A DNA stretch of 64,000 nt from Liolophura sinensis (taxonomy: Eukaryota; Mollusca; Polyplacophora; Chitonida; Chitonidae), in the NCBI RefSeq assembly GCF_032854445.1, contig NC_088300.1, positions 72,578,984 through 72,642,983 of the forward strand, read 5' to 3'. The notes under the pieces are model-generated. The model ran no database searches and was not told the origin of the DNA. It was given only the letters and a program-made list of their open reading frames with translations. Positions 1 through 64,000 of this stretch are shown in pieces (the stretch's first letter is position 1; every line of letters starts with the position of its first letter). Position numbers and translations under genes: made by a program.

Positions 1-395
1 CTCACGGAAGTATGGTTTTAGAGCTGGATATTAAGAAATTTTGTTATGGAAAAAACAATGTACCATAGTCTATTCGTTGAGAGAGCAGTGTTGGTTCTGG
101 TCGTGGAGTTTGTTCTAATGTTCATTAAGACCTCATTAAGAGCTCAGTAAGAATAATTAAGACCTCACTCGAGGCGCCGAGTTCTTGGTGTGGAAACCAG
201 CCTTATGGAGTTCAACATTATGAATTAGAAAAAGTACTTTAACTACATTTTCTCTGCAATAATATAAAAGTACAACACATCATTGTGTAGAACTTGCGGT
301 GTTACGTATCACTAACGAATAGCAATTTTGTTAGCGGGAGCGACTGATTTTACAGATAGCTCAATACAGGCGACTTACTAAAAGAAATAGACTAT
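1..395. repeat. Left copy of a diverged ~400-bp direct repeat
   Basis: The left window edge matches 63190-63560 in the same orientation. Shared landmarks in the same order are a 'tatggttttagag' motif, 'tagtctattcg', 'gtggagtttgttcta', a block around 'gagttcttg', then 'aaaagaaatagactat'. No ORF of note lies here. The two copies have diverged by substitutions and indels, so this is an old dispersed repeat or segmental copy. Confidence 0.6.
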
Positions 396-559
396 AGTGT
401 CGCTCTTCACACGTGATATCCACAACCCCCCCAACACCCACTCCCACCTTCACTCCACCTCTTTTGGCATTTAGCCATATTGCCAGTCTTCCGTTATGCC
501 TGGTGTCTAGCCTGTACAGCCAAGCTAATATGTTTATGGTTATTTATACTGTTATGTGC

Positions 560-1265
560 ACAACTGCAGTCAGCTTCTAAATTTAGCGTGCCACTGTTTA
601 CATATGCTGAGTTCAGGGCCTGCTGTCTGCCTCTGCCTTAGAATGTTCCAGAATACCCTCAGTTCGGGGCCTGTTTGTTTACGACAAGTGTCCCAGAATA
701 CCCTCAGTTCGGGGCCTGTTTGTTTACGACAAGTGTCCCAGAATTTTCTTATTCTAGAAAATTCCACCAGTCTATATAAGACCTATGAAAGCAGGTCAAA
801 GTGGGGTGGGGGGAGGAGAATTATTGAGAGCTTTGGATGCCTTCGCTGTGCATTACTTTAGTAGGCCTTTTGTGCTAAATTTTGGTGTCCTTATAGCCTC
901 TGGCTTTGTTATATCATATCTGCACCGAGCACTTGTTCAGTTTGAACTTGTATATTTAATTTGTGCTCTTGTGCACACAGTGCTTGTTAATACACGGACC
1001 CTGTCTGTGGAATTTTGTGTATATTTCGTCATACACTCAGTTATACTGTGGATTTTCCCTCTTATTTGTGCATTTATGCCTGTATGGTTTTCCGCATTGT
1101 GGAATATATGCGTCCGTTTGGACTTGACACCGTTGTACATGTAAGTACTTTAGTATTTGTATAGATACTGCTATCCTTTCTTGTTAAACTTAAGTACTTT
1201 AGTATCTGTAAAAGTCTTGTTATCTGTTCTTGTTAAACATAATAAATTGTTGTAAAATAAAATCT
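560..1265 (+). other. LTR-like / promoter-like block (tentative)
   Basis: A 45-bp tandem array is followed by a TATA-like motif (TATATAA, 773-779), then a hydrophobic 119-codon ORF (785-1144) and AATAAA signals at 1241 and 1257. This order of enhancer-like repeats, TATA box and polyadenylation signal resembles a solo LTR. No TG...CA ends, target-site duplication or primer-binding site could be fixed. The ORF resembles nothing recognised and is probably fortuitous. Confidence 0.25.
606..745. repeat. 45-bp tandem repeat, about 3 copies
   Basis: Two nearly identical 45-bp units, marked by 'cagaataccctcagttc', follow a more diverged first unit. The array ends about 30 bp before a TATA-like motif. 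Short ORFs over it on both strands are by-products of the repeat. Confidence 0.8.
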
Positions 1266-2263
1266 GCTGGTTTTGGTTAATTTTTTGTGCGGCTAAACTG
1301 TCGTGTATTTCGAACAAGCCATCTCTTTATAATACAGACAGTTTGGGTCGTAACAATGCCGTTAATGATAAAGAAACCCATATTGCATGTCACGTGTGTG
1401 GATGTCTTGGTATCACTAATTGTTTCAAATGAATATTGCCATTAACATTCTCTGTGCCTTCCCTCTGCACTGTATCGATAATCCTTTCGTTCATTTTGGC
1501 TCCGTTAACAGCCATAGATTTAATATAGATAGAGATGTAGCCTTTGATCGGCCGACATGATGTGAGATTATATATTTAATATACAGATGTGGTCTCATGT
1601 AACTCCAAATGTTCTAGCCCTTTAATAGTTAACAGGCTTTGACCCAGATTGTTCTAAATATGTTTCAGTAAACAATGACTTATGGCTTAACTTTCATCCT
1701 GTTTTGACCACCATAATTTTTCTATCCTGTATTCAAAAGCGCATTTATCAGCGTACAAAAAAACATAACAAGTATAGGTCAACCCGTCAGGTTTCCATAA
1801 ATCATAGTTCTGACAAAAACAAGACTGGATGTGCAACAAAACAACATGAACAAGGAACACCTGTTCATACAAAGTGGCAGGAATGTTCGGTTCCGATGGA
1901 GAGGTTCGCAAGCTGCTTAAGGTTCATCTCAGCATAGGTCAGCCTAGCACTACTGCAATACCTCACAGACACACTTATGAACCGGGCAGAAAAACGCGGT
2001 CAACCTGTATTGTCAAGCCTCCCCGATGCATCTTTACAAAATGACCCCTTGTAACTAGATGGGAAATCTCCCCATGATGGTGCAGTAATATGAAGTGACA
2101 TTCTCTGGGGCACTGGGCGATGGTCCAGAGGTTACATTCATAGCGATAATTTGAGGATTAAGTTGGAATAGTTTGTTGCTCTCTTAATATAATGTACTCA
2201 GTCTGTTAGTTTTCATCTAGTCCTTTTCTCGTCTTAACATGTAAACAATGCAGTAATAATTGT
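1266..2263. other. Intergenic, no gene seen
   Basis: AT-rich sequence with only short ORFs that overlap each other on opposite strands and resemble no known family. No RNA gene or complete repeat was recognised. Confidence 0.5.
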
Positions 2264-2455
2264 ATGTCCCCCAACTCTGGTGATAATTGTATGTCCCCAA
2301 CTCTGGTGATAATTGTATGTCCCCAACTCTGGTGATAATTGTATGTCCCCAACTCTGGTGATAATTGTATGTCCCCAACTCTGGTAATAATTGTATGTCC
2401 CCAACTCTGGTGTTAATTGTATGTCCCCAACTCTGGTGTTAATTTTATGCCCCCA
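2264..2455. repeat. 26-bp tandem repeat, about 7 copies
   Basis: The unit 'gtccccaactctggtgat' plus 'aattgtat' repeats head to tail with almost no divergence. A minus-strand ORF through it is a translation of the repeat and not a gene. The low divergence suggests recent expansion, so copy number may be polymorphic. Confidence 0.9.
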
Positions 2456-2714
2456 GTGGTGAATAAATATATTTTCAAAACAAACAAACAAAACAAAAAC
2501 AACAAATAAAAAAAAATTGCTTTCAATAAAATAGCCAGACGAGTCCGAAAGATTGATTGCAATCATTGGTTGCATTTTGGTGCTTTACATAAATTACAGA
2601 CAAAAATTACAGAACACAGAAAATAGCATTTTTGTTATATTTTGCCAACCGATAGATTAGATTTTCAAATATGATAAATATGTATGAGAAGAAGAATGAT
2701 GACTTCACCTATAG

Positions 2715-2830
2715 TTGCCAGTTTCTTGTCAATTCACCTGAGTTAAGGGATTATTCTAACTGTTCATGTAAATGCTTAAATTGTGTCAACTTAAGCGCCC
2801 TCTGCCATCATGAGAAGACTCCAGAGAAGT
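2715..2830 (+). repeat. Dispersed repeat E, fragment
   Basis: Shares the core 'ttctaactgttcatgtaaatg' region and the following 'cgccctctgccatcatg'-like stretch with copies near 23385-23640, 32570-32830 and 36765-36960. It is non-coding and of unknown origin. Confidence 0.55.
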
Positions 2831-3108
2831 TACGACAAAAAATGCGGACAAGTTCATCAAAATTGAACGTTGGCTAGTTCTTCCTTTTGTGTTGGTTAAG
2901 CTTAATCAGTATCCGTGCGTTGGATCTGAACTCACTTTAATGTATCTGAACTATACAGATTTATCAGAAGAAAGGCAGATACAGATGTAGGTTAGTAGTT
3001 CATTCATTGTCAAGACTTATCTGCCTCATCCCTCCTCAGCGACACCTTCTATGTCACAACCATAAGTCCTATACGGCGGCCCCACATTGCTTATTTCATC
3101 ACAGCGTA

Positions 3109-3252
3109 ATGATGTCTTCCTGCACAGTGTGGTTACTGATCAGCGCAGTGCTGTTCTTCTGCTCAGTTTGTTATGGGACTGTTTACACCGTGGACGACTC
3201 CGCGGGTTACGGGCGGAGGTTTGACGGAATAGGTGGACTAAGCGGCGGAGGA
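3109..3252 (+). CDS. GALC: GALC exon 1: signal peptide and start of the mature enzyme
   Basis: Encodes 48 residues: a signal peptide rich in L, I, V and F that ends near VCYG, then [19 protein letters not shown], which matches the first conserved GH59 segment (human YVLDDSDGLGREFDGIGA). The donor GTAAGT follows in phase 0. Confidence 0.93.
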
Positions 3253-6200
3253 GTAAGTAGTGCAGGCACTTATCACACAGACGTACGCTTCACCGTCTCC
3301 AGCCCGTGATAGAAGTTGAGTAGAAAAGTTTTGCTTGTATGCAGGTTTGAAACAGACGAGGATTAAGTATTACAGATGTCAGCCATATGTCACCGGTGAT
3401 TGAAAAACTATCTGAGACAAAAAAAAAAACACAGTCACACCATGCAAAATTTGAACACGAGAAAGATCTTGTCATACATGTACGCTTGTGCATTGCAAGT
3501 TGAAACTTTCTGTCACTCGGCCACTTCAACCCAATATTACAAAAAGAAAAAATACAAGGTTAGTGAGGGCCTCCGTGTCCGAGGTGGTTAGCGCTCCAGT
3601 GCAATGATTTAGATGTGGATAGAATGCATTCACCTAGGGCATTCCATCTTTCCCTCTTTCTGCTATCACTGAAAACTGTTAACTGCTTCTCTTTCGATGA
3701 GTCCGTCCTAATTTCGTACTTGGCATACTTTCATAGTTCTTGGGTGGTTTGTGTTGGACATTGTTTTGGAAATAGGCCTTGCGATTATCACTCGAACCAT
3801 CCATTTGGAAGCCGACGGGTAAACGGATGTCTGTTCTGAGGCACTTCTAAATACTTACATAGACCTTCTTGAACACAATTCATTGGTACTCGCAGAACCG
3901 ACTATAGATGTCTTCATATCCTATAAGGGAAAGCAAATCCAGTCATTGATAACCGTTATACTGGAGAATTACATTTTCAGGCCACGTCAAAGCTGTTGGT
4001 GAATTATCCACAGAAACAACGTGATGAAATTCTGGATTTCTTGTTCAAGGTAATGTTTGTTTGATAGAGCATGTAGGCCTATACTCGAGATAAGTTCAGC
4101 TTGTAGCCTTGTTTGTTTGGAAATTGCATAATGTAGCAAGTGTAATTCGAAATTATCCAAACTCCAGAATAATTTTAGCTGGGTTACACGTACACTATGC
4201 AAAACACAGTGAAGAGATAATCCAATCAGAAACAATATCATGCAAACAGTCTGGGTTTGAATTCGTTTCAAAACGTAAAATTTACGTTATCAGGAAATGA
4301 AAATAGTTTTGTTCCAGCGATTTCAGCCTCTAAGTAACACATTTGTAATGTTTTGAAAATGTCATAATTTGGGGTCTGGATGATGAGCTTTGTCAATTAA
4401 TCAAGCTCACGGGAAGTATTTCCACTGGGTAACTAATGGAAAGCTTTGCATATGATTATCCGCATCTGAACAGTTTTCCCCTTTTCCGTTTCTGTTTCCA
4501 GCCGAACTATGGTGCATCGTTGCACATACTCAAAGTGGAAATTGGAGGAGACGCGGAGAGCACGGGTAACATTCTTACCTTAGGTTTTCAAAATGATTAA
4601 ACCTGTCATATCTAGTCTTGATATGTGTGCCCAGTGAGTCAGTTCTACTTCTGGCTGAAACAATGAAATACGGCCAACATATCAGTGGCTTTTACTGAGT
4701 ACGAACACGTGCAGACCCCCTTTAAGCAAAAAAAAAAAAAAAAAAAAATTCGAAGTAGGCTCAAAGTCCCAGAAATTAACACCATGAATTTAAGACTTAT
4801 CTCGAAATGTCCCAGAAATAGCTGGAATTGTCCTGAAGAAAATCTACTATAAACACCATAGCTTGAGTGATAGAGTCGAAATGAATGTAACAGTTATAAA
4901 TGATAAGTCTGGCGATGTTGACACCGTTATCTGCATGTTTATGAAAGTGCTTGAATTGTAACAAAGAAAACTCAGCTTGACACAGCCGATTACGGGAAAT
5001 TAATTAAACAATAGTTACTGAATGTTTTTTTTTGGACGGAGAATAGTTTATACAACCAATTACAATTAAATGTAATATAAAAAGTTTCTGATTTTTTTTT
5101 TCAGACGGTAGCGAGGCTTCTCACATGCACGAGAATGGGGACGAGAATTACCAGAGAGGTTACGAATGGTGGCTAATGACGGAGGCCAAAAAGGTTTAAG
5201 TGATGTATTTTCCTTTATTTGTCATGTACCTAAATCGTTCCGGCTTTGCTACTTTCAAAACAATAGATTATCTAGTGACCAATGCACGTCCTTCATTGTT
5301 GTACTGAGGCTCTTTACAAAATACTGTCTTACAGAGGAACCCTGATATTTTGCTGTATGGATTACCTTGGGCGTTCCCTGGGTGGCTTGGAAATGGCACC
5401 CAAAACCCCTATGTTGACCCGGAAATTACTGCTGATTACGTCATCAGGTGGATTATGGGAGCGCAGACATTTTACAACCTCAAGATCGATATTGTGGGCG
5501 TGAGTTGTTTAAGCATATGTCTGTAAAGTAGATCTCCTCTGTGTAAATTGACCTTGGACACGAACACTATGATCAATGAATGGATGACTTCGCTAGCTTA
5601 CTTAATCTCACCAAAATCATATTTAAAAGTTAATAAAATTAATAAAGTGAGGATCGAGGCATATATATTGGTCAGTATTTGACGGACTAAATGTTACAAC
5701 AGCTTCGGCCTCTTAGGTGGGTTGTTGATGTATAGATGTTCTTACGGAAGGTATTTAATCCAGATGTTTAATCGATCGCTACTCACACCTTTGACTGTAT
5801 AGAACCTACAAAGCAATGAATCTTGTTGAGTTAAATTGCATTTGATATTTCCTTCTAGATCTGGAATGAACGTCCTTACAACAAAACGTATATAAAGGTG
5901 AGTTTGTCACATCCTGTTCTGCTATTTTACTCTGTTTCCATTGTATGACAAACCTTTTGTAGAGTGGTAATCTGGTTGATATTGAGGAATGTCATTGTCA
6001 ACGTTTGGAATAATTTCACCATTTGGTGCTCAGCCATCAGATATGTACTGTTTCAATGGCTCAGAATAATTCACCCGTTGTATCTCTTAGCGTATATGCG
6101 TATACACTGGTATACGAACATATATTTACCGAGTGTACCTTCACCATTTAGATGATGTAACCCATTATCTGTGTGTTAAATGTGTCGTCCATGTAGGTTC

Positions 6201-9200
6201 TCCGGAAGATGCTGGATAGCAGGAGATTGTTCCAGGTGCGGATCTGTGCACCTGATGGTAACGGAGTGGAGATTGCCGAGGATATGCTCAGAGATCCACA
6301 GCTCGCTGCCGCCGTGGATTTCATAGGGTGAGAAGTACATGTATACCATCCCCACTGCATTGCGCATAAATAATCCCTGCATCGGATGCTACTCTTATCC
6401 CTTGTTCATTGGTATGACCGGCCGGCCGTCCGTCTGCCCGTGGGATCGTCTATAACTACTGCTTGTAAGTGTAACTTCTCTAGATTTGGATGGATTTTTT
6501 CAAAGCGTGACAGATGTTTTGGAACAACATTCTAGATGCGAATGCGCATGGCTTCTACCTATTGCCGTTTTTATTTCATGTGTTTTAAGGTGTTGTTGTG
6601 ACAGGTATCAAAAAGAGTTTTATTTTGTAAAATGAGTTGACTTTCTTACATCCATCAATTATTTTAATTTAAGAGCCTTATAAAGTAAGGTTTCCTCCCA
6701 CCATAATGCTGGCCGCCGTCGTTTAATTGAAATATTGTTGAATAAGGCTTATTGCCGTAAAACATCAATCAAATCAAAATGAATGAATTATGCAAGTAGT
6801 TTTCTTGAAATTCAAACGTTAGGTTTTTGTCGCACCGGATGGCCGCCATCTTGAATTTCTGGAACAAAGATAGTAACGCCAAATTAGGAATTCATGTAGT
6901 CTTCTGGATCACAAATTAAGTTTTAAGATGGCACTGAAAGCCATCTTGTGGGTTTCGGGGCGAATAGATTGTCGTAGCTTTAAAATAATGTCGGATTCGG
7001 AATTCTCGTGGTCAAATTACCCACAAAGGTGTAATTGTACATGGCTATAGGTGAGATCTGGTTTTAAAACTTAATTTTTCAAGACTTGTCGGGGGGCATA
7101 GGGTCTAAATGATTTATAAAACGCCCAGACAAGTCAAATCAATTGCTTAACCTCACCATCCAGAGAAAGCTAACCAAACTTTAGTTATCGACTTACTACT
7201 AACATTAAATACACTCTCAAAACATTCTATGTAAAATTCGTACATATAGCCCTATGTGGAAACCTCGTTTTTACCACTTATCAGGAATTGATCGATCTTA
7301 ATTTATGTTTGAATTCCATATTACTTTCTTAATGAAACAACGGTAAAAATGTAAAAGTATTCCTTACAGGATACGTCATTTTGTGACACAGTGAGTTTCG
7401 AGCGGGGTTGATGGGTTTTGTAGTTTCGTCCTGATGAAAGATTTCTTTTGCAGTCATTCAGTGCTGTTAATCTCATGGTTTATTACAGAGCCCACTACCC
7501 TGGGACAGTATCAGCACCTGCAAGTCTGCAGACCGGCAAACAGTTGTGGGCATCAGAAGATTACAGCACGTATAACGACAACACAGGGGCCGGTTGCTGG
7601 GCGAGGGTAAGGTACTTGTTAAGAGATGGATATCTTTATGGATATCCGCCATTCAGCCTCTTCAGTTATTTATTTATTTGCTTCATGTTTTGCGTATTAC
7701 TCAAGATATTTATTCAGATTTATTTATTCAGATTTATTTATTTATTCAGATTTATTTATTTATTCAGATTTATTTATTCAGATTTATTTATTCAGATTTA
7801 TTTATTCAGATTTATTTATTTATTTATTTGATTGGTGATTGACGCCGTACTCAAGAATATTTCACTTATACGACGGCGGGCCAGAATTATGGTGAATGGA
7901 AATCAGGCAGAGCTCGGGGGAACCCACGACCATCCGTAGGTTGCTGCAGACCTTCCCACGTACGGTCAGATATATTGATACAGGTGTTAATACTTGGCTG
8001 GCGAAAAGTACAGGTGAAATTCTCACGCCAACTCATGATTTGACAGACCTCCTGACCAAAATTCCCACCTGTGCAGAGTTAAGACATAACTTTTTCGCCT
8101 CCCCTTGTGCCTGACACACCTCACGCAAATCAAAGATCCGTGCGAATACAAATGAAGCTCCCACTCCTCACCAGACATTGTATCTGACTACACTTCCAAA
8201 ACCCGTGTAGACCCAGATGAATTACATACACACACCTCCTGACGAAAATCCAGAGCCTGTGCAGAGCTAAGACGAAATATTGTCTTCTCTCCACTTGAAA
8301 ACATACCTCTTGACACAATTTCAAAACGCGTGCAGACCACAGATGAAACACTCCCACATATGCCTGACTGACATACCGATCCAGAGCCCACATGAAACTA
8401 ATGCACTTTCACATATACTTGGCACACGTTACGCAAAAAACCGAGAAAATTCTCGGGTATCCCCATATAGCTGACACATCTTCTGACGCAAATCTAAAAC
8501 ACATTTAAAAAGTTATAGAAAGACATGAAAATTATGTTAAATAGATAAAGCAAAAAGCATTATATCCTTTAAGCCGAAACATATTTCCTGTTCACAGTTA
8601 ATCAACCAGAACTATGTGAATGGAATGATGTCATCGTAAGTAGTCAGTCAACTCAATATACATAAATTATAGGCATGACACTTTTCATACATTTAATTAA
8701 CAGAAAACCTTATGGTAACCAATGATTATTATTTATTGAATTGCTGCTGAATACATTATTCAAAATGGTCAATGGTTAAGACACACATATGTATCGAATC
8801 ATGTAACTAGTGTTTTCCCTGAGCATTTAACATCAATACTCAATGATTGCGAAAATCTATGAGATTGAATGGTTAAACTGGATTTATGTCAGCGCAAATA
8901 GCATAACAGTTGATCCGCTGTTAGTAGGAAAAATGTAGCAGTTATTTATTAGTACAGTTCACAACTTTTGAATACCTTAATTCTGTAGTTACTTCACTGT
9001 CTTCGATTGCTCGTTCACCATTATTAAAGTACAGTTTAATACCTGCCAGTGTCAGCAACCTTCGGATGGTCATGGGTTTCCCCCACGCTCCGCCCGGTTT
9101 CCTTCCACAACAATGTTGGGCCGATCGTACAAGTAAAATATTTTGAGTCCGGCGTAAAACACCGAACAAATACCTGTTACAGTAATTCCTTCCAGCCTTG

Positions 9201-12200
9201 AAAATGACAACCGTTAGTTGCCAACCTGTGGCTATGACAAAACGAAAAACAAACAAACAAACAGACATTTGTAATTGGCTGTTTCCAGGACAATAGCCTG
9301 GAACCTAGTGGCGGCTTATTACCAAGGCTTGCCGCACTTCCGGGAGGGTCTGATGACAGCTGTGGAACCCTGGGGTGGGAACTACCGGGTGGAGGCCCCT
9401 ATATGGATCACGGGTGAGGCTTTGTACACTTACCACAATGGTTTAACTAAGCAAATTGGCAAAACTACCATTATGTAGAATGTAAATATTACTATGGGTG
9501 GATAGTAGTGGTTTTGTAGAAAACTCTTTGCATTCCAGACAATTGAAAATCAAAACAAAGGATCTAAGAACCTTTAAAAAAGTAATCAGTGGCGCTGAAG
9601 ACTTAAAATGTAGAAAGTAACCGGTGTAGGAAGTCTTTGGGATTTACAGCTGTTTATGCGGAGGATCTGTACTCAATGATTATTTCGAAAGTAACTGTAG
9701 AAGTGCAGGAAATTATCCTCCGCAATAATGTATTTATATTGTAACAATACCTATAGAAATAAATTTTTGGAGAAACTAGTGCAACAGGAAACTAACCCCT
9801 TAATGATGTATTCTATATTGTAACAATGCTTAATAATTAAATTAATAACTTTGTAGTAACTAGTAGAACGGGACACTATCCCTCTAAATGATAAACAGGG
9901 ATTCTGCATTGTAACAATACGAGTGAGAAAACTGTTCTTGAAGAATGTAGTAGTATACAACCAGCATTGTGAAGCAGTGAGGAAAAAGTTAGAGTTAAAT
10001 AAGCAGTAATTAGATATTGACTTACTATCTCATTGTCACATTTTAGCCCACACAACCCAGTTTACGAAACCCGGATGGAAGTATCTCCGTCACGGATCGG
10101 GAGTGGGAAAGTTAACAGCTGGGGGCAGCTACGTAACCTTTACTGACCCGGAAGTAAATAGCCTCACCATCGTCATAGAAACCATGGTGTGTACTTGCTG
10201 TCTCCATACGCTGAGAGGGAAATCATGTTAATAATTCACGTTTAATCAGCATGAATGGTGTTTGAGTAGGATATCGATTTACGTATGGTGTACATTGTGG
10301 GCCATAAAAGATATCACTACATAGGGACAATCATGGAATACATTCTTCCATGTTCTGGTTTTACGATGCGCATTGCTATACTCGTACTCGCGCGTAAATA
10401 TAGGTAGATACATATATCTAAGTGTTCATTGAGAAATATACGAGACTTCCAGTCATCTGGTCTGTCTTTGCTAATTCGATGTGCAGGCCTGTAGTCCGCT
10501 TATAACATAGTATAGTATGGCGCGGCACTGCACGGTACGTTATGGTAGGGTACAGCACAATACAGTACAGTACAGTATAGTATAGTACAGTATAGAATAG
10601 TATAGTATGGTATGGTATGGTACCTAATGGCGGCTTATTACCAAGGCTTGCCGCACTTCCGGGAGTGTAATATAGTACAGTATAGTGCAGTGCAGTGCAA
10701 TACAGTATATTGTCTGGTCGGCTTTTAGAGTTGAGTGTTGAGCTGTGGCGCGTCAAACGGACCAATGGGTGGGTTGGGTTATCCGTTAATCAAGGGAGAA
10801 AATTTTGCAATGAAAAAATAACCAGCAAAAGAAATAATAGTTATTGTTCTTAGCAGGCAGATATTATTTCGATGCTACAGAAAATTTTGAGGTTAAAGCA
10901 CCACCTAGGCCTCAGTAGAGTTCTTACATGTATTCGGTGCATATTACAACGGGAGCCATGTGGTTCCTGCACGACATACATCTCAATAACGCCATCGCTG
11001 ATCAAATTTACATTTGGTGCACGTCCAAAATGCTGTTAGTATGTGGCGTGACGTGGTGTGGTGCAGTATAACATAGTACACAGTCTACACATCTACGCTG
11101 CTGTCGGGCGGCTCAGCGCTCCGGTGCCGGCCTGGATGTCCGCCGTTCTGGCGGCCGTGCACCACGCTATAATACACTATAGCTGACTGGTGGCCATAGT
11201 ATAGCATAGCACAGCACAGCATGTTGTAGTATACAGTATGGTATGCAGTATAATATGGTATGTAGTAGAGTATAGTATAGTGTAGTATAGTGTAGGATAG
11301 TAGGTGGTATAGTGTAGTGTAGTGTAGTGTAGTATTTTGCAGTGTAGTATGTGGCGTGTTATGGTGTGGTGCACAGTACACAGCCTACACCCACCCCTAC
11401 GGCACATGAAGCTGTTGTCAGGCGGCTGAGCGCCGTTCTGTCCGCCGTGCCGGCCGTGCTGGCCACAGACCCCCATTAAGCGACAATGCTAACGTTTTGC
11501 GCTGTAGCTCAGTCCCAAATATTCTGTGGCCAGCAAGCTGTGGTGCATACCAGGCACAGCCTGTGAGAAAGAAGCCATAAAAATCCTGACATAGGTTGAC
11601 CGTCAAAATCTGAACCTGCCGGCAGCTGGGAGGGGTGCCAAGCATAACCTCGTAATTGTAATTGTATTATCTCGTTATGATCACTAGAGTTATCCCCCCT
11701 GAAACTGGGTGGTTGTGGGGGGTGGGGATCTGTTCGGAGATACAAACTGTATTTGGAAGGTTGTGTTTAGTTAATATGCTAGCAACGAGAATTTCGGACA
11801 TTCATAGGCTGGGGCATATGTACAGCAGTCGCACGCTGGAGGTAACACCATTCCGGGGGAAGAGGCCATCAGAGACTAAACACTTCACTACTTTTATTAT
11901 CAGCGGAGGAGACTGGAAGTCATCGCTGCGGCTGAGAGACGTTCCTGTCCCCTCCCTGTTGCGTGAATCATCAGCCAGCCAGACAGCACGGCAAACACGG
12001 TCGCCAGAACGGTGGACACCCAAGCCGCCACAGGGGCATAGCATAGCATAGTATGGCATAGCATGGCATGGCACAGCAGAGTATGGCGTAGCATGGCATG
12101 GCATGGCATACAGCATAGTATGGTATAGTAGGTGGTGTGGTAGCTGACTGGTAGCGTAGCATATTTTAGTTTAGTATAGGATAGTACAGTATAGTATAGT

Positions 12201-15200
12201 ATGGTGTACAGTTTAGTGTACAGTATGGCATAGTATAGTATAGTATACAGTATAGTATATAGTATAGTATATGGTATAGTAGAGGGCCTGCGTAGCTCAG
12301 TTGGTTAGCGCGCTAGCGCAGCGTAGTTGACGCAGAAGACTCTCACCAATGTGGTCGCTGTGAGTCCAGCCCATACTGGCTTCCTCTCCGGCCGTACGTG
12401 GGAAGGTCATTCAGCCACCAGCGGGTATGGCGTAAAACACCAATCAATTAAATATAGTATAGTATGGTATATTGTAAACTACAGTATGTGGTATGGTGTA
12501 GTATGGTGTACCTAGGGGTTTTCCCTATCTACCACCCATGTAGCGTTCACCCCGCAGTGTCCTGTGCTTAGAGCGCGGACTCAGAGACACGGCTCTTCCC
12601 GACTCCGATACGTTTTGATCCCAGTATACTACTGTCAGAATATGATTGTGTTTCAGGGCCTTTAAGACCAAGTATCACTGCAGTATAACTCCAGGATCAA
12701 AATCAATTTCCTCTCAACTCCAGTGAAGCCCCAATATGCAATGCAAGGTCGATGCGAATGAATGGCCGATGTCAGCCAAGATTGAATTATTTTGCCGATT
12801 TGGCATTAATCCATTCGTTCTATGCAGATAAAATTTTAATATATGCCAGATGCGTGTCTGGAATAAACGTATGATACGAACCTAATGCTGGCCAATAATA
12901 ATGCACGTCCAAGGTCAAGGTTGCCATGATATCAGAGCTCTCCCAATGCGAATGTTTCAGTATATATAGGTATTCACAGCGCAGAAAAGTGTTCCATCCA
13001 TACTTCATAACTTTCTATTCTAGGCGATTCTTAGCAGCATTCTTACATTGCAATATGTACCGTAGTCCACTTTAACCCAGACCCAAGGTGTGGGCATGGA
13101 AGAATACTACTACCAATCGCCTAGAATAGAAAGTTATGTCTTTCAAAAACACATATGGAGTGTACCAACCAGTTTGTCTCTCTTTTCCTTTCAGAGCCAT
13201 GATCACTCAGTCTGCATTCGTCCGCCATTACAACCTTACAGCGTACAGCCTCAGACGGCTACTTTCAAACTATCAGGCAGTTTTGTAAGTGTGGGCGCGC
13301 TCAGAATGTTTTTGTGCTCAATACTCAGTAAGATAAGTATGCCTGAAGAATATATGCCATAGTTAGATAAGCTGTGATAAATGAAGTATTTTAGTGTTGG
13401 TAAGGGACGAGGGCTGGGACTCTGACTTTTCACATTTTCATCTTTTCAAAAGTTTCAAAAGTAAATTATAACGTAAAAATACACTTCGAAAGTTCCTAAC
13501 ACTTTGATTTAACGTTGATTTAGGGACCCATGTATCTTATATAATGTTTATATATGAAAACCTTACATACATATCAAATCTTTTTGTTATAGATGTTTGT
13601 CACTCAGATAGCATTAGTATTTTGCTTTTATTCTTATACGTTTGAACTTATAGCTGATGATCACATATATTTGTAAACTAAGCAATATATCAGAATAAAC
13701 AGATGAGAAAAGATAATTCGTAATAACGATTTGTTGCTATCTAAGTAGCAGATGATTTCGTGAAAAGGTTTTTTTTATATTTTATTTATATCGCTCAAAC
13801 AGGCACAACTAAGGTCACTGAATGTGTGGTTTACCGAAACTTTGCTTTTGACGGAAGCGACAGCGTCCTTTTCCAGCAAAACATCCAGTTGATGTGAGTA
13901 ACCATGTATAGACATATTTATTATTTCTCCATTTGCCTAACTATTTGTTGATATTTTTTTGATATTTAACATTTTAAGAGTGGGGTATTTTTATATCAAT
14001 GTACAACGAGTTAAAAGAACAATACCGAAGTCCATACCAGCATACCGCTGTATACAGCTGTTCGGCTAACGTATTTATTTATTTGATCGGTGTCTTATGC
14101 CGCACTCAAGAATTTTTCACTTATATGACGGTGGCCAGCATTATGTGGGATGAAACCGGCCAGAGCTTGGAGGAAGCCCACGACCATCCGCATGTTGCTG
14201 ACAGACCTTCCCACATATAGCCGGAAAGGAAGTAAGCATTGGTGCTCCTGAGTCACATCACCGCGCTGGCGTGCTCACCAGCTCGGACACGGAGGTCGCT
14301 TTTCTAATGTAAGATAGAGTGTGTCTGTAGTAGGTAATTTTTGAGTTTCCTCTCCATATAGGTAACTAATAGCACAATAACACTATCTCTGGGAGTGGAT
14401 GAGATGTACACATTGACCACGGTATCTACTGGACAGAAAGGCACTGCGCCCAACCCCTTGCCGTCCAAGCCCTTCCCTCTGCCCTATAAAGATGACTTTG
14501 AAGGTACATTGCTGTGTCACGCATAATGTTGGCGTTGATCATTGAGATGTTTCACAACGCAGCAATGCTTAATAGTTTATTTATTTATTTATTTATTTGA
14601 TTGGTGTTTTACGCCGTACTTAAGAATATTTCACTCATACGACGGCGGCCAGCATTATGGTTGGTGGAAACCAGACACAGCCCGGGGGAAACCCACGACC
14701 ATCCGCAGTTTGCTGGAGGGACCTTCCCACGTACGGCCGGAGAGGAAGCCAGCATGAGCTGGACTTGAACTCACAGCGACCGCATTGGTCAGAGGCTCCT
14801 GGGTCATTACGCTGCGCTAGCGTGCTAACCAACTGAGCCTCGGAGGCCCCTTTAATGGTTTTAGAGTAGTTAATTATTCGTGTTTAAGGCTTTTATTTAC
14901 GCATTATTCAAACCTATAAATGTGATCTATGACGGCAATCTAAATGGTGTTCTTCAATTATCCTTTTTATATCTGAAGTCGCAAAGATTGCCCAAGTGAC
15001 GTATATCCAGAATCATTCATTCCTTCATTTATTGCTTCCTTTCATAACGTAAATATGTTTTGATATGTATTCGGTCATTGCGTCAAAGACGAAACAGGCC
15101 TAGATGGCATAAAAAAGGAGAACGAGTATAAACGAATTTCAGAAATAAACGGAACGAAGGAAATGATCAGCTGAATAATGAAGTACATTTCATGAAAGAT

Positions 15201-18200
15201 AAGGCATCGGTTTAACTGTATTTTATGGGATGATGCTCATAGCCAGGGGGGATAACTCTAATCGCAATAACTGCACTTCTTTTTGCCAATCACATTGCCA
15301 TTACATTCCGTGCTTTTACCCTCCGTCATGTATAGCTTACCCGGCCCATACGGAACCGTACAACCTGGCCCAGCAGAAAGGAGTGTGGGAGGTAATAGAC
15401 CTGGGTGCGCCCCGGGGTAAAGTCATTCGGCAGATGATGGCAGAACTGCCCGTGTATTGGTGTATGCATGGTCCTCAGCATCTACCCCATACAGTCAGCG
15501 TCATTGGCAGTACTAACTGGTAACAATTATTGTCACCTACGTCATCTATGCACGGTCCTCAGCACATAGCCCACACAGTCAGAGTCATTGGCAGTACTAA
15601 CTGGTAACAATTATTGTCACCTACGTCATCTATGCATTGTCCTCAGCAAACCTCACACAATCAGCGTCACTGGCAGTACTAACTGGTAACAATTATTGTC
15701 ACCTACGTCATCTATGCACTGTCCTCAGCAAACCTCACACAATCAGCGTCATTGGCAGTACTAATTGGTAACAATTATTGTCACCTATGTCATCTATGCA
15801 TGGTCCTCAGAACCTACATTGAGCGACATTAGCAGTACTAAATGGTAACAATTATTGTCACTTATGTCATCTATGCACGGTCCTCAGCACATAGCCCACA
15901 CAGTCAGGGTCACTGGCGGTACTAACTGGTAACAATTATTTTCACTTATGTCATCTATGCACTGTCCTCAGCACCTATCCCATACATTCAGCGTCATTGG
16001 CAGTACTAACTGGTAACAATTATTGTCACCTATGTCATCTATGCACTGTCCTCAGCACATAGTCCACACAGTCAGAGTCATTAGCAGTACTAACTGGTAA
16101 CAATTATTGTCACTTATGTCATCTATGCATTGTCCTCAGCACCTACCCCATACAGTCAGCGTCATTGGCAGTACTAACTAGTAACAATTATTGTCACCTA
16201 TGTCATATATGTACGGCCCTTAGCACCTACCCCATACATTCAGCGACATTAGCAGTACTAATTGGTAACAATTATTGTCACCTATGTCATCTATGCACGG
16301 TCCTCAGCACCTACCTCACACATTCAGCGTCATTGGCAGTACTAACTGGTAACAATTATTGTCACCTATGTCATCTATGCACGGTCCTCAGCGCATAGCC
16401 CACATAGTCAGAGTCATTGGCAGTACTAACTGGTAACAATTATTGTCACCTTTGTCATTTATGCACTGTCACCAGCACCTACCTCACACATTTAGCCTCA
16501 TTGGCAGTACTAACAGGTGACAATTACTGTCACTTTTGTCATCTATGCAAGGTCCTCAGCACATAGCCCACACAGTCAGAGTCATTGGCAATACTGACTG
16601 GTAACAATTATTGTCACTTTTGTCATCTATGCACGGTCCTCAGCACCTACCTCACACATTCAGCGTCATTGGCAGTACTAACTGGTAACAATTATTGTCA
16701 CTTTTGTCATCTATGTACGATCCTCAGCACCTGTCCCATACAGTCAGCGTCATTAGCAGTACTAACTAGTAACAATTATTGTCACCTATGTCATCTATGC
16801 ATGGTCCTCAGCACCTACCTCACACAGTCAGCGTCACTGGCAGTTCTAATTGGTAACAATTGCTGTCATCTTTGTCACCCATGCACTGTCCTCAGCACCA
16901 ACCCCATGCTGTGAACGTCATTGGCAGTACTAACTGATAGCAATTACTGTCACCTTTCTCATCTATGCATGGTCCTCAGCACCTACCCCATACAAGCAGC
17001 GTCATTGGCAGTACTAATTGGTAACAATTACTGTCACCTTTGTCACTCATACACTGTCCTCAGCACATAGCCCACACAGTCAGCCTCATTGGCAGTACTA
17101 ACTGGTAACAATTACTGTCATCATTGTCAGCCATGCGTGATCCTCAGTACCTACCCCACACAGTCAGCCTCATTGGCAGTACTAAGCGGTACCAATTACT
17201 GTCACCTTTCTCACAGGTTTCTTTATCATTGGTCTAATGGTTTATATTCGAAAACTTAGACTAATATCGAACCTTCTGCCCGACTGAATTATATCGGATA
17301 CCTTTTGTTTTACACCAGCAATGCTGCTGGAGTGTATGTGACATCTTAGGTAAATGGCGAATGTGTATCGGTACTCTGCTTCCCTTTGTATTCCAGGCCA
17401 CGCAGGGCGGGTATTTACGTTAAAGTGGAGGCCCGGGGGAGAGGGTAAATGGTACCTGTACCGATGAAGTGTACAAATGTGGCCTGAAGGCTAGATAAAT
17501 ATGGGTGTACTGCCTGTCGGATATATATGACATTCCCCTTTGCATTCCATTTCAGGACGGATATTTATGTTGAGGTGGAGGCCCGGGTAGGGGCTGTGAA
17601 CGGCACAGACGGAGTGTTCGTGGCCGCTCGGATTGACAACGGAGGATGCAACGTGAGCTATGCACTCGGCTATTATTTTGTCATCTACCCTTCAAAACAG
17701 CAATACCAGCTGACACACGATATTAGTAAGTCATGAGTTCTTACGTGTATATTGTTTTGAGCCGTCCCCTTTCTCAGTTATATGGGGCACGTGTCGTGAA
17801 TATTTCAAATAAAGGCTAAAATTAAAACGATTTGGCACATTTTCCCATATAAAAGGCGTTTGTATAAGGCCGCATATAACGTTATGTAGTTTTTTTACTT
17901 GCTGGTATAGTTCTTTAAATAAATATTTTATATTAGTAATAGCAATGTCGATGGGCTCATAGAATATCACATAACGCTTTATATATCATTATATTAGCAA
18001 TAACAAACTTCTCCGTGCTTCACAGAATATCACGTAACGCTTTATATATCATTATATGCGCAATAATAAACTCCTCCGTGCTTCAAAGAATATCACATTA
18101 CGCTTCGTATATCATTATATTAGCAATAACAAACTTCTCCGTGCTTCACAGAATATCACGTAACGTTTTATATATCATTATATGAGCAATAAATAAACTT

Positions 18201-20104
18201 CTCCGTGCTTCATAGAATATCACATAACGCTTCATATATCATTATATTAGCAATATCAAACTTCGTGCTTCATAGAATGTCGCGTAATATATCATATATC
18301 GGTGCATTAGCGATAACAACATCTCCGTGTGTTTCATATATCGGTACATTAGCAATAACAATATCTCCGGGTTTCCCAGAATGTCACATAACGCTTGACA
18401 TATCATTATATTAGTAATAACAATGTCTCCGGGTTTCCCATAATATAGCATAACGTTTAATACATCAGTATACATGTTTGTAATTTATGTCCAATGGTTT
18501 GACTGTGCTTCATATACATGTATTCATATATTTTGTCATATACTCTTGTTACATAAAAATTTTCATTTTTTTAGTCCGCCAAGATATCATTAAGTCTGGA
18601 CCGGCACCAACAAATTCTGACTGGAACACCTTAGGTCTACTTATACAGGTGAGCAGCAGTGAGAGACACAACATGTTTACGTTTGATTACATCTACAACA
18701 GAGTTTGCTACTAGATGAATACATGTATTTTACCCTGTTTCTGAGACTTAAAACATTGCAGCCGAGGATGTTCTAAAGGCTTGGGCGAGCGAGCCCAAGG
18801 AAATGAGTACAGTACATATATATAACGCCCTAACAAACACAGTCAAGAGAAAAACGGGCTATCATACTCCTTACAGCGCATGCACCGCTTTCTGCGTTTG
18901 TTGTCACCACTACAAAATTTCGTAGGTGATGAGACAGGAACTGATGTCAGAAAACACAAACACTGTGTTCAACCTTTGTTTGTAAAACTACTTTATACAC
19001 ATGCATTCTCTTTATCTGAAGGCTACAGAACGTGATTCCAATTTACACCTGAAACAATTTTATCGATGAGTGCTGATTTCATAGTTCCGCGCTGAGAAAC
19101 CAGTAGGCCTTGTACGGTTAAGCCTTGAAAAGCCTATACGTACGTCGTACAAGATCCAAAGGTCACAATTCTCCAGTCTTGGCAGTGGTGTAAAGCGAGC
19201 ATAGAGAACAGCACGTGGGGAGAGAGAGGTCAGGAGAATGATCCCCTGCATGCACTGTTTATTGCTGTTGTCATGCTGACTTCCTCTCCAGTCGTAAGTG
19301 GGAAGGTCTTGCATCAACCTGCGGATGGTCGTGGAATCCTCCAGGGCTCTGCCCGGTTTCCTCCCACCATAATGCTGACTGCCGTCGTGTAAGTGAAATA
19401 TTCTTGAGTACGGTGTAAAACACCAATAAATAAATAAATATTGTTGTTGTAGAAAGTCAAACTTTGTAACTGTTCGATAACAAGTTAATAATAGCAGTAA
19501 CGTGAGAACTCTATTATGGTGCAGTGTCTACTTACGTAATTTCTCCAGTAGCTTCCGGCCGTACGTGGGAAGGACCTCCAGCAACTTGCCGATGGACGTG
19601 GGTTTCCCACGGGCTCTGCCCTGTTTCCTCCCACCGTAATGTTGTATGAGTGAAACATTCTTGGGTACGGCATAAAACACCAATCAAATAAATAAATAAC
19701 TATTTGCTGATGAAACTTATATCTTCTGCCTTGGCCTATTATACCGTCATTCAGAATGGAAAAATATATGGTAAAACTTATATCAGTCGTTGTATATTGC
19801 TATAAAACTTAAATATTTTCAAATGACTCTAATGAGCCATCTTAGCATGAACACACATAGTTACACAGCGGTATATGCACTTGTGGTACTAAATGCTTTG
19901 TTTATTTAGAACGGAATTTCTGTGGGCTGGTTGAATGGACAGAAGCTGTTTACAGTTGCTATACCAGCTACCCCCGAAAGTGGCTTCGTGGGAATTGGAA
20001 CAACTAACGTCGGAATTGTTGACTTCGATAACCTGCAGATACGAACAAGTCAAGACGGACTGAAGAAAATAAACCGAGTTCTCAAAAGCAACGACCGTCG
20101 TTAA
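3109..20104 (+). CDS. GALC: Galactocerebrosidase (galactosylceramidase, GH59), 18-exon gene
   Basis: Lysosomal hydrolase that removes galactose from galactosylceramide and psychosine. Exons: 3109-3252, 3981-4049, 4502-4565, 5105-5193, 5335-5499, 5859-5897, 6197-6327, 7489-7606, 8598-8635, 9289-9413, 10047-10186, 13195-13284, 13803 (or 13814)-13893, 14373-14503, 15336-15519, 17556-17725, 18575-18648, 19910-20104. All introns are GT-AG and phases agree except around exon 13. The joined product is about 685 residues, close to the 685 of the long human form. Residues 1-23 form a hydrophobic signal peptide. The GH59 barrel holds the acid/base Glu (~181, IWNERPY) and the nucleophile Glu (~257, LWASEDYS). 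A beta-sandwich and the C-terminal lectin-like domain follow. The start is ATG 3109 or ATG 3112; no in-frame ATG precedes it. An ATTAAA near 20394 may be the polyadenylation signal. The family is certain; the exon 13/14 junction is not. Confidence 0.93.
3555..3845 (+). repeat. SINE head fragment and dispersed repeat D in GALC intron 1
   Basis: At 3566-3600 a tRNA-like head (gcctccgtgtccgaggtgg) resembles the start of the SINEs elsewhere in the window. At 3768-3845 lies a copy of repeat D, marked by 'ccttgcgatta' and 'cggatgtctgtt'. Other D copies are near 23.7, 33.8, 39.0, 45.5 and 49.6 kb. Confidence 0.5.
3981..4049 (+). CDS. GALC: GALC exon 2
   Basis: Encodes 23 residues [19 protein letters not shown] plus FLFK, matching the human ATSRLLVNYPEPYRSQILD segment. 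Flanked by ag and gtaatg; phase 0 at both ends. Confidence 0.92.
4502..4565 (+). CDS. GALC: GALC exon 3
   Basis: Encodes [20 protein letters not shown], a strand of the catalytic barrel that is nearly identical to human. Ends in phase 1 at a GTAACA donor. Confidence 0.92.
5105..5193 (+). CDS. GALC: GALC exon 4
   Basis: Encodes [20 protein letters not shown] followed by [10 protein letters not shown]. The SHMH and GYEWWLM motifs are family-specific. Phase 1 in, phase 0 out. Confidence 0.92.
5335..5499 (+). CDS. GALC: GALC exon 5
   Basis: Encodes 55 residues including [11 protein letters not shown] and the [21 protein letters not shown] strand that leads into the catalytic loop. Phase 0 at both ends. 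Confidence 0.93.
5859..5897 (+). CDS. GALC: GALC exon 6: acid/base glutamate
   Basis: A 13-codon exon, [13 protein letters not shown]. Its Glu (about residue 181) corresponds to the proton-donor Glu182 known from mammalian GALC. Phase 0 at both ends. Confidence 0.92.
6197..6327 (+). CDS. GALC: GALC exon 7
   Basis: Begins [20 protein letters not shown] and ends AAAVDFIG, aligned with human [20 protein letters not shown] and VVDVIG. Ends in phase 2 at GTGAGA. Confidence 0.92.
6328..7488. other. GALC intron 7, with a truncated SINE at 6689-6785
   Basis: Non-coding. At 6689-6785 there is a plus-strand 3' fragment of SINE A, starting at the 'cctcccaccataatgctgg' block and ending 'gtaaaacatcaatcaaat'. 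The rest shows no recognisable feature. Confidence 0.6.
7489..7606 (+). CDS. GALC: GALC exon 8: nucleophile glutamate
   Basis: Encodes [20 protein letters not shown] then [19 protein letters not shown]. The Glu in LWASED (about residue 257) corresponds to nucleophile Glu258 of mammalian GALC. Its spacing of 76 residues from the acid/base Glu is the same as in mammals. Confidence 0.93.
7690..7832. repeat. TTTATTCAGA-type simple tandem repeat in intron 8
   Basis: Reiterated 'tatttattcagattta' with 12- and 16-bp spacings, open in all three plus frames only because of its composition. It runs directly into the poly(TTTA) tail of the SINE at 7811-7972 and probably grew from that tail. Confidence 0.85.
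7811..7972 (-). repeat. SINE A, truncated, intron 8
   Basis: The minus-strand copy shows the 3' tail (reverse complement of 'gtactcaagaatatttcac') and the body to 'ccttcccacgtacgg'. The tRNA-like head is missing. Confidence 0.75.
8598..8635 (+). CDS. GALC: GALC exon 9
   Basis: A 38-bp exon encoding [12 protein letters not shown], human ILNQNYINGYMTS. Ends in phase 2. Confidence 0.9.
9047..9172 (+). repeat. SINE A, 3' half, intron 9
   Basis: Shares 'ggatggtcatgggtttcccc' and the 'ggcgtaaaacacc' tail with the full SINEs. The head is absent and the copy has diverged. Confidence 0.7.
9289..9413 (+). CDS. GALC: GALC exon 10
   Basis: Encodes [40 protein letters not shown] and T. It matches human [21 protein letters not shown] and LMTAQEPWSGHY. 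A 44-bp piece of it (9303-9346) recurs in intron 11. Confidence 0.93.
10047..10186 (+). CDS. GALC: GALC exon 11
   Basis: Encodes [19 protein letters not shown] through [10 protein letters not shown], aligned with human AHTTQFTQPGWYYLKTVGH through NLTIIIETM. It marks the junction from barrel to beta-sandwich. Phase 1 in, phase 0 out. Confidence 0.93.
10622..10665 (+). repeat. 44-bp copy of GALC exon 10 inside intron 11
   Basis: Identical to 9303-9346 except one base (position 10627, a for g). It lies inside the pentanucleotide array with no splice sites of its own, about 1.3 kb downstream of the source exon. It is too short to be an exon duplication and looks like a templated insertion. Confidence 0.9.
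12284..12452 (+). repeat. SINE A with internal deletion, intron 11
   Basis: The tRNA-like head is readable (gtagctcagttggttagcgc), then the body to 'ccgtacgtgggaaggtc'. A deletion joins it to the tail 'ggcgtaaaacaccaatcaat'. It sits within the pentanucleotide array. Confidence 0.85.
13006..13138. repeat. 24-bp perfect inverted repeat (foldback) before exon 12
   Basis: Arms 13006-13029 and 13115-13138 are perfect reverse complements (cataactttctattctaggc...). Weaker complementarity extends inward. The 85-bp spacer and a position 57 bp upstream of exon 12 would allow a stem-loop near the acceptor in the pre-mRNA. It may be a small foldback element. Confidence 0.85.
13195..13284 (+). CDS. GALC: GALC exon 12
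   Basis: Encodes [20 protein letters not shown] and [10 protein letters not shown], matching human [20 protein letters not shown] and FATFVLKGSF. GTAAGT donor in phase 0. Confidence 0.92.
13803..13893 (+). CDS. GALC: GALC exon 13, reading frame ambiguous
   Basis: From the best acceptor (aaacag, exon start 13803) the phase-0 frame reads [12 protein letters not shown], resembling human SEIPELQVWYTK, then hits a stop. The next frame carries [19 protein letters not shown], resembling the following human segment. Either one base is missing near 13836-13840 (a short A run), or the acceptor at 13812-13813 is used, giving an open phase-0 exon 13814-13893 that starts [10 protein letters not shown]. 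Both models end in phase 2 at GTGAGT. Confidence 0.7.
14070..14305 (-). repeat. SINE A, intron 13
   Basis: Minus-strand, nearly full-length copy running from the TTTA tail to a degraded tRNA-like head ('gctcggacacggaggtcgc' on the plus strand). Somewhat diverged. Confidence 0.8.
14373..14503 (+). CDS. GALC: GALC exon 14
   Basis: Encodes [20 protein letters not shown] through [11 protein letters not shown], matching human [20 protein letters not shown] and YKDDF. The stronger-looking acceptor (exon start 14362) would create a TAA after the phase-2 exon 13, so the acceptor at 14371-14372 is preferred. Ends in phase 1. Confidence 0.82.
14577..14853 (-). repeat. SINE A, full length, intron 14
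   Basis: Complete copy. On the minus strand it reads from a tRNA-like head (ggcctccgaggctcagttgg) with A/B-box-like spacing to a long poly(AAATA) tail. It serves as a reference copy for the family in this window. Confidence 0.9.
15336..15519 (+). CDS. GALC: GALC exon 15
   Basis: Encodes [20 protein letters not shown] through [12 protein letters not shown], aligned with human APNFADQTGVFEYF through TISIIGDYNW. Phase 1 in, phase 2 out, with donor TG/GTAACA at 15520. From about 15462 its 3' end is the first unit of the minisatellite that fills the next intron. Confidence 0.92.
15462..17215. repeat. 82-84-bp minisatellite (about 21 units) derived from the exon 15/intron 15 junction
   Basis: Each unit repeats the last ~58 bp of exon 15, the donor (actaactggtaac) and ~26 bp of intron ('aattattgtcacct...'). 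Donor-like sites fall near 15604, 15686, 15768, 15844, 15927, 16011 and so on to about 17186. A few are altered, for example actagtaac near 16180 and 16765. The 84-bp period is 28 codons, so one non-native frame stays open over several units (16165-16398, 16585-16914). Confidence 0.95.
17380..17455 (+). pseudogene. Decayed duplicate of the start of GALC exon 16
   Basis: Roughly 75% identical by eye to 17540-17612. It shares the 'ctttgtattcc' tract, a shifted 'ag', then 'gtatttacgttaaagtggag' and 'gcccggg'. The copy lacks a sound frame and diverges at the 'gggagaggg' stretch. It lies 160 bp upstream of the true exon. Confidence 0.75.
17556..17725 (+). CDS. GALC: GALC exon 16: lectin-like domain
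   Basis: Encodes [20 protein letters not shown] then [20 protein letters not shown] and [16 protein letters not shown]. It aligns with human [21 protein letters not shown]-type sequence in the C-terminal domain. Phase 2 in, phase 1 out. Confidence 0.92.
17900..18480. repeat. 63-bp tandem repeat, about 8 copies, intron 16
   Basis: Units marked by 'agaatatcacgtaacgcttt' and 'ctccgtgctt' recur at 17962, 18025, 18088, 18151, 18215 and 18275, then decay toward 18470. They are AT-rich and non-coding. Confidence 0.9.
18575..18648 (+). CDS. GALC: GALC exon 17
   Basis: Encodes [20 protein letters not shown] and LLIQ, completing the Ile codon begun in exon 16. Phase 1 in, phase 0 out. The W-L-I pattern matches human KWYTLTLTIKG. 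Confidence 0.88.
19268..19440 (+). repeat. SINE A, head missing, intron 17
   Basis: Starts at 'gctgacttcctctcc' and runs to the 'gtaaaacaccaataaat' tail. Confidence 0.8.
19552..19702 (+). repeat. SINE A, head missing, intron 17 (second)
   Basis: Starts 'tccggccgtacgtgggaagg' and ends 'caccaatcaaataaataaat', with a deletion in the gccgccgtcgta block. It lies 110 bp after the previous copy in the same orientation. Confidence 0.8.
19910..20104 (+). CDS. GALC: GALC exon 18: C-terminus
   Basis: Encodes [20 protein letters not shown] through [20 protein letters not shown] and a basic tail ending DRR-stop. It matches human [20 protein letters not shown]. TAA at 20102-20104. Confidence 0.92.
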   Translation, partial: NGISVGWLNGQKLFTVAIPATPESGFVGIGTTNVGIVDFDNLQIRTSQDGLKKINRVLKSNDRR

Positions 20105-22300
20105 AACTTCAGCGTGATTCAGTAAAGATGGTTGACTTTGAGTTTAAACATTGTATTTCTCTTCCTGTGTTACCCATTTTAGTTATAATTGTCATACAGT
20201 ATCTACATGCAAACATACATACATAAATCAGTGGAATGATTTGCGCCAAGGAATTTAGGTGTGTTTCAGAGTTTCAGGCTGTTCTGATCAACAATGGTCA
20301 ATTCACGCAGAACTAAGAACTTTTGCCACAATGCGGTGGACTAAAATCTGTGGATCCTACATAAATAATTCCCCACAGCCCTTCCAGTTCAAAAATTAAA
20401 ACATTTTTCCGTTTGCATATACCTACACTTGTAAATTTACAGCAGTTTTGCACTATGTGTGCCAGGAATGTAGGTCATCCAGTAGGTCATCAATCATATA
20501 ATATACACGTGTCTCGACTCACAGTCGATAGAAAACCATTAATTAGTGCGCCCATCATCCATTGCTGCGCAACGTCATCGAGCTGCACGATAAGTCAACC
20601 ACGCAACACTTTTGTGGCAACTTCTTTCTGTCGCTTAATTTGTCGCGCGCCCTTCATTTTTTGCCGAACAAGAATGCTTCATTTCACATCCTGGTGTCCG
20701 GTTGTTATATGAAACATATAGCACAAAGCCATATAACAGCGCCAATTTAACTGGTGTCGGTTTCGATTTCTGATAAATCCGCTGCCAGTTTGTGTGTGTG
20801 TGATATAGGCGTGGACAGCGCGAAAACACATGTTTATTTGTTAACTACTCACGGAAGAATTAGGTAAAATACCCTGTGGTTGGTTGTATTATTTTGTTAG
20901 TAAACTCGGAAAATACTGATATATTTATTAACTATTATCAGTCCTCTGTATAAGGTATATTTCTGCTCTTGCGGTCATTTTGAAGCTAGGCTGACCGTGT
21001 CACGTAAGGTGTCGCGTTATCGCGTTATCGCGATCCATGTGTTTTAAGGAGAAGAAAACATAAATATGATGCAAAAATCAGATGAAAGAGCGTCAAATCT
21101 TATTTGCAGATATGATCTTTAATATTTTTGGGGGATTTTTTTTCTCAAAACGGGTGTTGCACACAGTATTCGGCCTGCGATAGTCTGCTACAAGCTGTGG
21201 TATCCAACCTTCTAATGAATCGAGTACGACGTTAAACCCCAAGAACTCACTCACTCACTCTAACGAATTGCTATAGTCTTTCAGATTCGTCGTCCTGGAG
21301 AAACACACTTGTTTGCAATTGGTATCCACTGAGGTAAAGATGCGCATGACGGTACACCTCGCATGACATATATTTCAAATGAAATGGCGTTCATTTTGAC
21401 CTGGGACGCGGTCAGTAGCATCAGTTAAGGAAGGTCATCCCCTGCCAAGAATGCTGCCGAGCGCGAAGTGAGTTTCTTCAACTTACCGTGTGGCTATTTG
21501 AAGTCAAAAACAGCCCCTGCATTCTGTTTTAGACTGTACTGCCACCAGTATTTGCGTAACAGTTCGAGGATTCCTTTATTCCGCTGAACCCAGGTAAGGT
21601 ATTTGAGGTAGACACGATGTACTAACATTTACATGGGTTTAAAACACTCTCGATTGAAATGCCAGCTTAACACTCTGGCAGATCCACGAAGTTTTTGTCC
21701 AAGCCTTCCTCACGTGAAGTATACCTATGCACTGCAGGATACGGACTACAGACAAATGCATTTCATACCTTTCTATTTCATATACATAACACATCTCTTA
21801 CCTTTAAAAAGCAATATGTGGCACAACTTTTATGCTTATGTTCTTTTCTTGCATTCTGAAAGCGCTTATAATGCATTGCAGTGGGCCCATATCGTTTACC
21901 ACAGGACCCAGTAAGGTGTATAGAATGACATCATGCCTCCGTAAAATGTTGTGTTGTCGTGGGATGTTCCGCTGCGCCTGCGAGGTCTCTGCTGATGTGC
22001 TCATTGTATTGTTTATATATCACGACTAAGTTTATAGTATGTCTAATTTATTCTCGTGTATGTTCCCTAGGTAATGTATTTGAAGTACAAAACGCACACT
22101 TTCAAAACACAAAATACCTGCACGCTAAAACAGGGTGTCGCGTTGCAGTCTGAAACATTGACCCTATTTTCCCCACAATCTGTCGCTCAGTTAATCCGGT
22201 TAAATCAGTTCCCTGAGCACAGAGTGTAACAGCTGCATAAAGGCTACGGCGGATGTAATAACGTGAACCTCACTGTCCATTAGCATGATTTGCCAAGGAA
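20105..22300. other. Intergenic, GALC 3' flank; no gene seen
   Basis: Likely GALC 3' UTR first, with ATTAAA near 20394. The rest is non-coding, with a 3' fragment of SINE B at about 21214-21262 (gtacgacgttaaaccccaag then 'actcactcactc'). Short ORFs show no family resemblance. Confidence 0.5.
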
Positions 22301-22379
22301 AATAGATGGGACAGGGTATAGAAGCAGGTTACAGTCATCATAATACAATCGCAGTATCATACGACGATTGTACAAAACA

Positions 22380-23270
22380 ATGGGATGGGAGGATGGCACG
22401 AAGCTATTGGGGCGATGGTACGAGGCCAGGGGAGGATGGCACGAAGCTATTTGGGCAATTGTACGAGGCCAAGGGAGGATGGCACGAAGCTATTGGGGAG
22501 ATGGTACGAAGCCAGGGGAGGATGGCACGAAGCTATTGAGACGATGGCACGAAGCCAAGGGAGGGTGGCACGAAGCTAGTGGGGTGATGGTACGAAGCCA
22601 GCGGAGGATGGCACGAAGCTATTGGGGCGATGGTACGAAGCCAGGGGAGGATGGCACGAAGCTATTGGGGCGATGGCACGAAGCCAGGGGAGGGTGACAC
22701 GAAGCCATTGGGGCGATGGTACGAAGCCAGGGGACGATGGCACAAAGTCATGGGACGATGGCACAAACTCATGAGACGAAGGCACGAAACTGCTGGATGA
22801 TGGCACAAAGCGATGTGACGATGATACGAAATGATGACACTAACTATCGCTTCGTACAATGTTGCCATCACTTGTGAATGGTATGACACAATGACACGAA
22901 GCGATGGCACGATGACACAAAGCAAAGGGAGGAAGGCCTGAAGCGATGGGACCATGGAACGACGGCACTAAGCGATGACACGATTACCATCGCTTCGTAC
23001 CATCTTACCATCACTTGTGATTTAAAGTATTTTATTTGCTCTGCGTTACCTTCGACAGTGCACCGGGAAAAGAAAATGAAGATAATAATGCACCGCTTCT
23101 GTCACGTTAAGATTTTTTTCCGCGCGATGACACGAAGTGATGGGACGATTGGAGGAATCTATGATGCGATGGTACCAAGCGATAACGCAATGTTTCGAAG
23201 TGATGATCATCTTGCCGACGCTTCGTGCCATCGTGCCATTCTGTCGCACTATCGCACTATCGCCCCATAC
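22380..23270. repeat. ~43-bp 'acgaagc-gatgg' minisatellite, degrading and partly inverted
   Basis: At 22386-22730 about eight units of ~43 bp (gaggatggcacgaagctatt...) are nearly identical. From 22730 they decay to short 'gatgggacgatggcacaaa' motifs, and near 22850 and 22988 the motif appears inverted (accatcgcttcgtaccatc). Scattered derivatives continue at 23125-23270. Overlapping ORFs on both strands are repeat translations. Confidence 0.88.
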
Positions 23271-23384
23271 CTTTCCACAATCCTCAACCGATGTTAAGCG
23301 ATGTTACTATGTTGGTCTTAACCGTCTTCTGTAACAACGCCCACATTAATGGGTTTAGTATAAGAAAGATTTCAGCATAGAGAA

Positions 23385-23640
23385 TAAAACCAGAGCAGCG
23401 ACGAAGGGATGATATTTAGCAAATGGTTACACATAACCGCTGAAATCCGGCCTGTTGTCAATTTACCTCAGTTAAGGTTTCATTCTGACTGATCATGTAA
23501 CTGCTTAAATAGCAGCAGTTTAGACGACCCCTAGCACCATGACTATAGCAGAATTAGGTGTGAAACAGGTGCCGTGATGGTAACAGGAAAAGGACGTCAC
23601 TGGTGTAGAATTAACCAGAATGTTGTGTTGTCATCACATA
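23385..23640 (+). repeat. Dispersed repeat E
   Basis: Matches 32570-32830 and 36765-36960: 'gcaaatggttacacataacc', 'ttgtcaattta', 'agcaccatgac' and 'gacgtcactggtgtagaatt'. Non-coding and unclassified. Confidence 0.7.
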
Positions 23641-23679
23641 TGATAAAGAGATCGATGGTCTCTTCCTTATCTTTTTCAA

Positions 23680-24080
23680 TGATTCTATGCGTTGAAACGG
23701 ACATTTGCCTACCAGCCCTCAATCAAAATGGACTTTAAAGGTCATTTCCCAAAACGATGTTTAACAAAAAAGAAAATCAACAAAATATCTATCTCAGTTA
23801 CAACTGTTCAAATATCCAACGTAATTCAAGACGACGAATATAAGGTCCTGAGCACCAGGTTAAACGGAATTAAACACAGTTATGAAAAAGAGTGCTTCAT
23901 TTGTACGAGAATGTATCAAATATGTCACCAAAATGAAGACACAGTAACTTTATCATCAATTTTTCATGGAAATCGCTGGCGATGCCATTCTCGGATGCCA
24001 CGTCAAGTACTTGTAGTTACGTTACTGTGGGGGCCACTTCCCTGTTCCATTAACACCACAGAAGACCATAGTACTTCATA
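23680..24080. other. Repeat D (minus strand) plus unclassified 129-codon ORF
   Basis: At 23690-23765 repeat D lies in minus orientation (cggacatttgcctaccagcc). An open frame 23692-24081 starts inside it. Its product (KRTFAYQPS... to ...TEDHSTS) resembles nothing recognised. Because its beginning is repeat-derived, a real gene is doubtful. Confidence 0.35.
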
Positions 24081-24599
24081 AAAACCATGTCAGTGTGATA
24101 AATAGTTCAGAAGTATTAGCCTTATCGTGTTTGTATACACTATGGTGAAGTGCAACTTGTTCATCGAGATAGTTTTCTTCATCAGACCTGTTTCTTTTTT
24201 CCGTCTGTCCAAGTCGTGAACATGCACAGTGCTGTTACCACTGTTATGTTTGTATATGTGTGTGTAGTACTAAAGACAAACATATTTATATACAAGCACA
24301 TATATAATGAGAAGAGACAAAGATAAAAAATCCCACAATGTTAATGTATACATTAAACAAGGGAAAACGAAAGAAGTTCTGACTCAGCACTATCATAGTT
24401 TCGTTTCTCAGACACCTTCGAAAACGTTCTTCAATTCATTCCATTTGACGTCAACATTTGCTTTCTTTTTACACACTGTACAGCACTATAGTTTTCAGTC
24501 ACGTAATGCTTTTGCAAAATATTTATTAATCCGCTAAATTGTTCATACATGTATATCGTTTTATCAGCATCATTACTGTTTCTACATAGTGTACATTTA

Positions 24600-24868
24600 T
24601 ATATTTATTTATTTGATTTGTGTTCACGCCGTACACAAGAATATTTCACTTATGCGATGGCGGCCAGCATTATGGTGGGAGGAAACCTGACAGAGCCCGG
24701 GGAAACCCACAACCATCCACAGGTTGCTGGCAGACCTTCCTACTTACGGCCGGAAAGGAAGCCAGCATGAGCTGAGCTTGAACTCACAGGGACTGCATTG
24801 GCGAGAGGCTCCTGGGTCATTACGCTGCGCTCACGCACTAACCAACTGAGCCACGGAGGCCCCCTTAT
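24600..24868 (-). repeat. SINE A, full length
   Basis: Minus-strand copy from the TTTA tail at 24600 to the tRNA-like head near 24866 (reverse complement of ggggcctccgtggctcagtt). Confidence 0.88.
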
Positions 24869-24989
24869 AGCGTATACACAGTGTATATAAATTTATTATC
24901 TGGATTGTAGGCCTTAGTTTAAACGAAGCTTTGCTGTACAATAAGACGGTTTATGTTTATGTGGATCAAATATCAATTTAGGTTGTGGA

Positions 24990-26100
24990 AGTATGAATGG
25001 CTAAATGATTATGGCTTAACGTCACATCGACACTACCTCAGCCACTTGGCAGAACATGTTTAAAACACGAGGCGGCAAACGGCTTTCTACATGACCATGA
25101 GAACATCCAAAATAAAGGAAAACAGAGGAACATGTTCAAAGCCATTTAAAAGGAACCAAACTTTAGACAAAAACTCAGAAACCACCAATGTTTTGATCTT
25201 GAAAAGTATATATATCATAGGCAACTATATTTTATGATACAGGCCTATGACCTTCAAATATTTAATGTCAGTGTTGCCATGCATGTTGGGAAATAAACTG
25301 AATATGGAATCGACTATGTGTAACCTTTGTCTGATGTGGGCAAAAGGTTGTGGAAGAAGCCAAGGAGGAGACTCCGAAAAAGACACGAATGGAGTCTCCT
25401 CTAGTTTAATGTCAGCTTCCACAATACGATCTCTAATATGAAGACCAAACGAAGATCTCGATATGATTTTTATTACATTTAACTATGTATTATGGATTGG
25501 AAAGACCTGAGTCCCACATGTAGGTAGGGTTTGCTGGGTGAGCTTTAAGCTTCGCAGCACATTGAGGGCTGAGTTTTATTTAAATATTTGATTGATTTTT
25601 TAACGCCGTACTCAAGAATATTTCGTTTATAAGACGGCGGCCAGCATTATGGTGGAAGGAAACCGGGAAGAGCCGGGGAAAATAGTCCTATATAGACCTC
25701 ATGATAGATCGGTATTTATTAGCTTTGAACATCCTTATATGGGGCATAAAAGACAATTTCATATCAAATATCTCCCCAAAAATATATTTTCTCCAACTAT
25801 CTTCTGGATCCCTAATGCGCCATAAGCATTAAACTCAGAGTCTAAATGAATTTTCCTCTTGCAATAAAAAATGCATACCGACGAGTTTAAATGCAAAAAA
25901 TAAAAAATGGTCATAATGATAAAATCATCACAAAATTTTCAAATCGACAAATGTTGATTGATTGAATGAATGAATGAATGATTATGGGTTAACGCCACAT
26001 CGGCAATATTTTAGCCATGCTGTGGCGGGAATAAGTTGAAAACACGAGGCGGTGATTGGTTTTCGATATTGTAATGAGGACATCATGTATATCTTTCTAT
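24990..26100 (+). repeat. Two copies of repeat C, with SINE A fragment and D-like sequence between
   Basis: Repeat C ('gattatggcttaacgtcaca...aacacgaggcgg') occurs at about 24990-25160 and 25950-26100. SINE A 3' fragment on the minus strand at 25577-25682. At 25715-25850 a 'ggggcataaaagacaatttc' block resembles the 3' side of repeat D. No coding exon seen. Confidence 0.65.
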
Positions 26101-27379
26101 TCAAAAGTTAGTTGACCTTTGAGGAAAACCCCTGTGTACAATTCATTAGAGTTCAGTAGAACAACACTCAGAAGATTTTTAGCATATTTTTCATCTAGCT
26201 TAATAGATATAATGCGAGGAGAAGTTAGAACATGATCGCATCGCCATCTTTTAGGTCATGAAACTGTTGTCCCTTAATAAAATGACCTGTCATAGCACCG
26301 TTCAGAAGTCTGGCCACAGTCCGTTACAGCTGACAGAGTTCTCTCAATCGAAGTCCTCGTGACCCTTCCATTGGAAACAAACAAGTTCATTGCCAAATCT
26401 GTCCCACTGACACCAAACTGTCCCACTGACATAAATGCTTATTATCTTATACCAATGCGTGTTACCCGCCTGATACAGAACCGTGCGATATTTTTCTCTG
26501 TCACCATGCCCTGAACGTTCGCACTGGGTGACCTCTGGTTGGGAAAGCCCTGTCTTTCTAAAAGGGAATTTCCATGCAGTTCTGGCCTACTTACATGCGA
26601 TTTATTGTCCTTAAATCCTCGAAAAAAGTTTAATGTCCTACATTTTCTGCATGTTCTTATCAAAGGCAAACTGTTTACAATAATCATTTGAGTCTTGTGT
26701 TGTCCACTTTGTAATTTTTTGTATGACCAGATTCCATTCCGTGGCGCATACAGCTGTCATTTTAGGCCAGATTTACTGTTCAAACCATCTACACATTAAG
26801 TGTTGTCGCCGTTTACCTTGGAATCAACCACAGGAGAAAAGCTTCCACTAGTGTGTGGCATACATGTATGCGTCAGCCAATGGGAAAACACACTCTGAAA
26901 TCCATACAGAAGGCTATGGCAATAAACTTACCTGGTCATTTAACGAACCCGAGTGCTAGTAAAACTACGTGTACCCGACTCCTTCATGCTAGTATAGCAA
27001 CTGAATACTCACAAAAATGTTGCAAGCATCAACAATTACGCTGTCGTTTCTCATAGTATGCAAGAAAAAATGAGCTAAGTTACTTTAAATTCACAAGTCG
27101 CACAGCCCTTCCACCTCAAAGCTACATGGGCTCATGTGTCCCATTCAGTATTTCAGCATTGTAGAACGATGCGTGTTTGTCACATAATTTCACACACAAT
27201 GTGAACCATGGCACTTGCAACAGTACAACTGCAAGGGTTTAAATCTGGACTATACTTTATTTCAAAGTGTACCACTTGATGCCATTTGTCATTCCAATCC
27301 AAATGAAGCTTAACTTTTTTGGTTTTTAAAAATTGACCACATTGTGAACTATATTGAAATACTCTATATCCAGAACTTC
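26101..27379. other. Intergenic; nothing recognised
   Basis: AT-rich DNA with short ORFs only. An 81-codon minus-strand ORF at 26442-26687 has basic composition but no recognisable family. Confidence 0.45.
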
Positions 27380-27712
27380 GGGACCGGTAGATCCAGGGTC
27401 AATCCTTGATCGAGTCACACCTAAGACTTTAAAAGAGGAAGTTGTAACTTCCTCGCTTGGCGTTCAGCATGAAGGGGATAGTGCAACGACTGGTTGACCC
27501 GTTTCAGTATAATGGCTCGGGCGGGGCGGCTTACTTGCCTTCGGCAAGTCGTCTCAGTGAAGCAGCACTAAATAAAAGAGCGGTGGAAATCCGTCCTGCA
27601 ACAAGGAGGCACATTACACGTACATGCACCCTAAGGATTCCTTCGTCGTCATATGACTGAAAAATTGTTGAGTACGACGTTAAACCCCAAGCACTCACTC
27701 TCTCACTCTATA
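27380..27712 (+). repeat. SINE B (second SINE family), near full length
   Basis: Contains 'cgttcagcatgaaggggata', 'cggtggaaatccgtcctgca' and the terminal 'gtacgacgttaaaccccaag' with 'cactcactc' tail. Related copies lie at 31305-31605 (minus) and 36308-36562 (plus), with a fragment at 21214-21262. Confidence 0.8.
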
Positions 27713-28259
27713 TTCAGAACGAACTCCACGTGCGCTTAATATGGTTTGGAAGCGTCGCGCAGGCTGCAATCCCGCGTACTATGCAAAACAACAGAGTACG
27801 AGGTACATACCTGGATTCCATTATCCCAAAATAGCTTTATAGGAGGTATATGATAAACAGATTATCAGTGCTTTGCTGATCTGCATTGTCGCTTCGCTCT
27901 CGTTCCCTGCGGTTGTGTTGCAGTATCGAGCTCGGTTGATACTGCAACCTAACTGATAATCTCTGTTTATTAGGCTTATTTTAATAGACATGCTTGCTAT
28001 TTGTGCTTCCTGGGAACCTACTGTGTGCATGTATATATAGCTAAAACGTGCCTTACTTGGCACAATTCTCTTTGTGATGACTTAGTTAAAGCCGAAATAT
28101 TGAGTTCGTCAGAATGAGTTTCTTTGCAATGACTTTGCCTATTTATTATGCTAAGTTGTTCTATAAATCAACTATATGCGTGTACACGATTATCTATGTT
28201 TTTAAAAAAATGTTTTGGTTTTCAAGTTTTAACCAAGGTTAGTTCTTTTTAACAGCTTT

Positions 28260-28690
28260 TTTGTTTTATTTTTGACGTTTCATTATGTTAAAAACCATTC
28301 TCTGCCTCTTTTTTGAAAATGTTCTCGCCACGATATGGCTGAAATATTGCCAGTGTGGCATAAAGCCACATTCATTCATTCATTCATTCATTCATTCGAA
28401 TGTAACATGTGATCTATATGTTTGTTGTACATTTAATGCATTTCCGGTCCGTGTGTTTCTTTTAAACCCTAATGTATTTTGCGATCTCTGTGTACATTGG
28501 TTTCTTTTGCATCTCATGTATTTTGTGAGGTTATTGTTCATCTGTATGCCTGGTGTTTTTTTATATATGTAGGGCATTTTCGTTTTTTATGGGATAATTG
28601 TACGTGAAATGTATTTTGTGTTAGAAGCGGGTTTGTTGGTCCTCTGACGTATTTTGCGTTCTTTATGAGATTGTTCAGATAACATGTTGT
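28260..28690. repeat. Repeat C fragment, (ATTC)n and diverged block resembling the 43-kb region
   Basis: At 28315-28398 a minus-strand piece of repeat C ends in an ATTC microsatellite. At 28400-28680 sequence such as 'tttgttgtacatttaatgca' and 'gtattttgcg' resembles 43020-43240, the duplicated block delta. Non-coding. Confidence 0.5.
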
Positions 28691-28981
28691 AGAAATTAGA
28701 TTGAGTTTTGTTATATTTATTTGGTATATTTGGTATCATAATATACATGTAGATTGATTTTCATGCTGTATCAGAATGACTTTTCCATTTACCATGTTGA
28801 GTTCATATATTAATAGAAAGAATTCCTAAGTTTATTCTCGAGACGTAAAGGATGGTTATGGTTAAATAGTACCTAAAGACCCTTTATATCCGGCCGAATA
28901 TAATCTGTTGATATTTGTATTAAAGCCATGGTTGATTATGAAACGTACAATCTATTTATACTTATCAAGATTAGTAATACA

Positions 28982-29254
28982 TTTATTTATTTTATTTATT
29001 TGATTGGTGTTTTACGCCGTACTCAAGAATATTTCACTTACACGACGGCGGCCAGCATTATGGTGGGTGGGAACCGGGCACACCCAGGGGGAAACCCACG
29101 ACCATCCGCAGGTTGCTGGAGGGCCTTCCCACGTGCGGCCGGAGAGGAAGCCAGCATGAGCTGGACTTGAACTCACAGCGACCTCATTGATGAGAGACTC
29201 CTGGGTCATTACGCTGCGCTAGCACGCTAACCAATTGAGCCACGGAGACCCCGT
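28982..29254 (-). repeat. SINE A, full length
   Basis: Minus-strand, complete copy with little divergence from the 14577-14853 copy; head near 29230-29254 (gagccacggagaccccg on plus). Confidence 0.9.
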
Positions 29255-29479
29255 AGTAATACATGGTTCATGGACATTATCTTATAATACCATTCAGATA
29301 ACGCTGAATAGCGTCGTTGATGTTTGCTAAACGGATTGATGCTATGTGCCAAATGCTTAAATGCCTTTGAAGCAAGTCGCACATCTAACAGTATTGCTTA
29401 CATAGTCTCTGCTCTAAGCGGATTGGATGCCTTAAATGTTGTATCAGTAAAGTTCCATGGCAACCTGATTAAGATGGGA

Positions 29480-30000
29480 AATGTGTATAGCAGCGTGTGA
29501 GACTTGCAAAAATCAGATTATACCATCACGTCTCTGGAAGGTACACTTCCTTTCGTTATAGATATTAACATGAATCTCCGAACCGTCTCGTCTTCTCGTT
29601 ACTTTGTTACTTCAAAACTGCTGGCGTGCAAACCCAAGACTCAGACCGACACTAAGCCGAGCCCGTGACATTCACACACAAAGTTACACGCCAGGTGTGA
29701 AATCAGCTGTAGTGATGTCATAGGGTATAAATGTGTAAAAGCATACTGAGGGATTCACCTCCCCAGGTGACGTGCATTTCTTAGAACTAAGTATTTTCTA
29801 TGTAAATCTGTACAGTGTATCAATTTGTGAGGCACGGTTAGATTTGTGTCGATAGGTAAGTCCTGTAAGAAGGGGTAAGTGTATTTTTGTGTAGAAATGT
29901 TTCTGTGAAGTTAAACAACTGTAAGACACTACCTAGTTGGTCCGGTCGTCCTGACATTGACACAAGCCACACTCCGACTTAGGACGTGTCCTTGTATAGC
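29480..30000. repeat. Duplicated block alpha, copy 1
   Basis: Shares 'agaactaagtattttcta', 'gtgtcgataggtaagt' and the 'gttggtccggtcgtcctgac' region with 36190-36780 and 41270-41580. This is the leftmost recognised part of the tandemly duplicated locus that continues to about 45 kb. Confidence 0.65.
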
Positions 30001-30560
30001 CTCTAACCTCCGCCTGTGTGTTCACCCCTTCCACTATCAACAGAAAGTCAGAATATTTCTTTTAGACGGAAAAGGATTCTTGTTCATAATGTTTTATTAT
30101 GTTGATCTTGTCACTATATATACTGGGCGACGGTACGTTATTAATGTGAACTTCTGAATCTTTGACCTTGAAAGGCATGATGTAGGGTTATGCTGGAGGT
30201 CGTTTACTTACAATGTTCGGGAGGGTGGAGATTAGTTTGTAATGGCGTTTACCCATCCAAGTCGAATGATGCTCGCCAATAACGAAACGTTGAATAAATT
30301 GTTTTCCCAAGTAAACTGCCAATTAAGGCTGCTTTACATAAATGTCCAGTACTCAAGAGAACTAAGCGTTTACACAGCTGTCGTAAAGAACACCAATGAT
30401 ATAAGGATACACGCGTGGACAGTAAAGAGGGGGAATGTTAACAAATTGAGGCCACAGAAAATGCTAGGCTTTGGCCCTTGACAAATTACGCATGTTCAAG
30501 CAACGATAGATAACAACTCAAGACATGCTTGGGTACACCGTTAAGTACACATTTTAAGTG

Positions 30561-30860
30561 TTAGGATCTGTGGCAGCGAGTGAGAAAATTGGCAACAGCC
30601 TGAAAAACTTTATTGTGATTTCTCACCGGTTTTAAAACCGTGTCTTCTGACGGGTTCCTAACACCAACACGAGTTAATTCTGCATAAAATACACGCCTGG
30701 CGTCAATATGACGTCTACAAAGAAAAAGAACATGCGTAACAGTAACAGTATCTTCTACAAAACATTCCTCAAAAAGACCCCTGTCATGGAGATTGAATTT
30801 ATGCAAATAGCTGTTTGTTTTAATGTGACCAGACAAGAGTTCAAATACGAGTATTTCGTC
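30561..30860 (-). mobile_element. LINE (non-LTR retrotransposon) ORF2 C-terminal fragment
   Basis: The open frame reads MSGHIKTNSYLHKFNLHDRG then THVLFLCRRHIDARR. This fits the common 'TGH...YLHRF...C...T..H.LF.CP.....R' tail downstream of LINE reverse transcriptases. Some of the usual zinc-like cysteines are missing. No upstream reverse transcriptase domain is seen, so this is a truncated relic. Confidence 0.55.
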
Positions 30861-31304
30861 ACAGCGCTAGTTGAGAGAGATACAATGTTCGGATGTCTGC
30901 TCCAGACATATAAACTGTATTAGTAAAAAATTGCTGGTCAGGATATGCATATTCTCATATTTCAAAAGATGCAGCAACAAGTACCATTGTTGAAATCTTT
31001 AGTAGAACCTGACCCGGATATGGGTATGTACTTCTGTGGTTTCTCACAAAAACATAATGAAACACCGGAAGCTGGAAAACGTGGACCTTAATTCATATCC
31101 AATTTAATCTAAATAGGACATGTTCGTGTCACTCGTCACTATCAGTAATTTGGTTTCATATTTGTTACTTCATATTGAGTCAAGTCCCGACATTGCAGCT
31201 GAAGGCGTTTTCCTACTGACTGTATTTAAATGTATAAATCTAAATAGCAAGAGTCTGATTTTTGAGCACAAATCTTGAAATTATGCATGGGAGCTATATA
31301 TCTA

Positions 31305-31605
31305 TCGAGTGATTGAGTGATTGGTTGGGGTTTGGCATCGTACTTAACAATTTTTCAGCCATATGACGACGAAGGAATCCTTAGAGTGCATGTGATGTGC
31401 CTTTTTGTCGCAGGACGGGTTTCCACCGCTCCATTATCTAGTGCTGCTTCACTGAGACAATGAGAAGGCAAGTAAGCCGCCCGCCCGAGCCATTAAACTG
31501 TCGTTGCACCATCAATTAGATAGATTCAACCAGTCGCTGCACTATCCCCTTCACGCTGAACGCCAACGTCCTCTTTTAAGGTCTTAGGTGTGACTCGACC
31601 CAGAT
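31305..31605 (-). repeat. SINE B, minus strand
   Basis: Reverse-complement copy. 'ttggggtttggcatcgtact' corresponds to the 3' end of the family, and 'cactatccccttcacgctga' to its middle. It abuts the TRIM-type 5' block at 31606. Confidence 0.75.
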
Positions 31606-31972
31606 ATATCTATCGAACATCACTATCAAACACATCTGGCCAAATTGACTTGACCAGACCTTTGAGGAGAAAAAGTCTCTCGAGCGTGATCAAAGGAAGA
31701 CTCGCCAAATTCCCAACTGAGAAGAATAAATCCCTTCTCGGGAAAGCCAGGTACGTATACCCTAATTATATAGATACTGTAATGTTTCTCAAAGGTAAAT
31801 TGAGCAATAGCGACAAAAAGTACTGTACCCCATATGTTGTTGAAAGGCGGGGACATATGAAGACTGTGTAGGCCTATATCCTGAGCGTTGATATGTTTGT
31901 AAATAGGAACACCCTCATAGGTGCCAGTCTGAGCGATTTGCCGTTTTATTTCAGGGAAAAAAGCCGGGTGAA
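31606..31972 (+). repeat. Copy of the TRIM 5' region (block gamma, copy 1)
   Basis: Matches 44480-44790 upstream of the RING exon, and 42240-42510: 'acatctggccaaattgactt', 'tcgccaaattcccaactgag', 'gagcaatagcgacaaaaagt' and 'gtaccccatatgttgttg'. It probably contained the promoter or 5' UTR of an ancestral gene copy. Confidence 0.75.
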
Positions 31973-32275
31973 TGTGTGGAAACATTCCAGAAACCACTAA
32001 TGTTACCTGCTCAGCACAGATTTTTAGGGAATGCATTAGTTTGTATGCTGAAAAGTCTAAACCTGGACAAACACATGAGGCCTCCGGCAGCACGGGGAGT
32101 GAGGACAGCCGATCTCATGCCCAGTATGTCGGACACCAACCAGTCTGGGGGGAAAAGGTGTGACTGGACTGACTGCCAATTTTTATCTGGTAGAAATTGT
32201 GGAGAGGTTCTCTTCTGCTGTAAAGGCTGAGGATCACATCCCATGTGGTTCTCTGTGTGAGGAGGATAATCAGGT
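31973..32275 (+). pseudogene. Dead copy of a TRIM RING/B-box exon
   Basis: Aligns with 44864-45165. It shares 'tggaaacattccagaaacca', 'aagtctaaacctggaca', 'agcacggggagtgag' and 'gagaggttctcttctgctgt'. The start ATG and first RING residues are lost (the copy begins after the equivalent of CPI), several zinc cysteine codons are changed (CQHSF region to 'ctcagcacagattt'), and stops and frameshifts break it. Confidence 0.85.
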
Positions 32276-33996
32276 TACTTCATCACACTGAGTACAAAAT
32301 TATATTAACTGATGGAAGCCTGTACTGAAGGAAACTGAGTAACTGAACACGTAATATCAGTTGTCACAGGTATTAGATGATCACTTCAACACAAACGACT
32401 ATGTGAATTTTTCGTTTGTTACAATATTCATCAGCATTAAAAAAAAAAAAACAATAGTATTCATCTTGTATCCCCTTTGGGTTTTTTGTTCATGTATGCC
32501 TGATGTGCTTCGTGTTCACCAAGGGTTTGTGGTAAATGCATCTAATATAATTAAAGACGTACAGCGTTGAGAGGAAGACCAGAGCTGGGACGACAGTGTG
32601 ATAGCTGACAAATGGTCACACGTAACCGTTGAAATACGGCTTCTTGTCAATTTAACTTGGTCAGGGTTTTATTCTAACTGTTCATGCAATTGCATAAATA
32701 ATAGCAATTTATACGCTCCTAGCACCATAACTTAAGTAGAATTGGGTAAAAAATATGCAGTGATGTTAACTGCATTTTATTAGACGTCACTGGTATAGAA
32801 TTAGTCAAAATGCTGCATTGTTGTCACATTTAACATACAGTCACATTAAAAATACATTTTGGGCTCTTCGTGGGATTCCTGTCTGTCTGATTCATTTTGC
32901 GTTCTCTTTGGGTTCGGGTCACACCACATTTTCCCCCAATAGCGAACTTCTACAATTTTCATTCAAAGGGCGAAGTTTTCCTTATCACCCTGAATTGTGC
33001 CTATGTTTTGTGCAACTGCAGTTAAATTTTCAGATCAATCGCATCAGTCATTCTGGAGATGAAGATTTGTTTAGGTTAGGTTAGGTTAATCCAATATGAT
33101 TGCCAAGTCACGCAACCAAATGTTACTGAAAGTTTCAGGAATATACCACTTGTCTTTCTCTCATAAAATGTATCACAAAATTGCCGCGAATAATAATAAT
33201 AATCCGAACAGATACAATAGGGATTGAAGCCTAGGGATTGAAGCCTGGGCGGCTTTAACCCCTAATAATCCCTACCATGATAATGCTTTTTCCAAGCTTT
33301 TAGCTTGGGAGCCTAAAAAAACAGTCCAGTGATGACATTGATGTTGACTGTTCTATATTAGACGTTCCTGGTTTGGAATTAGCTCTCTCTCAAAAAATGA
33401 AGCAGAAGAGGATACGTATCTGATTTCTTATATTTACGTAAATCAGATATTTATTTAGAAACGCTATGGAGGGAACTCCGGAAAAGACACACGAGTTATA
33501 TCCTCTTGTTTGACGTTAACTTCCAAAACATATTACTGAACACGAATATCAAACCGTCTATTTACATATATTTGCACATGTCACAGTCCTAGGCAAGGCT
33601 TGCTGGATGTGACTTCAGCTTTGTGGAATACTGACTGTATACTGTATTCAACATTTTTAGATACGATTCCCTGGCGGAACTGTAAATGATGGAACCAAGG
33701 CCTAATTTAGAACTCACAAAACATCGATAGAAATTTAATAAAATCGATCTCTTAGCACTTCAGTCAGTGCTAGACTGTGCTAAATACGACCTTAATTATA
33801 TCGACATCCTTACTTAAAAGTCGTTTAGGGAGATGGCCTTGCGATTGTTGACCTCGAATGTCCATGTTTGTTGACGGCTGGTATACGAATGTCTGTTTTG
33901 ATGCATAGATTTGTACAGTTAGCTTTAAGCATTTTAATATAGGGTATGAAAGATAATTTGCTATCAAATATGTCCCCTAAAATCTATTTTCTGTTT
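32276..33996. repeat. Duplicated blocks delta and epsilon (copy 1), repeats E and D
   Basis: 32276-32560 matches 37795-38060 and 42820-43060 ('ggaagcctgtactgaaggaa'). Repeat E lies at 32570-32830. 32880-33970 matches 38095-39130 ('cgcatcagtcattctggaga', 'tagacgttcctggt') and ends in repeat D at 33820-33970. No intact ORF. Confidence 0.7.
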
Positions 33997-34060
33997 CCCG
34001 GGGGAAGCCCACGACCATCCGCAGGTTGGTGAAAGACCTTCCCACTTACGACAGACCTTC
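33997..34060 (-). repeat. SINE A fragment
   Basis: Short minus-strand piece, 'gcccacgaccatccgcaggt' to 'ccttcccacttacg'. Confidence 0.6.
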
Positions 34061-34483
34061 ACAGTATGGCCCTTATCCGGTTTGGGGTCCGGGATAATAA
34101 TGCACACCTACCTTCATGAAGGTGGGAAATTACCAGTTATCCAAGGCAAATATTGTTAATCAATTCCACGAGAGTTTCAAGTGGCTCAGATGGTAAGCGA
34201 TTCACACATTTATAACAAACATTATTATCACCATGTACGGTACAGTCATTCATGTCAATGGACATAAGTATATCGTTACTTCCAATACTTCACTAAGTAT
34301 TTAGTGAGATTGCCTTTCATGCATTACACTTCCTGAATTCGACATGTGACACTTGCAAATGAATTTCTGACGTCCTCAAGAGGTATGCTTTGCCACAGGC
34401 GATGGCTTTCATCGAAGAGCTGTTCTCGATTGACGATGTCTCTAATCACTGCGTGAAGGATTCCTTCAGTCTAAGCCAAATAG

Positions 34484-34755
34484 GGGGCCTCCGTGGTTCA
34501 GTTGGTAAGCGCGATAGCGCAGCGTTATGGCCCAGGAGTCTCTCACCAAAGCGGTCGCTGTGAGTTCAAGTTCAGCCCATGCAGGCTTCCATTCCAGTCG
34601 TATGTGGGAAGGTCCTCCAGCAACCTGTGGGTGGTTGTGGGTTTCCCCCGTTCTGTGCCCGGTTCCCACCCACCATAATGCTGGCCGCCTTCGTATAAGT
34701 GAAATATTCTTGAGTACGGCGTAAAACATCAATCAAATAAATAAATAAATAAATC
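34484..34755 (+). repeat. SINE A, full length
   Basis: Plus-strand copy with head 'gcctccgtggttcagttgg', body and an AAATA tail; close to consensus. Confidence 0.9.
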
Positions 34756-36305
34756 TAAGCCAAATATTTTCGATGATATTTAGATCAGGAGACTGGCTGG
34801 CCATTCAGTTATTTCACTCCCACGGACTACGCCAGCTCTGTGTGCAAGTGATTTATCATCCATGAAAACGTAGTCATTATTAGGAAAATAGCATGCTATA
34901 ACAGGCCATAAATTATAATCTCGGTATATTTCTGACCATTTATGTTACTATCTACCGCCACTAGTGTTCACACACCATTATAACAGACACAGCCCCAGAC
35001 AAAGTTACCTTCCTCCGAGATGGGGGGCAGACAAGACTTCATCAAGCTTTCTCAACAAATAGGCCCAAATGAGATTGTCCGCTTCTTTCTCAACTTACAC
35101 AGTTTTTCTTGTTCACTTTACAAAGCGCCATTTCTTTTTTCCAGCTCGTCTTTTGTATACAACTTTTTCGGACAAAATTGACGATTCTTCTCCTCATTTA
35201 TCTTGTTGGTCATATTTGTTCATATTGATCCTCTGTTACATTTCAAAAGCCGAAAAAGAGATGTTGAAATTTTATTTTAAAATGTCTCTCCTCCTGATTT
35301 GTTTTCAATGTTCCTCTCTACTCAAAATTTATTCAAAATGCTGGTGTCGTCCTTCTCCCCCAAACTCAGCTGTTTGCCTTTCCGACCCAGCTTGTCAAGC
35401 GCTGTTTACAAACAAACCGTAAGAGCAGTGCAGGAGAAAATCCACACCAGATCTGGTCCGCACGTTTGGCATGTAAAGCACCAAGTCGGATTAGATATGT
35501 ACGTGTCTACTTGGACACTGTGCGGGCAACTTGACACTGACTCAGAGACCATAAGGTTTATTAAATGTAGATAAGTACTTGTTGAGTTTCCTGTTACTGG
35601 CATTTTTTGGCTTTGTGAATCACTTGACATTTACACCCCCTTTAGATTTTAGTTCGGAGCTTATCTACTCTGGGACAATCCGACCTCCCGTCTCTGTCTA
35701 AGTAAGGGCCATGCGCAATGTTGGGCTGCAAAATTTTGCAAGACCAACCCGCCCTCAGCCACTGGGATCCCGTTTTCTTCATCTAAGGGTCGCAACACTG
35801 GGAACAGGTACTCCATGGTCAACAGGTTCTCCACCACCCGAACAGATATGGGTCTATTATATTCACATGGGCCTCACGGGAGACACAAGGTTAGTGGCCT
35901 TTTACAATAAATGCTGCCCAGAGGCCTGATTTCACCACGGAGACTCCACAGGGGTAATGCCGCTTGAATTCGAAGGGCAATTGTTGTAGCTATAGCCTAA
36001 TCTCATTGTGCTGTTTTTAGAAAATCCTTCCTACATTTCTTAACTATATTTTCAATGTATTCTGTTTGGAATCAGAAGTGACTTACAAAAACACTTACTT
36101 ATGATTTGAACCCGTATCTGGAGGTCATTTTGTAGGAAATGGATTGTTTGTTGAAGTGTGACATTCGCATATTAAGTTGAAGGCGAGCTGTGCAAACCTT
36201 TGTTGAGATATCTCAGAGTATAAATGTGTACACACATGATGAGGGATTTACCTCCTCTGCAGAGATCACGTGCAATTCTCAGAACTAAGTATTTTCTATT
36301 TCAGT
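34756..36305. repeat. Duplicated blocks zeta and alpha (copy 2); otherwise no gene
   Basis: 35440-36120 matches 40555-41190 ('aagtcggatta', 'tacttggacactgtg', 'gccgtttgaattcgat'-like). 36190-36305 starts block alpha copy 2. A 117-codon ORF (35069-35422) in AT-rich sequence resembles nothing known. Confidence 0.6.
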
Positions 36306-36307
36306 CT

Positions 36308-36562
36308 TTCGGCCTCGATAGCACAGTTGGCAGAGCGTCCGCTTCCTGAGGCGGTCTAACCTAACACCTTAAAAGTGGAAGTTATATCTAAGTTCTTCCC
36401 GAGTATAATGGCCCGGGCGGGTCGGATTACTTGCGTTCGGTAAAAAGAGCGGTGTAAATCAGTCCTGCAAAAAGGAGACACATTCCATGCACTCTTAAGG
36501 ACTCCTTCATCGTCATATTACTGAAAAATTGTTAAATACGATTTAAAAGCACTCACTCACTC
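36308..36562 (+). repeat. SINE B with tRNA-like head, inserted in block alpha
   Basis: Head 'ggcctcgatagcacagttgg', middle 'gagcggtgtaaatcagtcct' and tail 'agcactcactcactc'. It splits block alpha copy 2, which is uninterrupted in copies 1 and 3. The insertion therefore came after the duplication. Confidence 0.8.
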
Positions 36563-39500
36563 TATTTCAATTTGCTCATTTGTATTTACTTGTGAAGCAC
36601 GGTGATATTTGTGTCGACAGATGAGTCATTTAAGACGGAGTAGATGCATTTGGGGTGGAACAATTTGTCAAGCTAAGAAGTTGTCTTTACTTGATCGTGT
36701 TACCGACTGGTCAGACACTGCTCAGTTGGTCGGGTCGTCACGTCGACACAACATAGTCAAGACGTACAGCATAGAAAGACAAACCAGAGTAGCGACGACA
36801 GTGTGATAGCTGGCAAATGGTCACAAGCAACCAGTGAAATATGGCCCTCTGTCTATTTACCTAAGTCAAGGTTTTCTTCTAACTGTTCATGTAAATGCGT
36901 ACATAGTAGTAAATTACACGCCCCTAACACCATGGCTTAAACAGTAATAGGTTAAAAAAGATTGTGCAGGCTCTACCCTCAGCTTATGTGTGAACCTGTA
37001 ACACCGTCGATATACAATCAGAATACATGTGATGGAAAACTACTGGATTGGGTTCAGGTTCACACTGTTTGATTATGTCGATATTGTCACTACGTGTATA
37101 TATGGGAGGCCTCTACGTTATTGAGTTTCTGAAGCTTTGACATTGAAAGGCCTTATACACAGCTATGTTGAAGGTCAGTTATTGGCGGTGACGTGACGCC
37201 TGTCGTACACAAAGCCCGAACGTATTGCCTTGATCATGTATCGCTGTTTATTGTTTACTTAACAACGTTCAACTGTCCGCTCCAAATATAAAACTGTGGT
37301 AGTCAAAAATTAATGGTTATAGGGTATACAGTTCTTCTATTCCACGTACGCCAGCCAGTCTGTTATACGATAGCCTATGTCAATTGCTCATGACGTCAAA
37401 GCTAAGGAATGTGTGTATGCTTAAATGGTGCTTTGCTCGTCGGGAAAGCCAAATGCATATGTCTCCATGTAGGCTTGCTTATAGGTTACCTAGGGTTGTC
37501 TGCGTGGAGGTACAACTGACGCTGACCAACTGCAAAGTGACTGAAAAGTGAATGATTAAATATTTAAATCCCTCGGCCTACAAACTTACATCACATGAAT
37601 CGATTGTTTTATTGAAGGAAGAGACACTGTGTAATCAACCACCGCAAAACTTTATCATCACTTGAAGGGTGTTTTTATGACAGAAAAAAAAAGAATAATA
37701 TGGGTGAACAAAAAAGTAGCTTTACAAAGGAATATATCTTTTCTGGTTTGCCAGTGATTGATACTTCATATTTGAAGACTTTTTGTGATTACCCCGTAAC
37801 AAAGAATAAAAACTTGTATTGACTGGTGGAAGCCTGTACTGAAGGAAACTGAGTAACTGTACACGTGAAGCCCTTAGGTTGTTACAGATATTATGTGATC
37901 ACTTCAACACAAAAGACTATGTGATTTTTTAGTTTGTTACAATATTAAAAAGCAGTAAAACAACAAAGAATAGTATTCATCTTGTATTCCCTTTAGGTTT
38001 TTTGAACATGTATGTCTAATGTGTTTTGTGTTCACTATGGGTTTCTAGTACATACCTCTAACACATTTTGAGTTCTTGGTGAGTTGTGTGTACGTCTGAT
38101 ACATTTTGCTTTCTCTTTGGGTTTAGGTCACATGATATTTTCACCCAATAGCGAGCTTGTACAATTTTCAAACAAGAAAGTTTTTGTTATCGCCCTGAGT
38201 GTGCTAGGGTTTTGTGTAACTGCAGTTTAATTTTCAACTCAATCGCATCAGCCGTTCTGAAGAAGAAATCCAATATGACCATCAAGTCACGTGACCAAAT
38301 GTTACCAAAAGCACAACTTCAGATCCTCTCCTGAAACATACTGAAGTTTCAGGAATGTACCACTAGTCGTTTTCTCATAAAATGTATCACAAAATTGCCG
38401 AAAGTAATAATAATTTGCACAAATACAACTGGGGATTCAAGTCTGGATGGGTGACACTGCAGTGATGTTAACTGTTATATATTAGACGTTCCTGGTCTGC
38501 AATTAGCTGTCCCTCAAACACTGAATCATCGGAGGATTTGTACCTGATTTCTTCTGTTAGCGTGGATCAGATATTAATTTAGGATTTATATTTATTTAGC
38601 TAGGAAGCAAACTCCGGATAAGACATGGGAGCTATATCCTCTTGTTTGAAGTTACCTTCCAAAATATATTACTGAAGACGAATATCAAACCGTCTATCTA
38701 CATATATTTACACATGTCAGAGTCGTAGGCAAGGCTTGCTGGATGTGCTTTAAGCTTTGTAGCATATTGACTGTATACTTTGTAGGTTCTAAAGTCAACA
38801 AGACTGAGCCACAAACCTTGGTCATGCACAGGATCCAACATTTTATATACGATTTCCCAGCGGAACCATAAATGATGGACCCTTGGTCAAATTTAGATCT
38901 CACAAAAAATAAAAACAAAAATCGACATAAATTTAATAAAACTGACAACGCAGGACAATGGTAGACAGTGCTAAATATGGCGCTCATTATACCGACAGCC
39001 TTTCTTCAACATCGATTTGGGGATTGGCTTTGTGGTTATTGAGCTGGAACGCCCATCTTGGTTGACGGCTGGCATACGAATGTCTATTTCGACGCACAGA
39101 TTTGTACATTTACTTTTGAGCAGTTTAATATGGGGTATGAAACATTATTTGCTATCAAATATGGCCCCTAAACTCTATTTTTTCCAACAATTTTCACTGG
39201 TTCACCATAAAAGTCGGAAAGAAGTTTCCGTTTGCAATAACAATGCATACCGATGGCTTAAAATGTAGAAAATCTAAAATCATTTTCAGCTGCCTATTTC
39301 TTGGCCTACTTAGACAAATCTGCAACTACCTTTCGATGTTATTCATGTTTTGCATATTAGGAAATCATCAACATATAAAGAACCCTCTGTGACAGGTGTT
39401 TCAGCTTAAGTACGCCAACCCTAAACTGCCGATCACATAAACGTTTTGATACATGTATACAAATAGTGATAAGCGATAAGTCCCATAATTGAGATGTCTT

Positions 39501-39965
39501 TTAAAACAACGTATTTCCATGAGGTGTCGTAAGCCTTTTCAAGTTCGAAAAATATTGACACCACACTTTCATTATTTATTATACCATTACGAATAAAAGT
39601 TTCTATCCGAGAAACATTAGATCGACCTTAGAGAAAACCACATATGAATATTAAACAGTAAACTGTTGGTTTCTAAATACCACACAAGGTTTATCATCCT
39701 TTCCATAGTGTTACAGACGCAGACGGTAAGAGCAATGGGACGTTAATTACTAATAAATGGATTAGTGTGATCCTTTTCTCATTTGGGCACAAAAATAATA
39801 TAAAGTTACCAGTTATCCAAGCACTGTTAACCAATTCCAAGCGAGTTTCAAGTTGCTCAGATGGTATACTACTGAGTCCACATTATCAGGGCCAACGTGG
39901 GGCCAAGAAGAAGATAAATGACGTTTTAGACTTTATGGAGAGTCATGAGGAGAATTGGCCTGCAT
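36563..39965. repeat. Duplicated locus copy 2: rest of alpha, repeat E, delta, epsilon, repeat D, eta
   Basis: Repeat E 36765-36960; delta 37795-38060; epsilon 38095-39130 with repeat D at 39005-39260; eta ('accagttatccaagcac', 39800-39880) matching 34130-34200. The RING exon expected between alpha and delta is not recognisable here. Confidence 0.65.
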
Positions 39966-40192
39966 TTTACTTATTTATATATTTGATTGGTGTTTTACGC
40001 CATACTCAAGAATATTTCACTTATACGATGGCGCTCAACATTATGGTCAGAGGAAACCCACGACCATCCGCAGGTTGGTGGAGGACCTTCCCACGTACGG
40101 CCGGGGAGGAGGTCAGCTTGAGCTGAACTTGAACTCACAGCGACCGCAATGGTGAGAGGCTCCTGGGTCATTACGCTGCGCTAGCGCGTTGG
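39966..40192 (-). repeat. SINE A, head truncated
   Basis: Minus-strand copy from the TTTATAT tail to 'cgctgcgctagcgcgtt', with a deletion in the body near 'gtcagaggaaacccacgacc'. Confidence 0.85.
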
Positions 40193-40523
40193 GAGGTTTA
40201 ACTTATTCTGGCAGAGATTTTGTTTTAGATTTACCGTCACCAAACATCACCAAGTCAATGATAGTTGGTGCCAGGGGATGATGATACTCTCTTGATCACA
40301 TTGGCGAATGAAGTTTTCAAGAGAGCGCTCGAGGAAGAGATGAGGCGACGTGCTTCTTCAAAAGTTATATTGTTTGCAACTTTTAATTTAATGACATGTT
40401 TTTATTTTATAAAGAAAGAACAGTCTCTAGAAGAGGCCATATGGGTTTTGTCGTAATTTAAACATTTTATTGTCAAACTTTCATGGCCTTTTCCTGTACA
40501 TCGGAAGCAAACCAGTTTTTTCA

Positions 40524-40557
40524 CATTGCCATGCCCAAACTTTTGGGCATGGCAATG
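40524..40557. repeat. 34-bp near-perfect palindrome
   Basis: Arms 40524-40539 (cattgccatgcccaaa) and 40542-40557 are perfect reverse complements with a 2-base loop (ct). It can form a tight hairpin or cruciform. No terminator role is implied in this eukaryotic context. Confidence 0.9.
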
Positions 40558-43240
40558 ACCAAACTTTTGTCATATAAAGCACCTAGTCGGATTACGTATC
40601 TACAGGTCTACTTGGACACTGTGCAGGCAAACTGAGGTCGAATGAGGATCAGGAGGGTTATTAGATAGCGATAGTATGTACTGAGTTTGATATTACTGTC
40701 ACGTTTTTGTTGTGAATCGCTTGACAATTTGTGATTGTAGTTCGGAGCATATCTCCAGCCGAACTGGGTTCACCCGCTATCCCGTCTGTATCTAAGTAAG
40801 AGCCAAAGTGGGCTGTTGGGCTTGAGAATCTCTCAAGACCAACTCGACCTCAGTCACCGGAATCCCGGTCTCTAGCCAGGGCATCTCCTCTACTGCATCT
40901 CACACACACCTAGGAGATCTACGTCTGTTATACATGTATTTATCGGGGCCACAGGGGAGAGCTCTAGGTTAGTCACCTTGTACGACAAACATGCCTAGAA
41001 GGCTATGGCCTTATTATTTTCATCCAGGAGACCCCACGGGGGTAATGCCGTTTGAATTCGATGTGTAAGTGTTGTAGCTATAGCCTAATCTCATAGTACT
41101 TGTTTCAGAAAATCCATCCGACATTTCTCAACTAGATTTCCAAGGTGTTCTGTTTGGAGCCAAACGTGATAACAAATACAAATGATTTGAACCCATTTGC
41201 TGAAGTAATTTTGTGGGAAACTGACTGTTTGTTGAAATGTGCCATTTACTTACAGGCCTAAAGTTAATGGAGAGCTGTGGAAACCATTGTTGAGACGTCA
41301 CAGCATTTCTCACAACTAAGTATTTTCTGTTTCAGTCTGCGCAGTTTCATCAAGTTGTGAAGAACGGTGGTGTTTGTGTCGACAGGTAAGCTCTGTAAGA
41401 CGGAGTACGTGTATTTTGAGTAGAAATGTTTCTGTCCGTTTACGGTATTGTCTTTACTTGATCGTGTCCGACAGACACACACTGCTTAGGTGGTCTGTTT
41501 GTCCTCACATCGACACAAGGTAGACAGACCACTGAGGGCGCGCCTGTGTATAAACTCCAACCGCAGGCTGTGTGTGAACCTCTTACATTATGTATATGAT
41601 AGTATATGGGTATATGATAAAGCTGATAAATGGTGGTAAAAGTAAATGGAATCTTAAAATTATGTACTAATTTGCATACATCATCTTCAGCCTTACTATA
41701 AGGTATATTGGTTAAGTCCTCGTAATGCTGGCTATTTCACAATTTTAAGACTCACATGTAGGTGTATCCATGAACTGAAAGGTTAATTACATCATTATCT
41801 CCACACTTTTCACACTGACAGCTCTATCTAATCTATAAGGCATACATATGTATACTGCCGTCCCGACTGGCCAACCTCTTATACCCTCCATTACCCGTGG
41901 TCATTGGGCGAGGCTGTAATGTCTGCTGATATAACTGACGCTGACATACTTCTACGGTCTACCTGACGGTACATATCTCCAATCCAGGCTTTCGGGGTGT
42001 CTTTATATCGTTCCTATTACAACACTGTACCTGACCAGTGCGTCGGTCAGAGTGTAATCTAGACGTGTGACCCCATCGTCATAACGGTCAAGTTCCAACA
42101 TTGCTGCTGAAGGTGTTTTTTTATTAGCTGGATATAAATCTGCTTTTATATCACGAGTGTCCCGTTTTCACACAGATCTGCTATTTACGGATGGGGGCTA
42201 TATAGAGAAACCCCAGGCGTTTCACCGCTGCATATATATCGGTGCCATCACTTGTGCACACACTTCTGGCCATATTGGCCTCACCAAACTTTCGTCAATA
42301 GTCTCTCGTGCATGATAAAAGCAAAAATCGACAAATTTCTGACAAAGCAAAAGGGATTCGCTCTCAGGAAAGCGAGGCGATATTACAACGCTTTTTAAAA
42401 TGAGAACTGAGCAATAGCGACAAAAAGGTAATATATGTTGTACACTATATAGTTGGAAAAATGGAACAGATTCTGAATTACATATGGAGAATGTGTTTAA
42501 GGTTTGTTGTTAGACAATCTTCATTTTACAGAGATATTTAGACCTCTCGGCCTACAAACTTACATAACCTGAAACAACTGTTTCTTGAAGAAACGGATAC
42601 TGTAATACCGTAATACTTTATAATCATTTGAATGGCGATTTTATGAAATAAAAACAATTATATGGGTGAACAAAAACAATTAAATGGGTGAACAAAAACA
42701 AATTAATCTAAGTCTAAGAGTAAACTTAAATATTAAAAAGGTTTGAAAAGCAATGTATCTTTTCTGGTTTGTCAGTGGTTGATACATGTACTTCGTATAT
42801 AAAGACATTTTGTGCTTAGCTCATAACGTTGAGTACAAAATTATTTTGACTGACGAAAGCCTGGAGTGCAGGAAAATGAGTAACTGAACAAGTAAAGCTC
42901 TTGGGTTGTCGCATATATTACATGATCATTTCAAAAACAAATGACCATGTGACTATTTTGCTTGCTACAATATTAAGCAGTAAAAAAACAACAAACAATA
43001 GTATTCATCTTTTGTACATGTATGTCTGATATGTTTTGTGTTCACAATGGGTTTGTTGTACATACATCTTATATATTTTGAGTCGTCTATGTATACAAGT
43101 TTCTTTTACATCTGAAGTATTTTGCATCCTTTATAAGTTTGTTGCACGTCTAACGTGTTGTGTATGATTTTGTTGTTCATGTGATGTGTTCTGTTCGAGT
43201 TTGCTCTACATTTTATGCATTTTCCGTATTTTTTTTGAGG
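40558..43240. repeat. Duplicated locus copy 3: zeta, alpha, gamma, delta
   Basis: Zeta 40558-41190, alpha 41270-41580, gamma 42240-42510 (TRIM 5' type sequence), delta 42820-43190. The RING exon is lost between gamma and delta. 43020-43190 is also matched in inverted orientation by 63835-64000. Confidence 0.65.
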
Positions 43241-43254
43241 TAGGATAATTGTGC

Positions 43255-43456
43255 ATGTAATATACTTTGTGTTAGCAGCGGGTTTGCTGTTCCTCTGATG
43301 TATTTTGTGTTAGCAGCGGGTTTGCTGTTCCTCTGATGTATTTAGCAGCGGGTTTGCTGTTCCTCTGAAGTATTTTGTGTTCCTCTGATGTATTTTGTGT
43401 TAGCAGCGGGTTTGCTGTTCCTCTGAAGTATTTTGTGTTAGCAGCGGGTTTGCTGT
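43255..43456. repeat. 38-bp tandem repeat, about 5 copies
   Basis: Unit 'gtattttgtgttagcagcgg' plus 'gtttgctgttcctctgat', nearly identical between copies, with two shortened units. It abuts the 57-bp array. Confidence 0.9.
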
Positions 43457-44335
43457 TGTCATAAAGGGTCAAATCACTTTTACTACAACTGTAGTCCAGA
43501 CGCTTGCCACCATTGTCATGTAGGGTAATGTCAACTTCACTTCCATGGTAGCCCAGACGCTTGCCCTCATTGTCATATCGGACCAAGTCTCCTTCACTAC
43601 CACTGTACTCTAAACGCTAGGCTCCATTGTCATATCGAGCCAAGTCTCCTTCACTACCACTGTACTCTAAACGCTTGGCTCCATTGTCATATAGGGACAA
43701 GTCTCCATCACTGCCAGTGTACTCAAGATGCCTGGCGCCATTGTCATATTGGGTAAAGTCTCCATCAGGTCTTCTTCACTACCTGTGTACTCTAAACGCT
43801 TGGCTCCATTGCCATATAGGGTCAAGTCTCCTTCATTAGCACTGTGGCCCAGACGCTTGCCGACATTGTCATGCAGGGTCATGTCAACTTCACTACCTTT
43901 GTACTCTAGACGCTTGGCGCCATTGTCATATACTGTCAAGTCTCCATCACTACCACTGTAGCCCGGACGCTTGGCGCCATTGTCATAAAGGGTCAAATCT
44001 CCATCACTACCACTGTAGTCCAGATGTTTGCCGCCAATGTCATATAGGGTCAAGTCACCTTCATTACCAATGTCGTCCAGAGGTTTGCCCTCATTGTCAT
44101 GTTGGGCCAAGTCTCCTTCACTACCACTGTACTCTAAACGCTTGGCTCCATTGTCATATAGGGTCAAATCTCCATCACTACGACTGTAGTCCAGATGTTT
44201 GCCGCCAATGTCATATAGGGTCAAGCCACCTTCATTACCAAAGGCTTGCCCTCATTGTCATATAGCGTCAAGTCTCCTTCATTTACACTACCAATGTAGT
44301 CCAGACGCTTGGCGCCATTGTCATAGTGTCATGCC
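43457..44335 (-). repeat. 57-bp minisatellite with a 19-residue open repeat on the minus strand
   Basis: About 14-15 units of 57 bp, marked on the plus strand by 'cgcttggctccattgtcata'. On the minus strand 43770-44224 stays open through about eight units as diverged 19-residue repeats of the form LTLYDNGAKRLEYSGSEGD. Variants such as IGGKHLDYSGSDGD recur, suggesting higher-order units. The frame breaks at an indel near 43765 and again near 44240, and a stop replaces Lys near 43617. It may be non-coding with a fortuitously open frame, or a remnant of a repeat-rich coding exon. Confidence 0.85.
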
Positions 44336-44479
44336 TGCATCACTACCACTGCAGTTGTTTCACCCGATTTTCATATACATGTCTGTTTTCTAAGTGGCTG
44401 ATCTTACCGTTAAATCACCAGACTCACGTTTTCACACACCAATCTGCTGTTCATGGATGGGGCTGTATAAAAGTGTCAT

Positions 44480-44800
44480 CACTGTCAAACACGTCTGGTC
44501 AAGCGGGTTGACCAGATCTTTATCACAAAAGTGCAAGAATCGCCAAATTTCTAACTCTGAAGAAGGGATTCTCTCTCGGGAAAAATAAGCACACATGGTC
44601 TCCTAACATAGGTATTGTAACGCTTCTAGAGCAACAGCGACAAAAATACTGTACCCCATATGTTGTTTGAACAGACACTGAACTGCAGATGGAGACTGTG
44701 TACTGTGTTGAAATTCTATATTTTCATAAATGGCAGGGCCTTTATTGGTGTCAGTCTAAGTAATTTGCTGGGTTTTTTTTATTGCAGTGAAAAGCCGAGC
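44480..44800 (+). promoter_or_regulatory. 5' flank/5' UTR of the TRIM-like gene (block gamma, copy 4)
   Basis: Conserved with 31606-31972 and 42240-42510. The block ends in 'ttttttttattgcag' (44765-44787), a splice-acceptor-like tract just before ATG 44806. This suggests a 5' UTR intron and a first coding exon starting near 44788. Transcription start not located. Confidence 0.45.
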
Positions 44801-44805
44801 GTATA

Positions 44806-45469
44806 ATGGCTGAAAGCAAGAAAAATCGTGAAAACACCCTTACATGTCCGATATGTATGGAAACATTCCAGAAACCAGTAACGTTACCTTGTCAGCACAG
44901 TTTTTGCAGGGAGTGTATTGGTGTGTATGCTGACAAGTCTAAACCTGGACAGACAGATGAATCCTGCAGCACGGGGAGTGAGGGTATTCACCAGCTGATC
45001 TCATGCCCTGTATGCCGGACATCAACCGATATTGGGAGGGAAGGTATTGCTGGTTTGCCTCCCAACTTTCATCCGGCAGAAATTGTGGAGAAGTTCTCTT
45101 CTGCTGTTAAGGTTGAGGATGACATCCCATATTGCTCTTTGTGTGAGGATGATATTCAGGTTAAAGCTGTCAAGTTTTGTACCGACTGTTCTTTACTGTA
45201 CTGTAAAGACTGGCTGATTTCTCTTCATCCCATGAGGGGGGCTATGAAACGTCACGGACTGATTTCGTCCGTGGAGTACCTCGCCCAGGAAACCACACAG
45301 CGACAGGTCAGCAGGATGAACAACCAAGTCAGCAGCCGTCATGCGCCAGAAACGGTCAGTCACTCAGCTTGTATTGTGAACCGTGTCAGATGGTGATTTG
45401 TATGAGGTGTGTGGTTGAACATTCGGGACACGCTATGCGAGATGTACAATATGCAGCTGAGAAAGACAA
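44806..45469 (+). pseudogene. TRIM-like RING and B-box exon, frame-broken
   Basis: Starts MAESKKNRENTLTCPICMET. The RING has CPIC, CQHSFCREC and CPVC in C3HC4 order, so a ubiquitin-ligase-type RING. B-box 1 follows (YCSLC...FCTDC...YCKDW), but the expected last Cys is Trp. The ATG frame ends at 45396 before B-box 2. B-box 2 is readable in another plus frame (45322-45469, LSLYCEPCQMVICMRCVVEH then SGH). A frame change therefore lies between about 45235 and 45330, and the usual C-x2-H start reads CARN. The exon would end AAEKDK at AAG/GCAAGA, a possible GC-AG donor. Best read as a recently damaged gene, or one with an assembly indel. Whole gene expected as RING-B-box-coiled coil-B30.2 to 56225. 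Confidence 0.8.
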
Positions 45470-45489
45470 GGCAAGATCCTAAATCTATG

Positions 45490-45650
45490 TATCTATGTGC
45501 CGAAACAGACCTTCGTGTACTAGCAGTCATCCCAAATGGACGTTCTGCCTCAATAATCGCAAGACCAGATCCCAAAAAGACGTTCAACACGAACCACCAA
45601 AACACCAAAAAGAAAATATATACAATTAAAAAATGCACAGAGAAGCAGAG
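45490..45650 (-). repeat. Repeat D, minus strand
   Basis: Minus-oriented copy ('cgaaacagaccttcgtgtac', 'caataatcgcaagac') in the first intron of the TRIM-like gene; the same arrangement recurs at 49555-49680. Confidence 0.65.
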
Positions 45651-46214
45651 AACAAACGCAAGGAATGCTCTAAGCGAATGAATAAAAAATCAGTATCCAA
45701 ATCGTTCGCTATGCTAGTTAATAAATTATTGACATTCAAAATGTGTCATGGTTTGGAACTATTGGCCAAAAGTTTCTAATGTACAGTGACGATTGGGATA
45801 TCTTATCCTGTACTGTAGTAAATCGTGTGGAAGTCGAATTGATGAAAGTGTTATCTTTTAATATCTGAGAATACATGATCACTCCAGATGGTCAATAAAA
45901 TGACATCATAATAAAAGAAATGAGCAATGGACAATTGACTACAGAGCTTAGTTCCAAATTCCTTCAGGCAGAAATTGGTTCGTCACTGACTAGCTAAACG
46001 GCAATCACTTTAAACACTTCTGTACACTGAGCTAACTACAACAATTAGCGATTGAGTATGGAACATGTAGTTGTGTTAGAAGTCTCTCCATACCGTAAGT
46101 AAAAATTCCGAGAACATCCAAAATTCAGGAACCTTGCACGCTACGCCGCTGACATTGAGGTCGTTGATATTGAGGTCGTATATATGTATCCGGATACATG
46201 TACTACAGTGTTGA

Positions 46215-46360
46215 TAATGAGGTCTAAGGCTGAATGAATGACCATGGCTTAACGCCACACTGGCAATCTTCCAGCCACATGGTGGCGAGAACATGTTGAA
46301 AACACGAGCCAATGAATGGTGTTCGATTGAACGAGAACACCAAAAATACAACCAAAATTA
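46215..46360 (+). repeat. Repeat C
   Basis: 'gaatgaccatggcttaacgc', 'cagccacatggtggcgagaa' and 'aaaacacgag' match the 24990 and 25950 copies. Confidence 0.7.
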
Positions 46361-46454
46361 ACGAACATGTTTAAAAACAGTTAGTGTAAAGCCTTAGTTT
46401 AAAACTCCCAAACCATAACGTTTTTATAATAAATAATCTAGAAAATTGTATGTA

Positions 46455-46700
46455 TATAGGGTTTTTTTCCTCGCTATGCCTTGTTTCCTTCTCCACATAA
46501 CTGGCGGGCCGTCATGTAAGGCCAGTGGTTTTCTTCCTGGCTATGTCTTGTTTCCTTCCCTACATCACTGCCAGGCCTTCATGTAAGGCCAGTGGTATTC
46601 TCCTGGCTATGCCATATGACAAACAATCGGACATGCAAGGGTTTCCTTCCCCATTTAACTGAAAAGTGATAGGCCAGCGGTTTTTTTGTTTTCTGTTTTT
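46455..46700. repeat. ~67-bp imperfect tandem repeat, 2-3 copies
   Basis: Units marked by 'ctatgtcttgtttccttccc' and 'catgtaaggccagtggt'. Intronic. Confidence 0.7.
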
Positions 46701-46869
46701 TTTTTATCTGGAAATGTCTTTTCCTCCCACATGAAACTGACAATCCACCATGTAAAGAAAGTAGTCTTGACTTAAGCATAAAACCGATGTTAGACAAGTC
46801 AGTCAACGAAATACACTTCAACAAATGTCGTCCATATAATGGCAGGTAACACTTTTTTTTTCATTACAG

Positions 46870-46965
46870 CCAGCTGTTTTGAGCAGGACTACTGATCTGG
46901 AGAAAGTCTTACAAGGAACAAAAGAATCACTGTCTGGGGCTATGAGGCAGCGCAGTAAGTTACAG
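46870..46965 (+). CDS. TRIM-like coiled-coil exon a
   Basis: A 32-codon exon in phase 0 between ttacag and gttggt: PAVLSRTTDLEKVLQGTKES then LSGAMRQRSKLQ. Charged/leucine spacing fits the coiled coil that follows the B-boxes. No family residue is diagnostic by itself. Confidence 0.65.
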
Positions 46966-47651
46966 GTTGGTATTTTCCATGACACCTGTTCAGCCTGTGT
47001 AGTACTGCATACCCTGGTGACTCATTTTGAGTATGTATCATTCACAAATCCAGGTAGCATACAGCTGTCAATCATCTAGTCTTGATAAAGCTCTATTCTG
47101 TCACAAATTGTATACATGTACATTTCAATTAAAGAGTTAAACCCGAACAGTGACGACTTTTATAAGAGCTTAAACAGGGTAATGCACGGACTGAGGTGGG
47201 GATTTATTTGTTTGAAGCACGAGTCTATTTTACCTATTTCTGGTTGATCTAATCAGACTATCATATCGTTAATATGACTTTCTTCTCAGGGAAAGGCAGG
47301 CGATATGCCCACCTTAGAAAACTCCATTTGATATACCATCGCCGATCATACGCTGTCATAATAATATCTATATCTAATAAGCATCTAAGGCTTCACCATC
47401 TCGCCCTGCTGGGAGCATCAGTTGTGATGGCACGACCCATTTAGGGATTGAACCACGTACCGTTGGGTTTTGCGTCGACACTGACATGTACATCACTGGA
47501 CCAAAGGGAAATCCCCTCCGTCCCGGAAATACATTGTAGACACTGTTGTGTGGCACTTATGTTTCACCCTGTTACACATACATACATAGCTTCTTGAACA
47601 CACAGTTCTAAAGGTTTGGTTGAGGTAGTAAACATTTTTTCTGTTTGACAG

Positions 47652-47882
47652 GAAAATCAGGAACTTCACATTCAAGAGGTAGAAAAGGCTTATTGTGCAG
47701 CCTTGGAAGCTTTACAAGCCTGGAGGCAACAATCCTTAGGTAACATAAAAATATGCTGTTCACAGTGGAGTGTGGGGTTTAGCGCCATCCTCCAACATTT
47801 CCAAATACAGGCCCAAGAAATGGAGAGGATGGTACAGGCTTCCAAAGATTTGTTAGCCTCAGTGGACGTCGAGTTTTTACAG
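47652..47882 (+). CDS. TRIM-like coiled-coil exon b
   Basis: A 77-codon exon in phase 0 with a GTAAGT donor: ENQELHIQEVEKAYCAALEA ... QAQEMERMVQASKDLLASVD VEFLQ. Open throughout, with heptad-like spacing of L, I and M in the outer parts. Confidence 0.65.
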
Positions 47883-48174
47883 GTAAGTCAAATGTGCACA
47901 ATCTCTAACATTGGTACAGCTGCCTCAATTCCAGATGTTACCCATCACCCAACAACCCTTAGGAAGTGTGATCAGGTATTCAAATCCATCTCATGCTGCC
48001 ATATTTACTAAAGGTTTAGATCCTGAGATCAACGGCTTTATTTTGCTCAGTGGTACGCTCCGGTTGCTGTACACTTTTCTACCCATAACCTAACCACTGT
48101 CCGATTAAAGCAATGAAGTAGCAATATGTAATGTTATAAAGAACATATTGTATATAAGGTTTGTATGTAAACAG

Positions 48175-48246
48175 ATCTTACATACACCGGAATTCAGAGC
48201 TGATGTCGAATATGTAAAAGATCAAGGAATGGTCTAAATGTTTGAG
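48175..48246 (+). pseudogene. TRIM-like coiled-coil exon c with in-frame stop
   Basis: Follows ag at 48173-48174 and continues phase 0: ILHTPEFRADVEYVKDQGMV, then TAA at 48235-48237, then MFE and a GTAAGA donor. The stop three codons before a good donor points to loss of function. Alternatively the exon ends earlier. Confidence 0.45.
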
Positions 48247-48690
48247 GTAAGAGCCAAGGATGCTTGTGATGCTTGTGGAGAGGTAAGACATTTCAATTAT
48301 AGTTGTGTTCTAGTCACATTTTGAGGTGAAAGTATCGCTACAGTATCTCAGTTTCGGTTATCGTCTTAACATGATTTTATATGTGTTTTCAATTTTGTTT
48401 GTTGACAGGGTTCCATTGGCTTCACCAAAACGTATGTATAAATGTGTTATACCTCTCCTGGTTTGTTATACATGCATACGTGACTGTTGTCAGCAAATGT
48501 GTACCGAGTATCAGCACTGTAGTTGTCCAAAACATGACCCAAGTGTAAAATATATCTAGTCTTCAAACATACGTTTGTCGAGACAAATCAGATCTAACTT
48601 ACTAGGAAGAGTAAATCATGGCATTCTCATAACTGCGTGGTACACAGGATTACCACACGACTGTATCTCTTTGTTTTCCTCTCCTCACAG

Positions 48691-48802
48691 AATTGATGAC
48701 CAGCTGAACGAGATAAGAGCAGATCTGGAGAAACATGAGGACAGCAAACAGACGCTTCTAGATTTTGTACAGCATGACCTTGTTTTCCTTCGACACGTGA
48801 CG
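48691..48802 (+). CDS. TRIM-like coiled-coil exon d
   Basis: After ctcctcacag the open frame reads IDDQLNEIRADLEKHEDSKQ then TLLDFVQHDLVFLRHVT, a clear coiled coil. It needs two bases from the preceding exon, whereas exon c ends in phase 0. An exon is therefore missing or the gene is broken here. Confidence 0.55.
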
Positions 48803-49009
48803 GTAAAAAGAGACAGCGCAAGAAAGTCAGGACATAGGAGCAGCAGTCGGTGGACAAATGTCACACTCATGTGTTACCAGTAGGTTCTTATATGTATAAA
48901 AGGTAGACAGTAGAGTGTGTTCAGAGGAAAAAGGGACTGTAGGGTGAACCAAGAAAATGAACAGTGTTTCAAGAGAAACGAAAGTGAAAAGAGTTTACAA
49001 AAAGCACAA

Positions 49010-49555
49010 ATAGTATGAGGTGTATGCTAGAGTGTAAACAAAACACGGACTGATGTCAGGTTTATAGTAGGGTGCGGGCAAAAGAAGACACAAACTAATG
49101 TGAGACATGCAATAAGGTGGGCAAATAAGATACAAACTAATGTGAGGCCTGCAATAGGGTGGGCCAAAAACATACAAACTAATGTAAGGCATGCAATAGG
49201 GTGGGCAAACAGGTACAAACTAATGTGAGGCATGCAATAGGGTGGGCAAATAAGATACAAGCTAAGGTAAGGCCTGCAATAGGGTGGGCCAAAAACATAC
49301 AAACTAATGTGAGTCATGCAATAGGGTGGGTTAAAAACATACAAACTAATGTGAGGCATTCAATAGGGTGGGTAAACAGGTACAAACTAATGTGAGGCAT
49401 GCAATAGGGTGGGCAAAAAAGATAAAAACTGATATGAGGTATACTGCAGGATGTGGACAGGGGACACAGACTAATGTGAGGTATACAGTAGGGTGTGCAC
49501 AGAAGACACAGACTAATGTGAGGTATACAGTAAGGTGTGCCCAAAAGACAGATAT
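49010..49555. repeat. ~41-bp minisatellite, about 13 copies
   Basis: Unit 'gtgaggcatgcaatagggtg' plus 'ggcaaacaggtacaaactaat' with small variants. Long ORFs on both strands are repeat translations. Confidence 0.92.
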
Positions 49556-49680
49556 AAGCGTCAAGTCCGACATTCCTATACCATTCGTAGTCCGTAAAGG
49601 GCGTTCCAAGTCGATAATCGCAAGATCCATTTCCACAACAACGTTTAACACTAACTCCCGAAGACAAAGGTATGTAAGAA
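49555..49680 (-). repeat. Repeat D, minus strand
   Basis: 'caagtccgacattcctatac', 'gggcgttccaagtcgataat' and 'aacgtttaacact' match the 45.5-kb copy in the same orientation. Confidence 0.65.
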
Positions 49681-50109
49681 ATTATACAAATAAAAAATAA
49701 AGCCGGTAACACACAAGAGAGAAGCGGTCATCAGTTTTCAATGATGCCGGGCAAACAATGAATATTCCAGGCATGAATTCCATATCAAAGTTCAAATTCG
49801 TAGTCCGTGAATGAGTTGACGCGCATGTCAAATAACAGCTAAACAAGTATCTCAGTCGCGCTTTAATTGCAACTGTTCATAAAGGCATCATGCTGATGTA
49901 ATTAACATGGCTACCTTTACGGCCCCTAGCCCCAGGTTAAGCGGTATTAGATAGAGTTTGAAAATGACAAGCGTTACAGACCCTAACCGATCAGATTATG
50001 ATTCAAAAGTAACGGACGATTACGTCTTTCCCGTTAATATGTAAAGATCTCATGCTATGTAAAGACCGTAAATGTCTGCCCCATCAGATAGTCATTTTCT
50101 CGCAAACGG
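49681..50109. other. Intronic, nothing recognised
   Basis: Non-coding sequence between repeat D and the retroelement remnant. No LTR could be delimited. Confidence 0.4.
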
Positions 50110-53050
50110 CCCATTTTAGTGCGAATAGCTCGAGTTCCTTTCACTAGGTCTCAAACCACGGTTTGCATACGCTTCCCATCTTGCTCCTGCGACAATACTG
50201 CGCTCATCTAAACTGGCGTCTGTTTCCAGACCCAGTATCGGGGCACAGGTGAGCATCGCCTTCAGCTCAACGAACGCTTTTTCTCCTTCTCTCCTCGTTC
50301 CAAGAGAAATGTCCCTTGGCTCCATTTGCGACCATAACATGCAGAGGTTTACTAAGCTTGCAAATCCAGGTATGTAGCGTCTATAATAACTTTCAAGTCC
50401 TATGAAAGATCGCAAGTCCCTTGTTCGACGTGGCACCGGCCATTCCCAGACGCACCTAACTTTTTCCGGATCAGTCGCCACTCCGTTAGCTGAAATGACG
50501 TGTCCCAGAAACTTAAATTCTGACTTGAAGAAGTGACATTTTCCAGGGTTCAACTTCAGGCCGTATTCTTTCAATCTGCAGAACACAAACTCTGAGTGTT
50601 TCAAGTGCTCATTGACAGTAGCTAAATACACTATCACGTCATCCAGGTCGATGATCACAATCTCGCACAGCTGATCTCCTGGGCAGCTCTGCATCAACGT
50701 TGCGGAGGCGTTGGATAAGCCGAAGGGCATCTTGGTATACTCATGTAGCCCCATCGGAGTAACGAAAGCTGTCTTAGGTATATCCTTTTCCTCCATGACA
50801 ACTTGGTAGTAGCCACATGCTAAGTCTAATGTCGAGAACCGGGCTCCTGACAAAGCTGAAAAGGATTGTTCCACATCTGGCATTGGGAAAGCGTCTCTAC
50901 GTGTCCTCTCTTTGTGGCGTTTGTAGTCAACACACATTCTTAACGAACCGTCTCGTTTTATGACCAGGATAATTGGTGCTTGGGCGTATTACACACTCGC
51001 CTAAAAGCTTCTTAATGTGTTGTTTCACTTCTTGGAATTGCGTGGGTGAAAGACGGCGACAGTTCTGGACCACTGGTGCTTGATGGACGACTGGTATAGA
51101 GTGCCTGGTTACTGAGCAAGATGCAAGGTCATCATCTGTCCTGGCACACTGGTTTGGATCAAGGTCCAAACCAGTGTGACTACTTATATCACGATTGGCT
51201 GCACTGCAGCTGGCTGGACGATTTCAACTTCTCTAACTCTGACAAACTGGAACATATCGTCACTCACAACACTCTCTATCCTGTGGATAGTACCTACTTT
51301 AGTCCTGAGATACAAATACACATCACCCACACCCAAGTTTACGAATTTCACTTTGAATGGTCCTACACCCTTAGTTTCAGTTACTGTGTTTGTAAAGAAA
51401 GCTCTTCCCGGAATTGTAGTGTTAACGCTGTTACGATCTAGTGTGGGTAAACAGATAACACCAAACAGGATTTGACTGGAACTGATGGAAACGTTTACTT
51501 CAGTATGCCATGACACTGGGAAGCTATCCCATGATACAATGCGCGAGAATACATAACACTACATCCCCCTTTCTCGGGCTTGAAACTATCAGTCAATTTA
51601 TCAGGACATTTTAAGCAACAGTTAATGCAAAACTGAAACTCTCAGTTATGAGAAGACTAACTGTTCCTTAGAAAACTTTCAAACTTAAAACAGTTTACAA
51701 GTCAAGTCTGTTCGGTTTCCTCACTCGTCGGCCTGAGCGAGTTTTAAGACAATCCGGGGACTTGACCAATTTATTATTATTGTTTACAACTTCATCATAC
51801 TCAGCTGTACAGTCCATACAATGCCAGTCTCTAGGTTCTGTTCTTTCTGTTGGAAGTATGGTACACATCTGTTTTGGATGACTAACACTAACTTTGACGT
51901 TTGCATCTTATGAGGGGCGTTGTTTCGGAGTGGCTCTATCACCACAGGCATATTCAGTGAATATCTGTTTCCAGTAACAGGAATTACCTTCATACTCTTG
52001 GCCGGAACAACAACTGTCTTGCTCCCTGCGACCCTGGCGAAACCAAGAATGTCATTACTAGAGCCATTCTGTACACTATACTGATTCTTTTTACACAGAC
52101 CAATTACATTCATACCAACCAATCCTGGTGTTTCAGTATTCGATGTCACATCTTTGGTAATCAACACACCTCGGTTTGGTATCAGTCCCCCATCCATTTC
52201 AATGTCCAGCTCAGTATATCCAATGTAATGTATATCTCCAGGCCGTTAGCTGTCTTGAGGCAAGCTGAAAGTCTGCTTCAGAACACTGTCCTCAAAGTGA
52301 GGGGGAAAAAAGTCTCAGTATGTCACCATGGATCCTGTATCAACTAAAGAACCCGGTGATAACACCGCCCATAGTAACTTTGGCTGTGGGACACTTGCCT
52401 TTAGCTCGGGGAACCATGCCACACCTTTCCATATGTTCAGCGTCTGCGACTTGCCCACCACAACACTCGGCTAGTGCAACTGGTTTTTCCTTGACCACAG
52501 TTCCGCCACCATTGGTGTCACCTGCTCGAACATCATCATTAGGAAAATTTGGTTTCTGTCTCCTCGGCTCTGATCAGTCTCTAGCAAAATGCCCAGGTTT
52601 GGAACAATTGTTGCATTGTTTGCCACGCCCTCTCCCTCTGGAAACCCTTTTCCTCAATTGCTCTATTGTGTTTTGCATTTCCTGTAATTTCTGTTGGTTT
52701 CCCTCGACCAGTTTGCAAAGTTTCTCCATGTGGCCGTTTTCTGCTGTTGTGGAAAGTAGCTGACGTCTCATGCACACTAGAATATTGTCGAGTCTTTTTG
52801 GGTTTGTCCATTTCCTCTTCTTCTGACTATGTGATTGCTTCATTGCGTAGATCAAGAAACGATATCCTTGGTTGTTCTCGTACAACACGCCTCAAGTGTG
52901 TCTTAAGTGCTGGGTCCTTAACATTATCACTAAATTGTTCTGTAAGAGTCTTTACTGGATGAGGAACACACCGCGGGTCTTCAGTGCATGAGAATATGTG
53001 CGCAGAGATTCTCCTTCCCGTTGTCGACGATCAAAACTTCCACACACCCA
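50110..53050 (-). mobile_element. Decayed Ty3/Gypsy-type LTR retrotransposon, gag-pol part, in the TRIM-like gene
   Basis: Read on the minus strand. A Gag tail (~53040-52560) has one zinc knuckle, CNNCSKPGHFARD, whose last Cys codon is TGA. A protease-side region (52197-51184) follows. Reverse transcriptase comes next (51169-50116) with motifs FSTLDLACGYYQV and PFGLSNA; its catalytic box reads DLDD where YLDD is usual, and FLGHVIS and an RNase H start (LETDAS) follow. Frameshifts separate the parts (one near 50930-50970). Integrase and LTRs are not seen. Truncated and inactive. Confidence 0.85.
50116..50937 (-). pseudogene. Retrotransposon reverse transcriptase / RNase H fragment
   Basis: Longest open stretch of the element (273 codons), from MCVDYK to the start of RNase H. 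The first catalytic Asp (STLDLA) is present. In the YxDD box the Tyr is replaced by Asp, and the frame has no proper end. Family assignment to Ty3/Gypsy is firm. Confidence 0.85.
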
Positions 53051-53486
53051 ATTACTATCGTCAAGCTAACGCTTATGACCTTTTCGTTGTTTCAATTATT
53101 CAACAGCTAATAATAACAATGCCGTTCGTTAGCAGAGAGAACTTCTAATAACCTTATATACCTGTACCAGTTTCTGACCTAATAATGATCATTACAACCG
53201 AGCAGCTGTATTCCAGTACATTCCCCCTCCAACCACAAAGGTGAGTATCACCGAGTCTCCAGTAAACGACTATAATTGCTTCAATTCCTGCACCATTCTT
53301 AACTGGTTTCAAGGTTGAGTCCATCACACACCATGTCCATGAGGCAGCACAGAAAGATCATTCCCAAATTTGTTCACTAACGTTCCATAGGAAAACACTG
53401 CGTCACGAATGCATCACATCATTACATCTCATACAATAGTATTGTTCCCCCCCCCCCCCCCAAAAAAAAGGAAAGTACATTGCAGA
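53051..53486. other. Intronic; poly-C tract
   Basis: No coding signal. A C homopolymer (about 16 bp) followed by A lies at 53446-53468, a likely source of sequencing length error. Confidence 0.5.
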
Positions 53487-53487
53487 G

Positions 53488-54790
53488 TTATATATCAGCA
53501 GCTGTACAGTTAGAACAGGACAGATGGTAGTGTACTCCTCGATGTCTACCTGTACAAAATCAGCAGGTGTAATGTTACATCAGGACTGGTGTGTGTGTAT
53601 TCTTTAGTGTTTGGGTGATATATACCCGATGTATAAAAATCATCAGCAGTAATGTTACAACAGGGCAGATAGTACCCCTCGGTGTCCCCCGATGTTTACC
53701 CTATGTGTACAAATCAGCAGGTGTACTGTTAGATCAGGAATGGTGTGTGTGTATTCTTTATTGCCTGGATGATATTTACCCCATTTATACAAATCAGCAG
53801 GAGTACTGTTTGAACAGGACACATAGTTGTGTACCCATGTGTAGAAATCAAGAAGTTTACTGCCAGAGCAGGACAGATGGCAGTGTACCCCTCAGTGTCT
53901 GTGCGATATTTACCCCATGTGTACAAATCGGCAGGAGCACTGTTAGAACAGGATAGATGAAAGTGTACCCGTCAGTGTCTGGGTGATACATACCTCGTGT
54001 ACAAATCTCCAAGTGCACTGTTAGAACAGAACACATGACACGGTACCTCTCAGTGCCTGGGTGATATATACCCCATGTGTACAAATCAGCAGGTGTATAC
54101 TGTTAGAGCAGGACAGATAAGTGTACCCATCCGTATCTGGGTGATATTTACCTCATGTGTAGAAATCAGCAGGTGCACTGTTAGAACAGGACACTTGGCA
54201 GGGTATTCCTCAGTGTCTAGCTGATATTTTCCTCATATGCACAAATCAGTAGGTGTACTGTTAGAACAGAGCAGAAAACACACTGTACCCCTGAGTTTCT
54301 GGGTGATATTTACCTCATGTGTACAAATCAATAGGTGTACTGTTAGAACAGAGCAGAAAACATATTGTACCCCTGAGTGTCTGGGTGATATTTACCTCAT
54401 GTGTAGAAATCAGCAGGTGTAGTGTTAGGACAGAGTAGATAACATATTGCACCCCTGGGTGTCTGGGTGATATTTACCTCACGTGTAGAAATCAGCAGGT
54501 GTAGTGTTAGGACAGAGTAGATAACATCTTGTAAACCTGAGTGTCTGGGTGATATTTACCTCATGTGTACAAATCAGCAGGTGTGCTGTTAGAACAGAGC
54601 AGAAAACACATTGTACCCCTGAGTGTCTGGGTGATATTTACCTCATGTGTAGAAATCAGCAGATGTAATGTTAGAACAGAGCAGATAACATATTGTACCC
54701 TGAGTTTCTGGGTGATATTTACTCCATGTGGACAAATCAGCAGGTGTACTGTTAGCACAGAAACAGATAACATATTGTAGCCAATCCGTC
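53488..54790. repeat. ~60-80-bp minisatellite, about 17 units, intron of TRIM-like gene
   Basis: Units combine 'gggtgatatttacctcatgt', 'gtacaaatcagcaggtgtac' and 'tgttagaacaggacagata'. The right-hand half is more uniform. ORFs on both strands are repeat translations. Confidence 0.88.
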
Positions 54791-55638
54791 TAGACCTGTG
54801 GTATTTAACCTATAACTGATAACAGAATATATGTTAACGATTTTAATTATTAAAGAAACAAGTATCCATGTAAAAACTCACCATTATTTGCTAGATTCAA
54901 AACTGTAGTCAAACACTTATTTAAAAGTGGGGGGGGGGGGGAACTCATATCTGTTATATTATTAATATTAAAGGGTAGAGATGTATGAGAGTATGAGATT
55001 TACAGGTATTTCCTCTCTTGATATAGGTATGTTTTTAAATATTTAAATATTGAACTCTCTTTTTAAAAAAAAACTGTTGAAGAAAATTGAATCCAATACT
55101 TCTTTACTACTAATTCTGATGGATTAAATAGTTTTGGGGGTATTGTGGCAAAGAAAGTCACTTGGTAAGTTATGTGTGGCGATTTGCCTCCCTTACTACA
55201 CAGACGTTTTCGGTAGCTTGTTACTTCACGAATGCCCACTAGCTTCATAGCGAATTGTGTGTTGAAATGTACCATAACTGACAACCTAAACCATGTGTCG
55301 GATAGAGGAAAGTATTGTTCTTGCTGTAGCTGATAAGTTTCAAACAATGTATAGTGCTAAAAGTCTGTATTTTAACCCACGACTTAGTCCATGTCGTATC
55401 CGTCATTTAGTGATGGATCCAGTTTTTGTCGCAGCTCAACTCTTTTAAACTGGCTGAAAATGACAGAGATTTGTGCATCAATTTATTACATTCGTACGAG
55501 CAGTATGTGTCATTTTATTCCAAGAGATTGTGTTGAGAAAGTAAAACCACGGTTTGTGTACAGGTATTCAAACCTCAGTCTTACAGCGTGTGTTTATGGT
55601 TTGCTGTTGTTTATGCTGCTTCTCTTGTGTTTTTGCAG
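54791..55638. other. Intron before the B30.2 exon
   Basis: Contains a poly-G tract near 54930. An open frame from about 55391 runs into the B30.2 exon, but the tttgcag acceptor at 55638 suggests it is intron. A 94-codon minus-strand ORF at 55063-55347 has no recognised family. Confidence 0.45.
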
Positions 55639-56225
55639 AGCCGACGCTGAGATTCACAGGGACAGACGACAGTGGGTTGACAATTACTGACATCGGCTCT
55701 GTTGTAGTGGCTGAGGGCTTGTCCCCTGGAGGGTGGTCGGGAAGAGCTGTGACAGACTGCCGTTACCAGACGGGCAGGTGATACTGGGAGGTACATGTAC
55801 AGATAACCTGTTCACCCGGCTGTTACTGTCGTGTAGGAGTTACACAGGAGAGCTGTGGTTTGACGGGGAAGACAAACCCTGGCCGTGAAACCTGGTACAC
55901 TGAGATGGGGTACAGTGGTGATGGGGTCAGGTATGATTGTGATTGTGGTGGTGACATCAAACCTGACTATCTACAGTACAGACCTTACACACGACCTCAT
56001 CACCTGGGTCTGTACCTGGACTGTGATGACCACACACTGACAGTCCTGGACTGTGACAACAACCAGGTAATGTACACTGTCAGTGATGTTATCGTCACAG
56101 AGCCTCTCGTGCCATGGGTTGGGTTCGATGTCTGGTCTGGATTAGCGTCTGTGTCTGCTCGTCTGTTAACAGGTGACTCAGTAATTCTGCCTCAAGTTCT
56201 CTGTGATATGATAAGCAGTCCCTGA
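55639..56225 (+). pseudogene. B30.2/SPRY-domain final exon with an in-frame TGA
   Basis: From the acceptor at 55637-55638 the frame reads PTLRFTGTDDSGLTITDIGS ... CRYQTGR, TGA (55779-55781), then in the same frame YWEVHVQITCSPGCYCRVGV ... HHLGLYLDCDDHTLTVLDCD ... ending MISSP at 56223. SGR-YWEV, the LGVYLD-type strand and the GF-V strand are standard B30.2 features. In TRIM proteins this domain binds ligand. The single stop sits where relatives usually carry one residue between the Arg and YWEV. The rest of the domain is intact, so the mutation is recent, or an error, or read through. Confidence 0.85.
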
Positions 56226-56724
56226 CCCTCGGGTAATTATTCATTACATCTTTTCCATCATATTATAATTTGGTGAAATGGACAAATGGAATTTTAAACA
56301 AACTGATCAATTTGCGTATAGATGTTTTAGTTAATGTCAGCAGGGTGGTTAATTCAGTATGTATAGCTTCTTCTGCAAAATGGTCAGTGATCTGTCACAA
56401 GCTTACAGCTTGGTGTAGTTGTACACAGTCTGTCTGATTTGTCCTGAACATCAATGTAAGTTTTCTTCCAAACAAAATACATGTAGATAATGACTGGGTA
56501 TTTCTGTTTTTAGTAACGGAGACTTCTAAATCAGCATAATTAGGAGTATCACTGAGCAAAACAGGTCACAGTTTATACATGACAATACATAATATAGTCA
56601 ATATAGTACATGTAGTAATTCTTGTTGTGTTATGTAACTTTAGTTCCTAAGAAAAATACTAAATGAGAGAAATATTCCTTACCCTTTTAGATTAGACGAG
56701 AGCATTGATTTTCCTTAATAGTTA
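56226..56724. other. 3' flank of the B30.2 exon
   Basis: AT-rich sequence without ORFs or recognised repeats; may contain the 3' UTR. No clear AATAAA close to the stop. Confidence 0.4.
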
Positions 56725-58200
56725 TGTAGTAAATCTTCCACCTCAAAAATATATATACCCTAACTTTCGTGTGGTACCTTGCTATACCTCTTGATGCAGC
56801 CTACACTTTTGTCTACAACATTCTCAGGTACCATTTTTTAGCTGTAGTGGCTGAAAGTGAAGTCATAACATTTTCTTACCTCGGTAAGGTCTAGAGGGTT
56901 GGGTAATAATACTGGGGGGAAAGTTTTCAGTTCTATCCAAAACAAATAAAATTCTGATGTATTTTATTTAGATATGTTAGATGCAAAGTAGCACAGCAGA
57001 AATTTATAGTGTATGAACAATTTAAATGCCTCTCTGTCAGTTTTATCCAATCAGTCCTCCGACTTCAGTTTGGAGGCATATCTTGCACCCAGTTTCCAGA
57101 ATTGCATATGTGAAGCGTATAAAGAGGACAAAGTTTTTAAATTTTTTGTTAGTAATATCTTTATTTGAATTTGGCCTTAAAACCAAAATCTTACATGGCT
57201 AGTGGTGTAACAGGCCACCTGGGTTGATACTTTACACATAAGTGTCTGGGATAGGATGTTTTATGGAGAACGGGGTTAAAATTTCTTTTTTGTCAAAAAG
57301 AAAATCTGCAGAAATGAACATTTACCCTGTGTTTCCTTAAAATCCCTAATTTTACCTGTAGAAATGAATTTAAAAACGAAAACAAATTTTTATTATCGTT
57401 GTTGCACAGACACCATATTTAATCAAATTTCATCAAAGATAAGAGACCTATTTCGAAACACAGAATTAGCATATTTAATGTTGTAAATTCACTGTGCATA
57501 CATAAGTGTCATACATGTATGTAGGTGTTTCAGAACATGTGATAAAAATAACCTGCTAGGTCTATCTATATACATTTTGAAACAGTTCTGGAAACAGTTC
57601 TGGTCAATGCAATGTTACACTCACCTGTGTAAATGAAATTTGGATAAGCGTACGGGGGAAATTTTGCATAAAAAAACAAGGGAGAGGAGAGCTGCGGAAG
57701 GACGGGGAGTAGACGGAGTTGGGGTTGTAAGGATTAGGGATAACCCATGGTAAATACACAAAAAGTAGTCCAGTTAAGTTAAGTCACTCACAAATAGACT
57801 TTATCACAATAAAGGTGATCAGACAAAAATTGGGTTTTCTTTTCTTTGATTTTCCTTACTATTTACATAGTTAATTTGTCAAATTCAACCTCAGAAATAG
57901 ATATCCCCTACTAAACTTTAATGTGGTACCATGCCATACCTGTACGGGCAGTTTGCACTTTTCTCTACAACATTTCAAAATCAACCTAGCATTACCGCCA
58001 CTTGGTTTGAGATGTGGTTGCCGGAAGTGAAGTCATAACATCTTCTTACCTTGGTAACCCTCATGGGGTGGGTAATAATAGTTGGTAGAAGGTTTTTAGT
58101 TCTACCCAAAACAAATAAAATTCAGATATAAATTAACTAGATGCAAAATAGCAGTGCAGAAATTTATAGTGTGTCTCTGTGGCAGTTTTATCCAGTTTCA
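56725..58200. repeat. Duplicated ~320-bp block (56725-57052 and 57880-58195)
   Basis: Two diverged direct copies share 'gaagtgaagtcataacat', 'ttggg/ggtgggtaataata', 'acaaataaaattc' and 'gcagaaatttatagtgt'. The ~830 bp between them shows nothing recognisable. Non-coding. Confidence 0.75.
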
Positions 58201-58404
58201 TCAGTGCTTGTACCCGAGTGTAACCTGGGTGTAACATTTAGCATACTGTTTTCACTTTATTTTGATAGAAAACAATCCCAAAACACTTAGCTAAAGGCTG
58301 TATAAATTATAGATAAATTTAAGTTTTAAGTTTGCAAGTGAATTTTTTCTTTGTTTAACCTGTGTATTGCAGCTGCTTTACAACAACAACAACAATGCTA
58401 TATA

Positions 58405-59937
58405 TACTATCCAAAAAAAGAAACGCATAACCCGGTTTTTTGCGGAGGTGATGCAGTCTTTTCAATTATGCATAACTAAATAAGAATTGCTATTCTGCAA
58501 ATATTTTTTTACACAGATTAAGGAAGGGTCCATATCTAGACAACAAGGCCATCAACTTGAGGTAAGACACTCACAATGAGTCTCCCACTTGAGTGGAATG
58601 TCAGTATCTGTTGTGACCACCACGGGCACGAATAACAGTTCTGACACGCCTTGTCATGGACTGGATGAGACGCTGGATAGAGGCCTGGGGAATGTTCTGC
58701 CACTCCTCCTGCAAACATGCAACTTGCTCTTGAAGCGTTTGGGGTTGAGGTTGACGTTGGCGTAGACGTCGATCAAGTTCATCCCACAGATGCTCAATTG
58801 GGTTAAGATCCGGGGAACGGGACGGCCAGGGTAGCACATTTACATTGTTTTCGGCGAGGAAGTCCCTTGTGACACGTGCCGTGTGCGGTCTGGCGTTGTC
58901 CTGCTGGAACAACTCCCGCTGAACGTCAATGACAGGTAAGAGGTGTGGCTGCAGGATGGTGTCTCGGTAGCGTACGGCCGTAAGATTTCCCTGAACGTGG
59001 ACAAGATTTGTACGACCAGTATACGATGTTGCTGCCCACATCATCACACTCCCTCCACCAAATCTGTCCACTTGGCGTACGCAGTTAGGGGCATAACGTT
59101 CGTGAGCACGTCTGTAAACCCGGTTTTTACCATCACGTCTCTGCAATAGGAATCTGGACTCATCACTGAACCAAATGCGTCGCCAGTTGCGTAGATTCCA
59201 TGCAGTCACGTTGTTACACCATCGGAGGCGATTGGCGCGATGGTGAGGACGCAGCACGATCCCAACATAGGGCCTCCTGGCTCTCAGTCCATGTTCCCTC
59301 AGCCTGTTCCGCACTGGTTGACCTGATATCCTCCTCAGTCCCGGTATGCTGGCTGCTGTGCTTTCAGGTGTAGCACAACGGTCACGCAAATGGAGGACCC
59401 TTATGTAGCGATCTTGGGCTGCTGTAGTGACACGTGGTCGACCTGAACGCCGACGGTCATTTGTTGTCCCAGTATTGTTGTAGCGGGCAGCAAGCCGTGA
59501 AATCGTGCTCTGGCTAACGTGTAGACGCCTAGAAATGGACGATTGGGACTCTCCAGCTTGAAGTCTTCCAATGGCAATATTTCTTGTGACAGTGTCAAGA
59601 CGTGGCATGTTGAATCAGCTTGAAAACACCACTTGAAAGACGCCGATTTCCGGCCCGAAGTTGCGGTTTTATAGTCACACACTGCATGCTTTCCATGCGT
59701 AAGTTCGGCGTGTAAGACTGCACGTGATGCAGTGTGGTGCTGTATTTTTTACTTCTTCCAAAAACAGCCTCCAAACTCAACATTTTCAACCAAGAAATGT
59801 TTTGAGGAATAAAATGTGTGCTAACTGTGACTATTAACAATATTAAAACACATTTTGCTCATGAAATGGAGACAAAATGTATTTATTTCATTTTAAAATA
59901 AAACAAAACACCTATGCGTTTCTTTTTTTGGATAGTA
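58405..59937 (-). mobile_element. Tc1-like DNA transposon, complete
   Basis: Flanked by perfect 23-bp inverted repeats (ctatccaaaaaaagaaacgc then ata; left 58407-58429, right 59913-59935) bordered by TA. About 1.53 kb with one intact transposase ORF on the minus strand. Length, TIRs, TA target site and DD34E transposase agree. There is no sign of decay. Confidence 0.93.
58601..59608 (-). CDS. Tc1-family transposase (DD34E), intact
   Basis: 335 residues, full length for the family. The N-terminal region has paired helix-turn-helix segments (about residues 1-110; first part ISRRLHVSQSTISRLAARYN, then a GRPR-type motif). The catalytic core has Asp in WFSDESRF (~150), Asp in FQQDNARPHTA and Glu in NPIEHLWDE, with 34 residues between the last two. 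It cuts at the TIRs and inserts at TA. No frameshift or stop, so it may be active or recently so. Confidence 0.95.
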   Translation of the reverse strand: MPRLDTVTRNIAIGRLQAGESQSSISRRLHVSQSTISRLAARYNNTGTTNDRRRSGRPRVTTAAQDRYIRVLHLRDRCATPESTAASIPGLRRISGQPVRNRLREHGLRARRPYVGIVLRPHHRANRLRWCNNVTAWNLRNWRRIWFSDESRFLLQRRDGKNRVYRRAHERYAPNCVRQVDRFGGGSVMMWAATSYTGRTNLVHVQGNLTAVRYRDTILQPHLLPVIDVQRELFQQDNARPHTARVTRDFLAENNVNVLPWPSRSPDLNPIEHLWDELDRRLRQRQPQPQTLQEQVACLQEEWQNIPQASIQRLIQSMTRRVRTVIRARGGHNRY

Positions 59938-60324
59938 TATTTATGTGAGGCTTTCTAGCTGCTTGATCAAAATCTAGTGCTCTGTATCCGTGCTCTGTGA
60001 TTGGTCAGTATTTGGACACTGAATGACAAGTGTGTATAGGGTAAAACAAAGGCTTATATTTTTTTAGTAAACATTATTCGGACAAAAAACAGTTGTAATT
60101 TTGTAGTCACCATTTCGCTTGAAGTAAAATTATCTGAATCTGATGCCATATTTCAAAACTTTCAAAAATTGGCTGACATGTACCTTAGGTACATGATCAC
60201 TTAATTATATTAAGAAAAACTTTCAAACTTTCTAAGGTATACCCGAGGGACATCATTCATTTTTTTTATATTTCAAAGTTTCCGAGGTGTACCTTAGGTA
60301 CATCTTCTAACATGCCTAAGTGTT
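59938..60324. other. Short intergenic stretch
   Basis: AT-rich, with a repeated 'gtaccttaggtacat' palindromic motif near 60180 and 60290. No gene seen. Confidence 0.4.
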
Positions 60325-61519
60325 GATTTGTGAATTCACAAGAATGTCTATTTCTTGTCCACCATGGTGAGTGTTGTTGCACGGCACCATTGCTTCAGTA
60401 GTACGATGTTTGATATCAGGATTGACAGTTAATTTGTACAATTACTCTTTGAACAGCTCAGCATTCCCAACGTAAAAAGGCGTGTGGAGTTGAAATATCT
60501 TTATACCAGAAAATTCAGAGACATTTTCATCCGAATGTACGTCTAGCAAATAGTACTCTTTCTCGGGATGGCCTAAAATCGTTCCGCGCGACATCCGCGT
60601 GTGAAGCACTACAGGAATCAACGGAATACATACCCTAGCATATACTCCAATGTCAACATCGACAACCGTTGTAGCAGTGGCAGTCAAAATCCAAACAATA
60701 AAATCACATTTGTTCAAAATCCAAAACTATTGCTACAATTCCAGACAGAGTAGTTTTTCAAGCTGGCCACCAGCATGGCGCGTGATGGAGCTTTACAGGA
60801 AGGGAAGCACTGGAAGAAACCGCTGAATGCTTCCTGTAAGACCCTGGTTTTCATCTATACCATACTATACCATTTTCTAGGAATTTTACCACGGACATCG
60901 ACAGAGCAAAGAACTAAAACGACGATGACTAAAGAATCCTATCCTTTTCTGGCTATCGCGGATGTCGAAGTGTTGAGTTCTGGAATGGTTGGGGCGCAAG
61001 GCCCATCGGAACTTCGTTAACAACAGGGAGCTGGTATCTTTGTGAGAAATCCGCAAAATGTGAAACAATTGTGGAATAGGGAACGAGCAGGAAGTGTATT
61101 GGAACAGGGATAGGCAGTTTAACCTTGAAACGGTAACTGACGCACAATTTTACCAATAAGAGGATCGCGATGCTTACTACAAATATTGCTAAGGCCGCGA
61201 TGTTTTCGGATTATATAATTGCGAACACATCGTAAAGCCCCAGGATGAGCTGGAAATTAGCCACGCGTGAGCAAACGAGTAGCCTGAGCATTTTGATTAT
61301 CTGGAAGGTGGCTGTGTGAAGGGAGGCTTCAAACGTGAATCCACTAACAAGAGGATCAGAGAAAAATATGGACATATTCCAAGGCGCTTTAAGCTGTTTT
61401 GTAAAGGTTCGGTTGAACTGCATATGGGTGTAGGCTTTTCTATGTATCAGGATTTCTACTGGGTTGTTTTGCAGCTCCTGATGCTTTTCTTCCGTCACAC
61501 TATTGGAGCCTGTCTCCAT
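60325..61519 (-). pseudogene. SLC26-type anion transporter, intronless broken copy
   Basis: The family order can be read on the minus strand without introns. First SDPLVSGFTFEASLHTATF (~61365). After an in-frame TAA (61211-61213), NIAALAIFVVSIAILLLVKL and RFKVKLPIPVPI. Then NEVPMGLAP (~60990). A frame change leads to GFFQCFPSCKAPSRAML (~60800). After a gap of about 65 residues, KCDFIVWILTATATTVVDVD opens the STAS side, including GTILGHPEKEYY and SGIKIFQLHTPFYVGNAELF. A TAA at 60442-60444 interrupts FKE-stop-LYKLTVNPD, which continues in frame. Functional relatives exchange sulfate, oxalate or chloride across membranes. Merged exons suggest a retrocopy; the parent gene is not in the window. 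Confidence 0.8.
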
Positions 61520-61577
61520 ATTTACGTTAAAGCGTAGTGTTCATTTAGTAGTATTATCTGCTTTATACAACCTGTAA

Positions 61578-61608
<31 letters not shown>

Positions 61609-62439
61609 GACAGAGGAGACACCGACTTGACAAACTGAACAAAATGGGCAAAACTCACACATAATAAAGCACTTTTCCCGCAACTAGATACTGAGTCAGG
61701 CATTCTGTCACTGACAAAAATAACTTCGCAGTTTGTGTTAAACTCCAGATAGAGTTTGTATGCGTAGGGTCATGAAAAAATTACTCTTAGACGAGTAACT
61801 CTGAAACAGGAATAACGTAGGCTGCCGTTTGGTTTTCGTCTATCTCCAGTAGGCTAATGGTCGGCCAGTGTGTAACATATGCTTTCTGCCATTTAAGATA
61901 CGTATATTTTAAAAGCATCCTTTTCCTTGACGCAACGATCACCGCGCGCACCTCTCGCTGTGGCGAACCTCCCCGGGGATTGGTGTAAATCACACGGAAA
62001 CGACATGGTTGATGATGTGAAAAGAAAGTAACTGCAATATTTACCAAGAGGAGAAACTGCTTATGTGAGAGATACTGGACATTAACTGCGCGAACGGACA
62101 CAACAATGAAGTAAAACACCAGAGATACTGGATATGTTAAGTCATTACCTATCTCGTTACATTGACTGGTCGTGTGTCAGGGATGATGAAAGTAAGGTAA
62201 TTGTATCAACGAAAGATACATAATGTCTTAAAGCAAACCTGTGTGGAGAAACACACGTATAAGCATACGTATGTGTGCATACATGTAGGTGCGACACACC
62301 AGTTACCAGTCAAGCTTACGATATTAATGCATCATGGACTGGTTATTGAAGACGTGTACTGTTATCAGCACCTGCTGGTATACCCGCTTTCTTGATCACT
62401 TAGTTACTGCAGCCCTCAACAGTAGTCCTTAACTCATTC
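61520..62439. other. Intergenic; AAT microsatellite and an unassigned minus-strand ORF
   Basis: An (AAT)n run of about 10 units lies at 61578-61608. A 110-codon minus ORF (61787-62119) has a hydrophobic start and a basic middle, but no family was recognised. It could be a further 5' piece of the neighbouring SLC26 copy or chance. Confidence 0.35.
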
Positions 62440-62662
62440 GTTTATTTATTTATTGATTGGAGTTTTACGCCGTACTCACTTATATTTCACTTATACGACG
62501 GCGACCACGACCATCTGAGGGTTGCTGCCAGACCTTCCATTGAAGGGCGGAGAGGAAGCCAGCTTGAGCTGGACTTGAACTCACAGCCACCGCATTGGTG
62601 AGAGGCTCCTGGATCATTACACCGCGGCAACGCGCTAACCAACTGAGCCACGGAAACCCCTT
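62440..62662 (-). repeat. SINE A, internally deleted
   Basis: Minus-strand copy with tail, a deletion between 'cttatacgacggcgac' and 'cacgaccatctgag', and a good tRNA-like head (reverse complement of gtttccgtggctcagttgg). Confidence 0.88.
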
Positions 62663-63189
62663 ATCTCATTCGTGTAATAGCTGCGTGCTGGTATCTGTAT
62701 GCAATTAAGTCATTTTGTAGAACTTCCTTACAGAACTGTATCCCAGTATCACGTCCATATGATTAGGAATTATCCTACAGCTGTTCTCCAGAGTTTCAAC
62801 CAGATATTTACTATTGTCCTTTCTTTTAGCAAGTTGCCTATATTCAACTCTCGGTAAAATGGATATGTTGGAGGACTATATTATTGCAAGGAAATGAAGT
62901 TGGAACACTTTCCCCAATTCATAATGTTAAAGCCCATAAGCTCGGTTTCGGCGGCAAGAACCCATTATCTCGAGTGACGTCATGATTATCAAAAAATCAG
63001 TGGCTTGCTGGATATTGGGTGGAGTTCAACGTGTTTTGACGGAGGACGACATCAGTTACCTAAACAGCTGTCGACTTAACTGTAAACCCGGTTACTGACA
63101 CTGCCATATTTGAAATGCATATTTCTTTGCATGTTTTAGTGTGATATAACCTTAATAAATGCATTTTATTTTATCTCTTGTAGTATATG
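62663..63189. other. Intergenic, nothing recognised
   Basis: No ORF, RNA gene or repeat identified by eye. Confidence 0.4.
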
Positions 63190-63560
63190 ATCTCACGGCG
63201 GTATGGTTTTAGAGATGGATGTCAAAAAATTAAAGCCATATAGTCTATTCGCAGACCACTTTGGGCTGTGTTACTGCGTGGAGTTTGTTCTAACCACTTG
63301 TTGGTGCAATCACTGTAAAACAAATTACTCTTTACGCTCATTGTCCAGCATGCAAGTAGCTTTTGAATAATTATGATATCACCCAAGGCAATGAGTTCTT
63401 GATGTCGAAACTAAGTTTATGGAGTATAACATTGTGAATTAGAAATAGTAGTCTAACTGCATTTTCCTAATAATTATATTGACGTTTAACATTTTGGTAC
63501 CGGACATGACTGAGTTTACAAATAGCTGAATACTCTCTAAAAGAAATAGACTATGCGAAG
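63190..63560. repeat. Right copy of the ~400-bp direct repeat
   Basis: Counterpart of 1-395: 'ctcacggcggtatggtttta', 'tagtctattcgcaga', 'gtggagtttgttctaa', 'gagttcttgatgtcgaaac' and 'aaaagaaatagactat' in the same order. Confidence 0.6.
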
Positions 63561-63829
63561 GGTTATTAATGACGTCAAGAAAACTGAAGCCATGAAGCAG
63601 GTGCAGTGTTGATCTCGAGTACACTGAATATCCGTGGGGTCAGTGGGAGCAAGCGATGCGTCTTATACTAATAATCAACGTACAGTGTGATTAAGGCTGT
63701 CACTTTTCCTTTTACTACAGAGAGCAATAACCTTTCCTATGGTTCATAACGGTAGTGACCGCTTCGGTGGTCCTTACGCTTAGAGCGTCGGGAGGTCGAA
63801 ACACGAAATAAATCAGACGTACATGAAAC

Positions 63830-64000
63830 CCGCAAACTCAAACAGAAAACATCACACGAACAACAAAATCATACAGAACACGTTAGATGTGCAACAGTCT
63901 AATAAAGGATGCAAAATACTTCAGATGTAAAAGAAACTTGAATACATAGACTACCCAAAATATATAAGATGTATGTAGAACAAACCCATAGTGAACACAA
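63830..64000 (-). repeat. Inverted copy of duplicated block delta (43.0-43.2 kb)
   Basis: The reverse complement matches 43020-43205: 'gtgttcac..tgggtttgtt', 'acatcttatatattttg', 'agtttcttttacatctgaag' and 'aacaaaatcatacagaacac' (as read here). The copy runs off the window edge. Confidence 0.8.

Follow-up and report, generated by a model that had tools for sequence, protein, structure and literature searches.

In the 64,000-nt stretch of Liolophura sinensis DNA analysed here (the window), the junction between exon 15 and intron 15 of a GALC-family gene is continued by a minisatellite of 21 units (15463-17214, plus strand, as are the exons and splice sites of this gene), each of about 84 bp with 57 exon-like and 27 intron-like bases. 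Comparisons among the units and with paralogous genes indicate that the array grew out of the exon 15 junction, the exon coming first and the array later. The donor at 15520 is thus followed by a long series of copies of itself, and we consider it probable that this exon-proximal donor wins by exon definition, the decoys being passive leftovers of a junction-born array.

The array was defined by TRF, segmentation and unit comparison. TRF called it at 15463-17207 with a period of 84, 20.9 copies and a score of 2354, the top score among the 52 rows for the window, while segmentation carried it to 17214 as head-to-tail units of 77 to 85 bp, 15 of the 21 being exactly 84 bp and the edges of the last three units being arbitrary. 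Unit 1 (15463-15546) takes in the final 57 nt of exon 15 followed by 27 intronic nt. The initial annotation had described an array of about 20 copies of this junction, which our results confirm; its unit make-up of about 58 bp of exon and 26 bp of intron stands as to composition, and the lengths are corrected to 57 and 27. The self-alignment that it had proposed found exon 15 sequence common to the units, with a mean identity of 0.859 over all unit pairs. No two units are identical (the closest pair reaches 97.6%), a divergence that does not suggest a recently churning array or very recent turnover. Unit identity plotted against lag peaks at lag 6 (0.880; P = 0.027 after the maximum over ten lags), and units 2, 6, 8, 12, 14 and 20 are of the CATAG type; this modest higher-order structure suggests that the array grew by multi-unit blocks. 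In the unit tree, unit 1 was placed, with low support, inside rather than outside the other units, with the consequence that turnover of the array may leave its mark on the protein. When 15462-15700 was used as a DNA query against the assembly, it gave 10 matches, every one within the array.

The expected true donor of intron 15, CTG/GTAACA with its GT at 15520 (15520-15528), was scored by a PWM derived from 52 junctions of five genes, with five doubtful junctions dropped by eye and intron 15 left out. Its score of 6.38 lies at the 29th percentile of the 52 gene-family donors. Unit-by-unit scoring of the downstream copies (15604-17190) found a GT in 19 of 20 units, at 15604, 15686, 15768, 15845, 15929, 16013, 16097, 16181, 16265 and 16349 and then at 16433, 16517, 16601, 16685, 16769, 16853, 17021, 17105 and 17189, the GT of unit 18 (16937) being lost. 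The exact 9-mer CTG/GTAACA is kept in 10 of the 20, and 16 score above the 10th percentile of the family donors (5.06). The donor of unit 5 (6.65) exceeds the true one, those of units 9 and 16 are weak (3.03) and that of unit 21 is bad (-1.73). These counts agree with the "ctggtaac" copies that the initial annotation had noticed in most downstream units. Because the decoys score like the true donor, local sequence does not mark out the true site. The units are contiguous with a real exon and their copies keep usable-looking donors, as in splice-donor minisatellites of the CBS and IFI6 kind.

Use of a decoy would lengthen exon 15 from the 184 nt obtained with 15520 to between 268 and 1,853 nt. 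When the reading frame was computed donor by donor, each of the 20 downstream units, if used, retained TGG-TAA and ended the frame in ...GSTNW-stop, just as the initial annotation had predicted an NW-stop for decoy use. A leak to any decoy would then yield this one truncated frame, an expected target of nonsense-mediated decay, so the array would cost little beyond some lost mRNA.

The host gene was assigned from its exons. Upstream exons match PF02057, and the joined peptide of exon 15 (15336-15519) and exon 16 (17556-17725) aligns to mouse GALC (4ccc, 3zr5) through the junction with an E value of 1.2e-8, a homology that places the gene in the GALC (glycoside hydrolase 59) family. The array lies in intron 15, which is 2,036 nt long, and the intron before exon 15 measures 832 nt. 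PF02057 and peptide searches found seven GALC-family genes in the genome, window copy included: C5 carries two intronless copies and C6 five multi-exon copies, the window gene among them. A 128-bp tract across the exon 16 acceptor (17521-17648), which takes in the first part of exon 16, is 93% identical to paralog B, and this sharing suggests gene conversion. Elsewhere in the window lie, on the minus strand, an open frame of 19-residue repeats encoded by a 57-bp array with a weak Pfam match to DUF4097 (43667-44251) and a 337-aa Tc-like transposase open frame matching Pfam DDE_3 and HTH_Tnp_Tc3_2 (58601-59614). A 201-aa open frame with RING finger matches lies at 44791-45396.

The order of events can be read from the paralogs. 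Exon 15 ends in ...VSVIGSTNW in the window copy, ...VNVIGNFNW in paralog B, ...LNIIGSPNW in C and ...INVIGNYLW in D; the equivalent exon end is present in E, as seen from DNA comparison, and that of the C5 copies is ...LNVIGSVEW. The starts of intron 15 in the paralogs differ in sequence from that of the window copy. TRF on the four fetched paralog regions (B, C, D and E) found no such array in intron 15, the repeats of paralog B there being an (AT)41 run and a 16-bp repeat of 1.9 copies, and BLASTN of 15300-18000 against the four paralogs at an E value of 0.01 gave no match from within the downstream array. Since the exon end occurs without the array in four paralogs that have the intron and in both intronless copies, the exon came first. 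The derivation of the array from the exon 15 junction, proposed earlier, is therefore upheld both by the exon sequence shared among units and by the paralogs; the opposite case, an array older than the exon, is contradicted by paralogous introns that have the exon and no array. A tandem duplication with breakpoints flanking the exon 15 donor converted the junction to an 84-bp minisatellite of 21 units.

Across the spans covered for the five GALC genes, 5.6% consists of arrays with a period of at least 20. The idea that arrays are attracted to junctions was rejected, as one of 11 such arrays overlaps any of 112 junctions compared with 3.2 expected (P of at most one = 0.08 under random placement, for a junction list that is incomplete). 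Junction arrays in a minisatellite-rich genome are thus not surprising as accidents, and are if anything rarer than chance. Paralog D has a 38-bp minisatellite of 6.4 copies (L008 1018-1267) that stops 14 nt upstream of the exon 15 acceptor and lies beside the opposite end of the same exon.

Whether the decoys are maintained was assessed by counting parsimony changes over units 2 to 21. For the donor 9-mer 13 changes were counted where 11.1 were expected (P = 0.74 for a count as low), and for the 15-nt block TACTAACTG/GTAACA 15 where 18.6 were expected; neither is better conserved than the remainder of the unit, and selection on the decoy donors was rejected. A 19-bp near-palindrome, GGTAACAATTATTGTCACC, which starts at the last exon base of the unit, has 15 changes compared with 23.6 expected (P = 0.06), the third-lowest count of 84 circular blocks, and this deficit hints, weakly, at more than pure passivity. 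In the exon-like part, the mean changes at codon positions 1 to 3 are 1.79, 0.95 and 1.42, without the third-position excess of a coding sequence, and the decoys as coding exons were likewise rejected. An RNA structure hiding the decoys found no favor either, because a two-unit stretch is less stably folded than its shuffles (z = 1.49), with 188 of 200 shuffled sequences at least as stable. TACTAAC, the yeast branch-point consensus, stands just before the donor in 14 of 21 units, compared with two occurrences in the rest of the window, and in nine of these 14 the next AG lies 46 nt past it. However, just three of the 21 unit acceptors exceed the 10th percentile of leave-one-out acceptor scores, and the view of each unit as a micro-exon was kept as no more than a curiosity.

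How the correct donor is chosen had been raised as a real question; for exon-defined exons a published answer exists, and its extension to the present decoys goes by analogy. In the part of Carranza, Shenasa and Hertel 2022 that was accessible (PMC9225289), long flanking introns with near-equal donors lead to preference for the upstream donor, minigenes in which two donors are identical and the introns are 365 nt long use the upstream one exclusively, and alternatives giving exons over 250 nt are disfavoured. If these human minigene rules carry over to the window gene, the first donor would be paired across the 184-nt exon 15 with the exon's own acceptor, and in an exon-defined competition among identical donors the one nearest the upstream acceptor would win; the first decoy would already give a 268-nt exon and later ones up to 1,853 nt. 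The downstream copies would then persist as passive leftovers. Against this exon-definition account, the true donor reaches just the 29th percentile, and the same excerpt describes exon skipping upon weakening of duplicate donors in larger constructs (PMC9225289), so that leak or skipping may occur here as well. An intron-centred proximity rule, reported there for short introns (PMC9225289), would favor the last copies.

The competing explanations differ in what they ask of the gene. One holds that decoys are often used, with U1 spread over about 17 comparable donors, stop-containing mRNA formed and output lowered with copy number. The identical 9-mer in 10 of 20 decoys, the one decoy that outscores the true donor and the same truncated frame from all 20 would fit such a situation, and the effect of copy number can be likened to the CBS VNTR association. 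Yet exon-defined identical donors favor the upstream copy (PMC9225289, in its accessible part), and the exons downstream of the array have stayed constrained: in exons 16 to 18 the window copy is changed at one of 15 sites where the other genes agree, and over its first 27 codons exon 16 shows four synonymous changes relative to paralog B and no amino-acid change. Because the units (0.859) are more diverged than the 93% tract shared with paralog B, constraint on exon 16 probably persisted once the array had arisen, small as these numbers are, and this means that, during some of the recent past at least, it was important for the exons to be joined correctly. We therefore regard frequent decoy use as unlikely, although worth keeping in view. 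An origin of the array as an error of assembly, or as a satellite inserted there with no relation to the exon, is extremely improbable. Assembly errors do occur here, as contig C99 (L020, G000) contains seven COX1 matches about 15.5 kb apart, a concatemer of mitochondrial copies; but a collapsed or stuttered assembly should contain identical units, whereas no two are identical here, unit 1 is coding sequence with homologues in the paralogs and mouse GALC, and no copy was found elsewhere in the genome by the assembly search.

A further explanation is that the window gene is a recently broken paralog, in which the array is tolerated since splicing no longer matters. Its exon 13 (13803-13893) is 91 nt long, one more than in paralogs B, C and D (90 nt), its conserved peptide pieces fall in different frames, and the frame would be broken if the exon were included; six other GALC-family genes are also present in the genome. 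On the other hand, there are no stops in 522 aligned codons of the exons other than exon 13, and at sites where five other genes agree the window copy is changed at 12 of 197, exactly as is paralog B (12 of 197), the corresponding counts being 14 of 199 for C, 9 of 194 for D, 5 of 190 for E and 27 of 212 for C5a. By this measure the coding constraint on the window copy equals that on paralog B. In B and C both ends of exon 13 are in phase 0, which means that a transcript lacking it would stay in frame, and a base-call error in the assembly could also account for the extra nucleotide; exon skipping, recent loss or a sequencing error may each apply. Given exon 13, full constraint on the window gene may no longer be in force, and we judge the broken-paralog explanation to be quite unlikely.

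Besides the donor copies, intron 15 contains an incomplete duplicate of the beginning of exon 16. The segment 17382-17437 is 77% identical to the exon 16 acceptor and exon start, and splice-site PWM scores together with this alignment point to 17397-17444 as a candidate 48-nt exon that would preserve the reading frame. Its acceptor, with the AG ending at 17396, scores 9.89, compared with 7.90 for the true acceptor and a leave-one-out median of 8.04 for 52 acceptors, and is good partly because it was inherited from the copied exon 16 acceptor. Its donor (GT at 17445), chosen after a scan of 12 GTs, scores 10.15 against a leave-one-out 75th percentile of 8.45, and both sites outscore their counterparts at the flanking exons. 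In paralog B no convincing equivalent was found, the weak alignments there scoring 38 and 35 where shuffled sequences reached up to 29 and 38, respectively. Intron 15 could accordingly be imagined as a splicing switch made from copies of both its ends, with 20 donors leading to the common truncated form and a 48-nt cassette exon at the other end, a suggestion that we find very doubtful. If it were true, cassette inclusion would duplicate the first strand of the exon 16 domain, and array length and cassette inclusion would govern how much of this GALC copy is made and in which form.

Whichever explanation holds, the array amounts to a natural, extreme duplicate-donor experiment, in which a real donor is followed by 10 identical 9-mers at a spacing of about 84 nt. 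If the first donor alone is used, exon definition overrides a twentyfold competition; if later donors are also used, copy number tunes output. The array further shows how the end of a coding exon can join a minisatellite.

Splice-donor arrays are already known in human, in CBS and IFI6, and the array in the window has a longer unit. A literature search, with most subscription papers outside its reach, found no report of this GALC array. Lievers et al. 2001 reportedly concerns reduced CBS activity, and Turri et al. 1995 is said to describe an IFI6 (6-16, G1P3) minisatellite that supplies several donor sites for splicing. The human CBS VNTR, c.1444_1467+7(16_21), repeats 24 nt of exon and 7 nt of intron 16 to 21 times and is polymorphic (PMC2630376, accessible part), and this 31-bp VNTR is tabulated with raised homocysteine in the available portion of PMC1395315. 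It resembles the window array in that an exon-intron donor junction has been turned into about 20 donors (PMC2630376, PMC1395315, as excerpted). However, the CBS unit is described as invariably 31 bp (PMC2630376, same part), compared with about 84 bp (77 to 85) here, and its length polymorphism was measured in human whereas the window array is known from one assembly.

IFI6 is similar in that a minisatellite supplies multiple donor sites within one transcript (PMC4526556, in the section available). There, two downstream repeat units act as donors and give three mRNA species (PMC4526556, same section), while the downstream units of the window array are known from sequence alone; in the window array, unlike IFI6, all 20 extended forms meet a stop codon after the exon. 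Human segmental duplications have been surveyed for internal tandem repeats at their exon-intron boundaries, with 27 intron modifications reported in the accessible text of PMC2812944. These repeats share with the window array minisatellite variation across such boundaries that alters splicing there; their units average 30 bp in four copies and are mostly retained or spliced as new introns (PMC2812944, same text). On the acceptor side, CBS 844ins68, a 68-bp duplication of an intron-exon junction of which one of the two copies is strongly preferred (PMC2630376, as excerpted), is comparable to the partial exon 16 copy in intron 15 and, as a single duplication at intron 7/exon 8, differs from the donor array described here.
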